A DNA stretch of 41,601 nucleotides from an uncultured Oscillospiraceae bacterium (GTDB lineage Bacteria > Bacillota > Clostridia > Oscillospirales > Oscillospiraceae), in contig CALWVS010000052.1 in assembly GCA_944385095.1 (NCBI GenBank), forward strand, positions 1 to 41,601, written 5' to 3'. Positions 1 through 41,601 of this stretch are shown piece after piece. The number at the start of each line of letters is the position of its first letter. Position 1 is the first letter of the stretch. The notes beneath the pieces were generated by a model. It was not told where the DNA came from. It saw nothing but the letters and a program-made list of their open reading frames with translations, and did no database searches. The position numbers and the translations under genes are program-made.

Positions 1-114
1 TCACAGACAACAAGCCCTTTCGGCTCCTTGAACAATTTTACTTAGATAATATTGTCTAACTTTTTGGGGTCACTTCACATCTGGAATGATACTCCGTTTT
101 TTCTATTATGTAGC

Positions 115-1038
115 TTACTTGCCATTTGCTAATTCACACAATTCTGACAACATCTTAGGCAGCTCTGTCTCCATGGTTTCATCGGAAAATTGACAGGTAC
201 CTACCTGCTTGTGCCCACCACCGTTGTATTTTAACATGAGATGTCCTACATCTAAAGTGCAAGTACGGTTTAGAATGCTGTAGCCAACGGCCGCAGAACA
301 ACCAGCTCCACCTTTGCCATTCACAATCCAGACAGAGATATTTTGTTCTGGATACATGCTATAAATCATAAAGCGATTTCCAGTGTAGATTGGGTCTACA
401 CCACGCAAATCAGAAATAATTACATTGCCCTCTACTCGGGTGTACTTCTGTAGCATTTCTTTGAATTTTTCTGTCTGTTCCTGATAGACCTCAATGCGTT
501 CCTGTACATCGGGCAGAGCCAAAATCTCATTGGTAGTCATGGTTCGACAGGCGTGCATCAGAATTTCCATCAATTTGTAATTTGGAATAGAAAACTGACG
601 CCACCGACCCAAACCAGTTCTTGGGTCCATCAGAAAGCCAATCAACACCCATCCTTTTGGATTTAATACATCATCAGCAGTCAGTTGACCAGAGTCGACT
701 TTATCCACAGCCTCCATCATGTCATCAAACTGAGGAAAGCGGTCATGCCCACCGTAGTATTCATAGATAATACGGGCACAGGAGGGAGCTTTGCGGCTTT
801 CACCCTGATACTTTCCCTCCAGTTGCAGACGTTCCTCCTCACTGGAGTGGTGGTCAAACCACAGACCACAGCCAGGAACATAGGGCACATTAGCCAGACA
901 GTCATCTGGCTGTGCCTCAAATAATCCATCCTGTAAGTCTTTAGGATGTACAAACTGCCAATGGTCAATCACACCAGCTTCTAATAATAATGCACCACAG
1001 GCTAACCCATCAAAATCTGAACGTGTTACCAGTCTCAT
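115..1038 (-). CDS. DHH/DHHA1-family phosphoesterase
   Basis: A 307-residue DHH-superfamily phosphoesterase. The N-terminus holds a motif like the DHH metal-binding motif I (RSDFDG, residues 6-11), followed by FDHHSS near residue 62. The C-terminus holds the substrate-binding DHHA1 signature GGGHKQVGTCQ near residues 274-284. Enzymes of this group are cytoplasmic, use Mn2+, and hydrolyse phosphodiester or phosphoanhydride bonds (oligoribonucleotides, pAp, cyclic dinucleotides or polyphosphate). The substrate cannot be told from sequence alone. It lacks the membrane and PAS-like parts of GdpP, so it is a stand-alone enzyme. The ATG start is preceded by AAGGGGAT at a normal distance. It lies 49 bp downstream of the end of the PAS/GGDEF gene on the same strand, so the two may be co-transcribed. 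Confidence 0.8.
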   Translation of the reverse strand: MRLVTRSDFDGLACGALLLEAGVIDHWQFVHPKDLQDGLFEAQPDDCLANVPYVPGCGLWFDHHSSEEERLQLEGKYQGESRKAPSCARIIYEYYGGHDRFPQFDDMMEAVDKVDSGQLTADDVLNPKGWVLIGFLMDPRTGLGRWRQFSIPNYKLMEILMHACRTMTTNEILALPDVQERIEVYQEQTEKFKEMLQKYTRVEGNVIISDLRGVDPIYTGNRFMIYSMYPEQNISVWIVNGKGGAGCSAAVGYSILNRTCTLDVGHLMLKYNGGGHKQVGTCQFSDETMETELPKMLSELCELANGK

Positions 1039-1087
1039 AACAATATCCCCTTATTACAAAATAATGATATATCTCTATTATAGATGA

Positions 1088-4000
1088 TTAAACAAGCAGA
1101 TGATAAAGGTCATTTGGATCCATTGGTTTATGGTACAGAAATCCCTGTAATAAATCACAACCAGCCTCAACTGCCAATTGATGTTGTTTGTCTGTCTCTA
1201 CACCTTCCATACACACCAGTTTACCTGCACGATGACAGGCATAGACAATACTATACAGCAAGTCAGTGCTGTCCTCCCGTTCCGAGAGAATCGAGCGATC
1301 CAGCTTTACAATATGGGCAGGATGTCTAAGCAATGTATCCAGTGAGGAGGATTGGGTTCCACTATCATCCAGTGCAACTTGAATACCAAGATGATTACAA
1401 TGCTCTACAAAGGTAGCAAGTTGTTCTGGGTGATCGTGGGGAGAACTGCCCGCTAAATCGGCAATCAAATTACTGCCGTTTACATGGTATTTTTGTAAAG
1501 TAGAGTCCATAAAATCTAATAAGGTCCAATCTTTGATCTGCTCAGAGCTGACATTAAAAGAAAGTTTAAAATCAGGGCGGTGAACAACGATACGGCGGCA
1601 AATACGGACGGTCTCCTCAAATACCCATCTTCCCACAGTCTGAACAATGTTCCCATCATCAAGCAAGGGAATAAAAATTTTAGGGGAAACATTAACACCT
1701 TCATATTTCCACCGCAATAAAACTTCACCACCAACCATACTGGAATCATGAGCTGAGAGCATAGGTTGAATGGCAATATAAAAATCCTTCATATCATTCT
1801 GGACTGCTTGATTCAAGCCAACAGATATATTTGCCATCCGTTTCATGTGATCAATACTGGTGGGAGAGTATAACACATATTTGTGGTCCACATGCTCTTG
1901 AGCAGTAGAGAGAAGAAGAAGGGCATTTTCTACCAGACTGATTGGTGTATCCACATCATTTGGAAATTTCATTACACCAAAGCTGCATGGATTTGGAAGG
2001 GATAGACCCATAAAAAAATACTCATGCTCAATCAGCGTTCTGAATTGGTCAATGGTAGATTCACAGTCGAATTTGGAGTTATCACGGACAATAGCAAGAA
2101 ACTTTAATCCATCCAATCGAAAAAAATCTAAATTATGCTTAGAAGCAAGTAGTAGTTTTTCTGCAATATTTTGCAGCAGGATATTAGAGCGATACCGCCC
2201 TTTCATTTCATTCATCTGAGTGAAATGATTGAGAGAAAACACCAAGATGGTAGAAGTGGTCTTTTTGACCTCCAACTGCTTGAGCTGTTCCAGAGCTGTT
2301 TGTTCCCTTGGAAAATTGGTAATAGGATCAACCAGAAAGGTGCTATCCTGTGTTGAGATGCTGCCAGAGAAAAAGGTAGGATTTTTCATCTCCTCATCCC
2401 ACTGTAAAATACCAGAACACCGAATCCAGCGAACAGAACCATGGGCATCTCTAACTTGATACCGTAAATCATGTACAGTACGCTTTTCTTGAAGCATTTG
2501 GGCAAAATCCTGCAAATAAATTTGACGATGTTCTGGCATTACAATTTTATTGCACCACTCATTGATTAGATCGTGTACTACATTTCCAGAAAAACCAAAC
2601 GTATCTCGCATATTATCTGAAATATAGAAACGGTTGCTGCGCAAATCACCAAAATATAAATAATGGGAAGTATCTGTCATAACAAAAGAGCGGAAAACAG
2701 CATCTGCATCATAGGAATTTTCTAACATAAAACGATTGATATCTTCATTTTTGCCAGAAGCTTGACTAGATAATTCCTGTCTACGCTGTTTTTGTGCCTG
2801 ATGATTGGTATCTAACGTTGTGTAGTAATCTCTTTTGTCCAAATACATGCTTTGGTCAGCTTTGGAAATCAGTTTTTCAATTTGAATTGGGAGTTGGTCA
2901 GACCATGCATAACCAACTGCAATATGAAATGGACTGTAGGCAATATCCAGTTTGAGCTGTTCTACCTGTTGCTTAAATTGTTCCTCATCTATATTGGGAC
3001 AAATAGCGATAAATTCATCTCCACCAATTCGATAGATTTCTCCTTTTTTTTGGACAGATGACTGGATGACCTTGGTACACTGAATGATCATATTGTCTCC
3101 GGCAGAATGTCCCAATGTGTCATTTACTTTTTTTAGACCGGAAATGTCACAATAGATAATTCCAACATAGTCCATCTGAATGGTGAATGGATACAGTTCA
3201 GACAAAGCGTTGCGGTTAAATACACCAGTCAGTTGATCGTGAAAACTCAAAAGATGGAGCTTGTTTTGCAAGTCTCGACGTTTTAGCAGAGACAGAATAA
3301 AATATCCAATCACTTTCAAAAGGGGAACAATAAGGGACAGCATGGCAGGATCTGGATTATCCACACCAATAAAACCAACAGTTTTTGCATTGTCATAAAT
3401 AGGACCCGCAGCAAGAGAGACAATATTTTGAGGTTTCAGAATAGAATAGGTGAGGGGAAAGGCAGAACGGATGTCTTCAAGATTTTCTATAATTAACACA
3501 TCTTTTTTTTGAAACATGTCGAACCACCAAGCGACACCCTCAAAAGGTTCGTTTTGTAAGATGTCCTTTTGTGGAATAACTCCCTCAGAACACCATTCAT
3601 ATGTATTATCTACATTGTCTCTGTCGTTGATTTCAAAAATATAAACCCTTTCACAGAGGAATTTTTCTCCAATGTAGGCAAGTAGACGGGAAATGGCATC
3701 CTCAGCGTTGGTGCTGGAAAAGACATGCTTTAAGCATTCTCCGATGATCATCTCATTATGGGCATAGTAGTGGCTGTTATCCTGGTTCTGTTTTGAATGT
3801 TTATCACTGACAGCAATTTCCAGACGATAGGGTTTTCCATCCCAGGTGAGCATAGTGTCATGAATAGAGAAGTGTGTGTTCAGAACAGGATTAAAATAGC
3901 TCCAAGCGTAAAACTTTCCCTCCTCCAACAGATGATTGGTGCAAAACTGGCAGGGGGCAGATAGTCCTTGTAGAACCTCATAGCATAGTTTTCCTACATA

Positions 4001-4132
4001 TTGATCAGACTGGCTAAAACCAAGGGCGTTTCTAGTTTTTGCATTCATATAGACCAATGTATTGGTGGACATATCGGTAATATATACCATCTCATCCAAA
4101 GAATCAAAAAAATCCCATCCTATCTGAAACAT
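1088..4132 (-). CDS. PAS-GAF-GGDEF-PAS-GGDEF-like-EAL-like signalling protein
   Basis: A 1014-residue soluble cyclic-di-GMP-type signalling protein with no membrane segment. Order: PAS at about 1-115 with a CQFC cysteine pair near 61-64; GAF at about 125-280; a complete GGDEF domain with RIGGDEF near 368; a second PAS at about 490-610; a second GGDEF-like domain whose signature has decayed to RLDGLKF near 672; and an EAL-like domain from about 770. The EAL part keeps EVLLR, NVS, DDSG, KLD and EGVET. The usual ELTES glutamate stretch reads DLAGSS instead, so phosphodiesterase activity is uncertain. From the family, the first GGDEF domain should be a diguanylate cyclase, and no RxxD inhibitory site is visible just before it. 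The start has a good AGGAGG site 6-8 bases upstream. It is transcribed away from the protease gene at 4360. Confidence 0.85.
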   Translation of the reverse strand: MFQIGWDFFDSLDEMVYITDMSTNTLVYMNAKTRNALGFSQSDQYVGKLCYEVLQGLSAPCQFCTNHLLEEGKFYAWSYFNPVLNTHFSIHDTMLTWDGKPYRLEIAVSDKHSKQNQDNSHYYAHNEMIIGECLKHVFSSTNAEDAISRLLAYIGEKFLCERVYIFEINDRDNVDNTYEWCSEGVIPQKDILQNEPFEGVAWWFDMFQKKDVLIIENLEDIRSAFPLTYSILKPQNIVSLAAGPIYDNAKTVGFIGVDNPDPAMLSLIVPLLKVIGYFILSLLKRRDLQNKLHLLSFHDQLTGVFNRNALSELYPFTIQMDYVGIIYCDISGLKKVNDTLGHSAGDNMIIQCTKVIQSSVQKKGEIYRIGGDEFIAICPNIDEEQFKQQVEQLKLDIAYSPFHIAVGYAWSDQLPIQIEKLISKADQSMYLDKRDYYTTLDTNHQAQKQRRQELSSQASGKNEDINRFMLENSYDADAVFRSFVMTDTSHYLYFGDLRSNRFYISDNMRDTFGFSGNVVHDLINEWCNKIVMPEHRQIYLQDFAQMLQEKRTVHDLRYQVRDAHGSVRWIRCSGILQWDEEMKNPTFFSGSISTQDSTFLVDPITNFPREQTALEQLKQLEVKKTTSTILVFSLNHFTQMNEMKGRYRSNILLQNIAEKLLLASKHNLDFFRLDGLKFLAIVRDNSKFDCESTIDQFRTLIEHEYFFMGLSLPNPCSFGVMKFPNDVDTPISLVENALLLLSTAQEHVDHKYVLYSPTSIDHMKRMANISVGLNQAVQNDMKDFYIAIQPMLSAHDSSMVGGEVLLRWKYEGVNVSPKIFIPLLDDGNIVQTVGRWVFEETVRICRRIVVHRPDFKLSFNVSSEQIKDWTLLDFMDSTLQKYHVNGSNLIADLAGSSPHDHPEQLATFVEHCNHLGIQVALDDSGTQSSSLDTLLRHPAHIVKLDRSILSEREDSTDLLYSIVYACHRAGKLVCMEGVETDKQHQLAVEAGCDLLQGFLYHKPMDPNDLYHLLV

Positions 4133-4303
4133 AACTGACCTCCTGCGGTAGGAATCTATTTGTGTAATACATAATTGTATAATGGCATGGGCACACTAAC
4201 CGCACATAGCTGTCAAAAAATCGTGTGGAAGAATGTTCATCCATTGTGAATTTTATAGGTTGAAAAAGAGATTGTCAAGATAAACTTGAGGGGGGAAAAC
4301 CAC

Positions 4304-4332
4304 TTGCTAGAGCAGGTGGACTGTGATAAAAT
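4304..4332 (+). promoter_or_regulatory. SigA-type promoter of the YugP-like protease gene
   Basis: TTGCTA, a 17-base spacer, then TAAAAT, just upstream of the protease ribosome-binding site. The predicted transcript start leaves a very short leader. Confidence 0.45.
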
Positions 4333-4359
4333 GAGGAAAACTTGAAAGGGGGGCAATCT

Positions 4360-5058
4360 ATGCCATTTTTTTATTTACCAGATCGCTATTATATCATACT
4401 TGTACTGCCTGCAATGCTCATAGCTCTATGGGCACAGATGAGAGTAAAAGGAACATTTGCTCAGTTTAGTACTCGTTCTGTGCGCAGCGGATTGACAGGT
4501 GCACAGGTTGCTCGACGTATTTTGGATGCCAATGGATTAACCCATGTACGAGTAGAGCAAGTAGCAGGCTCATTAAGCGACCACTATGACCCAAGAAGCC
4601 AAGCAGTGAGGCTTTCACAGGATGTCTATGGACGCAGCACAGTGGCAGCAGTGGGGGTAGCAGCCCACGAGACAGGACATGCCATTCAACATGCAGTGGG
4701 CTATGCTCCCCTCCAGTTGAGGACAGCCATCATTCCTGTTACAAACATTGGCTCATCACTATCTATCCCGTTGATTCTATTGGGATTCTTTTTGGGCTAT
4801 TATCCATTGGTTTCGTTGGGGATAATCTTATTTTCACTTGTAACGGTATTTCAATTGATTACACTGCCAGTTGAATTTAATGCCAGCAGACGGGCACTCA
4901 TAACCTTAGAACAGTATCATATGGTGTCTAATGAGGAACATCAGGGAGTGAAAAAGGTGCTCAGTGCAGCAGCATTGACCTATGTAGCAGCTCTGATTGT
5001 CAGTGTGGCAAATCTGCTGCGATTGATTTTACTGTTTGGTGGGAGGAGGAGGGAATGA
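4360..5058 (+). CDS. YugP-family membrane zinc metalloprotease
   Basis: A 232-residue predicted membrane protease of the Zn_peptidase_2 (YugP) family. An N-terminal membrane segment (about residues 8-25) is followed by the HETGH zinc-binding and catalytic motif near residue 107. Two or three hydrophobic segments and the conserved EFNASRRAL motif (about 180) follow, and the glutamate there is likely the third zinc ligand. Another hydrophobic segment closes the protein before an Arg-rich tail. The cellular substrate of this family is unknown. I chose ATG 4360 because AAAGGGGGG lies 9-10 bases upstream. An in-frame TTG at 4342 would place the Shine-Dalgarno inside the gene. It is monocistronic, with a strong hairpin about 45 bases after the stop. 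Confidence 0.85.
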   Translation: MPFFYLPDRYYIILVLPAMLIALWAQMRVKGTFAQFSTRSVRSGLTGAQVARRILDANGLTHVRVEQVAGSLSDHYDPRSQAVRLSQDVYGRSTVAAVGVAAHETGHAIQHAVGYAPLQLRTAIIPVTNIGSSLSIPLILLGFFLGYYPLVSLGIILFSLVTVFQLITLPVEFNASRRALITLEQYHMVSNEEHQGVKKVLSAAALTYVAALIVSVANLLRLILLFGGRRRE

Positions 5059-5102
5059 TACATCTATCCTTCATTCACAGTGCATACGGTTTGAATCTGT
5101 TA

Positions 5103-5136
5103 AAAAATCACCATGCCGTCTGGTGTGGTGATTTTT
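5103..5136. terminator. Bidirectional intrinsic terminator after the protease gene
   Basis: Inverted arms AAAAATCACCA and TGGTGATTTTT with a 12-base loop, so that there is an A-tract before and a T-tract after the stem on either strand. Confidence 0.75.
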
Positions 5137-5163
5137 ACATATAGCAAAGATATAATCATAACA

Positions 5164-5210
5164 GAAGCACAAAACGCCACAGATTTTTGATCTGTGGCGT
5201 TTTGTGCTTC
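5164..5210 (-). terminator. Perfect 21-bp inverted repeat downstream of tRNA-Leu
   Basis: Two perfectly complementary 21-base arms (starting GAAGCACAAAACGCC) flank the 5-base loop TTTTG. It lies 9 bases beyond the CCA end of the tRNA. AAAA and TTTT tracts inside the outer stem give it the look of a bidirectional terminator. Confidence 0.65.
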
Positions 5211-5218
5211 ACAAGAGA

Positions 5219-5305
5219 TGGTGCCGATGGTGGGACTCGAACCCACACGATGTCGCCACCAACGGATTTTGAGTCCGTCACGTCTACCAATTCCATCACA
5301 TCGGC
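5219..5305 (-). tRNA. tRNA-Leu (anticodon CAA)
   Basis: Read on the minus strand, GCCGATG pairs with CATCGGC to close the acceptor stem, and a CCA end is encoded. The anticodon stem ACGGA/TCCGT encloses the loop CTCAAAA, giving anticodon CAA for UUG. A long variable arm (class II, leucine) follows, then a T loop with GGTTCGAGTCC. The length of 87 including CCA is normal for tRNA-Leu. No other tRNA is adjacent. Confidence 0.95.
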
Positions 5306-5435
5306 GATTACAGACGTTATTATACAGTATCATAGACCAAAAAGCAATAGCATATTAAAAATAAATTCAACAAAATACACTTAAAATATATAAAGAAATT
5401 GTGCAAAATATATAAAATACGGTCGAACGATAAAA

Positions 5436-5465
5436 TTGTCCCAGATGGGAAGCCATCTGGGACAA
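5436..5465 (-). terminator. Terminator of the kdgA-kdgK operon
   Basis: A 13-bp perfect stem (TTGTCCCAGATGG with its complement) and a GAAG tetraloop, followed on the minus strand by a short T-rich tract. It lies about 30 bases after the kdgK stop. The 130 bases between here and the tRNA are A/T-rich with no gene that I can support. Confidence 0.75.
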
Positions 5466-5495
5466 AAGACAATTTTCAAACCCTGAGATTTGGAG

Positions 5496-6521
5496 TTATC
5501 TCTGCACACGACCGGAGCCATCGCCACCGGAGAGCTTTTCCACTTCGGAAACAGAGACACGGTTGAAGTCGCCCTCAATAGTATGCTTCAGGGCAGAAGC
5601 AGCTACAGCGAACTCAATGGCATCCTGAGAGGACTTGCCAGAGACCAAAGCGTAGATGAGACCAGCGCCAAAGCTGTCACCACCGCCCACACGGTCAACG
5701 ATGCGCAGTTGATACTTCTTGGAGAAGCAGTAGTTTTCACCATCAAACAGCATAGCACTCCAACCGTTGTCAGAAGCGGAGTGGGACTCACGCAGGGTAA
5801 TGGCAACCTTCTCAAATCCAAACTTGTCTGCCAACTGCTTTGCAACAGACTTATAGCCCTCGTGGTTGATTTCACCAGCATAGATGTCAGTTGCCTCAGC
5901 CTCAATGCCAAACACGTCTTTGGCATCTTCCTCGTTGGAGATACAGACATCCACATACTGACACAGGTCAGTCATAGCCTCACGGGCTTCAGCACGGGTC
6001 CACAGCTTGCCGCGGTAGTTCAGGTCACAGGAAATCTTCACACCCTTTGCCTTTGCAGCTTTGCATGCCTCACGGCAGATTTCTACAACATTGGGACCCA
6101 GAGCTGGGGTAATACCAGTGAAGTGGAACCAGTCAGCACCCTCAAAGATGGTGTTCCAATCAAAGTCAGAAGCGGAAGCCTCCTGAATGGCGGAATGTGC
6201 ACGGTCATAGATACAGACAGAACCACGCTGGGAAGCACCCTTCTCCAGATAGTAGATACCCACACGATCACCACCACGCACAATCTTGCTGGTGTCTACG
6301 CCAAAATAGCGCAGGGAGTCTACGGCAGCCTGACCAATGGCATGGCTGGGCAGCTTGGTGACATAGGTACTGTCCAGACCAAAGTTTGCGAGGGAAACAG
6401 CCACGTTGGCTTCACCGCCACCAAAGGTAGCCTGCATCTGGTCATTCTGGAAGAAACGATAGTAGCCATTGGGGGCTAAGCGGAGCATAATTTCGCCGAA
6501 TGTAACAACTTTCTTACTCAT
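5496..6521 (-). CDS. kdgK: 2-keto-3-deoxygluconate kinase (PfkB family)
   Basis: A 341-residue PfkB-family sugar kinase. The N-terminal region reads VTFGEIMLRL, then GGGEANVAVSLA near residue 35, which is the sugar-binding part. The C-terminal signature DRVGGGDSFGAGL (about 277) contains the catalytic aspartate and anion hole. From family and context it phosphorylates 2-keto-3-deoxygluconate to KDPG in the cytoplasm, feeding the aldolase next to it. The start codon ATG has GAGGAG about 11 bases upstream. It follows the aldolase gene on the same strand with a 23-base gap, so one operon is likely, repressed through the operator at 7535. A different 2-keto sugar substrate remains possible, but the aldolase neighbour favours KDG. 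Confidence 0.9.
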   Translation of the reverse strand: MSKKVVTFGEIMLRLAPNGYYRFFQNDQMQATFGGGEANVAVSLANFGLDSTYVTKLPSHAIGQAAVDSLRYFGVDTSKIVRGGDRVGIYYLEKGASQRGSVCIYDRAHSAIQEASASDFDWNTIFEGADWFHFTGITPALGPNVVEICREACKAAKAKGVKISCDLNYRGKLWTRAEAREAMTDLCQYVDVCISNEEDAKDVFGIEAEATDIYAGEINHEGYKSVAKQLADKFGFEKVAITLRESHSASDNGWSAMLFDGENYCFSKKYQLRIVDRVGGGDSFGAGLIYALVSGKSSQDAIEFAVAASALKHTIEGDFNRVSVSEVEKLSGGDGSGRVQR

Positions 6522-6544
6522 ATTGATTCATTCTCCTCAAGATT

Positions 6545-7507
6545 TTATTTCTGTACCAGGTGAACAGCAAATCCACCAAATTCCTGCTCAAAGTAGATGG
6601 CTGTGGTCTTGCCCTTGGCATTGGTTTTGCGGGACTCCTCTTTGAAAGCGAAGCCTTTTCCCTTCAGGAAAGCGACAGCACGGTCTACAGAGTTGGTGCC
6701 AATGGCAATATGACCCAGTTTGCCAAGATAGGGAGCTTTCATGCACTCAACAGCGGTACCAGCAAAGTTGGAGGAGTTGCCAGCCTTATAGTCGAAACCA
6801 AAGGCGGTGCAGAATAGCTTTGCAGTTTGTTCTGCTTCTTCAGCATTTTCACAATTGATACCAACGTGACGCAGTTCAAAGCCCAACATAGTCTTAACAG
6901 CGTCCTGACAAATACGGGTGATTTCATCCCACTTCTGACCATCAATCAGATCCTTCTTGACCATCCAGGTACCACCACAGGCTACAATCTGGTCAAAGCT
7001 CAGATAGTCCATCATGTTCTTTGTGTTGACACCACCAGTGGGCATCCAACGCAGGTTGGAGTAGGGACCAGCCAGTGCCTTCAGCTTGGCAACACCACCG
7101 TTTTGCTCAGCAGGGAAGAATTTGACTACCTTCAGTCCCATGCTCATAGCCTGCTCCATTTCACCAGGAGTGGCAGTGCCAGGCATCATCAGACCGCCCT
7201 TTTCAATGACATAGCGTGTGATTTCTGGATTGAAGCCAGGGCTTACAATAAACTGTGCACCAGCAGCCAGAGCACGGTCAGCCTGCTCCTTGGTCAATAC
7301 AGTGCCAGCACCCACCAGCATTTCAGGTACTTCTTTTACAATGCGGCGGATTGCTTCCTCACCAGCAGCAGTGCGGAAAGTTACTTCAGCAGCGGGCAGC
7401 CCACCAGCAACCAGAGCCTTGGCAAGAGGTACAGCCTGCTCAGCATCGTCAATGGCAATGACAGGGATGATACCAATTTCATAGATACGCTGTAAGATGT
7501 TTTCCAT
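6545..7507 (-). CDS. kdgA: KDPG/KHG aldolase fused to a VOC (glyoxalase-like) domain
   Basis: A 320-residue protein. Residues 1-212 are a complete class I KDPG aldolase: EVTFRT (about 42), GAGTV (67), FIVSPGF (87), the Schiff-base lysine in VVKFFPAE (about 133) and PTGGV (157). Ordinary members stop at about 205-215 residues. Here a further ~105 residues (LRHVGINCENAEEA to the end) have the look of a vicinal-oxygen-chelate domain, with LGHIAIGTNS and a closing FAVHLVQ strand. The aldolase splits KDPG into pyruvate and glyceraldehyde-3-phosphate. What the added domain does is not known to me; binding a metal or a sugar acid is an inference. First gene of the operon, with a SigA-type promoter and an IclR-type operator upstream. 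Confidence 0.88.
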   Translation of the reverse strand: MENILQRIYEIGIIPVIAIDDAEQAVPLAKALVAGGLPAAEVTFRTAAGEEAIRRIVKEVPEMLVGAGTVLTKEQADRALAAGAQFIVSPGFNPEITRYVIEKGGLMMPGTATPGEMEQAMSMGLKVVKFFPAEQNGGVAKLKALAGPYSNLRWMPTGGVNTKNMMDYLSFDQIVACGGTWMVKKDLIDGQKWDEITRICQDAVKTMLGFELRHVGINCENAEEAEQTAKLFCTAFGFDYKAGNSSNFAGTAVECMKAPYLGKLGHIAIGTNSVDRAVAFLKGKGFAFKEESRKTNAKGKTTAIYFEQEFGGFAVHLVQK

Positions 7508-7534
7508 CGTAAACAGTCCCCTTTGTTTTATATT

Positions 7535-7551
7535 GTGAAATGTCGTTTCAC
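7535..7551. promoter_or_regulatory. Palindromic operator, likely for the IclR/KdgR-type regulator
   Basis: GTGAAA, 5 bases, TTTCAC: a perfect dyad just downstream of the predicted kdgA transcription start and between the divergent kdgA and regulator genes. It resembles the TGAAA/TTTCA operators of IclR-family KdgR proteins. Confidence 0.65.
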
Positions 7552-7565
7552 GTTCCTGTTCTTCT

Positions 7566-7593
7566 ATTATAACTGATTTTCCACAAAAAGCAA
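7566..7593 (-). promoter_or_regulatory. Promoter of the kdgA-kdgK operon
   Basis: On the minus strand TTGCTT, 16 bases, then a perfect TATAAT. The dyad at 7535-7551 lies about 8-24 bases after the predicted start, a position suited to repression. Confidence 0.55.
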
Positions 7594-7616
7594 GTCAGAA
7601 TTCTGTCAAAGATTGC

Positions 7617-7645
7617 TTGCATTTTTCGTACAGAACGTGTAAAGT
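7617..7645 (+). promoter_or_regulatory. Promoter of the IclR-type regulator operon
   Basis: TTGCAT, a 17-base spacer, then TAAAGT, 39 bases upstream of the regulator start codon. Confidence 0.5.
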
Positions 7646-7684
7646 AAAAGGGAAATTTCGTATTATAAAACGGAGGAAACCAAC

Positions 7685-8482
7685 ATGGAACGTGGAGGGG
7701 TGCAGTCTCTGGACAGGGCATTTGATTTACTTGAGCTTTTATGTCGCAGCCAAAATGGAATGGGAATTCAGCAGCTCAGTGAAGAAACAGGATTACATAA
7801 AAGTACAGTACACCGTCTTGTCAATGCGATGGCAGAGCGAGGTTATGTGCGTAAGGATACAGAAAATGCCATTTATCGGGCAGGTATGCACATCTGCGAA
7901 TTGAGTGACTATATACAGGAAAATCTGGATGTCGTATCTTTGGCAAGAGATGCAATGGAACGGTTGAGCAGGAAAACCAGTGAAACAGTTCACCTTGTGA
8001 TGAGACAGGGAAATGAAATTGTCTATATCCATAAGGTGGAGGGACTACATGGGGTCATTCGGATGGTATCCAGAATTGGAGCCACACGACCGCTGTACTG
8101 TACTGGAGTGGGAAAGGCAATTTTGGCAAGTATGGACCGTGGTGAGGCGTTGCAGTGTTGGAACAGCAGCCAGATTGAAGCCTATACACCATATACTATT
8201 ATAAGGCAGACTGCTTTTTTGCATGAACTGGAAGTGATTCGTCAACAGGGATATGCATTGGACAATGAGGAGAATGAATTGGATGTGCGCTGTGTGGCGG
8301 CAGCCATTCCAGACTGGCGTGGACAGGTACAATATGCCATTTCTATTTCCGCTCCATTGTCAAGAATGACAGATGAACGGATTGAAAGCATGATACCAGA
8401 GTTGTTGAAGGCGAGAGATGAGATTTCTACCATGCTGGGAGGGAGAAAAAAGGGGGAATTGTTGTGCGAATCGCCATTGTAG
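7685..8482 (+). CDS. IclR-family regulator (KdgR-like)
   Basis: A 265-residue IclR-type regulator. The N-terminal winged helix-turn-helix (about 8-70) includes LSEETGLHKSTVHRLVNAMAERGYV. The C-terminal effector-binding domain (about 80-250) carries GATRPLYCTGVGKAILA and a late ELDVRCVAAAIPD, both typical of the family. The divergent kdgA-kdgK operon and the shared palindrome suggest that it represses that operon and that KDG or KDPG is the inducer, which is inference. ATG start with CGGAGGAAA upstream. Its last 19 bases overlap the start of the response-regulator gene, so the two are translationally linked. Confidence 0.87.
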   Translation: MERGGVQSLDRAFDLLELLCRSQNGMGIQQLSEETGLHKSTVHRLVNAMAERGYVRKDTENAIYRAGMHICELSDYIQENLDVVSLARDAMERLSRKTSETVHLVMRQGNEIVYIHKVEGLHGVIRMVSRIGATRPLYCTGVGKAILASMDRGEALQCWNSSQIEAYTPYTIIRQTAFLHELEVIRQQGYALDNEENELDVRCVAAAIPDWRGQVQYAISISAPLSRMTDERIESMIPELLKARDEISTMLGGRKKGELLCESPL

Positions 8483-9168
8483 AGGACGACTTAAATTATC
8501 AGCAACAACTACAAGAGTATTTGTGTACCTATGGGCAGGAACACAATCTCACATTTGAGGTGACAGTATTTTCAGATGGCAGTGAGATTTTACCTCTAAA
8601 GCCCAACAGCTTTGACATTATTTTGTTGGATGTAGAAATGCCAAAATTAGACGGAATGACAACCGCAGAGGAAATTCGGAAGCAGGATGGGGAAGTTGTG
8701 TTGATGTTTATCACACAGATGGCACAGTATGCGATCAATGGGTATGCAGTGGGAGCTTTGGATTTTGTACTGAAGCCATTGAATTACTACACATTTTCTT
8801 TGCGATTTGCACGCGCTGTCAAGCGGGTAGAGAAGCAGGGGAGACGAGAACTTCTGCTGACGTTGCCAGAACGGGTAGTGAGAGTGCGAACAGACCAAAT
8901 CTATTATATAGAGGTACAAAACCGTATGCTACACTACTATACAGACGGTGAGGAGTATGTATGTAAGGGCACCATGCAGAAGGTGGAACAGGAGCTGGCT
9001 GGGGATCATTTTGTTCGATGTAATCACTGGTACTTGGTAAATCTGCGACATGTCAGTGAAGTGCGTCGAGAGGTTGTGGTAGTAGCTGGTCAGGAATTGG
9101 AGATTTCACGCAGAAACCGAACAGCCTTTTTAAATGCTTTGACGGATTATGTAGGGGGGAACCAGTAG
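8464..9168 (+). CDS. LytTR-family response regulator
   Basis: A 234-residue response regulator. The receiver domain (1-120) has acidic residues in VEDD (7-9), the phospho-acceptor aspartate in IILLDVEMP (about 57) and the lysine in LKPLN (about 108). The C-terminal LytTR DNA-binding domain (about 135-230) contains VRVRTDQIYYIEV and FVRCNHWYLVNLRHV. It belongs to the AgrA/LytR/VirR class that regulates cell-surface, peptide-signalling or metabolic genes. The GTG start overlaps the end of the IclR gene, with GGGGG seven bases upstream. The kinase gene follows after 2 bases. The target genes are not visible here. Confidence 0.9.
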   Translation: MRIAIVEDDLNYQQQLQEYLCTYGQEHNLTFEVTVFSDGSEILPLKPNSFDIILLDVEMPKLDGMTTAEEIRKQDGEVVLMFITQMAQYAINGYAVGALDFVLKPLNYYTFSLRFARAVKRVEKQGRRELLLTLPERVVRVRTDQIYYIEVQNRMLHYYTDGEEYVCKGTMQKVEQELAGDHFVRCNHWYLVNLRHVSEVRREVVVVAGQELEISRRNRTAFLNALTDYVGGNQ

Positions 9169-9170
9169 TT

Positions 9171-10451
9171 GTGACCAGATACATTCTTTTTCACAGTTTC
9201 TGGTTGACAGTGTCTGTGATTATTTTTCTTGTCCCAGTCCGACACCGCTCCCATGCACCGTTGCGGATTGTGCTATCACTTCTTGTAATATCCCTTTGTA
9301 ATGTGGTTGTACAACTCTGTGTTCCTCAACTGTTGTTTCGCTTATTACTGTCCTACTTATTGGTAACAGGATGTTTTTTCTTTTGTGCCAATTTACAGTG
9401 GAGGGCACAGCTCTACTGTAGTATCTGGGTTCTGTTTTTATATGGTAGTACCATTCAGATTTTTGCTGGGCTGTTTATGAAAGTGGGGGTGGGAGAAATG
9501 TTGCCACTGCCCGGCAGGCTGGTTGCGTCTATCATTGTATTTCTGCTTTATAGTGTGGTAGGCTGTACCATTGCAAAATGGATGACAGATGAGGGAGATT
9601 ACCATATAGGTCCCAGACAGTTGGTTTCTGCATTTTTGCTGCTTGGTATTTACCTGTCTACCATCTGGCAATTTGTAGAGCTACGAGAGGAAATCTCACA
9701 GGGGGCAGCATGGGTCATTTTTTTAATGGTGGAATTGTACTGTGCTACCATTCTCTATTTACAACACGAACTATTTCGGAAAAGTGCCATTCGTCAGGAG
9801 TTGGCAGTTTTAAACCATATCTGGATGCAACAGAAAAATCAATACAGTCTGGCAAGGGAAAATATTGCAATGATTAACCAGAAATGTCATGACTTGAAAC
9901 ACCAAATACAGGGGATGCGTCTGATGGGCAGCCATGAGGAGCGGGAGCGATGTGTACAGGAAATGGAACAGTCGATTCAAATTTATGACAGCATTGCCAA
10001 AACAGGCAATGAGGTATTGGACACAGTTTTGACAGAAAAAAGCCTGTACTGTGAAGCAAACGGAATACAGGTACATTGTGTTGCTAATGGTACTTTATTG
10101 ACATTTCTTGATCCGGTAGATTTATATACCATGTTTGGAAATGCACTGGACAATGCAATTGAAAGTGTAAAAGAAATTGAGATTTCAGAGCAGAGATTGA
10201 TTGATGTTTTGATTTATGAGGAGCAAAAGTTTGTAATTGTGCAAATCATCAATCCTGTCTCCCATGGAGTGGAATTTGATTCTGAGGGGCTGCCAATCAG
10301 TAGCAAACATGATAAAAACTATCATGGGTTTGGATTGCGCAGTATCCGACATACTGTTCGAAAACATGGTGGTATTTTGCGGGTCAAGGTACAGAATGGC
10401 TGTTTTTATCTACAAATGACCTTCCCCATTGGGGGCGGAGAGTCCGTGTAA
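9171..10451 (+). CDS. AgrC-like GHKL sensor histidine kinase
   Basis: A 426-residue membrane kinase. About six hydrophobic segments occupy residues 1-205, followed by a coiled-coil dimerisation region with the likely phospho-accepting histidine in CHDLKHQI (about 244). The GHKL ATPase domain carries the N box GNALDNAIESV (about 322-332) and G box YHGFGLRSI. It is the cognate partner of the LytTR regulator at 8464. The GTG start lies 2 bases after that gene's stop. Its last 42 bases overlap the convergent DUF4830 gene. The signal is unknown; no peptide-pheromone gene lies beside it, so a quorum-sensing role is not supported by context. Confidence 0.87.
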   Translation: MTRYILFHSFWLTVSVIIFLVPVRHRSHAPLRIVLSLLVISLCNVVVQLCVPQLLFRLLLSYLLVTGCFFFCANLQWRAQLYCSIWVLFLYGSTIQIFAGLFMKVGVGEMLPLPGRLVASIIVFLLYSVVGCTIAKWMTDEGDYHIGPRQLVSAFLLLGIYLSTIWQFVELREEISQGAAWVIFLMVELYCATILYLQHELFRKSAIRQELAVLNHIWMQQKNQYSLARENIAMINQKCHDLKHQIQGMRLMGSHEERERCVQEMEQSIQIYDSIAKTGNEVLDTVLTEKSLYCEANGIQVHCVANGTLLTFLDPVDLYTMFGNALDNAIESVKEIEISEQRLIDVLIYEEQKFVIVQIINPVSHGVEFDSEGLPISSKHDKNYHGFGLRSIRHTVRKHGGILRVKVQNGCFYLQMTFPIGGGESV

Positions 10452-10901
10452 AAAACCGTCCAGTTCTGGAGAAAATACCAAACCTCCAATAATGGTAGAC
10501 TTATGGATCAATAGTTGCGCTAGAACATTTGGGTTATTTGGGTAGTTTGTAATTTGGTAGGTGTATCGTTTGACTGTCTGACCAGCATAGTCAGAGAGAG
10601 GAAATCCCTGTTCCTGTTGTAGTGCCAATAGTGTTTGAAAACTTTGGTCAGATACAGCTGGCAGTTGTAAGTCCTCCACGGAGACAGGTTCCTCTTGCAC
10701 AGTCCATCCACAGTGTTGCAGAAAGGCAATTCGGTCTTCATTTGTTTTTGCTTTTGTTTGCACCAGTGTAGAAACTGTTTCACTGGACTGCACAGATTGG
10801 TTGGCTAGTGTCAAAGAAAGGGAACAACAGACCACAAGGGCTGTTGCAGCTACCAGGTAGGGAAGTCGTTTCATAGGAAGTCTAGCAGTGATAATAAACA
10901 T
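10410..10901 (-). CDS. DUF4830-type exported or membrane-anchored protein
   Basis: A 163-residue protein starting MFIITARLP, with a hydrophobic segment at about residues 14-34 (signal peptide or anchor) ending near LANQ. The C-terminal half has the pattern of DUF4830 (YTYQITNYPNNPNVLAQLLI, then IIGGLVFSPELDGFLHGL). This family is common in Clostridia and has no known function. I chose the ATG at 10901 because GAGGTG sits seven bases upstream. An in-frame ATG at 10925 has none. Its 3' end overlaps the kinase gene tail-to-tail by 42 bp. Confidence 0.65.
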   Translation of the reverse strand: MFIITARLPMKRLPYLVAATALVVCCSLSLTLANQSVQSSETVSTLVQTKAKTNEDRIAFLQHCGWTVQEEPVSVEDLQLPAVSDQSFQTLLALQQEQGFPLSDYAGQTVKRYTYQITNYPNNPNVLAQLLIHKSTIIGGLVFSPELDGFLHGLSAPNGEGHL

Positions 10902-11003
10902 AACATCACACCTCACAAATGGCATTTTTACGGTTTTCTAACACCATATTTATGCTGAGAAGAAAAATTTATTACCATGCACAATAAAATATGAAAAAAA
11001 GTG

Positions 11004-11032
11004 TTGAAATTGACGAAGAAATTTGGTATAGT
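11004..11032 (+). promoter_or_regulatory. SigA-type promoter of the pseudouridine synthase gene
   Basis: TTGAAA, a 17-base spacer, then TATAGT, in an A/T-rich intergenic stretch 50 bases upstream of the gene. Confidence 0.6.
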
Positions 11033-11082
11033 AGAGCGAACTGTGCAAAAATAAAATTTTATGATGGGAGGAGTTGGGCAAA

Positions 11083-11799
11083 TTGGCAGAAGAACGTGTG
11101 GACAAACTCCTATCCTCCACTGGTCACTGGTCACGTAAAGAGGTGAAAGAACTGATCAAACGTGGTTGTGTGAAAGCCAATGGGGTTACAGTACATAAAC
11201 CAGAGGAGAAGTATTCTGTGGAACATACTGTGTTTCTGGTTCATGGGCAGGAAGTGGATTGTCAACCATATGTATATCTCATGCTCCATAAACCGGCTGG
11301 TGTGTTGTCTGCAACAGAGGACAGGAACCAAAAGACGGTTTTGGATTTATTGCCTGAGCATCTTAGACGGCGTAAACTGTTTCCAGTGGGACGTCTGGAT
11401 AAGGATACAGAAGGGCTTTTGCTGATTACCGATGATGGTCCATTGGGTCATGCGCTGCTGTCTCCCAAGAAACATGTGGATAAGGTATATTATGCACAGG
11501 TAAATGGTGTCATTACACAGGAAGATGTACAAATGTTGGCACAGGGTATGACTTTGGGGGATGGATTTGTGTGTTTGCCTGCAAAGCTGGAACCCATCGA
11601 AGATGGGCGGTCATGTCTTGTGACCTTACAGGAGGGGAAGTATCATCAAGTAAAGAGGATGCTGGCAGCTTGTGGAAAGCCAGTTGTTTATCTGAAACGG
11701 TTGTCTATGGGAACGCTGAAATTGGATGAACATCTGAAAAAAGGGGAATGGCGACCACTCACCATCCATGAATTGGAAAGATTGAAGGGGAAGTTGTAA
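11083..11799 (+). CDS. 16S rRNA pseudouridine synthase (RsuA/RluF type)
   Basis: A 238-residue enzyme with an N-terminal S4 RNA-binding domain (ERVDKLLS to about residue 55). The catalytic domain has the signature GRLDKDTEGLLLITDDG near residue 103, whose aspartate is the nucleophile of pseudouridine synthases, and the later KYHQVKRMLAACG motif. It converts a specific uridine of small-subunit rRNA to pseudouridine. RsuA is the best guess, but RluE/F-type substrates cannot be excluded. I prefer TTG 11083 because the GGAGGAG site is then 9 bases away. The in-frame TTG at 11074 directly abuts that site. Confidence 0.85.
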   Translation: MAEERVDKLLSSTGHWSRKEVKELIKRGCVKANGVTVHKPEEKYSVEHTVFLVHGQEVDCQPYVYLMLHKPAGVLSATEDRNQKTVLDLLPEHLRRRKLFPVGRLDKDTEGLLLITDDGPLGHALLSPKKHVDKVYYAQVNGVITQEDVQMLAQGMTLGDGFVCLPAKLEPIEDGRSCLVTLQEGKYHQVKRMLAACGKPVVYLKRLSMGTLKLDEHLKKGEWRPLTIHELERLKGKL

Positions 11800-11849
11800 G
11801 CCATTCACAAAAATTTGGTTGTTTTCAACAAAAAAATATAAAAAACCCC

Positions 11850-11879
11850 TTGTCAAATCGGGGGAGAAACCGTTATAAT
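11850..11879 (+). promoter_or_regulatory. Promoter of the CdaR-type regulator gene
   Basis: TTGTCA, an 18-base spacer and a perfect TATAAT, about 40 bases upstream of the GTG start at 11919. Confidence 0.6.
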
Positions 11880-11918
11880 TGCAATAGCTTGATGCGTAAT
11901 AATTAGGGAGGGATTCAT

Positions 11919-13010
11919 GTGTCCAGTAGGATGTTTCAAGGCGTTGTACTTCAGATGAAAGATAGTATTGATCGCACAGTAGGTGTGATTGATGCAGATG
12001 GTATTGTGGTGGCTTGCAGCGAATTGACTTGTATTGGGGAGCATTGGGTAGGTGCTGTGGCAGCCATCCATGCTTCTGACAACTCCGTGGCACATTTTGA
12101 AGGGAAAACATTCAAGCAGTTGGCAGGCTGGGGAGCCCAGTTCGATTATGCAGCTTTTGTGCGAGGAGAAGATGAACTGGCAGATTCTCTCTGCTCCATG
12201 GCAGTGGTGGCATTCAACGGAGCAAAAGCCTACTACGAGGAAAAACATGATAAGGCAACTTTTGTGAAAAATATCATTTCAGACAATATTTTATTGGGTG
12301 ATATTTATACACAGGCAAAAGAGTTGCACTTTGTGTCAGAAGCCCCTAGAGCAGCATTTCTGGTGCGCCAGCTTGGGTCTGCCGATGTGTCAACCATTGA
12401 TGTGATTCAGGGCTTATTCCCTGATAAACAGGTGGATTTTGTCATTTCTATCAACGAAACTGATGTTGCCTTGATTAAGCAATTACCAGAGGGAGCGGAT
12501 GCCAAAGAGTTGCAAAAAATTGCCAAACAGATTGCCACTGCCGTCAGTCAGGAGCTGGGCATTAAGGTTGTGATTGGTATTGGCACCATTGTTGGACATA
12601 TTCGTGACTTGGCCCGGGCTTACAAAGAGGCAGGGGTTGCCATTGATGTAGGCAAGGTGTTTGACACAGAAAAGACAGTCATCAATTATGAGAATTTGGG
12701 AATTGGTCGACTGATTTACCAGTTGCCCACCATTTTGTGTCAAATGTTCCTGCAAGAGGTCTTTAAAAAGAACCCCATTGATGCTTTGGATCAGGAGACA
12801 CTACTCACTATTAACAAGTTCTTTGAAAATAACCTGAATGTGTCTGAAACAGCCCGTAAGCTGTTTGTACACAGAAATACATTGGTGTATCGTCTGGAAA
12901 AGATTAAAAAGCTCACTGGTCTTGATTTGCGTGAGTTTGATGATGCCATCACATTCAAGGTTGCTTTGATGGTCAAGAAGTATTTGATTTCTCGTGGGAT
13001 TGAATCCTGA
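11919..13010 (+). CDS. CdaR/PucR-type transcriptional regulator
   Basis: A 363-residue regulator. The first ~130 residues resemble the sugar-diacid-recognition/GAF-like sensor part (GVIDADGIVVACSELTCIG). The middle part (about 135-260) is the GGDEF-like region of this family. The C-terminus is the PucR-type helix-turn-helix, with NVSETARKLFVHRNTLVYRLEKIKKLTGLD at about 308-337. Its effector is unknown. This regulator type is often found next to ftsE in Clostridia, which fits the downstream gene, but a separate terminator stands between them. The GTG start has AGGGAGGG 7 bases upstream. An overlapping ATG at 11917 is in another frame. Confidence 0.82.
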   Translation: MSSRMFQGVVLQMKDSIDRTVGVIDADGIVVACSELTCIGEHWVGAVAAIHASDNSVAHFEGKTFKQLAGWGAQFDYAAFVRGEDELADSLCSMAVVAFNGAKAYYEEKHDKATFVKNIISDNILLGDIYTQAKELHFVSEAPRAAFLVRQLGSADVSTIDVIQGLFPDKQVDFVISINETDVALIKQLPEGADAKELQKIAKQIATAVSQELGIKVVIGIGTIVGHIRDLARAYKEAGVAIDVGKVFDTEKTVINYENLGIGRLIYQLPTILCQMFLQEVFKKNPIDALDQETLLTINKFFENNLNVSETARKLFVHRNTLVYRLEKIKKLTGLDLREFDDAITFKVALMVKKYLISRGIES

Positions 13011-13034
13011 AAGACACCATACCTTGGTTGAAAG

Positions 13035-13074
13035 AAAACTCTGTTTGCCTGGAAAGGGAAACAGAGTTTTTTTT
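13035..13074 (+). terminator. Intrinsic terminator after the CdaR-type gene
   Basis: Arms AAAACTCTGTTT and AAACAGAGTTTT around a 12-base loop, with a run of eight T at the end. Confidence 0.9.
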
Positions 13075-13223
13075 ATGGAAATCGACAAATTTCCATTGAC
13101 AATCCTACAAAGGAACGGTAGTCTATTAAAAGAGTGATTTCCTGGGAAATGCCCCATTCACAGGAACCTTTTTTCGATTTTTTCGTCTAATATACACGCA
13201 GTAACACAGAAACGGGTGAGAAT

Positions 13224-13913
13224 ATGATACGATTTATTGACGTTTATAAGGAATATGACAATGGCACAAAAGCACTAAAAGGGGTGAATATGCGCATTGA
13301 CGATGGTGAATTTGTTTTTCTGGTAGGACCATCTGGTTCAGGAAAGTCTACCATAATGAAACTGATCACAGGGGAAATTTCTCCAACAGAAGGTAAATTG
13401 ATGGTCAATGGATATAGTTTAAATAATATCAGCCCCAAACAAATTCCTCTCATGCGGCGTACATTGGGCATTGTATTTCAGGATTTCCGATTGATTGAGA
13501 AAAAGACAGTGCATGAAAATCTATCTTTTGCTATGCGTGCCATAGGGGCTTCCAATCGGGATATGAGAAAACGCATTGGTTATGTATTGCGTTTGGTTGG
13601 ACTGGAAGAAAAGGCACATCAATATCCAGGGCAGCTCTCTGGTGGAGAACAACAACGTGTGGCTATTGCACGGGCACTTGTCAACAATCCGAATATGATT
13701 ATTGCTGATGAGCCAACAGGAAATTTAGATCCCAGCCGCTCATTGGAAATTATGATGTTGTTAGAGCGTATCAATGAACTGGGTACTACCATTTTGGTTG
13801 TCACCCATGAGATGAATTTGGTCAATAAATTTGCAAAACGTGTTGTGACTATTCAAGAGGGAAGAATTATCAGCGACGAGACAGGTGGGTATTATCATGG
13901 CGAGAAGATTTGA
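13224..13913 (+). CDS. ftsE: Cell-division ABC ATPase FtsE
   Basis: A 229-residue ABC ATPase: Walker A GPSGSGKST (about 35-43), Q loop in VFQDFRLIEKKTVHENL, ABC signature LSGGEQQRVAIARAL (about 138-152) and Walker B IIADEPTGNLD. The 'QDFRLIEKKTV' stretch and the overlap with ftsX identify FtsE. With FtsX it forms a membrane complex that couples ATP hydrolysis to activation of peptidoglycan hydrolases at division or elongation sites. The M23 factor encoded at 14912 is the likely hydrolase partner. ATG start; the stop overlaps the ftsX start by 17 bp. Confidence 0.95.
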   Translation: MIRFIDVYKEYDNGTKALKGVNMRIDDGEFVFLVGPSGSGKSTIMKLITGEISPTEGKLMVNGYSLNNISPKQIPLMRRTLGIVFQDFRLIEKKTVHENLSFAMRAIGASNRDMRKRIGYVLRLVGLEEKAHQYPGQLSGGEQQRVAIARALVNNPNMIIADEPTGNLDPSRSLEIMMLLERINELGTTILVVTHEMNLVNKFAKRVVTIQEGRIISDETGGYYHGEKI

Positions 13914-14787
13914 TTTTGGTTATTACTGCAAAGAGGGAGTACACTCCATATTCATGCATGGATTTATGTCCTTTGCGGCTGTTTGTATGATTGTGGCTTG
14001 TTTGCTGATTATGGGTTCTTTTTCTCTAGTGGCAGTGAATCTTGATAACATGTTGGGAGATTTGGAAGCAGAAAACGAATTTCTGGCATATGTGGATGAA
14101 AGTTACAGTGAGGAAGAAGCGCGGGCATTGCAGTCAAAGATAGAGGTGATTCCCAATGTAGCTGAAGTACTGTTTGTGACTAGGGCAGAAGCTCTGGATG
14201 ATTTCAGACTGGGACGAGAAGACAATGAGTTATTGTCCAGTCTGCCGGACGATGTGTTACGTGACCGCTATCGCATCCATGTAGATGATATAGAATTATT
14301 AAAAGAGACCTCAGATGCGGTAAAAACAGTGACTGGGGTGGCAGATGTCAATGCAGCTTACGATATTGCTCAGGGATTTGTCATGGTACGTAATATTGCA
14401 ACTGGTATTGCCTTAGTGTTGATTGGAATTTTGGTTTTTGTTTCCCTTTTTATCATTGCAAATACCATAAAACTGGCATTTTTCTATCGTCGGGAAGAAA
14501 TTGCCATTATGAAAATGTGTGGTGCAACCAATTCCTTCATCCGCTGGCCATTCATTGTACAGGGTATGATTTTGGGATTGTTTGGTGCACTGCTGGCGTT
14601 TTTGATGCAGTGGGGTGTGTATAGTCTGGTAGTAAAAGCTGTAATACAGTCTAATGGTCTCTCATTGGTGACGATTATTCCCTTCTCTGTACTGATTCCA
14701 AAACTGTTGTTGATTTTTTGTTGTGCAGGGTTGCTCATTGGTGTAGTTGGGTCAGTACTTGCGATTCGTAAATTCTTGCAGGTTTAA
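13897..14787 (+). CDS. ftsX: Cell-division permease FtsX
   Basis: A 296-residue membrane protein with the FtsX layout: one N-terminal membrane segment (about 20-45), a large extracytoplasmic loop (about 50-165) that would bind the hydrolase partner, then three more segments (about 170-195, 220-245 and 265-290). FFYRREEIAIMKMCGATNSFIRWPF sits in the cytoplasmic loop. I chose ATG 13897 (MARRFDFGYY) rather than the upstream in-frame GTG at 13885, since FtsX proteins usually begin this way. It works with FtsE, with which it overlaps. Confidence 0.93.
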   Translation: MARRFDFGYYCKEGVHSIFMHGFMSFAAVCMIVACLLIMGSFSLVAVNLDNMLGDLEAENEFLAYVDESYSEEEARALQSKIEVIPNVAEVLFVTRAEALDDFRLGREDNELLSSLPDDVLRDRYRIHVDDIELLKETSDAVKTVTGVADVNAAYDIAQGFVMVRNIATGIALVLIGILVFVSLFIIANTIKLAFFYRREEIAIMKMCGATNSFIRWPFIVQGMILGLFGALLAFLMQWGVYSLVVKAVIQSNGLSLVTIIPFSVLIPKLLLIFCCAGLLIGVVGSVLAIRKFLQV

Positions 14788-14798
14788 GGAGGAAGATG

Positions 14799-14897
14799 AT
14801 GAATCCAAAGAAACAGAAGCTGTTTGTCAGCATTTTGGCAGGTATTTTGGTGGTAATGATGATTTTACCTATGCTGGCTACCATTTTTGTGCGATAG
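14799..14897 (+). CDS. Small membrane protein between ftsX and the M23 gene
   Basis: A 32-residue ORF beginning MNPKKQKLFV: a Lys-rich start, then one hydrophobic segment (about 8-31). AAGGAGG lies 6 bases before the ATG, and it sits in the 124-base gap between ftsX and the M23 gene on the same strand. The ribosome-binding site, the membrane-like composition and the tight spacing argue that it is translated. I know no function. A role in the FtsEX-hydrolase complex would be pure guess from position. Confidence 0.6.
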   Translation: MNPKKQKLFVSILAGILVVMMILPMLATIFVR

Positions 14898-14911
14898 GAG
14901 CGGAAATAGAT

Positions 14912-16135
14912 ATGAATGGCTTACACCTCAGAAATGTATGGTTGAGACTGTGTACTGCACTTTTGGTTGTGGTCCTTGTAGTTCCATTGATGCCACAGTC
15001 TATGGTTGTGGACGTTTCAGCAGTGACACAGGCAGAGATTGATAAAATGAAGGAAGAAGCTGCCGACTTGAAAAACCAACAGAAGGAAATTCAAGAGCAG
15101 TTGAAGGCAATTCAGGCAGATAAAAGCAAAGCGTTGGAACAAAAAGCTCTGTTGGAACGACAAATCAATGCAACACAAGCAGAAATTAACAACATCCAAT
15201 CTCAAATCAACAAATACAATGAGTTGATTTCTCAGAAGGAAGAGGAGCTTGCCCAAGCACAGGAGGAAGAACGTGCTCAGTATGAGTTATTCTGTAAACG
15301 GGTAAGAGCTATGGAAGAGGAGGGGGAAATCTCTTATTGGTCCATTCTGTTTAGTTCTTCTGACTTTTCAGACCTTTTGGATAATGCCATGCTGGTAGAG
15401 GAGATTATGGCATATGATGATAAAATCATGGATCAGCTTATTGCCTTGAGACAAAAGATTGAACAGGATAAGGCAGAGCTGGAGGAGGCAAAGAAGGGGC
15501 AGGAAGCAGCTAAGGCTGAGCAGGAAGCAGCCAAAGCAAATTTGAAATCCCAACAGTCAGAGGTAGAAAGTCTGATTGCACAAATCAGTTCACAGGAAGA
15601 CCAGCTAGAAGCAGCAGAGGCAAAGCTGAAGGCAGCAGCCAATGCAGCAGATAAGGAAATTGCAGCAGCAGAACGGGAACTGGCAAGTCAAATTGCCAAT
15701 GTACCAAGTGAATCAGGATTCTTGTGGCCGTTACCCGGCTATAACAGTCTTTCATCACTGTTTGGTCCACGGCAACATCCCTTAACAGGGAAAGCCAATA
15801 ACCACACAGGTATTGATATTCCTGCTCCAGGTGGTACCCCAATTCTGGCAGCAAAAAGTGGTGTTGTCACTACATCTACATACAATAGTTCCTATGGCAA
15901 CTATGTTGTAGTCAGTCACAGTGATGGCACATCTACTCTCTATGCCCATATGAGCAGTCGTTCTGTGTCAAAGGGACAGACTGTTTCTCAAGGGCAGACT
16001 CTGGGCAGAGTTGGTACAACAGGTTCTTCCACTGGCAACCATCTGCATTTGGAAGTCCGTGTCAATAATGTTCGTCAGGACCCAATCAATTATTTTGGTG
16101 TAACACTTTATATTGACGGTGCACGTCTAAACTAA
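14912..16135 (+). CDS. EnvC-like murein hydrolase (factor) with coiled coil and M23 domain
   Basis: A 407-residue exported protein. A signal peptide or anchor spans about residues 12-30. A long heptad-rich, Gln/Glu/Ala/Lys coiled coil runs from about 40 to 265, interrupted by a short linker with SYWSILFSSSDFSDLLDNA. The C-terminal LytM/M23 domain (about 280-395) retains the zinc-ligand pattern: HTGIDI, the YAHM histidine and HLHLEV. The layout matches EnvC/PcsB-type proteins that the FtsEX complex switches on. All metal ligands seem present, so it may itself be an endopeptidase. I chose ATG 14912, with AGGAGCGG upstream and the signal peptide directly following. Confidence 0.88.
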   Translation: MNGLHLRNVWLRLCTALLVVVLVVPLMPQSMVVDVSAVTQAEIDKMKEEAADLKNQQKEIQEQLKAIQADKSKALEQKALLERQINATQAEINNIQSQINKYNELISQKEEELAQAQEEERAQYELFCKRVRAMEEEGEISYWSILFSSSDFSDLLDNAMLVEEIMAYDDKIMDQLIALRQKIEQDKAELEEAKKGQEAAKAEQEAAKANLKSQQSEVESLIAQISSQEDQLEAAEAKLKAAANAADKEIAAAERELASQIANVPSESGFLWPLPGYNSLSSLFGPRQHPLTGKANNHTGIDIPAPGGTPILAAKSGVVTTSTYNSSYGNYVVVSHSDGTSTLYAHMSSRSVSKGQTVSQGQTLGRVGTTGSSTGNHLHLEVRVNNVRQDPINYFGVTLYIDGARLN

Positions 16136-16141
16136 ATCAAT

Positions 16142-16194
16142 CCCAGCATAGAATTGCCATGATAGGGGGAATTCTATGCTGGGATTTCTTTTTT
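16142..16194 (+). terminator. 14-bp hairpin with T-run overlapping the start of the next gene
   Basis: Arms CCCAGCATAGAATT and AATTCTATGCTGGG with a 14-base loop, followed by ATTTCTTTTTT: a good intrinsic terminator for the ftsEX operon. The loop contains AGGGGG and the 3' arm contains the ATG (16176) of the next ORF, so the same hairpin could block translation of that ORF. Confidence 0.7.
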
Positions 16195-16853
16195 ATGGTA
16201 CACAGTATGAGAGAAAATTGACAAAAAAACCACTATTTGGATTGATGCTGTGGCAAGGGCAAATCGGACCTGATGGATTCTGGACAGGAAGACGAGTGAC
16301 AAGTCTATGTCGAAAGTTACATCATAAACGTGTGAACCGAATTTTATTGCCACAGGATTTTCCATATCTGGATCGAATCAAACAAGAAGGGTTGACCACA
16401 GTAGACCCTTTACCGTTGTATCGTAGACATGCTGCTCAACTGGCATTGACCGCTTTACAGCAACAGCATCAAGCACCAGAAAAAAGCAAGATAGTACTAA
16501 AAGGGGCACAAGTAGATCGAGACCTATGTCAGGCTGCCTGTCAACTTTCACCACTGGTCAAGGGGCTGGCAATTATGGTTACAAATGGGGGTGAGATGCT
16601 TGCCCACCAGTTGCGTATGGAATATGGCATTCCTGTCTATCCAGACCACCATGAGGCAGCAGTGACCATTTATTTTTCACCAGCAGAGCAGGGGGCAGGG
16701 AGAGAGTTGCATCTATATGGAGAGAAAGCGGAGGAATGTGGAGTCAGAATATCAAGTCCGAAGTTGCCACAGGAGTGGTCACACTCAGTACCATTGCTCA
16801 CTGCGCTGTGGGAAACGGGAAAAATTGGAAGTGAATTATTAGAATTTACTTGA
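16176..16853 (+). CDS. Unknown conserved-looking cytoplasmic protein
   Basis: A 225-residue protein that I cannot assign to a family. It is rich in Gln, Leu and His, with no signal peptide, membrane segment or recognisable catalytic motif. A central stretch (IVLKGAQVDRDLCQAACQLSPLVKGLAIMVTNGGEMLAHQLRMEYGIPV) looks like an alternating alpha/beta fold with a conserved-looking NGGE. The start at 16176 lies in the 3' arm of the hairpin above; no better in-frame start with a ribosome-binding site is seen nearby. Its stop overlaps the -35 box of the greA promoter. Confidence 0.6.
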   Translation: MLGFLFYGTQYERKLTKKPLFGLMLWQGQIGPDGFWTGRRVTSLCRKLHHKRVNRILLPQDFPYLDRIKQEGLTTVDPLPLYRRHAAQLALTALQQQHQAPEKSKIVLKGAQVDRDLCQAACQLSPLVKGLAIMVTNGGEMLAHQLRMEYGIPVYPDHHEAAVTIYFSPAEQGAGRELHLYGEKAEECGVRISSPKLPQEWSHSVPLLTALWETGKIGSELLEFT

Positions 16854-16878
16854 CAATTTTGTGGAAAATGGGTATAAT
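16850..16878 (+). promoter_or_regulatory. Consensus SigA promoter of greA
   Basis: TTGACA, a 17-base spacer, then TATAAT: both boxes are perfect. The -35 box overlaps the stop codon of the preceding gene. A leader of roughly 90 bases follows before greA. Confidence 0.85.
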
Positions 16879-16975
16879 ACCGTAGATTGCATTCTTATAT
16901 ATTGGAGTGCGATTTTTCATTGATGATATGACCACTGTGTTGTGGTTTTATATTTGGAAAGGTGTGCGAAGTGAT

Positions 16976-17452
16976 ATGGCAAAAGAATTTAAGCTGACAA
17001 TGGAGCGAATGAAAGAGCTACAGGATGAGCTGACCTACTTAAAGACAGTAAGAGAGAAAGAAGTGGCAGAGCTGATTAAAGAGGCCCGCTCCTTTGGCGA
17101 TTTAAGCGAAAATAGCGAGTATGATGAGGCAAAAACTGAGCAAGGAAAACTGTACTCCCGTATTGCTGAAGTGCAGAATATTTTGGAAAACTGTGTAGTT
17201 ATTGAGGAGAGCACAGATGATGGTATTGGATATGTCCGCATTGGTTCTACTGTGACTGTACTGGATAAGGAATTCAATGAGGAGGAAGTCTATAAAATTG
17301 TAGGTTCTCAGGAAGCAGACCCCATGAATGGTGTCATTTCTGAAGATTCTCCATTTGGAAAAGCACTGCTTGGTAAAGTTCCAGGCGATGATGTGGTGGT
17401 AGATGCTCCTTCTGGCAGTGTAGAATATAAGCTGCTGAAGGTGGAGCGATAA
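16976..17452 (+). CDS. greA: Transcription elongation factor GreA
   Basis: A 158-residue GreA. The N-terminal coiled coil (about 8-75) has ARSFGDLSENSEYDEAK at its tip, whose acidic residues reach the RNA polymerase active site. The C-terminal FKBP-like domain (about 80-158) has IVGSQEADP and SPFGKALLGK, both family-typical. It rescues backtracked polymerase by stimulating RNA cleavage. I chose ATG 16976 (MAKEFKLTMERMKEL), the usual GreA start; the open frame upstream lacks GreA-like sequence. It lies 43 bases before lysS, a common greA-lysS pairing. Confidence 0.95.
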   Translation: MAKEFKLTMERMKELQDELTYLKTVREKEVAELIKEARSFGDLSENSEYDEAKTEQGKLYSRIAEVQNILENCVVIEESTDDGIGYVRIGSTVTVLDKEFNEEEVYKIVGSQEADPMNGVISEDSPFGKALLGKVPGDDVVVDAPSGSVEYKLLKVER

Positions 17453-17495
17453 AAACAGGCGTTTTACGCTGAGAGAAAGATAGGAGTGTTTCTCT

Positions 17496-19436
17496 ATGGC
17501 TGAGAAGAACAACCAACAGGCGACTCAGGAGCAGAATTTGTCCCAACTGCTGCAAATTCGTCGGGACAAGTTGAAGGAACTACAGGATGGTGGTAATGAC
17601 CCATTCCAGATTACAAAATATAAGATTGACAACGACAGTGCCAATATCAAGGAACATTTTGATGCCCTTGAGGGGAAGAAAGTTAGTTTGGCTGGTCGTC
17701 TCATGTCAAAGCGTGGCATGGGCAAGGTTTCTTTCTGTGACCTTCAGGACAAGAGCGGCAGAATCCAGCTCTATGCTCGCAAAGATGAGATGGATGAAGC
17801 TGAGTATGACCGCTTTAAGAAGTATGATATTGGTGATATTGTTGGTGTAGAGGGAGAAATATTCCGCACACAGCGAGGAGAGATGTCTGTACGTGTCGAC
17901 CACGTTACTCTGCTTTCCAAGTCTCTGCTTCCTCTGCCAGAAAAGTTTCATGGTTTGACCAATACAGAGCTGCGTTACCGTCAACGCTATGTAGATTTGA
18001 TTGTCAATCCAGAAGTAAAGCGCAATTTCATCATCCGTTCCCAGTTTATCAAGCATGTGCGTGATTTTCTGGATGGTCGTGGCTATATGGAGGTAGAAAC
18101 TCCTGTACTGAACACAATTTCTGGTGGAGCAACTGCACGTCCCTTTATTACACACCACAATACACTGGACATTGATATGTTTATGCGTATCGCTACAGAG
18201 CTTCCCTTGAAGCGTCTGATTGTGGGTGGAATGGACAGAGTATATGAGATTGGTCGTATTTTCCGAAACGAAGGTATGGACCCAAAGCACAACCCTGAGT
18301 TTACTACAGTGGAGCTGTATGAGGCATATGCAGATTTCAATGATATGATGGATTTGTTTGAGGAACTGCTGTCCTCTGCTGCTCAAAAGCTGTTAGGAAC
18401 CTATGAGGTGGAATGGCAGGGAGAAAAGATTGACCTGACTCCAGGCTGGCCACGTCTGCCCATGCATGAGGCAGTAAAGCAGTATACAGGTTTGGACTTT
18501 ATGTCAATTACCTCCGATGAGGAGGCTGTAGCTGCTGCAAAATCCATTGGGGTAGAGTTGCCTGAGACAGCTGACAAAACATGGGGTAATGCGCTGTATG
18601 AATGTTTTGACCAAAAGGTAGAGGAGAAGCTGATTCAGCCCACCTTTATTACCATGCATCCTGTGGATGTGTCTCCACTTGCCAAGCGTTCTCCCAGTGA
18701 TCCAAGACTGACTGAGCGTTTTGAATTGTTTATCTGTCACAGTGAAATGGGAAATGCATTCTCTGAGCTGAACGACCCCATTGACCAGCGTCAGCGTTTC
18801 CAGAAGCAGGTAGAACTGCGTGATAAGGGTGATGATGAGGCAGGTATGATGGATGATGATTTCATCACTGCATTGGAATATGGTATGCCACCAACGGGCG
18901 GTCTTGGCATTGGAATTGACCGCTGTGTCATGCTTTTGACCAATTCTGATTCTATCCGTGAAGTAATCTTGTTCCCCACCATGAAGCCATTAGACAAGAA
19001 AGAGACTGTTGCAAAGGATGAAAATCCATCTGAGCCTTCAGTTGAGCCTGAAAAAAAGGTTGATTTTTCCAATGTAAAAATTGAACCATTGTTTGAGGAA
19101 ATGGTGGATTTTGATACTTTTGCAAAATCTGATTTTCGGGCTGTGAAAATTGAAGCATGTGAGGCGGTTCCCAAAAGTAAGAAACTTCTGAAGTTTACTT
19201 TAAACGATGGCACAGACCGTAAACGTACCATTTTGAGTGGAATTCATGAGTATTATGAACCTGAAGAACTGGTTGGAAAAACTGCCATTGCCATTGTGAA
19301 TCTGCCCCCAAGAAAGATGATGGGTATTGATTCAGAAGGAATGCTGATTTCTGCGGTGCATGAAGAAGATGGAAAAGAAGGTCTCAATCTGTTGATGGTG
19401 GATGACCATATCCCAGGAGGTGCAAAGCTCTATTAA
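17496..19436 (+). CDS. lysS: Lysyl-tRNA synthetase with C-terminal tRNA-binding domain
   Basis: A 646-residue class II lysyl-tRNA synthetase. The N-terminal OB-fold anticodon-binding domain (about 60-150) carries [19 protein letters not shown]. The catalytic core (about 165-505) has motif 2 ([17 protein letters not shown]) and motif 3 ([14 protein letters not shown]). Ordinary bacterial LysRS ends near residue 500. Here a charged linker (about 505-535) leads to a second OB-fold like the EMAPII/MetRS-C/CsaA tRNA-binding domain, with [37 protein letters not shown] and NLPPRKMMG. The extension probably strengthens tRNA binding, judging from MetRS. ATG start with AGGAG upstream; likely co-transcribed with greA. 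Confidence 0.94.
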
Positions 19437-19504
19437 AATGTGCTGCTTTGAGTAACAGAATGTGATAGATTTCATAACTGGAAAAATTGCATATAAAACA
19501 AAAC

Positions 19505-19539
19505 AAATGGGCAGTCCCTTATCGGGATTGCCCATTTTT
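19505..19539 (+). terminator. Intrinsic terminator after lysS
   Basis: Arms AAATGGGCAGTCCC and GGGATTGCCCATTT (one G-T pair) with a 5-base loop and five T at the end. Confidence 0.85.
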
Positions 19540-19575
19540 AAATAAAAGAAACCAATATTATATGGAGTGAGAACT

Positions 19576-20019
19576 ATGGATATTAAAGAGGTAAGAGAAG
19601 ATAAAAAGCAATATCTTAATTTGCTGTTATTGGCAGATGAACAGGAAAATATGATAGACCAATATCTTACAAATGGGACAATGTATGTTTTAGAAGATAA
19701 TGGAGTCAAGGCAGAATGTGTTGTGTTAGATGTTGGTGGAGGAGTGCTTGAAATAAAAAATATTGCCACAGACCCACAGTTTCATGGTAAGGGTTATGGT
19801 AGAGCATTGATAGAGTTTATTATCAAAAAATATAAGAGAGATTATTCAATATTGCAGGTTGGAACAGGTGACAGCCCATCAACAATCCCATTTTATGAAA
19901 GGTGCGGTTTTATCCGTTCTCATATGATTAAGAACTTCTTTGTTGATCATTATGACCACCCAATTTATGATGGTAGTGTGAAACTGATAGATATGATTTA
20001 CTTGCGAAAACATATATAG
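19576..20019 (+). CDS. GNAT-family acetyltransferase
   Basis: A 147-residue GNAT acetyltransferase. The acetyl-CoA-binding motif A is IKNIATDPQFHGKGYGRALIEFII (about 59-82), containing the Q/RxxGxG/A pattern HGKGYG. It is followed by YSILQVGTGDSPSTIPFYERCGF, typical of a YjaB-like subgroup. The substrate is unknown. I chose ATG 19576 because GGAGTGAG lies just upstream; an in-frame GTG at 19567 is possible. It stands alone between the lysS terminator and the XRE gene. Confidence 0.83.
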   Translation: MDIKEVREDKKQYLNLLLLADEQENMIDQYLTNGTMYVLEDNGVKAECVVLDVGGGVLEIKNIATDPQFHGKGYGRALIEFIIKKYKRDYSILQVGTGDSPSTIPFYERCGFIRSHMIKNFFVDHYDHPIYDGSVKLIDMIYLRKHI

Positions 20020-20062
20020 GAGCAAACTTGTGACCAATATATCCAATGTTAATATGCGTTGC

Positions 20063-20091
20063 TTGTAGCAACAGCTTGTTTTGAGTACAAT
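20063..20091 (+). promoter_or_regulatory. Promoter of the XRE-regulator gene
   Basis: TTGTAG, a 17-base spacer, then TACAAT, about 35 bases upstream of the start codon. Confidence 0.5.
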
Positions 20092-20126
20092 AGAGGCGAC
20101 AACGAAAAGAAAGGTGGTCATCCATA

Positions 20127-20636
20127 ATGTTAAATGAAAATATTAAATCTATTAGAAAGTCAAAAGGGTTTTCGCAAGAAGAACTGGCTATTAAACTAAA
20201 TGTGGTGCGTCAAACAATTTCAAAATGGGAAAAAGGCTTGTCTGTCCCTGATTCCGATATGTTGATTTCTATATCAGAAGCACTGGAAACTCCTGTAAGC
20301 ATTTTGCTTGGAGAAACGATAGATGAGCCAAAGATGGATGACTTAAAAGTGATTTCTGAAAAGCTTGAGATTATAAATCTCAAGCTCGCCAAAAGGAAAA
20401 CAACAAGACGAAAGATATTTCATTGGGGTTTTATCTCATTGTGTGGGTTGATAGTAATTATTTTTGCAGTTTTATTTGTACTGAATAGTCCATATTTGGA
20501 TTGGGATTATAACAATCCTGAAACCGCAGTTATGGGAGTAGGCTTTCACGCATTGGAGTGGCTGTTCGTCAGAGTATCACCGATTGCCCTAATTGTAGCA
20601 ATTGGTGGAGTCGTTTTGACACGGGAGAAAAAATAG
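20127..20636 (+). CDS. Membrane-anchored XRE-family regulator
   Basis: A 169-residue protein. The N-terminal XRE helix-turn-helix (about 1-62) contains FSQEELAIKLNVVRQTISKWEKGLSVPD. A short helical linker follows, then two hydrophobic segments (about 98-118 and 142-162). This arrangement of DNA-binding head and membrane tail is common in Firmicutes, where such proteins may sense the membrane or partner with small transporters. The target is unknown. AGAAAGGTGG lies upstream of the ATG. Confidence 0.85.
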   Translation: MLNENIKSIRKSKGFSQEELAIKLNVVRQTISKWEKGLSVPDSDMLISISEALETPVSILLGETIDEPKMDDLKVISEKLEIINLKLAKRKTTRRKIFHWGFISLCGLIVIIFAVLFVLNSPYLDWDYNNPETAVMGVGFHALEWLFVRVSPIALIVAIGGVVLTREKK

Positions 20637-20676
20637 CTTATGGAAAGAAGTTAGGTGATTTTAGCATAAGAATCAT

Positions 20677-20718
20677 AGGGACTATGGGAAGTTTCCACTT
20701 TTCATGGTCCTTATTTTT
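20677..20718 (+). terminator. Intrinsic terminator after the XRE gene
   Basis: A 16-pair stem with four G-U pairs (AGGGACTATGGGAAGT against ACTTTTCATGGTCCTT), TTCC loop, then ATTTTTGTTTT. Confidence 0.75.
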
Positions 20719-20771
20719 GTTTTAGTATAATGCTCACTGTTTTCTCATACACTACTTTTGGGTGATCAATA

Positions 20772-21245
20772 ATGAACAGTAAAAAATGGATTCAGTATGG
20801 AGGTTGGATTTTCATCACTGTGGCGATAGGTGGTCTCTCTGGCTATCTGACAAGAGATGGAGTAGAACTATATAACCAGACCATACAACAGCCTCCATTA
20901 TCTCCACCTAGCATTGTTTTTCCCATTGTTTGGGGCATTCTCTATATTCTGATGGGTATCAGTGCAGCACGCATTTATATGTCTCAGCCATCGGATACAC
21001 GCACAAAAGCAATGGTTCTGTATGTGGTTCAACTTGTTATGAATTTCTTTTGGAGCATAATTTTTTTCAATTTGCAAAAGTTTGGAATTGCATCCTTATG
21101 GTTGGTCATTTTATGGAGTCTCATTCTGGCGATGATACTTGTGTTTCGAAAAATAGATGTCATTGCATCCAGATTACAGATTCCATATCTATTGTGGGTC
21201 ACATTTGCAGCATATCTCAATCTTGGGGTCTGGTTATTAAATTGA
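20772..21245 (+). CDS. tspO: TspO/MBR-family membrane protein
   Basis: A 157-residue, five-helix membrane protein of the TspO/peripheral benzodiazepine receptor family. Markers are GGLSGYLTRDG near the start, the conserved PPLSPPSIVFPIVWGILYILMG (about 41-62), VVQLVMNFFWSIIFF (about 86-100) and the closing WVTFAAYLNLGVWLLN. The family binds tetrapyrroles and other hydrophobic ligands and has been tied to porphyrin handling and stress. The role here is unknown. It converges on the 3' fragment of sigG across a shared bidirectional terminator. Confidence 0.92.
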   Translation: MNSKKWIQYGGWIFITVAIGGLSGYLTRDGVELYNQTIQQPPLSPPSIVFPIVWGILYILMGISAARIYMSQPSDTRTKAMVLYVVQLVMNFFWSIIFFNLQKFGIASLWLVILWSLILAMILVFRKIDVIASRLQIPYLLWVTFAAYLNLGVWLLN

Positions 21246-21247
21246 TA

Positions 21248-21286
21248 AAAGTTGGGAACTTGCCTGATGTGTGAGTTCCCAACTTT
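21248..21286. terminator. Bidirectional terminator between tspO and the sigG 3' part
   Basis: Perfect 13-bp stem (AAAGTTGGGAACT and its complement) with a 13-base loop. A's precede and T's follow, so it can serve both converging genes. Confidence 0.8.
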
Positions 21287-21293
21287 AGTTCTA

Positions 21294-21794
21294 TCACAAT
21301 TCTTTTTTAATTTGGCGCAAGGCATTCTTTTCAAGACGGGATACCTGTGCCTGAGAAATTCCAATTTCCTCTGATACTTCCATTTGTGTTTTGCTTTGAA
21401 AAAAACGCATTTTTAATATCTTTTGTTCTCTTGGAGAGAGATGTGCAACTGCGTCTTTGAGAGCAATGTGTTCTAACCATAGATCATCTGTATTTTTATC
21501 ATCTTTGACTTGATCCATGACACATACTGTATCGCCACTTTCAGAATAGATTGGCTCATAAAGAGAGACAGGCTCAATCATGGCGTCCAATGCGAACACA
21601 ACGTCTTCTCGTTTTATGTTGAGAAGAGATGCAATTTCATCTACAGAAGGTTCTTTCTGATTCTGGGTGATATATGCCTCTTTTGCTTGTAAAACTTTAT
21701 AAGCGGTATCTCGCATGGAGCGGGAGATTCTTAGTGTGCTATTATCTCGTAAATAGCGACGAATCTCTCCTACAATCATTGGGATTACTAACAA
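21294..21794 (-). pseudogene. sigG: sigG, 3' part (sigma-G regions 2.3-4), separated by the element
   Basis: The C-terminal 161 codons of the forespore sigma factor sigma-G, beginning MIVGEIRRYLRDNS at 21779. It contains the -10-recognition region 2.4 (RISRSMRDTAYKVLQ), region 3 and region 4 with the helix-turn-helix KTQMEVSEEIGISQAQVSRLEKNAL. The open frame extends into the element to a TTG at 21794 (MLVIP) with no convincing ribosome-binding site, and would lack the core-binding region 2.1-2.2. So as it stands it should not make a working sigma factor. It would be joined in frame to the 5' part at 27756-28035 when the element is removed: proline codon CCA is shared by both junctions. I label it a pseudogene only for the unexcised state. 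Confidence 0.93.
21779..21784. repeat. Left attachment-site core (TTGGGA)
   Basis: Six bases identical to 27750-27755 at the exact point where sigma-G homology stops. Flanked outside by sigG sequence and inside by TTACTAACAAAAGT, one arm of the inferred circle site. Confidence 0.85.
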
Positions 21795-21902
21795 AAGTCA
21801 TGAAATAAAGTTTTTTGATTTTCTCTTATTACATTTCCCTATCAGGCTGCATAGGATAGAGAGAACTAAGGCTCAAGTAAAAAATAGGAGTTGATCTATG
21901 AT

Positions 21903-22007
21903 ATGGGAATGCCAGTGATTACACCAAGCAATACCACCAGAACACAGGCAATTACAGACATCATTGAGTTTGTGGCATTGGAGGAAACCGCACTTTCCCA
22001 CATTTGA
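21903..22007 (+). CDS. 34-residue ORF, probable 5' end of the surface-protein gene
   Basis: A short frame starting MGMPVITPSN, with AGGAG about 11 bases upstream, ending at a TGA in 22005-22007. Its TRTQAITDIIEFVALEETALSHI is clearly related to RCQAISDLIESVALQQAALSHI at the far end of the next ORF, so the same domain occurs twice and this copy is cut short. It overlaps the start of the larger frame out of register (+1). Because the larger frame has no ribosome-binding site of its own, this may be its true beginning, separated by a frameshift or by a fusion event. Confidence 0.5.
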   Translation: MGMPVITPSNTTRTQAITDIIEFVALEETALSHI

Positions 22008-22773
22008 ATACAATGTATTTGTATTTCAGTCCATGAATATGAGCAACACAGATGCAGAAGGCAGGGTAGCAGTTGGCGGAACTGCTACGTTGAGTAATTA
22101 TGGGGTTGCTGCCACTAGGATACAGGCAAGAAAAATACTGTGGAACTATCCAGATGCACTGACTTGGTCCAATAGTACGACTGCCATTTATGGTTCTGTA
22201 CTGGCACCATTTGCCACAGCAAATACCACATTTAGTCAAATTAACGGTAATATCATTTTTTCTTCCTTTAACGGAAATGCCGAAAGTCATAATGAGTTGT
22301 TTGTTGGAGAACTACCAGACCCAACAGTATGTCTTTTGAGTACCAGCAGTACAACCTCCAGTACAACAACAAGCACTACTAGCACAACTACAAGTACTAC
22401 CACAAGTACAACAAGTAGCAGCACTACCACAACCAGTACTAGTAGTACTACCAGTTCAACAACTAGTAGTAGTACAACCACATCAACGACTACAACGGTT
22501 GCTCCTTTGCCACGTTCACCACGTTGTCAGGCAATTTCAGACCTAATAGAATCAGTGGCACTGCAACAGGCGGCTCTGTCCCATATTTTAAACGCTGAGG
22601 GAGAGAAGCTGCAAAGAATCATTGCTTATGAGATGGTTTCCCATGAGACAATTTTATCTGCCAACCAGTCGGTAGAATCTATGGTGCATTCCATCTCTCA
22701 GCTAGAAATGATTTTGCAAGATAAACTGGACTTGTTCAAAGATTGCTATTGTTGTGACTGTGAGAATATCTAA
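21964..22773 (+). CDS. Ser/Thr-rich (mucin-like) surface protein with choice-of-anchor-A-like domain
   Basis: The frame encodes, in order: a domain (from EYNVFVFQSMNMSNTDAEGRV to about residue 118) that reads like a shortened choice-of-anchor A/collagen-binding-like domain, with VAVGGTATLSNYGV and YGSVLAPFAT; about 55 residues made almost only of Ser and Thr (22335-22494); and a C-terminal helical domain with IESVALQQAALSHILNAEGEKLQ and a terminal Cys cluster (CYCCDC). The last domain recalls, from memory, surface and collagen-like spore proteins of Clostridia. The Ser/Thr tract is a likely target for O-glycosylation by the adjacent glycosyltransferase. No ribosome-binding site is seen for TTG 21964 or ATG 22033, so the true start is uncertain; translation probably enters from the 21903 frame. 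Confidence 0.6.
   Translation: MSLWHWRKPHFPTFEYNVFVFQSMNMSNTDAEGRVAVGGTATLSNYGVAATRIQARKILWNYPDALTWSNSTTAIYGSVLAPFATANTTFSQINGNIIFSSFNGNAESHNELFVGELPDPTVCLLSTSSTTSSTTTSTTSTTTSTTTSTTSSSTTTTSTSSTTSSTTSSSTTTSTTTTVAPLPRSPRCQAISDLIESVALQQAALSHILNAEGEKLQRIIAYEMVSHETILSANQSVESMVHSISQLEMILQDKLDLFKDCYCCDCENI
22335..22494 (+). repeat. Low-complexity Ser/Thr codon tract
   Basis: About 160 bases built from ACA/ACT/ACC and AGT/AGC triplets in irregular order, encoding the mucin-like segment. The mixed codons argue for selection on the protein rather than recent triplet slippage, although length change by slippage is easy here. Confidence 0.85.
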
Positions 22774-22781
22774 AAATGTGC

Positions 22782-22801
22782 CGTAACAGTTTTCTGTTAC
22801 G
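22782..22801 (+). other. Small hairpin between the surface-protein and glycosyltransferase genes
   Basis: CGTAACAG, TTTT, CTGTTACG: a perfect 8-bp stem without a following T-run, so more likely an RNA processing or attenuation structure than a full terminator. Confidence 0.45.
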
Positions 22802-22824
22802 CCAATCTAATAGGAGGATATGGC

Positions 22825-24108
22825 ATGAAAGTTGCAATTTTAACTATGTTTAATGGTTTATCTACCACTTATTCTCTTGTGAATGTGGTAGCTGACCAAC
22901 TAAATATGTTGCTGGATGCAGGTATTTCTGTCAAATTGTTGGTGAGTGAGCACTGTCCAGAAAGAGAGCGATGGGGTGTTTTTTTAGATGAACGAATTGA
23001 GTGGGTGAAAATCAAGAATACTTTACATGGAAAACAAATCCAGTGGTATGATTATTCTATTCCAGTAGGTGTTGTACATGATACTTTCTTTGAGGAAACA
23101 GAGTTGATTGCAGAAGATTTTGTGGCACATTTGCAGGATGTCGATGTGTGTATCATGCATGATATTCTCTATCAGGGATGGCATTTGGTACACAATGTGG
23201 CAATTCGCAAGGCACAGTTGAAATTACCTCAGTTGCGATTTCTGGCTTTTACACATTCCCTGCCGGTGAATCGTCCAAAAGAAATCAGTGCTCCCTTTGA
23301 TGCCAGATATACACCAATGCCAAAAACAAAATTTATATATCCTACTTATTCTGGTATTCCAGCTCTTGCAAGACAATATAATATACCAGAAGGGAATTGT
23401 GCGGTGGTCTATAATGCTATGCCATTGCTGGAAACAATGAGTGATGATATTAAAAGAGTGTCAAATTCCATTGATTTACTCAATAGCGATATTTTATGTG
23501 TTTATCCAGCCAGACTCACTACAGGAAAGCGGTTAGAAAAAGTAGTAGCTTTGGCAGGAGCGATTCAGACAGAAACAGAGAAATGTGTAAAGGTTATATT
23601 TTGTGATTTTCCAAGTGCGGACATTCCAAGTTCAATCTATCGCCATAATATCCGTATGGAAGGTAAACGGTATGGACTGGAAGATGAAGATATTCTGTTT
23701 ACTTCAGAAATTGGATACCCAGGTGGGTTTCCCAGAAGTGGGGTTTTGGAATTGTTCCAGCTATCTAACCTCTATATTTGTCCATCCTATTCAGAATCGT
23801 TTGGATTGACCGTATTAGAAGCTGCCAGTAAAGGAAATTTTTTGGTGTTAAATGAGGCGGTTCCAGCATTGCAGGAGTTGGGGCATACATTGGGAGCTTA
23901 TTTTATGCGATGGGATGCAAGAAATTTTGGGTATGATACCCAAGAGAAGTATCAGCCATCTGAGCTGGCATATTATCGGGAACATGGTGCAAAAATTGTC
24001 AACTGTATGCGAGAGGATCGCAGTTTACAGGCAAAAACTTTGGTACGGACACAGTATAATTTGAAATGGATCTGTCGAAATCAACTGTTGCCATTGTTAG
24101 AGAGTTGA
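22825..24108 (+). CDS. GT4-type glycosyltransferase
   Basis: A 427-residue glycosyltransferase of the GT-B fold. The C-terminal nucleotide-sugar-binding half has CVYPARLTTGKRLEKVV (about 221-237) and the family signature YICPSYSESFGLTVLEAASKG (about 311-331), containing the E-x7-E motif. No signal peptide or membrane segment, so it acts in the cytoplasm. The donor and acceptor are unknown. Its place 50 bases after the Ser/Thr-rich protein gene on the same strand suggests that it decorates that protein. ATG start with TAGGAGG 7 bases upstream. Its 3' end overlaps blaR1 by 28 bp tail-to-tail. Confidence 0.85.
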   Translation: MKVAILTMFNGLSTTYSLVNVVADQLNMLLDAGISVKLLVSEHCPERERWGVFLDERIEWVKIKNTLHGKQIQWYDYSIPVGVVHDTFFEETELIAEDFVAHLQDVDVCIMHDILYQGWHLVHNVAIRKAQLKLPQLRFLAFTHSLPVNRPKEISAPFDARYTPMPKTKFIYPTYSGIPALARQYNIPEGNCAVVYNAMPLLETMSDDIKRVSNSIDLLNSDILCVYPARLTTGKRLEKVVALAGAIQTETEKCVKVIFCDFPSADIPSSIYRHNIRMEGKRYGLEDEDILFTSEIGYPGGFPRSGVLELFQLSNLYICPSYSESFGLTVLEAASKGNFLVLNEAVPALQELGHTLGAYFMRWDARNFGYDTQEKYQPSELAYYREHGAKIVNCMREDRSLQAKTLVRTQYNLKWICRNQLLPLLES

Positions 24109-25601
24109 GAAGGTATTGTGAGTTGATTGAGTAAATCCCAGTCAATGTCATCTGAGGTATGATACTGTATGATCTCTTTGTCTGGCGGCAAAGTAGCTAC
24201 TTCTGCAAAATCATCAAAAAGAGAGATGATGATAGTGTGGCTGTTACTTTCGTAACATAATACAAAACGTGCTTCGGTCTGTTCAAAGTGATAGTGCCCA
24301 ATCAGTTCCTCCATAGTCAAGGAAGAAAGATAGGTTTGCAATGCAGCTTCATTTAATACAGTTTTAGGGATTTTCTGTTGATTTTCCCAAATATAACATT
24401 CCTGTAAAGTATATGGTTCCCCATATTGGGATGGAAGTAGCACATCTTTCCCTGTTTTTCCACTATAAGCAAGTGTCACATATCCACAAGTGAGATAGAG
24501 TACAAGAACGATGATCCCAACCAGCAATGGGGCAGAATGTTTTTGAGTTGGTTGCATGATAGACTTTAAACGATAACGCATAGTAGCAGCAGAAGCGGAA
24601 AGACAGGTTGTAAACCCACGTTCTGTTCCAGCAGTATTGAGAATTAACTCAGCATAGTGTTTTCTGGTTGGTTCGTCTGCATCTAGTAGCACTGTTTCAT
24701 CACAGCATAGTTCCATATCTTCTGCACTTTTTTTCATAACAATCCACATAAGGGGATTAAACCAACAGATTGAGGTACAAAACGCAAAGAAAAATTTTGA
24801 CCATCCATCTTCACGACCAATATGCGTTAATTCATGACGAAAAATAAGAATCAATTCCTGTGTGGTGTAGTGCTGATCAGGCAATACCACACAGATTTTC
24901 TTTTTCCATAATCCGATGGAAAGGGGAGATGATATGACAGGTGAGTGGACTATTTGGGGAAATGGATGCTTTATCTCTGCCAGTTCCAGTTCAGTATTCC
25001 ATATCGCTAGAATAGCAGAATCGGAAATATGTGTGGCGTATTTCATCACCTGATGGCGAAAGAAGATATGGGAACAAATTTGGAATCCAAAGAACAGCAA
25101 AAATCCAACCAGCCATACCCAGAATATACCATGTATAAGTATAGGTGAAGCTGGAATGATAATAAGAGGTCTTTGCATCTGCAAGTAGTAGTTTACATAG
25201 AGGAAGCTTGGAAACATCCAAAGTGTAGCACAGGTGCTGGCATAAAGATAGCGACGGAACAGAGGCAGTAGTGGCAGCAAAATCAGATAATAGATTGTGA
25301 TATGTAAAAATATACCAAAGCAAAAAACAATCATCTGTTTTTGCAAAGAAGATGGGGAAAATATCAGTTCCATAACAAAAATGGTTGAAATAAAAATCAT
25401 CAGAGGCAAACCAGAGATATGACGAAATCTGGAAGCCACTTTATTTGTGTTATTTACTGACCAATCTGTGTATTCCCATACAATAAAAAGAGGAAAGAAA
25501 AAACTCCAAAACAATCGAGTATCCTTGACATTTAAAGAAATGAGAAAGAGTAACACAAAAATGGAACATAATAGAACAATTTTTGAAATTTTGAGTTTCA
25601 T
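24081..25601 (-). CDS. blaR1: BlaR1-type M56 membrane metallopeptidase (no penicillin-binding domain)
   Basis: A 506-residue membrane antirepressor. Several hydrophobic segments (about 5-25, 50-70, 80-115, 145-175) precede the zinc-protease motif HELTHIGREDGW (about 252), then FNPLMWIVMKKSAEDMELCCDETVL, the M56 hallmark. One more membrane segment (about 355-375) is followed by a ~120-residue outside domain. That domain is not the penicillin-binding sensor of staphylococcal BlaR1, so the signal is something else. By analogy, signal binding triggers intracellular proteolysis that removes BlaI. ATG start directly follows the blaI stop. No beta-lactamase gene is nearby, so antibiotic sensing is not supported. 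Confidence 0.88.
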   Translation of the reverse strand: MKLKISKIVLLCSIFVLLFLISLNVKDTRLFWSFFFPLFIVWEYTDWSVNNTNKVASRFRHISGLPLMIFISTIFVMELIFSPSSLQKQMIVFCFGIFLHITIYYLILLPLLPLFRRYLYASTCATLWMFPSFLYVNYYLQMQRPLIIIPASPILIHGIFWVWLVGFLLFFGFQICSHIFFRHQVMKYATHISDSAILAIWNTELELAEIKHPFPQIVHSPVISSPLSIGLWKKKICVVLPDQHYTTQELILIFRHELTHIGREDGWSKFFFAFCTSICWFNPLMWIVMKKSAEDMELCCDETVLLDADEPTRKHYAELILNTAGTERGFTTCLSASAATMRYRLKSIMQPTQKHSAPLLVGIIVLVLYLTCGYVTLAYSGKTGKDVLLPSQYGEPYTLQECYIWENQQKIPKTVLNEAALQTYLSSLTMEELIGHYHFEQTEARFVLCYESNSHTIIISLFDDFAEVATLPPDKEIIQYHTSDDIDWDLLNQLTIPSQLSNNGNS

Positions 25602-25979
25602 TTAAAGGGTCCCCCTTTCTAAAAGATCACGTAGCTGTGCTAGTTCTTCTTTACTTAAGCCACTGTCACAGAGGGCTGTTGCAAAGGTGGATAGGTTACC
25701 ACCACAGAGTTTTTGGAAAAAACGCATACTCTGTTGTGCCAGGTACAATTCCTTGGAAATGAGTGGGGTATAAAGATGGGCTTTACCTTGTTTCTCAATA
25801 TGGAGAAATCCTTTTTCTGAAAGTCGTGTGAGTACAGTGAGTAATGTGGTAACAGCCATAGGGTGGGAGGAAGATAGTCTCTCTTGAATATCAGTTCTTG
25901 CGGCAGGGGATGGGCAATCCCAGAGAGCCTGCATCACTTCCAATTCTGCATCTGGTAATTTGCGAATGAGTTGCATCAT
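25602..25979 (-). CDS. blaI: BlaI/MecI-family repressor
   Basis: A 125-residue winged-helix repressor: LPDAELEVMQALWDC at the start, the recognition part MAVTTLLTVLTRLSEKGFLHIEKQGKAHLYTPLIS (about 41-75), then the dimerisation helices. The dimer binds dyads with TACA/TGTA-like halves; two such dyads lie in its own promoter region (25998-26009 and 26015-26044). BlaR1 is its likely inactivator. Divergent from the small ORF and the recombinase, so it may also influence excision. Start: the second ATG of MMQL is close to AAAGGAGGTGG and either could be used. Confidence 0.9.
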   Translation of the reverse strand: MMQLIRKLPDAELEVMQALWDCPSPAARTDIQERLSSSHPMAVTTLLTVLTRLSEKGFLHIEKQGKAHLYTPLISKELYLAQQSMRFFQKLCGGNLSTFATALCDSGLSKEELAQLRDLLERGTL

Positions 25980-25997
25980 AAAACCACCTCCTTTCTT

Positions 25998-26009
25998 CTA
26001 CATTTGTAG
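25998..26009. promoter_or_regulatory. BlaI-type operator 2
   Basis: CTACATTTGTAG, a near-perfect 12-base dyad containing TACA/TGTA halves, lying just after the predicted blaI transcription start. Confidence 0.7.
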
Positions 26010-26014
26010 TATCT

Positions 26015-26044
26015 AAGCATATTCTACAATTATAGAATATGCTT
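26015..26044. promoter_or_regulatory. BlaI-type operator 1 (30-base palindrome)
   Basis: A 30-base palindrome with 14 of 15 pairs matching (outer arms AAGCATATTCTACAA). It spans the spacer and -10 box of the blaI promoter, an ideal place for autorepression, and lies about 12 bases from a possible -35 box for the divergent recombinase operon. Confidence 0.82.
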
Positions 26045-26049
26045 GTCAA
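26021..26049 (-). promoter_or_regulatory. blaI-blaR1 promoter
   Basis: On the minus strand TTGACA, a 17-base spacer, then TAGAAT, fully overlapped by the 30-base palindrome. Confidence 0.75.
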
Positions 26050-26105
26050 GAGAGTTTGATTAAAAAAAGGAAAAGAGGTTACAATGGAAGTGGAGGTGTT
26101 TTGCA

Positions 26106-26270
26106 ATGATATTTCGTCACTATGACTGTAATGGAGCAGCAATTTCAAGAAAACAGCTTCAAGAAATGCAGATTTCCACACCAGTTATGGAACACGTTTT
26201 TTCTGCTGTGGTACAGCGACTGGAGAAGTCTGAGGAGAAGTTGAGGAATACAGAACATGGGGCGTTCTAA
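26106..26270 (+). CDS. 54-residue basic/helical protein ahead of the recombinase
   Basis: An ORF beginning MIFRHYDCNG and ending EHGAF, with TGGAGGTG about 8 bases before its ATG. It contains a basic SRKQLQEMQ stretch followed by a long amphipathic helix (MEHVFSAVVQRLEKSEEKLR). Its stop overlaps the recombinase start by 14 bases, so the two are translationally coupled. I recognise no family. Small proteins encoded beside large serine recombinases often act as recombination directionality factors (for example SprB of SPbeta, 58 residues), so that role is a reasonable guess only. Confidence 0.65.
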   Translation: MIFRHYDCNGAAISRKQLQEMQISTPVMEHVFSAVVQRLEKSEEKLRNTEHGAF

Positions 26271-27690
26271 GATGATGAAGGTGGTGCAAGCCACCTCAGA
26301 ACTGGTATTGGCTCTTTATGTGAGGGTGTCCACTGATCGTCAAGCAGATGAAGGATATTCTATTGACATTCAGTTGGAGAAGCTCAATGCCTATGCCAAA
26401 ACGTTCTCTGGTGTAAGGGATGTGCGTCACTATATAGATGATGGATATAGTGGAGCCTCCCTTGACCGTCCACAAATGGGAAAATTGATTACAGATATTG
26501 AGGCAGGAGAAATTACCCATGTAATTGTGGTAAAATTGGACAGATTGAGCCGCTCCCAAAAAGATACATTACATCTGATTGAAGATATTTTAATTCCTCA
26601 TAATGTGGCATTTATTTCTATTTTGGAGAGCTTTAATACAGACAGTGCATTTGGACGAGCCATGGTTGGAATCTTGTCTGTGTTTGCTCAATTAGAACGT
26701 GAAAATATATTTGAACGAACAAGAGGTGGTATGAGGAAGAGAGTGGAAGATGGTTATTGGCCTGGTGGAGGTCGTGTGCCATTTGGCTATAATTATGACA
26801 GCCACCTTGGTATTTTAGTACCAAATGCAGATGCACCAAAAGTCCGATATATCTACCAGCGATATTTGGATGGGGCTTCTTTACAGGCGATTGCAGATGA
26901 ATTGGACTTAAAATATGAAAAATTGGTCTATAATATTTTGACAAGAAAGAGCAATGCAGGATATATTACCTATAATGGAGAAGAATTTTTAGGACGGCAT
27001 GAACCTATTATTCCTCTAGAGTTGTATGAAAAGGCAATGGAGCTGTTTGAAGCACGTTCCAATCATAAATTAGTTTGTAAAACACCACACCTTTTGACTG
27101 GTATGGTACGTTGTGGACGGTGTGGAGCAAAAATGAGATATTTGAAATGGGGAAAGGCAGGCTATAAATTGGTCTGTTATTCTCAGCAAAAGAGTAAGCC
27201 ATATTTAATACGAGATCCAGACTGTGACAACCCAGCACCATGGGCAGAAGATGTGGAAAACGGTGTGATTGATACCTTGTTCACTGTATCAAAGGAACAT
27301 CTTGAAGCGGCAAAACAGACTGCAAACTCTATGGACCCAACGATCCTATTGAATGAAAAAAAGGAAAGATTAGAGACAAAGCTGCGTAGACTCTATGATT
27401 TATATGGAGAGGGGGGAGATGAGGTTCTACTTTCTTCTATTCGAGAGACAAAAGAACTTCTGTCTGAACTGAATATGTCAATAGAGCAAATAGATAGACA
27501 ATCCCATGAAAAGCTGCGCAGGGCCGCATTGAATACAGTAGAACATCTTGAAAATATTCGGGATACCTGGTCAGATATGAGTACACAAGAACAACGTATG
27601 GTACTTGCTTCTGTGATTGAATCTATTACTGTCAATGGAGAATATACTGATATTCGTTTAAAATTTGGATTAAATGAAGGAACTGGCTGA
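26257..27690 (+). CDS. Large serine recombinase (integrase/excisionase of the sigG element)
   Basis: A 477-residue serine recombinase. The resolvase-type catalytic domain (about 15-160) has the nucleophile Ser25 in YVRVSTDRQ, plus KLDRLSRSQKDTL and the conserved ERENIFERTRGGM. The recombinase domain (about 165-270) starts GGGRVPFGYNYD. A zinc-ribbon region has CGRCG (about 286) and two further cysteines, and a coiled coil (about 350-430, LETKLRRLYDLYGE...) follows. This matches SpoIVCA-like and phage/ICE serine integrases. It lies at the end of the element, 60 bases from the att core at 27750, as expected. ATG start with TTGAGG about 10 bases upstream, overlapping the 54-residue ORF. Confidence 0.96.
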   Translation: MGRSKMMKVVQATSELVLALYVRVSTDRQADEGYSIDIQLEKLNAYAKTFSGVRDVRHYIDDGYSGASLDRPQMGKLITDIEAGEITHVIVVKLDRLSRSQKDTLHLIEDILIPHNVAFISILESFNTDSAFGRAMVGILSVFAQLERENIFERTRGGMRKRVEDGYWPGGGRVPFGYNYDSHLGILVPNADAPKVRYIYQRYLDGASLQAIADELDLKYEKLVYNILTRKSNAGYITYNGEEFLGRHEPIIPLELYEKAMELFEARSNHKLVCKTPHLLTGMVRCGRCGAKMRYLKWGKAGYKLVCYSQQKSKPYLIRDPDCDNPAPWAEDVENGVIDTLFTVSKEHLEAAKQTANSMDPTILLNEKKERLETKLRRLYDLYGEGGDEVLLSSIRETKELLSELNMSIEQIDRQSHEKLRRAALNTVEHLENIRDTWSDMSTQEQRMVLASVIESITVNGEYTDIRLKFGLNEGTG

Positions 27691-27715
27691 ACTTGTTAGT
27701 TAAGTTCAGCCAGTT
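27681..27715. terminator. Hairpin at the recombinase stop, inside the sigG junction region
   Basis: A perfect 14-bp stem (AACTGGCTGAACTT and complement) with a 7-base loop, overlapping the recombinase stop, followed by TGTTTGTTTGTG. It would end recombinase transcription. On the minus strand it could also weaken read-through from the sigG 5' part into the element. Confidence 0.7.
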
Positions 27716-28035
27716 TGTTTGTTTGTGTTTTCTGCACTTCTGTCATTCGTTGGGACACCATAGGTAGAGAAACGTACATCTAAGTCTGTGTTGAAGTTGT
27801 CAATTGCTTTCATTAGACCAATACATCCAACCTGAAAAAGATCATCCACATTTTCGCCACGATTGGAGAAGCGGTGAATGACAGAAAGAACAAGACGTAA
27901 GTTACCAGCAATCAAAGTTTCTCTTGCTTGCTTGTCACCTTGTTTTGCCCGCAGTAAAAGTTCCTTTACCTCATCATTTTTTAATACTTTTAACTGTGTC
28001 GTGTTGACACCACATAGATCTACTTTATACTGCAT
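27706..28035 (-). pseudogene. sigG: sigG, 5' part (sigma-G regions 1.2-2.2), separated by the element
   Basis: Starts MQYKVDLCGVNTTQLK, as sigma-G proteins do. It keeps LIAGNLRLVLSVIHRF and GENVDDLFQVGCIGLMKAIDNF (core-binding region 2.1-2.2), then FSTYGVP, where homology stops at residue 95. After this the frame runs 14 residues into the element (TNDRSAENTNKQTG) and ends. Joined to the 161 codons at 21779 it gives a 256-residue protein, close to the 257-260 of known sigma-G. I chose the ATG at 28035, with GAGGAGG 7 bases upstream; an upstream in-frame start at 28098 is not sigma-G-like. A forespore-type promoter lies just upstream. It is cut off from its 3' part only while the element is present. 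Confidence 0.95.
27750..27755. repeat. Right attachment-site core (TTGGGA)
   Basis: Second copy of the 6-base core. The element-side flank ACTTCTGTCATTCG is an inverted, imperfect match to the element-side flank at the left end. Confidence 0.85.
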
Positions 28036-28071
28036 ATCAAATCCTCCTCTTTGGAAGCGGTGTTCTTTGCT

Positions 28072-28100
28072 CAGTATTTCCCATATCCGATATTTCATAC
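28072..28100 (-). promoter_or_regulatory. Sigma-F/sigma-G-type promoter of sigG
   Basis: On the minus strand GTATG, 14 bases, then GGAAATACTG. The second box fits the forespore consensus GGNNANANTR at every defined base; the first fits 4 of 5 of GYATA. It leaves a leader of about 30 bases before sigG, as expected for forespore expression. Confidence 0.65.
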
Positions 28101-28150
28101 CATATCCATATAAAGAAGGATAGAGTTTGCTATTGTCATTTTAGCATTGC

Positions 28151-28176
28151 AATGTTATTCTGAAAAGGATAACATT
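28151..28176. other. Inverted repeat upstream of cobT
   Basis: AATGTTAT and ATAACATT separated by 10 bases. It may be a repressor site or overlap a weak promoter (TTGCAA at 28147, TAACAT at 28170). No cobalamin riboswitch fits in this short leader. Confidence 0.4.
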
Positions 28177-28192
28177 AAAGGAGCGGATTACA

Positions 28193-29257
28193 GTGCTGCA
28201 AAAATTCATCTCGTACATAGAACCAGCTTCCAAGTCTATCTATTTAGAGTGCCAGAAACATTGGGATGGGATTGCAAAACCGGTTGGAAGTCTGGGAAAG
28301 CTGGAGACCTATTTATGTCAAATAGGTGCAATCAGTGGAGATTCTACCATTCAAATTGAAAAAAAATGTGTCCTAGTTTTTTGTGCAGATAATGGTATTT
28401 TGGCGCAAGGGGTGGCTCAAAGCACCCATGAAGTAACAACTGCTATAGCTAAATCTTTATTAGCAGGGACAGCCAGCGTCAATGTGATGGCAAATTCCTG
28501 TGGAGCTCAAGTATTTCCTGTTGATATGGGGATGATAGAACAAGTAGATGGTATGTGTGATTATAGGCTTGGATATGGAACAAACGATTTTTCTATGCAA
28601 CCAGCCATGACCAGAGAACAGGCAGAACAAGGCATCTGTATAGGAATTGAGTTGGTGAAGCAGAGAAAGCAGAAAGGTTATCAACTCATTGCAACAGGGG
28701 AAGCAGGAATTGGAAACACAACTACATCCAGTGCTATTGCCAGTGTATTGTTGGGACAGCCAGTAGAAATTGTAACAGGTCGTGGTTCTGGGCTGACAGA
28801 TGAGGGATTATTGCGAAAACAGCAGGCAATTATACATGGGATTCAGCGTCACTCACCAAATCCAAAAGATCCAATCGATGTATTGGCTAAGGTGGGTGGG
28901 TTTGATTTGGTTGGTATGGTTGGAGCATTTCTTGGAGGTGCTATTTACCATATTCCAGTTGTGATGGATGGTTTTATTTCTGCTGTTGCTGCTTTGTGTG
29001 CAGTTCGTCTGTGTCCAAACGTGAAGGATTATATTCTTCCATCTCATATCAGTGCAGAACCTGCTGGAAAGCTGTTGATGGATGCACTTGGATTTTCTCC
29101 AATTTTGCATGGAGACATGCGGCTAGGGGAGGGGACAGGTGCAGTTGCATTATTTCCTTTATTGGATATGGCAGCAGCAGTGTACCATCATGCAGCAACA
29201 TTTGGAGACATTAAAGTGGAGGCGTATGAGCGTTGGGAAACATCAGCATTATCTTAG
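28193..29257 (+). CDS. cobT: Nicotinate-nucleotide--dimethylbenzimidazole phosphoribosyltransferase
   Basis: A 354-residue CobT. Markers: KPVGSLGKLETY (about 29-40), VFCADNGI (62), GEAGIGNTTTSSA (about 166-178), GRGSGLTDEGL and the C-terminal RLGEGTGAV (about 308), whose glutamate is the catalytic base. It makes alpha-ribazole phosphate from the lower-ligand base and nicotinate mononucleotide, for the nucleotide loop of cobalamin. GTG start with AAAGGAG about 9 bases upstream. First gene of cobT-cobU-cobS; its 3' end overlaps the start of cobU by 25 bp. Confidence 0.94.
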   Translation: MLQKFISYIEPASKSIYLECQKHWDGIAKPVGSLGKLETYLCQIGAISGDSTIQIEKKCVLVFCADNGILAQGVAQSTHEVTTAIAKSLLAGTASVNVMANSCGAQVFPVDMGMIEQVDGMCDYRLGYGTNDFSMQPAMTREQAEQGICIGIELVKQRKQKGYQLIATGEAGIGNTTTSSAIASVLLGQPVEIVTGRGSGLTDEGLLRKQQAIIHGIQRHSPNPKDPIDVLAKVGGFDLVGMVGAFLGGAIYHIPVVMDGFISAVAALCAVRLCPNVKDYILPSHISAEPAGKLLMDALGFSPILHGDMRLGEGTGAVALFPLLDMAAAVYHHAATFGDIKVEAYERWETSALS

Positions 29258-29745
29258 GTAGTAATCAAAGTGGGAAAAGTCGTTATGCTGAAAAGATGGT
29301 TTCTCAGTTGGATGGGGAAAAGGTATACCTTGCAACTATGATACCAGTTACAGAAGAAAACCAGTGTCGGATTCGGAAACATCAAATACAACGACAGGGA
29401 ATTGGTTTTCAGACAATCGAATGCCCATATTCTGTGGGTAAATGTGATATACCACCAGATTGTATTATTCTTTTAGAGGATTTGTCCAATCTGTTGGGCA
29501 ATGAACTGTTTCTTAAACATCGTACAAAGCAGACAGTTTTAGAGGAGCTTCTTGTTTTATCTAAGATTTGTAAACGCCTTATTATTGTTTCTATTTCAGG
29601 ATTGGATGAAAAAATGTATGAGGATGAAACAGCATTTTATATCCATCAGTTGAACGATTTGAATGCTGATCTTGTTGAGAAAGCTGACTTTGTTGTTGAA
29701 ATGCAAAATGGACATGCACTGATTAAGAAAGGTGGGACATTGTGA
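29233..29745 (+). CDS. cobU: Adenosylcobinamide kinase/guanylyltransferase
   Basis: A 170-residue CobU. The P-loop GSNQSGKSRYAEK (about 8-20) is followed by VYLATMIP and RIRKHQIQRQG, which holds the conserved histidine guanylylated during catalysis, then the Walker B-like CIILLEDLSNLLGNE. It phosphorylates adenosylcobinamide and activates it with GMP. The TTG start is favoured because GGAGG lies 11 bases upstream and the sequence MGNISIILG fits the family. An ATG at 29226 is out of frame. Stop overlaps the GTG of cobS. Confidence 0.88.
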   Translation: MGNISIILGSNQSGKSRYAEKMVSQLDGEKVYLATMIPVTEENQCRIRKHQIQRQGIGFQTIECPYSVGKCDIPPDCIILLEDLSNLLGNELFLKHRTKQTVLEELLVLSKICKRLIIVSISGLDEKMYEDETAFYIHQLNDLNADLVEKADFVVEMQNGHALIKKGGTL

Positions 29746-30506
29746 AGATAGTTGAACCTCTTTTTGTTGCACTATCTACTTATAGCAGAATACCAGTTCC
29801 ACAGTTCACATGGACAGAGGAAAATACAAAATATGCTCTGTGTTGGTTTCCTGTGGTCGGAGTATTTTGTGGAGTTGCACTTTGGATTTGGTATTTGTTT
29901 TGTCAGGCTTTTCAACTGCATGATTTTTTCTTTGCAGCAGTTGCCACCAGTATCCCTATTTTGATAACTGGTGGCATCCATATGGATGGGTTTATGGATA
30001 CAGCAGATGCATTGTCTTCCCATCAATCAAGGGAGCGAAAACTAGAAATTTTGAAGGATTCACATAGTGGTGCATTTGCGGTAATCTTTTGTAATTTGTA
30101 TTTCCTGGTATCGTTTGGAGTTTACTGTGGTTTATACCACAATGAAAAAATAGAGACAGTAAGTTTTCTTTTTGTGTTATCCAGAGGATTATCAGCCATT
30201 TGTGCGGTGACTCAAAAAAATGCAAGGGGAAGTGGTATGCTTCAAAGTTATACTATACATATCCATAGAAAGATTGCAATTTTTTGGTCGTTGATGTCAG
30301 TGATATTAAGCTTATTTGCCATGATTCTACGCTTTCCATTAGAGGGAATCGTTGCAGGAGGCATTGCATTTGGAACTGTACTGTACTATATTTCCATGAC
30401 AAAAAAAGAATTTGGTGGGGTGACAGGAGATACATCTGGATTTTTTTTGCAGACTTGTGAATTAGTCTGTCTAATCAGTGTCTATTTTATTTCCTGTTTG
30501 GACTAG
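29742..30506 (+). CDS. cobS: Adenosylcobinamide-GDP ribazoletransferase (cobalamin synthase)
   Basis: A 254-residue polytopic membrane enzyme. The family signature GGIHMDGFMDTADALSSHQSRERKLEILKDSHSGAFAV (about 72-109) includes the acidic metal-binding residues. About five or six hydrophobic segments follow, and GGVTGDTSGFFLQTCEL (about 225) is the second signature. It joins adenosylcobinamide-GDP and alpha-ribazole (phosphate), the final step of the loop assembly. Only salvage and late steps (T, U, S) lie here, so corrinoid rings are either imported or made elsewhere. GTG start overlaps the cobU stop. Confidence 0.93.
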   Translation: MKIVEPLFVALSTYSRIPVPQFTWTEENTKYALCWFPVVGVFCGVALWIWYLFCQAFQLHDFFFAAVATSIPILITGGIHMDGFMDTADALSSHQSRERKLEILKDSHSGAFAVIFCNLYFLVSFGVYCGLYHNEKIETVSFLFVLSRGLSAICAVTQKNARGSGMLQSYTIHIHRKIAIFWSLMSVILSLFAMILRFPLEGIVAGGIAFGTVLYYISMTKKEFGGVTGDTSGFFLQTCELVCLISVYFISCLD

Positions 30507-30519
30507 AAATACAAAAACG

Positions 30520-30552
30520 CAGGGACTATCAGAATTAAGCTGATAGTCCCTG
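30520..30552. terminator. Bidirectional terminator after cobS
   Basis: Perfect 13-bp stem (CAGGGACTATCAG and complement), 7-base loop, A-rich before and T-rich after; shared by cobS and the convergent gene at 30558. Confidence 0.8.
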
Positions 30553-30557
30553 ATATT

Positions 30558-31196
30558 TTAGGTATTTGATGAATTATCTTCTGGAGCGGGGGTCTCTTCT
30601 TTGGAACCATAACCATCCATACTACCGTGTTCTTCCCAGTAGTCGAAGCGGTTCATCACTTCATGGTAGGTATCTTGGCAAACCTGAGGAAGTTCATCCA
30701 ATGCACCTACTGCCTCGAAGCCCTTCTGAACTGCTTCTCGAAGTGTTTCAGCCATAGATGGATCGCCATTGGATAACTGGATTGCCATATCCATAATGCG
30801 TGTGGAAACAGCTTCTACACCCCACATACCATTTTTAGAAATGGCTTCTTGTGCAGTTTCTGGAGTGGTTCCCATCCCAAGTGCCTTAGCAAGTGCAGTG
30901 TAATCAATGCTGCCATCCTCATTTTTTGCAATATCAGCTTGTGCACCTAACATCTTTTCAGCCAATTTTTGCATACTCTCTTGGACTTGTTGCTTTAGTG
31001 CAGCCACCTGTTCACTGGACAGTTTTTTGGGGGGCTGATAGGTGATTTCTTCCAAAGAGGTTTCAGAGGAAGTAAAAGAATCCGTTTTTGGTGGTTGATT
31101 TGACTTTGATGCAGAGATGGTTTGTTGTTTTTGTTTTGATTCCGTGCCAGACAGTGATGAAGTGGACTGATAAGCAGAAACATTGGATAGATTCAT
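30558..31196 (-). CDS. Unknown Ser/Gln-rich protein with helical C-terminal domain
   Basis: A 212-residue protein without signal peptide or membrane segment. Residues 1-60 are Ser/Thr/Gln/Lys-rich and likely disordered. Residues 60-200 are predicted helical, with KLSSEQVAALKQQVQESMQKLAEKMLG and FEAVGALDELPQVCQDTYHEVMNRFDYW; the tail is acidic. I do not recognise the family. ATG 31196 (MNLSNVSAYQ) is preferred because AAGGAG lies 10 bases upstream; an in-frame ATG at 31226 has no such site. Transcribed away from the MarR gene. Confidence 0.65.
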   Translation of the reverse strand: MNLSNVSAYQSTSSLSGTESKQKQQTISASKSNQPPKTDSFTSSETSLEEITYQPPKKLSSEQVAALKQQVQESMQKLAEKMLGAQADIAKNEDGSIDYTALAKALGMGTTPETAQEAISKNGMWGVEAVSTRIMDMAIQLSNGDPSMAETLREAVQKGFEAVGALDELPQVCQDTYHEVMNRFDYWEEHGSMDGYGSKEETPAPEDNSSNT

Positions 31197-31336
31197 AAAT
31201 GGTACACTCCTTTCTTTGGTGCTCAATTACAATATCGACAAATTTTTGGAAAAGTTAAGTGATTCATAGTTTGTTATCTTGACAATTGTTAGCATGTAAA
31301 CTAAAATATTCGAATGTAGGGAAGGAGGTGTTGTTT

Positions 31337-31807
31337 GTGGAACAAGTTAAGCGTGTAGGACTTGAAATTAAGGCACTTTCCAATCTCATGCGACGTAGGA
31401 TATGGGAAAATCTCCATGTAGAAGGGCATTGTGATATGTATACAGAAATGCAGGGCATGATTGTAGGGGTGCTGTGTCGCAATACACAACATGAAATTTT
31501 TCAAAAAGATTTAGAACAAATCTTTTATATACGCCGGTCCACTGCTTCAAGATTGCTAAAGAAAATGGAACAGGATGGACTCATCATTCGTAGGAGTGTA
31601 GCACGTGATGCACGATTGAAGCAGGTTTTGCCAACTCAAATGGCTTTTGACCAATATCAACAGATACAAGAGCGTATAGAAGCGATGGAGGGAAGTTTGA
31701 CACAGGGAATTTCCAATCAAGAAATAGAACAGTTTATGATTACAGTAGAAAAGCTGAAAAAGAATTTAATGGAACGAGAACACGACAAAAGGGAGGAGAT
31801 TGAATGA
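31337..31807 (+). CDS. MarR-family regulator of the ABC exporter operon
   Basis: A 156-residue winged-helix regulator. The core (about 50-110) has LEQIFYIRRSTASRLLKKMEQDGLIIRRSVARDARLKQVLPT, with the wing residues DARLK typical of MarR proteins. Its place directly before two ABC half-transporters, with the stop overlapping the next start by 4 bases, suggests that it represses the exporter until a ligand, perhaps an exported compound, binds. I chose GTG 31337 because AAGGAGG lies 8 bases upstream; the frame is open further upstream. Confidence 0.86.
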   Translation: MEQVKRVGLEIKALSNLMRRRIWENLHVEGHCDMYTEMQGMIVGVLCRNTQHEIFQKDLEQIFYIRRSTASRLLKKMEQDGLIIRRSVARDARLKQVLPTQMAFDQYQQIQERIEAMEGSLTQGISNQEIEQFMITVEKLKKNLMEREHDKREEIE

Positions 31808-33543
31808 AAAAAAAGCGCGGGCTACTCAGTTGCCTCAATGAATTTAAAAAGGATGCTATTTTGACTCCAATTTTAGTGATTGGAGAAGTAGCATTTGATG
31901 TGCTTATTCCATTGATGACAGGCAAATTATTGGATGATGGAGTTAAGGCTGGCAACATGGGAGTGATCATGAAATATGGTGTGGTCATTATTCTGATGGC
32001 AGTTATGGCACTATTGTTAGGAGCACTTTCGGGAAAGTGTGCAGCAAAAGCAGCAACAGGATTGTCTAGAAATTTAAGAAAAGAAATGTACCGCAATATT
32101 CAGACATTTTCCTTTTCTAATATTGATAAGTATTCCACAGGTGGTCTGATTACAAGATTGACAACGGATGTTACCAATGTGCAGATGGCTTTTATGATGA
32201 TTATTCGTATTGCAGTGCGTAGTCCAGTCATGTTGGTTTGTGCATGGTATTTGACTTACACAATTAATCCACGCCTTTCTTTAATTTTTCTGTATGTGGT
32301 CCCTATTCTTGCAGTTGGTTTGTTTATCATTATGAAGGGGGCACATCCCATTTTTGAGCGTGTGTTCAAACGGTATGACTGGATGAACAATGTAGTACAG
32401 GAAAACCTGTTTGGTATCCGTGTGGTTAAGTCTTTTGTACGTGAGGAACACGAAAAGGAAAAATTTGGACAAGTATCACAGGAAATTTATAAGAATTTCA
32501 GTAAGGCAGAAAAATTGATTGCATTTAATATGCCATTGATGCAGTTCTGTATTTATGTGTGTATTCTCGCTGTTTCATGGATTGGAGCCCATTTGGTTGT
32601 AGATGGTGCATTGACTACTGGCGAATTGACCAGTATGTTCAGTTACATCATGATGATTCTAATGAGTTTAATGATGTTTTCTATGGTACTGGTTATGGTC
32701 ATCATTGCAAGAGCAGCGGCAGAACGTATTGTGGAGCTTTTGAATGAGGAGAGTGACCTGAAAAACAAAGAAAATCCTGTTATGGAGGTAAAGGATGGCT
32801 CTGTTGTATTTGAAAATGTTAGCTTTAGCTATGCCAAAGACCCTTCTAAAGAATGCTTGAAGAACGTAAGTCTGACGATTCCATCTGGTGCTACAGTTGG
32901 TATTTTGGGTGGAACAGGTACTTCCAAGACAACACTGGTACAGTTAATTCCACGCCTCTATGACACAACAGAAGGTCGTGTGTTGGTAGGCGGTGTTGAT
33001 GTACAGGATTATGATATGGAAGTGCTGAGAGAACAAGTTGCTATGGTACTACAAAAAAATGTACTTTTCTCTGGTAGTATCAAAGAAAACCTGCGTTGGG
33101 GCAATGCAGAGGCAACAGATGAGGAAATGGTCCGTGTATGTAAATTGGCTCAGGCAGATCCATTTATTCAGGAGTTTCCAGATAAGTATGATACCCATAT
33201 TGAACAGGGTGGATCTAATGTATCTGGTGGTCAGAAACAGAGATTATGTATTGCTCGTGCCCTATTGAAGAAACCAAAGATTCTGATTCTGGATGACTCA
33301 ACCTCTGCAGTTGATACAAAAACAGATGCTTTAATTCGGAAGGCATTCCGTGAAGAAATCCCAGAGACAACAAAGTTTATTATTGCTCAAAGAATTTCTT
33401 CTATTGAGGATGCAGATTTGATTTTAGTTATGGATGGTGGTCACATCTACGCATCTGGTACACATCAGGAATTACTGGATACATGTGACATTTATCGTGA
33501 AATTTATCAGTCCCAGACGAAGGGAGGAAATGAGGATGCATAA
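31804..33543 (+). CDS. ABC exporter half-transporter, subunit 1 (degenerate site)
   Basis: A 579-residue fused membrane-ATPase subunit: six hydrophobic segments in residues 1-310, then an ATPase domain. Walker A reads GGTGTSKTTL with serine in place of the usual glycine, the signature is VSGGQKQRLCIARAL, and the catalytic position after Walker B is aspartate (LILDDSTSAVD) instead of glutamate. Such changes are normal for the degenerate-site half of heterodimeric exporters (LmrCD/TM287-288 type). The partner is encoded next, overlapping by 8 bases. The substrate is unknown; drugs or lipids are usual. Confidence 0.9.
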   Translation: MKKKRGLLSCLNEFKKDAILTPILVIGEVAFDVLIPLMTGKLLDDGVKAGNMGVIMKYGVVIILMAVMALLLGALSGKCAAKAATGLSRNLRKEMYRNIQTFSFSNIDKYSTGGLITRLTTDVTNVQMAFMMIIRIAVRSPVMLVCAWYLTYTINPRLSLIFLYVVPILAVGLFIIMKGAHPIFERVFKRYDWMNNVVQENLFGIRVVKSFVREEHEKEKFGQVSQEIYKNFSKAEKLIAFNMPLMQFCIYVCILAVSWIGAHLVVDGALTTGELTSMFSYIMMILMSLMMFSMVLVMVIIARAAAERIVELLNEESDLKNKENPVMEVKDGSVVFENVSFSYAKDPSKECLKNVSLTIPSGATVGILGGTGTSKTTLVQLIPRLYDTTEGRVLVGGVDVQDYDMEVLREQVAMVLQKNVLFSGSIKENLRWGNAEATDEEMVRVCKLAQADPFIQEFPDKYDTHIEQGGSNVSGGQKQRLCIARALLKKPKILILDDSTSAVDTKTDALIRKAFREEIPETTKFIIAQRISSIEDADLILVMDGGHIYASGTHQELLDTCDIYREIYQSQTKGGNEDA

Positions 33544-35410
33544 ACCACAGGTGAATAAAAAGAAAGTAGTTGGAAGGCTTCTGAGCTATGTGGGAAAAGG
33601 ATATTTGACCCAGTTTGGTATTGTTCTTGTATGCATTTTGGTGAGTGCAATTGCATCAGTGGCAGGTTCCATTTTTCTTGGGGCATTGATTGATGATTTT
33701 ATTATCCCTTTGGTTGCAATGGAGGAACCAGATTATACAGCCCTTTCCAATGCGCTTCTTATGATGGTTTGTTTGTACGTAGTTGGTATTCTCTGTGCGT
33801 TCCTCTATAACTGGCTTATGGTAGGGATTTCTCAGGGGGTGCAGAAAAAAATCCGTGATGATCTTTTTGGTCATATGCAAACACTGCCAATCCGCTATTT
33901 TGACACCCATGCACATGGTGACATTATGAGTGTTTATACCAACGATGTAGATACCTTGCGCCAGATGCTTTCTCAAAGTATCCCTCAAGTCATCAATTCC
34001 GCTATGATGGTAACAGTAACATTTATCAGTATGTTAATTTTGAACATCCCATTGACCATTGTAGTGGTAGTCTGTATTTTCTTTATGCTTCGTGTGATTG
34101 GCGTTTTAGCTGGACGCAGTGGGTCCTATTTTAGAAAACAGCAGATGAAACTAGGCGATTTGAATGGATATGTAGAAGAGATGATCAATGGGCAGAAGGT
34201 GGTGAAGGTATTCTGTCATGAGCAGGAGGCTCAGGATGGCTTTGATAAGGTCAATGACGCTCTGTTTGAAAGTGCTTATCAGGCAAACAAATATGCAAAT
34301 ATTCTTATGCCCATTTTAATGAATATTGGTAATATTCAGTATGTCATTGTTGCTATTGTGGGTGGGTCTCTGGCATTAAGTGGGGTAGATGCCTCTATCA
34401 CATTGGGGACTATTGCAACATTCCTACAGCTTTCTAAAAGCTTTAGTAACCCAATCAGTCAAATCTCTCAGCAACTCAATTCTATTATCATGGCTCTGGC
34501 TGGTGCACAACGTATTTTTGATCTTATGGATGAACCATCTGAGGAGGACCATGGTACTGTAACACTTGTCAATGCAGTTTACAACAAAAATGAGGAACTG
34601 GAAGAAACAACGGAACACACAACTCTCTGGGCATGGAAAGTACCTCAAAAGGATGGTAGTTTTCAATATGTTAAGTTAGCTGGTGATGTTCGTTTTGATC
34701 ATGTAGATTTCGGCTACGTGGAGGGAAAAACAATTCTACATGATATTACCCTGTTTGCAAAACCAGGACAAAAACTGGCATTTGTGGGGGCAACTGGTGC
34801 TGGTAAAACGACAATCACCAATCTAATCAATCGTTTTTATGATATTGCAGATGGTAAGATCCGCTATGATGGAATCAGTATCAACGATATCAAGAAATCC
34901 GATTTGCGTCGATCACTTGGTATTGTGTTGCAAGAGACAAACCTGTTTACTGGAACGGTACGTGAAAATATTCGTTATGGAAACCTGTCCGCCACGGATG
35001 AAGAAGTGGAGGCTGCAGCGATTCTGGCAAATGCAGATGATTTTATCCGTCGGTTACCTCAAGGGTACGATACCATGCTGACTGGAAATGGTGCCAATTT
35101 GTCACAAGGACAAAGGCAGCTGATTGCCATTGCAAGAGCAGCAGTGGCAGATCCGCCTGTTATGATTTTGGATGAAGCAACTTCTTCCATTGATACTCGT
35201 ACAGAAGCGATTGTACAGCGTGGTATGGATTCTCTCATGTATGGTCGTACAGTCTTTGTTATTGCACACCGTTTGTCTACGGTCAGAAACTCTAATGCAA
35301 TTATGGTTTTGGACCATGGTCATATCATGGAACGTGGAGACCATGAAGATTTGATTGGACAGCATGGACTGTACTATCAACTCTATACAGGTGCTTTTGA
35401 GCTGGAGTAA
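33536..35410 (+). CDS. ABC exporter half-transporter, subunit 2 (canonical site)
   Basis: A 624-residue partner subunit. Six membrane segments occupy about 25-345, then an ATPase domain with the canonical Walker A GATGAGKTTI. The signature is LSQGQRQLIAIARA and Walker B has the catalytic glutamate (MILDEATSSID), followed by the H-loop in VIAHRLSTV. An insertion before the ATPase domain (about 368-395, YNKNEELEETTEHTTLWAWKV) is typical of this half. I chose ATG 33536, with GGGAGG 8 bases upstream; it overlaps the end of subunit 1. The long open frame before it has no start signal. Confidence 0.9.
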   Translation: MHKPQVNKKKVVGRLLSYVGKGYLTQFGIVLVCILVSAIASVAGSIFLGALIDDFIIPLVAMEEPDYTALSNALLMMVCLYVVGILCAFLYNWLMVGISQGVQKKIRDDLFGHMQTLPIRYFDTHAHGDIMSVYTNDVDTLRQMLSQSIPQVINSAMMVTVTFISMLILNIPLTIVVVVCIFFMLRVIGVLAGRSGSYFRKQQMKLGDLNGYVEEMINGQKVVKVFCHEQEAQDGFDKVNDALFESAYQANKYANILMPILMNIGNIQYVIVAIVGGSLALSGVDASITLGTIATFLQLSKSFSNPISQISQQLNSIIMALAGAQRIFDLMDEPSEEDHGTVTLVNAVYNKNEELEETTEHTTLWAWKVPQKDGSFQYVKLAGDVRFDHVDFGYVEGKTILHDITLFAKPGQKLAFVGATGAGKTTITNLINRFYDIADGKIRYDGISINDIKKSDLRRSLGIVLQETNLFTGTVRENIRYGNLSATDEEVEAAAILANADDFIRRLPQGYDTMLTGNGANLSQGQRQLIAIARAAVADPPVMILDEATSSIDTRTEAIVQRGMDSLMYGRTVFVIAHRLSTVRNSNAIMVLDHGHIMERGDHEDLIGQHGLYYQLYTGAFELE

Positions 35411-35457
35411 ATTTGTAAAGTTTTTTGTTGTAAGAAAATCTAAAATATATAGTAGAC

Positions 35458-35505
35458 AAAATCCCCCTAATGTAGGAAAATAAAAGTACTACATTAGGGG
35501 GATTT
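35458..35505. terminator. Intrinsic terminator after the exporter operon
   Basis: A perfect 17-bp stem (AAATCCCCCTAATGTAG and complement) with a 13-base loop and TTT at the 3' side. Confidence 0.8.
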
Positions 35506-35557
35506 ACCATACAATATTACAGAAATTGATATGATTTGATTGGATGGAGGAGATATA

Positions 35558-35956
35558 GTGTCAGAATTTAATCTTACCTTAGATTATTATGAACTGCTTA
35601 ATTTACATAAAACGCTGTTGGAAGCAAAATTTCATACAAACCCAGAGAACGAATTGGTTGCAGGAAGTCCACTTGTAGCAAAAGTATATATTCAGGTTAG
35701 AGATTTATTGATAGAAAGTGAGAAAGGAAGCCAATGGAAGAATTGGTTTCAGTTGAGCAACAGACCTGAGCGAAAAAAGCAGGCTGTCCTTATGATGAGG
35801 AAGGATAAACGTTGGAGAAGGGTGACCATAGACGAGAAAAGTAGAATTGCAAGTAACTATTTAGCACCATTTATTTTCGATGATGAAACATTAAAAAATA
35901 TTATAGCAGAAGTAGATTATGGCTATATTGAGGGGGAATCAATTTATGTTTACTAA
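35558..35956 (+). CDS. Unknown 132-residue protein upstream of an Imm1-like gene
   Basis: A cytoplasmic protein beginning MSEFNLTLDYYELL, with a Lys/Arg-rich middle (SNRPERKKQAVLMMRKDKRWRR) and acidic C-terminal part. I do not recognise the family. A GTG start with GGAGGAG close upstream. Its end overlaps the start of the Imm1-like gene by 11 bases, so the two are made together. This suggests a linked role, such as a second immunity protein, but nothing in its sequence proves it. A toxin domain is not evident. Confidence 0.6.
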   Translation: MSEFNLTLDYYELLNLHKTLLEAKFHTNPENELVAGSPLVAKVYIQVRDLLIESEKGSQWKNWFQLSNRPERKKQAVLMMRKDKRWRRVTIDEKSRIASNYLAPFIFDDETLKNIIAEVDYGYIEGESIYVY

Positions 35957-36284
35957 TAGTTGGAAAAATGGTCAGTTTAAAGAAATCTGGGTTGAATCAA
36001 ATGAAACCGAAGAAGATGAACGTAATATGTGTGGGTTAATCAATGGTGAATATGGATGGCTTAATTATTATAGAGATGAAGGTGATGCTGGATTAAGTTC
36101 CAGAAATCCAGAATACTCAGGTACAAATGATGAAGTGATGGAATTTATGATAAATGGTGAACTGAATTATTATCCATTATCCTATGTAATACCAGCAGAA
36201 GAAGTCTTGAAAGCTCTTGACTACTTTGAAAAATATCATAAAATTCCACCATTTATTATATGGCATGATGATAATCTTCCTTAA
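35946..36284 (+). CDS. Imm1-like immunity protein
   Basis: A 112-residue protein whose pattern fits the Imm1 family of polymorphic-toxin immunity proteins. It has GEYGWLNYYRDEGDAGLSSRNPEYSG in the first half, then a strand-rich FMINGELNYYPLSYVIPAEEVLKALDYFEKYHKIPPFIIWH ending in the characteristic Trp. Such proteins bind and block secreted contact-dependent toxins, usually nucleases. No toxin gene is adjacent, so this would be an orphan immunity gene. ATG start with GAGGGGG 9 bases upstream. Confidence 0.6.
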   Translation: MFTNSWKNGQFKEIWVESNETEEDERNMCGLINGEYGWLNYYRDEGDAGLSSRNPEYSGTNDEVMEFMINGELNYYPLSYVIPAEEVLKALDYFEKYHKIPPFIIWHDDNLP

Positions 36285-36324
36285 GTTTTGAGAATACCAG
36301 ATAAAATTTAAAAGAGGTAATGAG

Positions 36325-36876
36325 ATGATTCTGAAAACAGATAGATTGGTGCTTCGTCCATGGAAAGAAACAGATGCTGATAGCTTATTTGAATATGCCA
36401 AGGATCCTGATATTGGACCTATCGCTGGATGGGCACCACATAAAAATGTTGATGAGAGTAGAAATGTGATTAAAACAATATTTACTGGAGTAGAATGTTA
36501 TGCAATATGTAAAAAAGATTGTGATATTGCGATTGGTGCGATAGAACTCATGCTGAATGGTCACAGTAACATAATTCAAAGAGATGATGAATGCGAACTT
36601 GGATTTTGGGTAGGAAAACCGTTTTGGGGTAGAGGATATATGCCTGAAGCGGCTACAAAATTGATTTGTCATGGATTTGAAGATTTGGGGATGGAAACAA
36701 TTTGGTGTGCATACTATGATGGAAATAGTAAATCAAAAAGAGTTCAGGAAAAAGTAGGTTTTATTTATCATCATACTTGCCCAGAAGTTCCAGTTCCCTT
36801 ATTAAATGAAATTAGAATAGGACACATAAACTATATGACGAAAGAACAGTGGTATACGAGGTATAGACTTACTTGA
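36325..36876 (+). CDS. GNAT acetyltransferase, RimJ/RimL type
   Basis: A 183-residue acetyltransferase. It opens with ILKTDRLVLRPWKETDADSLFEYAKDPDI, typical of RimJ/RimL-like proteins, and has ELGFWVGKPFWGRGYMPEAATKLI (about 92-115), the acetyl-CoA-binding motif, then NSKSKRVQEKVGF. The group modifies protein N-termini, small amines or antibiotics; the substrate here is unknown. ATG start with AAAGAGGTAATG upstream. Terminator follows 20 bases after the stop. Confidence 0.87.
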   Translation: MILKTDRLVLRPWKETDADSLFEYAKDPDIGPIAGWAPHKNVDESRNVIKTIFTGVECYAICKKDCDIAIGAIELMLNGHSNIIQRDDECELGFWVGKPFWGRGYMPEAATKLICHGFEDLGMETIWCAYYDGNSKSKRVQEKVGFIYHHTCPEVPVPLLNEIRIGHINYMTKEQWYTRYRLT

Positions 36877-36896
36877 TTGAAACCAGTTATCATAAA

Positions 36897-36937
36897 ACCA
36901 CCCAAACAGAGGAATGAACTGTTTGGGTGGTGTTTTT
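36897..36937 (+). terminator. Intrinsic terminator after the RimJ/L-type gene
   Basis: Perfect 13-bp stem (ACCACCCAAACAG and complement), 9-base loop, then GTTTTT. Confidence 0.85.
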
Positions 36938-36976
36938 ATCTATGTTATGAAATCAATAGGGGAGAGATGCGGACAA

Positions 36977-37330
36977 TTAAGAATGATGGTCAAAGTTTGC
37001 TTTCAATATGAGATCAATCAAAAAAGCAGAACAGCAAAACAGAATCATTTCTCCAATCAGAATCCAAAGTAGGACGGAGGAAGCAACATGAAATTTCCAT
37101 AATTTCAATAGTATGAAAACAAATAAAAGTAAGATTCCACCTATACGAAACCAAAGACGAGAACAAGTACTATGTGCAAAGTTCCAAGCTTCCTGGCTGG
37201 AGCAGGATAGGGGAGTACGATATGCAAATTTAGATTTATTCCATTTAGGAGGTTTTATTCGCCACAAAGTACCGACAAGAAGTAAGGTAATTGGAAGAAC
37301 AAATACCATACAAAAATCAAGAGCATTCAT
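36977..37330 (-). CDS. SdpI-family-like membrane protein
   Basis: A 117-residue membrane protein with three hydrophobic segments (about 5-22, 62-82, 86-110). The cytoplasmic loop FAYRTPLSCSSQEAWNFAHSTCSRLWFRIGG matches the YRTP...W..A pattern of the SdpI/YhfL family. SdpI of Bacillus subtilis gives immunity to the SdpC toxin and acts as a sensor, but many members have unknown roles and this one is shorter. Its start lies 26 bases after the Xer gene stop on the same strand, so the two could be co-transcribed. Confidence 0.65.
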   Translation of the reverse strand: MNALDFCMVFVLPITLLLVGTLWRIKPPKWNKSKFAYRTPLSCSSQEAWNFAHSTCSRLWFRIGGILLLFVFILLKLWKFHVASSVLLWILIGEMILFCCSAFLIDLILKANFDHHS

Positions 37331-37356
37331 AGAATTTCCTTTCTAACAGGTAGGTT

Positions 37357-38361
37357 TTATTTTGATTTTTTCACAGAATTTAAAGGATTTGCTTTTGCAG
37401 CAATCTTTAAATCATCGCTGTCTACATGTGTATAAATTTGAGTTGTGTTGAGATGGTCATGTCCCAATACTTCTTGTAATGTACGAACATCTACACCGTT
37501 TTTTAACATCAATGTAGCGGCTGTGTGGCGCAATTTATGGGCAGAATACTTACTGCTATCCAAACCAGCAGCAGAGATATGTTTTTTGACTAGCTTGTGA
37601 ACGGCTGCTTTTGAAATTCGTTTACGACTTTGTGTAGAAACAAATAGAGCAACTTCATCTGAACTACAAAGAAGTTTTCGTTCATCTAACCAATCAGACA
37701 GAGCGTTTTCACATGCATCATTCAAATAGAGTAGACGTTCTTTATTTCCCTTACCACGGATTCTGATTTGTTCACCATGAATATCTGTGATATTTAACCC
37801 AATCAGTTCAGAAATACGTAGACCACAGTTTAAAAACAATGTGAGAATGCAATAATCACGCAGTTGATTTTTCCCATCGACAGCATCTAAAAGAGAAATA
37901 CTTTCTTCTATATTCAGATACTTTGGTAACGTTTTTTTGATTTGAGGTGAATCCAAATTTTGAACAGGATTTGTATCTATCAATTTTGCTTTCGTGCAAA
38001 GATATTTATAAAAGGAACGAATTGCAGCTACTTTTCGTGCTCTGGCTGCCGCTGAGACGCCGATATATCCAGTGGAACTGCCTGGATGTACTTGTCGTTG
38101 ATTGGATAGATAGCCCATATAAGCGTAAATATCAGGAAGTTCAATATTTGCAACTAATTCAATGGTTATATCCTTGATTGGGATTTCATCAAAGGCAATT
38201 CGCTTTGAAATGAGTCCTCGATGAATTTTTAAAAATCGAAGATAACTTCTCAAATCTAAAAAGTATTCTTCCACTGTTTGTTTGGAATGACCTTGAATTG
38301 TTTGGTGATAAATTAGAAAATCGTATAAAAATTTTGGCGATTCTTTTTGAAAGTCAATCAT
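37357..38361 (-). CDS. Xer-type tyrosine recombinase
   Basis: A 334-residue tyrosine recombinase. The N-terminal SAM-like core-binding domain covers about 1-135. The catalytic domain contains the first Arg in CGLRISELIGL (about 180), the Lys in IRGKGNKERLLYL, the H-x-x-R in AHKLRHTAATLML (about 275), the His in LGHDHLNTTQIYTH and the tyrosine in the same stretch. This is the chromosome-dimer-resolving XerC/D/S type, or a related integrase. It sits beside radA and no att repeats are evident around it, so a housekeeping role is more likely. A link to the sigG element, which has its own recombinase, is not supported. Confidence 0.88.
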   Translation of the reverse strand: MIDFQKESPKFLYDFLIYHQTIQGHSKQTVEEYFLDLRSYLRFLKIHRGLISKRIAFDEIPIKDITIELVANIELPDIYAYMGYLSNQRQVHPGSSTGYIGVSAAARARKVAAIRSFYKYLCTKAKLIDTNPVQNLDSPQIKKTLPKYLNIEESISLLDAVDGKNQLRDYCILTLFLNCGLRISELIGLNITDIHGEQIRIRGKGNKERLLYLNDACENALSDWLDERKLLCSSDEVALFVSTQSRKRISKAAVHKLVKKHISAAGLDSSKYSAHKLRHTAATLMLKNGVDVRTLQEVLGHDHLNTTQIYTHVDSDDLKIAAKANPLNSVKKSK

Positions 38362-38418
38362 ATTATGGATGATAAGTTGGATGGTTTTTGTATAGTATGA
38401 GTTTTTGTTTAAAAAACC

Positions 38419-38464
38419 TTATCTTTAGGTAAACAAAATTTTTATTTTGCTTACCTGAAGATAA
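38419..38464 (-). terminator. Terminator after radA
   Basis: A 20-pair stem with two mismatched or wobble positions and a 6-base loop. On the minus strand it is followed by GGTTTTTTAAAC, 33 bases after the radA stop. Confidence 0.75.
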
Positions 38465-38496
38465 TGATCAAACTTATCATATTCATCTCCTCTCTT

Positions 38497-39858
38497 TCAT
38501 AACATAACAGCTAGTGCCTCTCGTATATTGGAAACCTGTATTAATTCTAAACCATCTGGGACAATCAACTTTGTTTGTGTTCGTTTTGGTACTAGACATC
38601 TTGTAAAACCTAAACGCCGCACCTCAGATAATCTTTGACTAAGTGCATTTACCGAACGAAGTTCTCCCGTTAATCCAACTTCACCAATCGCAACTAGATT
38701 ATTTGGGATAGGTTTATCACGAAAACTTGAAGCTAGTGCCATCATTGCAGCTAAATCAGCGGCTGGCTCATCCAATGAGAGTCCACCAATTACATTGATG
38801 TAGGAATCGCACTGTCCTAACATCAAACCACCTCTTTTTTCTAATACTGCCAATAATAGCACAGCTCGATTATATTCAAATCCATTACTAACTCTGCGTG
38901 GGTTTCCAAACGTAGTTGGTACAACCAATGCTTGAATTTCAGCAAGTACTGGTCGAATTCCTTCCATTACACAGGTCACACATGTTCCTGGAGTATCTTC
39001 TGGTCGACCTGCCAGAAGTGTTTCTGATGGATTCGGTACTTCAGCTAGCCCTCCATCCTCCATTTCAAATACGCCAATTTCGTTTGTCGCTCCAAATCGA
39101 TTCTTTGCAGCTCGTAAAATACGATATGCCATATGACGTTCTCCTTCAAAATAAAGGACACAATCAACCATATGCTCTAAAACTTTAGGACCTGCAATGG
39201 AACCCTCTTTATTTACATGACCTATTACAAATATGGTCACACCTTCTCCCTTTGCTAATTGCATGAGTGCCATAGTACATTCCTTTACCTGTGTAACACT
39301 ACCTGGTGCAGATGCAACATCTGTATTTGATAACGTCTGAATAGAATCAACAATTAACACATCTGGTTGTAATGTGTGAACCGCTTCGATCATATTTTCC
39401 AAATTGGTTTCTGACAGCAGATATAGCCCACTTCCCTTTACTTGTAACCGTTCTGCCCGTAGCTTAATCTGTCGCTCTGATTCTTCACCAGAAACATAAA
39501 GTACAGACGCAAATTGACATAAATTATCACAAATCTGCAACATCAGTGTCGATTTACCTATACCAGGGGCACCACCTACTAATACAAGGGAACCTTTTAC
39601 TGCACCCCCTCCTAGTACCCGGTCTAGTTCTCCCATTCCTGTTGGAAACCGTAACTCATCTGTTGTTTCCACCTCTGACATTGATTTAGGCACCAAAGTT
39701 GGAATGGTACTGTGTAATGATACATTCCACTTTTTTGCAGTTTTTTCAGTTGGTCGTTCTACTACTGTATTCCATGCACCACATGCTGGACACTTTCCAT
39801 GCCATTTTGGCGTTTCATTTCCACACTCTGTACAATAAAAAAGTGTTTTTATTTTCAT
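38497..39858 (-). CDS. radA: DNA repair protein RadA (Sms)
   Basis: A 453-residue RadA. The N-terminal four-cysteine zinc finger is CTECGNETPKWHGKCPACG (about 9-27). The RecA-like ATPase has Walker A GGAPGIGKSTL (about 93-103), Walker B VLIVDSIQTL and the RadA-specific KNRFGATNEIGVFEM (about 251-265). The Lon-like C-terminal domain has GGLSLDEPAADLA and GEVGLTGELRSV. It is a DnaB-like helicase that drives branch migration in recombinational repair. ATG start with AAGGGAAG upstream. Confidence 0.95.
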   Translation of the reverse strand: MKIKTLFYCTECGNETPKWHGKCPACGAWNTVVERPTEKTAKKWNVSLHSTIPTLVPKSMSEVETTDELRFPTGMGELDRVLGGGAVKGSLVLVGGAPGIGKSTLMLQICDNLCQFASVLYVSGEESERQIKLRAERLQVKGSGLYLLSETNLENMIEAVHTLQPDVLIVDSIQTLSNTDVASAPGSVTQVKECTMALMQLAKGEGVTIFVIGHVNKEGSIAGPKVLEHMVDCVLYFEGERHMAYRILRAAKNRFGATNEIGVFEMEDGGLAEVPNPSETLLAGRPEDTPGTCVTCVMEGIRPVLAEIQALVVPTTFGNPRRVSNGFEYNRAVLLLAVLEKRGGLMLGQCDSYINVIGGLSLDEPAADLAAMMALASSFRDKPIPNNLVAIGEVGLTGELRSVNALSQRLSEVRRLGFTRCLVPKRTQTKLIVPDGLELIQVSNIREALAVML

Positions 39859-39928
39859 AGATTCTTCCCTTCTTGTAAAATTATATTTCTATTTTACCAA
39901 ACGTATATAAGAATGTAAAGATGTGTAC

Positions 39929-40618
39929 TTATTGTTTTAAACATGATGAAGTTACAACCATTGCAAACTTAATCTGATAGTCTGTTTCTTGTAAGATTTT
40001 TTCCTCTTGAGGGTTTGAAATAAAACCACATTCCAATAAAACTGCTCTGTTGTCTATATGATTCATTAAATATACAGTCTCATAAATCAATTTTGCATAT
40101 CGCTGGTTGTTTGGTTGAAGGTATGTCTGTATATCACACTGTAGCTGCTCAGCAAGAGTTTGAGATCCATCTGTTGGTGCATAAAAGACCTGAGTGCCAG
40201 AATATTCTGGCTGTGAAAATGTGTTTTGATGAATACTAAGTAATGTTGCATTTTGATTATGATTTGTTATCTCTGTGCGATAGTGTAGGTCAGATACTTT
40301 CTTTTCACGTATTGTTGTTGCTGAATCATCATACAAAGAAACATCCTCATTGCGCAACATAAGAGTTGGTTCTCCTAAGAACCCAAACAAATAATCTATT
40401 TTTTTTGCTATTTGAAGATTTATTCCGCTTTCAGGAACCCCTGTAATAGAGATGGCTCCTCCATCCTCGCCACCATGCCCAGCATCAATAATCCAATTTA
40501 TTGTAGGGTTATCTGTTGGTGAAGAAACTGTAAATGAGTAAAATAATTCTGTGTGCATCAATAGTCCACAAATTACTGCCACAAAAGATATAATACTAGC
40601 AACCAAATATTTTATCAT
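39929..40618 (-). CDS. cwlD: Spore-cortex N-acetylmuramoyl-L-alanine amidase CwlD
   Basis: A 229-residue Amidase_3 protein. One N-terminal membrane segment or signal (about 3-22) is followed by the zinc-amidase domain: DAGHGGEDGGA (about 43), ESGINLQIAKKI with the second ligand, LSIHQN with the third, and VLLECGFISN with the catalytic glutamate. The length, and the spore genes next to it, fit CwlD, which strips peptides from the cortex so that muramic-delta-lactam can be made for germination. I chose ATG 40618 (MIKYLVASI), with GGAGGAGGGACC upstream; the frame is open 11 codons further. Divergent from cotJ. Confidence 0.86.
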   Translation of the reverse strand: MIKYLVASIISFVAVICGLLMHTELFYSFTVSSPTDNPTINWIIDAGHGGEDGGAISITGVPESGINLQIAKKIDYLFGFLGEPTLMLRNEDVSLYDDSATTIREKKVSDLHYRTEITNHNQNATLLSIHQNTFSQPEYSGTQVFYAPTDGSQTLAEQLQCDIQTYLQPNNQRYAKLIYETVYLMNHIDNRAVLLECGFISNPQEEKILQETDYQIKFAMVVTSSCLKQ

Positions 40619-40739
40619 AGATGGTCCCTCCTCCTCAATAAGTATATGCAATGCTTTTAGGAACCAGAACTATTTTGGGTACATAATATGAAGTAGAATT
40701 GCGACAGCATTTCAATTTATCTATGAGGGGGTCATTTAC

Positions 40740-41207
40740 TTGAGTCAAGAACTGAGTAACATGTGTCCAATCAAAAACTGCCCTGACAACTATGGAACCC
40801 AGCCATCCTGTGCAAGTCTTTCTGTACCCTATGTACCATTTCAACAGAATAACAGCAATAAGTATGACAAAACCGAAGCATTGGGTCAAGGTACACTATT
40901 TCCAGGATTGAACCTTCCCTTCCATTTAAAATCAGATAGTAGTGAGTTTCAAAATACACCGCTGTCTGAACTACAAGCATTGGAATTTGTCGTACTAGAA
41001 CTAGGGACGTATCTAGATACTCACCCTGATGATATGGAGGCATTTGAACTATTTCAAGAGTATGTAGAGCTCTCAAAAGAGGCAAAAGCAACCTATGAAA
41101 AAAAATATGGACCGTTGACACGGCAGGGCAGCTCATCTTTCAGCACCTACCGTTGGTTGCAAGATCCATGGCCATGGAATGTGACAGCATCAAAGGAGGG
41201 AAAATAA
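40740..41207 (+). CDS. CotJA-CotJB fusion spore-coat protein
   Basis: A 155-residue protein. The first part (about 25-70) matches CotJA, with YVPFQ and TLFPGLNLPFH. The rest matches CotJB: LSELQALEFVVLELGTYLDTHPDDMEAFELFQEYVELSKEAKATYEKKYGPLTRQG, ending WLQDPWPWN. In Bacillus these are two small proteins of the cotJABC operon made in the mother cell under sigma-E. The fusion is in frame and complete. TTG start with GAGGGGG about 8 bases upstream. The truncated cotJC start follows after 1 base, with its own AAAGGAGGG. No clear sigma-E promoter was found by eye. Confidence 0.88.
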   Translation: MSQELSNMCPIKNCPDNYGTQPSCASLSVPYVPFQQNNSNKYDKTEALGQGTLFPGLNLPFHLKSDSSEFQNTPLSELQALEFVVLELGTYLDTHPDDMEAFELFQEYVELSKEAKATYEKKYGPLTRQGSSSFSTYRWLQDPWPWNVTASKEGK

Positions 41208-41208
41208 C

Positions 41209-41322
41209 ATGTTTATCTATGAAAAAAAGCTCCAGTTTCCGGTTAAAATTGCTACACCAAATCCGAAACTCGCAGCATTTATTATTAGCCAGTACGGTGG
41301 ACTATACATCAATAAACTATAA
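41209..41322 (+). pseudogene. cotJC: cotJC, 5' end only, interrupted after SQYGG
   Basis: A perfect cotJC start (MFIYEKKLQFPV... PNPKLAAFIISQYGG, 31 codons) with a strong AAAGGAGGG. It then switches at about 41301 to LYINKL and a TAA. Normal CotJC, a Mn-catalase-like coat protein of about 190 residues, continues with PDGELGA directly after SQYGG. The rest of cotJC is not found in any frame in the remaining 280 bases. The break falls in a conserved stretch (CAGTACGGTGG), as for the sigG element, so an inserted element whose other end lies beyond the window is the best explanation. Simple decay cannot be excluded. Confidence 0.88.
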
Positions 41323-41341
41323 TATAAATTATAATGATCTT

Positions 41342-41371
41342 AACCCCACATTTCTGTCGAAGTGTGGGGTT
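41342..41371. terminator. Intrinsic terminator at the end of the cotJC-interrupting element
   Basis: AACCCCACATTTC and GAAGTGTGGGGTT (one G-U pair), TGTC loop, followed by TTATTTT; serves the converging ORF on the minus strand as well. Confidence 0.8.
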
Positions 41372-41599
41372 TTATTTTCCCATCGCTGCCAGAATTTTGG
41401 CATCCACTTCCTCACGGGTAGTTAAACTTTGTGGACGTGTTCCATCCGTAAATCCGACTGCCATTGCCCTGGCTCTGATCCGTGCCTGCCCTGCCCAATC
41501 ACTCTCTGGCTGTGCTGCTCGCTCAGCTTCCATTTCCTTCATGCCCTCTCTTACCATTCCCCTTACTTCCTCTTTTGTCCTGTCCACTCCTCCTTTCAC
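41372..41599 (-). CDS. Phage-lysis-type small protein (possibly partial)
   Basis: A 75-residue frame, charged and helical, beginning at GTG 41599, 2 bases from the window edge, so the true start may lie outside. The stretch ESDWAGQARIRARAMAVGFTDGTRPQSLTTREEVDAKIL resembles the W...A...G..DGTRP....TREE pattern seen beside or at the C-terminus of endolysins in clostridial prophages. It runs towards the cotJC junction, a usual place for lysis genes in a prophage. The assignment is from pattern memory and moderate only. Confidence 0.55.
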   Translation of the reverse strand: MKGGVDRTKEEVRGMVREGMKEMEAERAAQPESDWAGQARIRARAMAVGFTDGTRPQSLTTREEVDAKILAAMGK

Positions 41600-41601
41600 C
41601 C

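Follow-up and report, generated by a model that had tools for sequence, protein, structure and literature searches.

Several sporulation genes are known to be interrupted by DNA elements that carry their own recombinase. The skin element in sigK of C. difficile (CD1231/CD1234) is reported to rely on a large serine recombinase that joins the gene precisely and on a small directionality factor that restricts excision (PMC5025042). Further examples are gin in gerE (B. cereus), yin in yabG (C. botulinum), vfbin in spoVFB and SPbeta in spsM; these genes are described there as having late or mother-cell functions, and gin is not phage-like (PMC5595907, PMC10747680). The word sigG does not occur in the main text of either paper, and a literature search with subscription journals mostly outside its coverage found no element in sigG.

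The stretch analyzed here, a window of 41,601 nucleotides from an uncultured Oscillospiraceae bacterium, carries sigG in two pieces. A profile search places two blocks of SigG homology on the minus strand: profile positions 2–93 at 28026–27751 and positions 91–253 at 21788–21300. The 5′ part (27750–28035, minus strand; Sigma70_r2, TIGR02850 positions 2–93) runs from the ATG at 28035 to the core, with its last sigG codon, Pro 95, at 27753–27751, and contains sigma region 2 only. The 3′ part (21294–21784, minus strand) contains regions 3 and 4 and lacks a start codon of its own with a ribosome site. The core TCCCAA is present at 27755–27750 and again at 21784–21779, a spacing of 5,971 bp. Homology coordinates and core positions agree with the split proposed in the preliminary description. 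Joining at the core in silico gives a protein of 256 residues that is 79% identical to the sequence of one intact relative, G004, in a gap-free alignment, confirming the earlier proposal of a 256-codon gene with no codon extra or missing. A second complete sigG had been named as an observation that would speak against this interpretation. The genome-wide profile search detected no full-length copy elsewhere in the window's own genome (2.43 Mb, 59 contigs, 98.9% complete); the next-best match was sigF-like, with 181 bits against a cut-off of 457. The locus resembles skin of B. subtilis and C. difficile in several ways: the interrupted gene encodes a sigma factor of late sporulation, its reading frame is restored in silico by precise removal, and the intervening DNA has two directly repeated junctions and its own site-specific recombinase. 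Like gin and the other elements named above, this one bears a recombinase and resides in a sporulation gene, yet the gene is a different one.

The recombinase (26257–27690, plus strand; 477 aa), relatives of which adjoin sigG fragments, belongs to the large serine recombinases, as judged by its Resolvase, Recombinase and zinc-ribbon (Zn_ribbon_recom) domains, a palindromic attP and a match to phrog_95 (4e-112). The best-scoring NCBIfam models are likewise of large serine recombinases, XisF, the recombinase of the Anabaena fdxN element, and CcrB of SCCmec, yet their scores (118.7 and 151.8 bits) are far below the curated cut-offs (375 and 900 bits). The attL-like junction (27720–27755, minus strand) consists of the sigG half-site, the core and the element half-site P, and the attR-like junction (21779–21820, minus strand) comprises the element half-site P′ and the core. 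In the attP predicted for the window, 12 of 22 arm positions pair, where chance would give 5.5. Half-sites of the same pair match at 12.6 of 18 positions and those from other genera at 7.6, a result reached by 0 of 20,000 permutations; permutation within the genus was not significant (1,335 of 20,000). Judged by sequence, the two flanks correspond to each other as halves of a palindromic attP. A 54-aa ORF overlapping the recombinase start (26106–26270, plus strand) is a candidate directionality factor or recombinase partner; at 70 of 80 loci, a match to its profile precedes the recombinase gene. In relatives, another candidate, the 'MTRK' ORF, is located at the other half-site; it is absent from the window. 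Family and profile searches assigned neither candidate to a family of known function. The rest of the element comprises a 30-bp palindrome in the divergent blaI/recombinase promoter region (26015–26044) and cargo: a BlaI/CopY-type repressor (25602–25979, minus strand), a BlaR1-type M56 membrane peptidase (24081–25601, minus strand), a glycosyltransferase (22825–24108, plus strand) and a Ser/Thr-rich choice-of-anchor-A surface protein (21964–22773, plus strand), which is shorter than its copy in genome G034.

Two-subunit sigma factors such as SigO–RsoA exist, and the partition of sigG into an N half with region 2 and a C half with regions 3–4 would suit separately translated halves acting in trans. 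We consider this highly unlikely. On inspection of the sequences, independent translation of both parts is not apparent, as the C halves have no conserved start or ribosome site. Moreover, residues preceding PMI are unrelated between genera, the N tails following GVP are variable, and the recombinase and matched half-sites, needless for a trans-acting protein, are kept.

How widespread is the split? The break occurs at the same codon in 3 of 64 genomes of the genus and 26 of 400 of the family, and it cannot be put down to chance, because the identical codon is broken in dozens of further assemblies. Counting recombinase matches at E ≤ 1e-120, we found the enzyme in all three split genomes of the genus and in none of the other 61; in the family it was present in 23 of the 26 split genomes and in two of the 374 others, neither of which has a full sigG. 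At the class level, seven of 392 genomes carry it, six of them with a split sigG and one without a sigG match. In one tally of 19 genomes, 16 contain both halves. No sigG match was obtained in G853 or in G814, a complete genome with the weakest recombinase match. The family cut-off for sigG was reached by no split genome, nor by the intact ones. An assembly or binning artefact has next to no probability as the general explanation. It is true that most of the genomes are MAGs and that several apparent cases dissolved on inspection: G200 has a frameshift; G327, G335, G197, G064 and G054 reflect contig ends; the two N alleles of G192, 94% alike, both end at a shared 128-nt contig overlap; and in G849, G856 and G858, seeming mixtures of joined and split sigG, the full-length copies are different sequences, most likely bin contamination from other organisms. 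Nevertheless, dozens of assemblies are broken at the same codon, among them Flavonifractor An112, An82 and AGMB03687, whose records are not titled MAG, and wherever the two halves share a contig, both junctions are internal to it. sigG is thus kept cut at one exact spot in many gut and related Oscillospiraceae and their kin.

Both halves are under purifying selection while split. Omega is at most 0.05 in three genera and 0.10–0.38 in three others. For the window against G034 it is 0.009 (N) and 0.018 (C), in genus g23 it is 0–0.05, and in g4, for pairs with unsaturated dS, 0.02–0.04. These data bear on the possibility that an ordinary mobile element uses sigG as its attB, that the host cannot sporulate and that the halves are relics. 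The sporadic presence of the element within the genus of the window, in 3 of 64 genomes, would fit such an origin, as would the weaker selection in g5 and g40 (0.10–0.15) and g96 (0.22/0.38). A third fitting point is horizontal spread of the element, which we deduce because recombinase and sigG distances between genera are uncorrelated (r −0.05 for 9 genomes, each from a different genus). We nonetheless judge it unlikely, since omega is near 0.01–0.05 on both split halves in g1, g23 and g4; the split C half is carried by 10 of 11 g4 genomes, with selection persisting; the window and G034 share the element at a nucleotide identity about equal to that of its flanks; and SASP genes are retained in 15 of 15 split genomes tested. 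SASP matches exceeded the cut-off in all 22 genomes searched, these 15 and seven with intact sigG.

Synonymous divergence between the window and G034 is uneven: dS is 0.53–0.61 for the sigG halves and recombinase, 0–0.24 for four flanking host genes and 0.15–0.26 for the cargo, a TspO-like host gene having been left out owing to misalignment. This unevenness stands against the explanation we favor, and we offer no account of it.

The sporulation context was also assessed at the level of promoters. A putative forespore-type (sigmaF/G) promoter, GTATG-N13-GGAAATACTG, precedes sigG in the window (28073–28100, minus strand), scoring 8.2 bits, below the 12-bit line. Such a site is found before the N part at 21 of 21 split loci and reaches at least 12 bits in 10 of them. 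For recombinase operons, 10 of 67 have a forespore-type promoter of at least 12 bits, compared with 0.5 expected and 0 of 60 control windows; the best site of the window's own operon scores 8.1 bits. These scans covered fixed upstream windows rather than windows set by SASP start codons and used a second promoter model, built from 13 sites in 18 SASP regions (one of the 13 is one base off register) and picked after the results of the first, which was too loose to be informative. Under the second model, no good forespore-type promoter was found before the SASP genes of the window, G034 or G843. The remaining 57 of 67 recombinase operons, below 12 bits and with no clear forespore-type promoter, could point to random phase variation, in which unprogrammed joining lets some cells finish spores. 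We give this only a small chance: in recombinase-bearing assemblies sigG is split, none of the recombinase carriers in the genus, family or class sets has a joined copy, and the promoter subset points to forespore expression.

With good though not full confidence, we favor a split of sigG that is kept by the recombinase and rejoined in sporulation. Selection on the split halves, matched half-sites, a dedicated recombinase and the kept SASP genes and sigG promoter make rejoining at the DNA level very probable, and the forespore is the likely place. Counting against this explanation, besides the uneven dS, are the absence of a joined copy from recombinase-carrying genomes, the weaker selection in g5, g40 and g96, the within-genus permutation result, the low promoter scores in the window and the lack of a known family for either directionality candidate. 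In growing cells, the large serine recombinase would keep sigG halved through a single attB within the gene, FSTYGVP|MIxGE. During sporulation, the recombinase together with a directionality factor, possibly the 54-aa or the 'MTRK' ORF product, would recombine attL with attR, and the rebuilt sigG, behind its own forespore promoter, would permit sigmaG activity. In the window, the products would be an intact sigG and a 5,971-bp circle carrying attP. Since the next generation receives the forespore chromosome, excision would be heritable and the model requires a return step: after germination, the recombinase alone would restore the split.

Here the parallel with skin ends. The product of sigK works in the mother cell, and because that cell dies, the excision is not passed on; sigG is active in the forespore, and forespore DNA is inherited. 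Excision confined to a terminal mother cell is accordingly not expected for sigG, because sigmaG is the forespore factor, as is well established and also stated in the C. difficile paper (PMC5025042). The switch by DNA rearrangement put forward in the preliminary description has good indirect support as far as restoration of sigG is concerned. That description overlooked three points: simple forespore excision would remove the element from the germ line, the split is found in many genomes, and some genera have no excisable element between the halves.

The DNA between the halves differs by genome: a 2.5-kb cassette, 6-kb cargo elements, a 170-kb prophage, an inverted 3.7-kb segment or, in a further departure from skin, ordinary chromosome. 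The prophage, inside sigG in G843, recalls active lysogeny of the Listeria comK prophage, whose exit restores the host gene and which later re-enters, but here the target is a developmental sigma factor, and tiny cassettes and element-less junctions occupy the same site in other genomes. Several genera, among them g4 with HGW-Firmicutes-16 and that of G063, have junctions that abut ordinary chromosome, with one half beside the recombinase; in G234, the sequence extends 144 kb past one half and 158 kb ahead of the other without the two meeting. As excision and loss would be fatal there, reversible inversion is the likeliest joining route. It is conceivable, at somewhat less than even chances, that in these genera sigG is assembled when the forespore inverts a large stretch of chromosome, or rearranges it in some other way, and that the germinated cell returns this stretch to its former state. 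Such a reversible germ-line rearrangement would gate spore maturation without loss of DNA and would derive from elements formerly in sigG. If so, G330, whose single inverted 3.7-kb segment contains the recombinase together with the N half, would represent it in miniature.

To our knowledge, no developmental DNA rearrangement was previously known in the forespore line. If our explanation is true, this would be the first, and the rearranged DNA would be inherited, calling for a reset that skin-like systems can do without. Annotation seeking a full-length sigG would overlook species with a split gene, and the system offers a recombinase family dedicated to one conserved site. The split is widespread among gut Clostridia, where transmission relies on spores, and our analysis suggests that in these bacteria a dedicated DNA-rejoining enzyme mends sigG at spore formation.

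The N half of sigG, the forespore sigma factor gene, runs on the minus strand of the window from its ATG at 28035 to a core (TCCCAA, 27755-27750) and ends after FSTYGVP, at codon 95. The C half resumes on the same strand at a second copy of the core (21784-21779), 5,971 bp away. Sigma region 2 lies in the N half and regions 3 and 4 in the C half; joined in silico, they give a 256-aa protein that aligns without gaps to one intact relative (79% identity). A sigG profile search of the contigs of the window's own genome revealed no second full sigG. The interval between the halves encodes a large serine recombinase and a 54-aa ORF that overlaps the recombinase start, together with a BlaI/M56 pair, a glycosyltransferase and a surface protein rich in Ser and Thr. 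The choice-of-anchor-A surface protein at 21964-22773 is about 140 aa shorter than its copy in genome G034 (locus L043, 7335-8573), apparently through an internal deletion, and a partial second copy of the surface-protein 3' region adjoins the sigG C half (21945-22008 vs 22528-22591; 72% identity over 64 nt). The window's own genome, G000, encodes further serine recombinases at 28-34% identity (contig C46, 689-1300 and 4393-4986; C27, 14083-14703).

How widespread is this arrangement? Among 64 genomes of the genus, sigG is full in 57, split at codon 95 in three, cut by a contig end in one and not seen in three that are 58-85% complete. Among 400 genomes of the family, we followed up 30 with partial best sigG matches (E from about 1e-101 to 1e-62). 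The gene is split at codon 95 in 24, with both halves among the matches listed in 18 and the C half alone in 6; the other six were rejected, their partial matches being due to a frameshift or to contig ends. Counting the window and G034 as well, the split occurs in at least 26 of the 400, a lower bound since weaker best matches lie outside the count. We also built a profile from 20 sigG-linked recombinases. At E <= 1e-120 it identified this recombinase type in exactly the three split genomes of the genus and, with the best four candidates per genome scored, in 25 of the family: 23 split genomes plus G384 and G418, which are without a full sigG. Three split genomes of the family gave no match: G102, G440 and G185, the last of which carries part of a recombinase at the edge of a contig. 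Of 392 genomes of the class, seven carry the type and six of these are split; the seventh, G814, gave no sigG match. In a one-genome-per-species scan, sigG matched at 60 of the best 80 of 297 recombinase loci, in every case over part of the gene. Searching the genomes behind 14 of these loci, 13 chosen with a sigG piece already visible (hence not a rate), we found both halves in 12, an N half plus a full copy, most likely foreign, in G849 and no sigG in G853. By record title, the loci come from Oscillospiraceae, Flavonifractor, Oscillibacter, Lachnospiraceae and Defluviitaleaceae.

Purifying selection acts on both halves of the split gene. Between the window and G034, omega is 0.009 (N) and 0.018 (C) at dS 0.53-0.61; it is 0 to 0.05 in genus group g23, 0.02 to 0.04 in g4 (pairs with unsaturated dS), 0.10-0.15 in g5 and g40, and 0.22/0.38 in g96, where selection is perhaps relaxed. 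In g4, 10 of 11 genomes have a split C half, and for seven of them the matches listed include an N half that extends to the break. Two full-length g4 copies are most likely foreign, because they differ from same-bin halves by ~20-26% over the longer aligned pieces. SASP genes are sigmaG targets, and they scored above the cut-off in all 22 genomes tested (15 split, 7 intact). Those of the window, G034 and G843 have no good forespore-type promoter under the model used. The sigG promoter is also kept: in all 21 split N parts scanned, the best forespore-type site in front reads GNATN-spacer-GG..ATACT(A/G); it lies 55-65 nt before the reference codon in 19 and 105-113 nt in two, and reaches 12 bits in 10 of 21 vs 1.1% expected in shuffles. 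Taken together, these features argue that the halves must be rejoined.

Rejoining very probably takes place at the DNA level, since inspection of the C halves revealed no start codon accompanied by a ribosome site, and the flanks past the break are inverted copies of one another, as attP halves are. Residues preceding PMI are unrelated from genus to genus. Over 18 positions, the two flanking half-sites match at 12.6 in own pairs, 11.3 in same-genus others, 7.6 in other genera and 4.5 by chance. Own-pair matching was reached in 0 of 20,000 permutations for 19 genomes and in 1 of 20,000 for nine genomes whose halves lie on different contigs; permuted inside genera, pairing was not significant (1,335 of 20,000). 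The set leaves out G067 and G235, missed by the pattern.

Normally the recombinase 3' end faces one half-site; other DNA separates them in G174, G250, G845 and G846. Two ORFs are candidate directionality factors. Of 80 recombinases, 70 have a match to a profile of the small (54-aa) ORF on their upstream side; among the 51 outside the profile-building set, 41 do. The MTRK ORF, not found in the window, adjoins the half-site on the side away from the recombinase in G063, G067, G235, G250, G843, G850, G851 and locus L172. Its family (~180-210 aa; L045 4056-4607, L172 8874-9431, L252 13382-14023) has nearly no Pfam, PHROGs or NCBIfam matches; the two members tested resemble HNH_repeat weakly. In g5, a gene that by eye resembles a Mob/Pre relaxase lies upstream of the recombinase (L090 4985-5962, L088 10483-11469), which suggests that this element is mobilisable.

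Serine integrases alone convert attP and attB into attL and attR; with a directionality factor the reaction runs back. On this basis, the split form would be locked in vegetative cells. A factor produced in the forespore would then join sigG, and once the spore had germinated, the recombinase by itself would restore the split; such a cycle is probable. A forespore-made factor is supported by forespore-type promoters of at least 12 bits just before the small ORF in a minority of recombinase operons (10 of 67 vs 0.5 expected; 8 of 54 vs 0.3 in the sigG-linked subset; 0 of 60 control windows). The window's own operon has none at 12 bits. The C. difficile pair CD1231/CD1234 (PMC5025042) is an example of such a recombinase with its directionality factor.

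Recombinase and sigG distances correlate over all 20 genomes (r 0.69) and not between genera (r -0.05, 9 genomes), pointing to horizontal spread between genera and co-inheritance within them. In a phage collection, all 972 records related to the window's recombinase fall short of 60% identity. The element common to the window and G034 is about as alike as its flanks in 200-base windows (83-100%). Across window 19567-28098 and L043, dS is 0.54 for the recombinase and ~0.55 for the sigG halves, vs 0.15-0.26 for the cargo and 0-0.24 for four flanking host genes. The region is thus a mosaic in synonymous divergence.

What separates the halves varies greatly. On the same strand and contig, the interval is 2.5 kb in L172 (a minimal cassette of MTRK ORF, small ORF and recombinase), 3 kb in L180, 6 to 7 kb in the window, G034 and g23 members G085, G180, G243, G292 and G448, 15 to 17 kb in G845, G846 and G851, and 25 kb in G174. 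G843 (Lachnospiraceae bacterium isolate C64_1), a Lachnospiraceae genome, has a 170 kb prophage inside sigG (C5:57127-227517, L244-L252), in which terminase-, portal- and tape-measure-like ORFs were recognised by eye and tRNA genes are present. Some same-strand intervals include host-like metabolic genes (G845, by eye). In G330 the halves are on opposite strands, and gene order fits a single inversion of a 3.7-kb block holding the N half and recombinase. In further genomes the surroundings are chromosomal. All four g4 loci scanned have a tRNA-Arg(CCT) no more than ~320 nt from the N break. In G234, sampled stretches (48 kb beyond N, 28 kb before C) are host-like, with RNase HII, acetate kinase and Rnf by eye and threonine synthase, asparaginase, MatE and an AI-2E transporter by Pfam; by contig positions, the other half is not reached within 144 kb beyond N or 158 kb before C. 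G063 has NusB, TsaD, XseA and a prenyl synthase beyond N, and G844, G852 and G854 look similar by eye.

Excising such chromosomal DNA would cost essential genes, so the logical route to joining these halves would be either inversion or a reversible resolution into two circles. Known elements of this sort interrupt sigK, gerE, yabG, spoVFB and spsM (PMC5595907, PMC10747680), and searches of open-access full texts turned up none in sigG. We place the sigG split among gene-intervening elements; its chromosomal class would, if inversion is shown, be new in kind.
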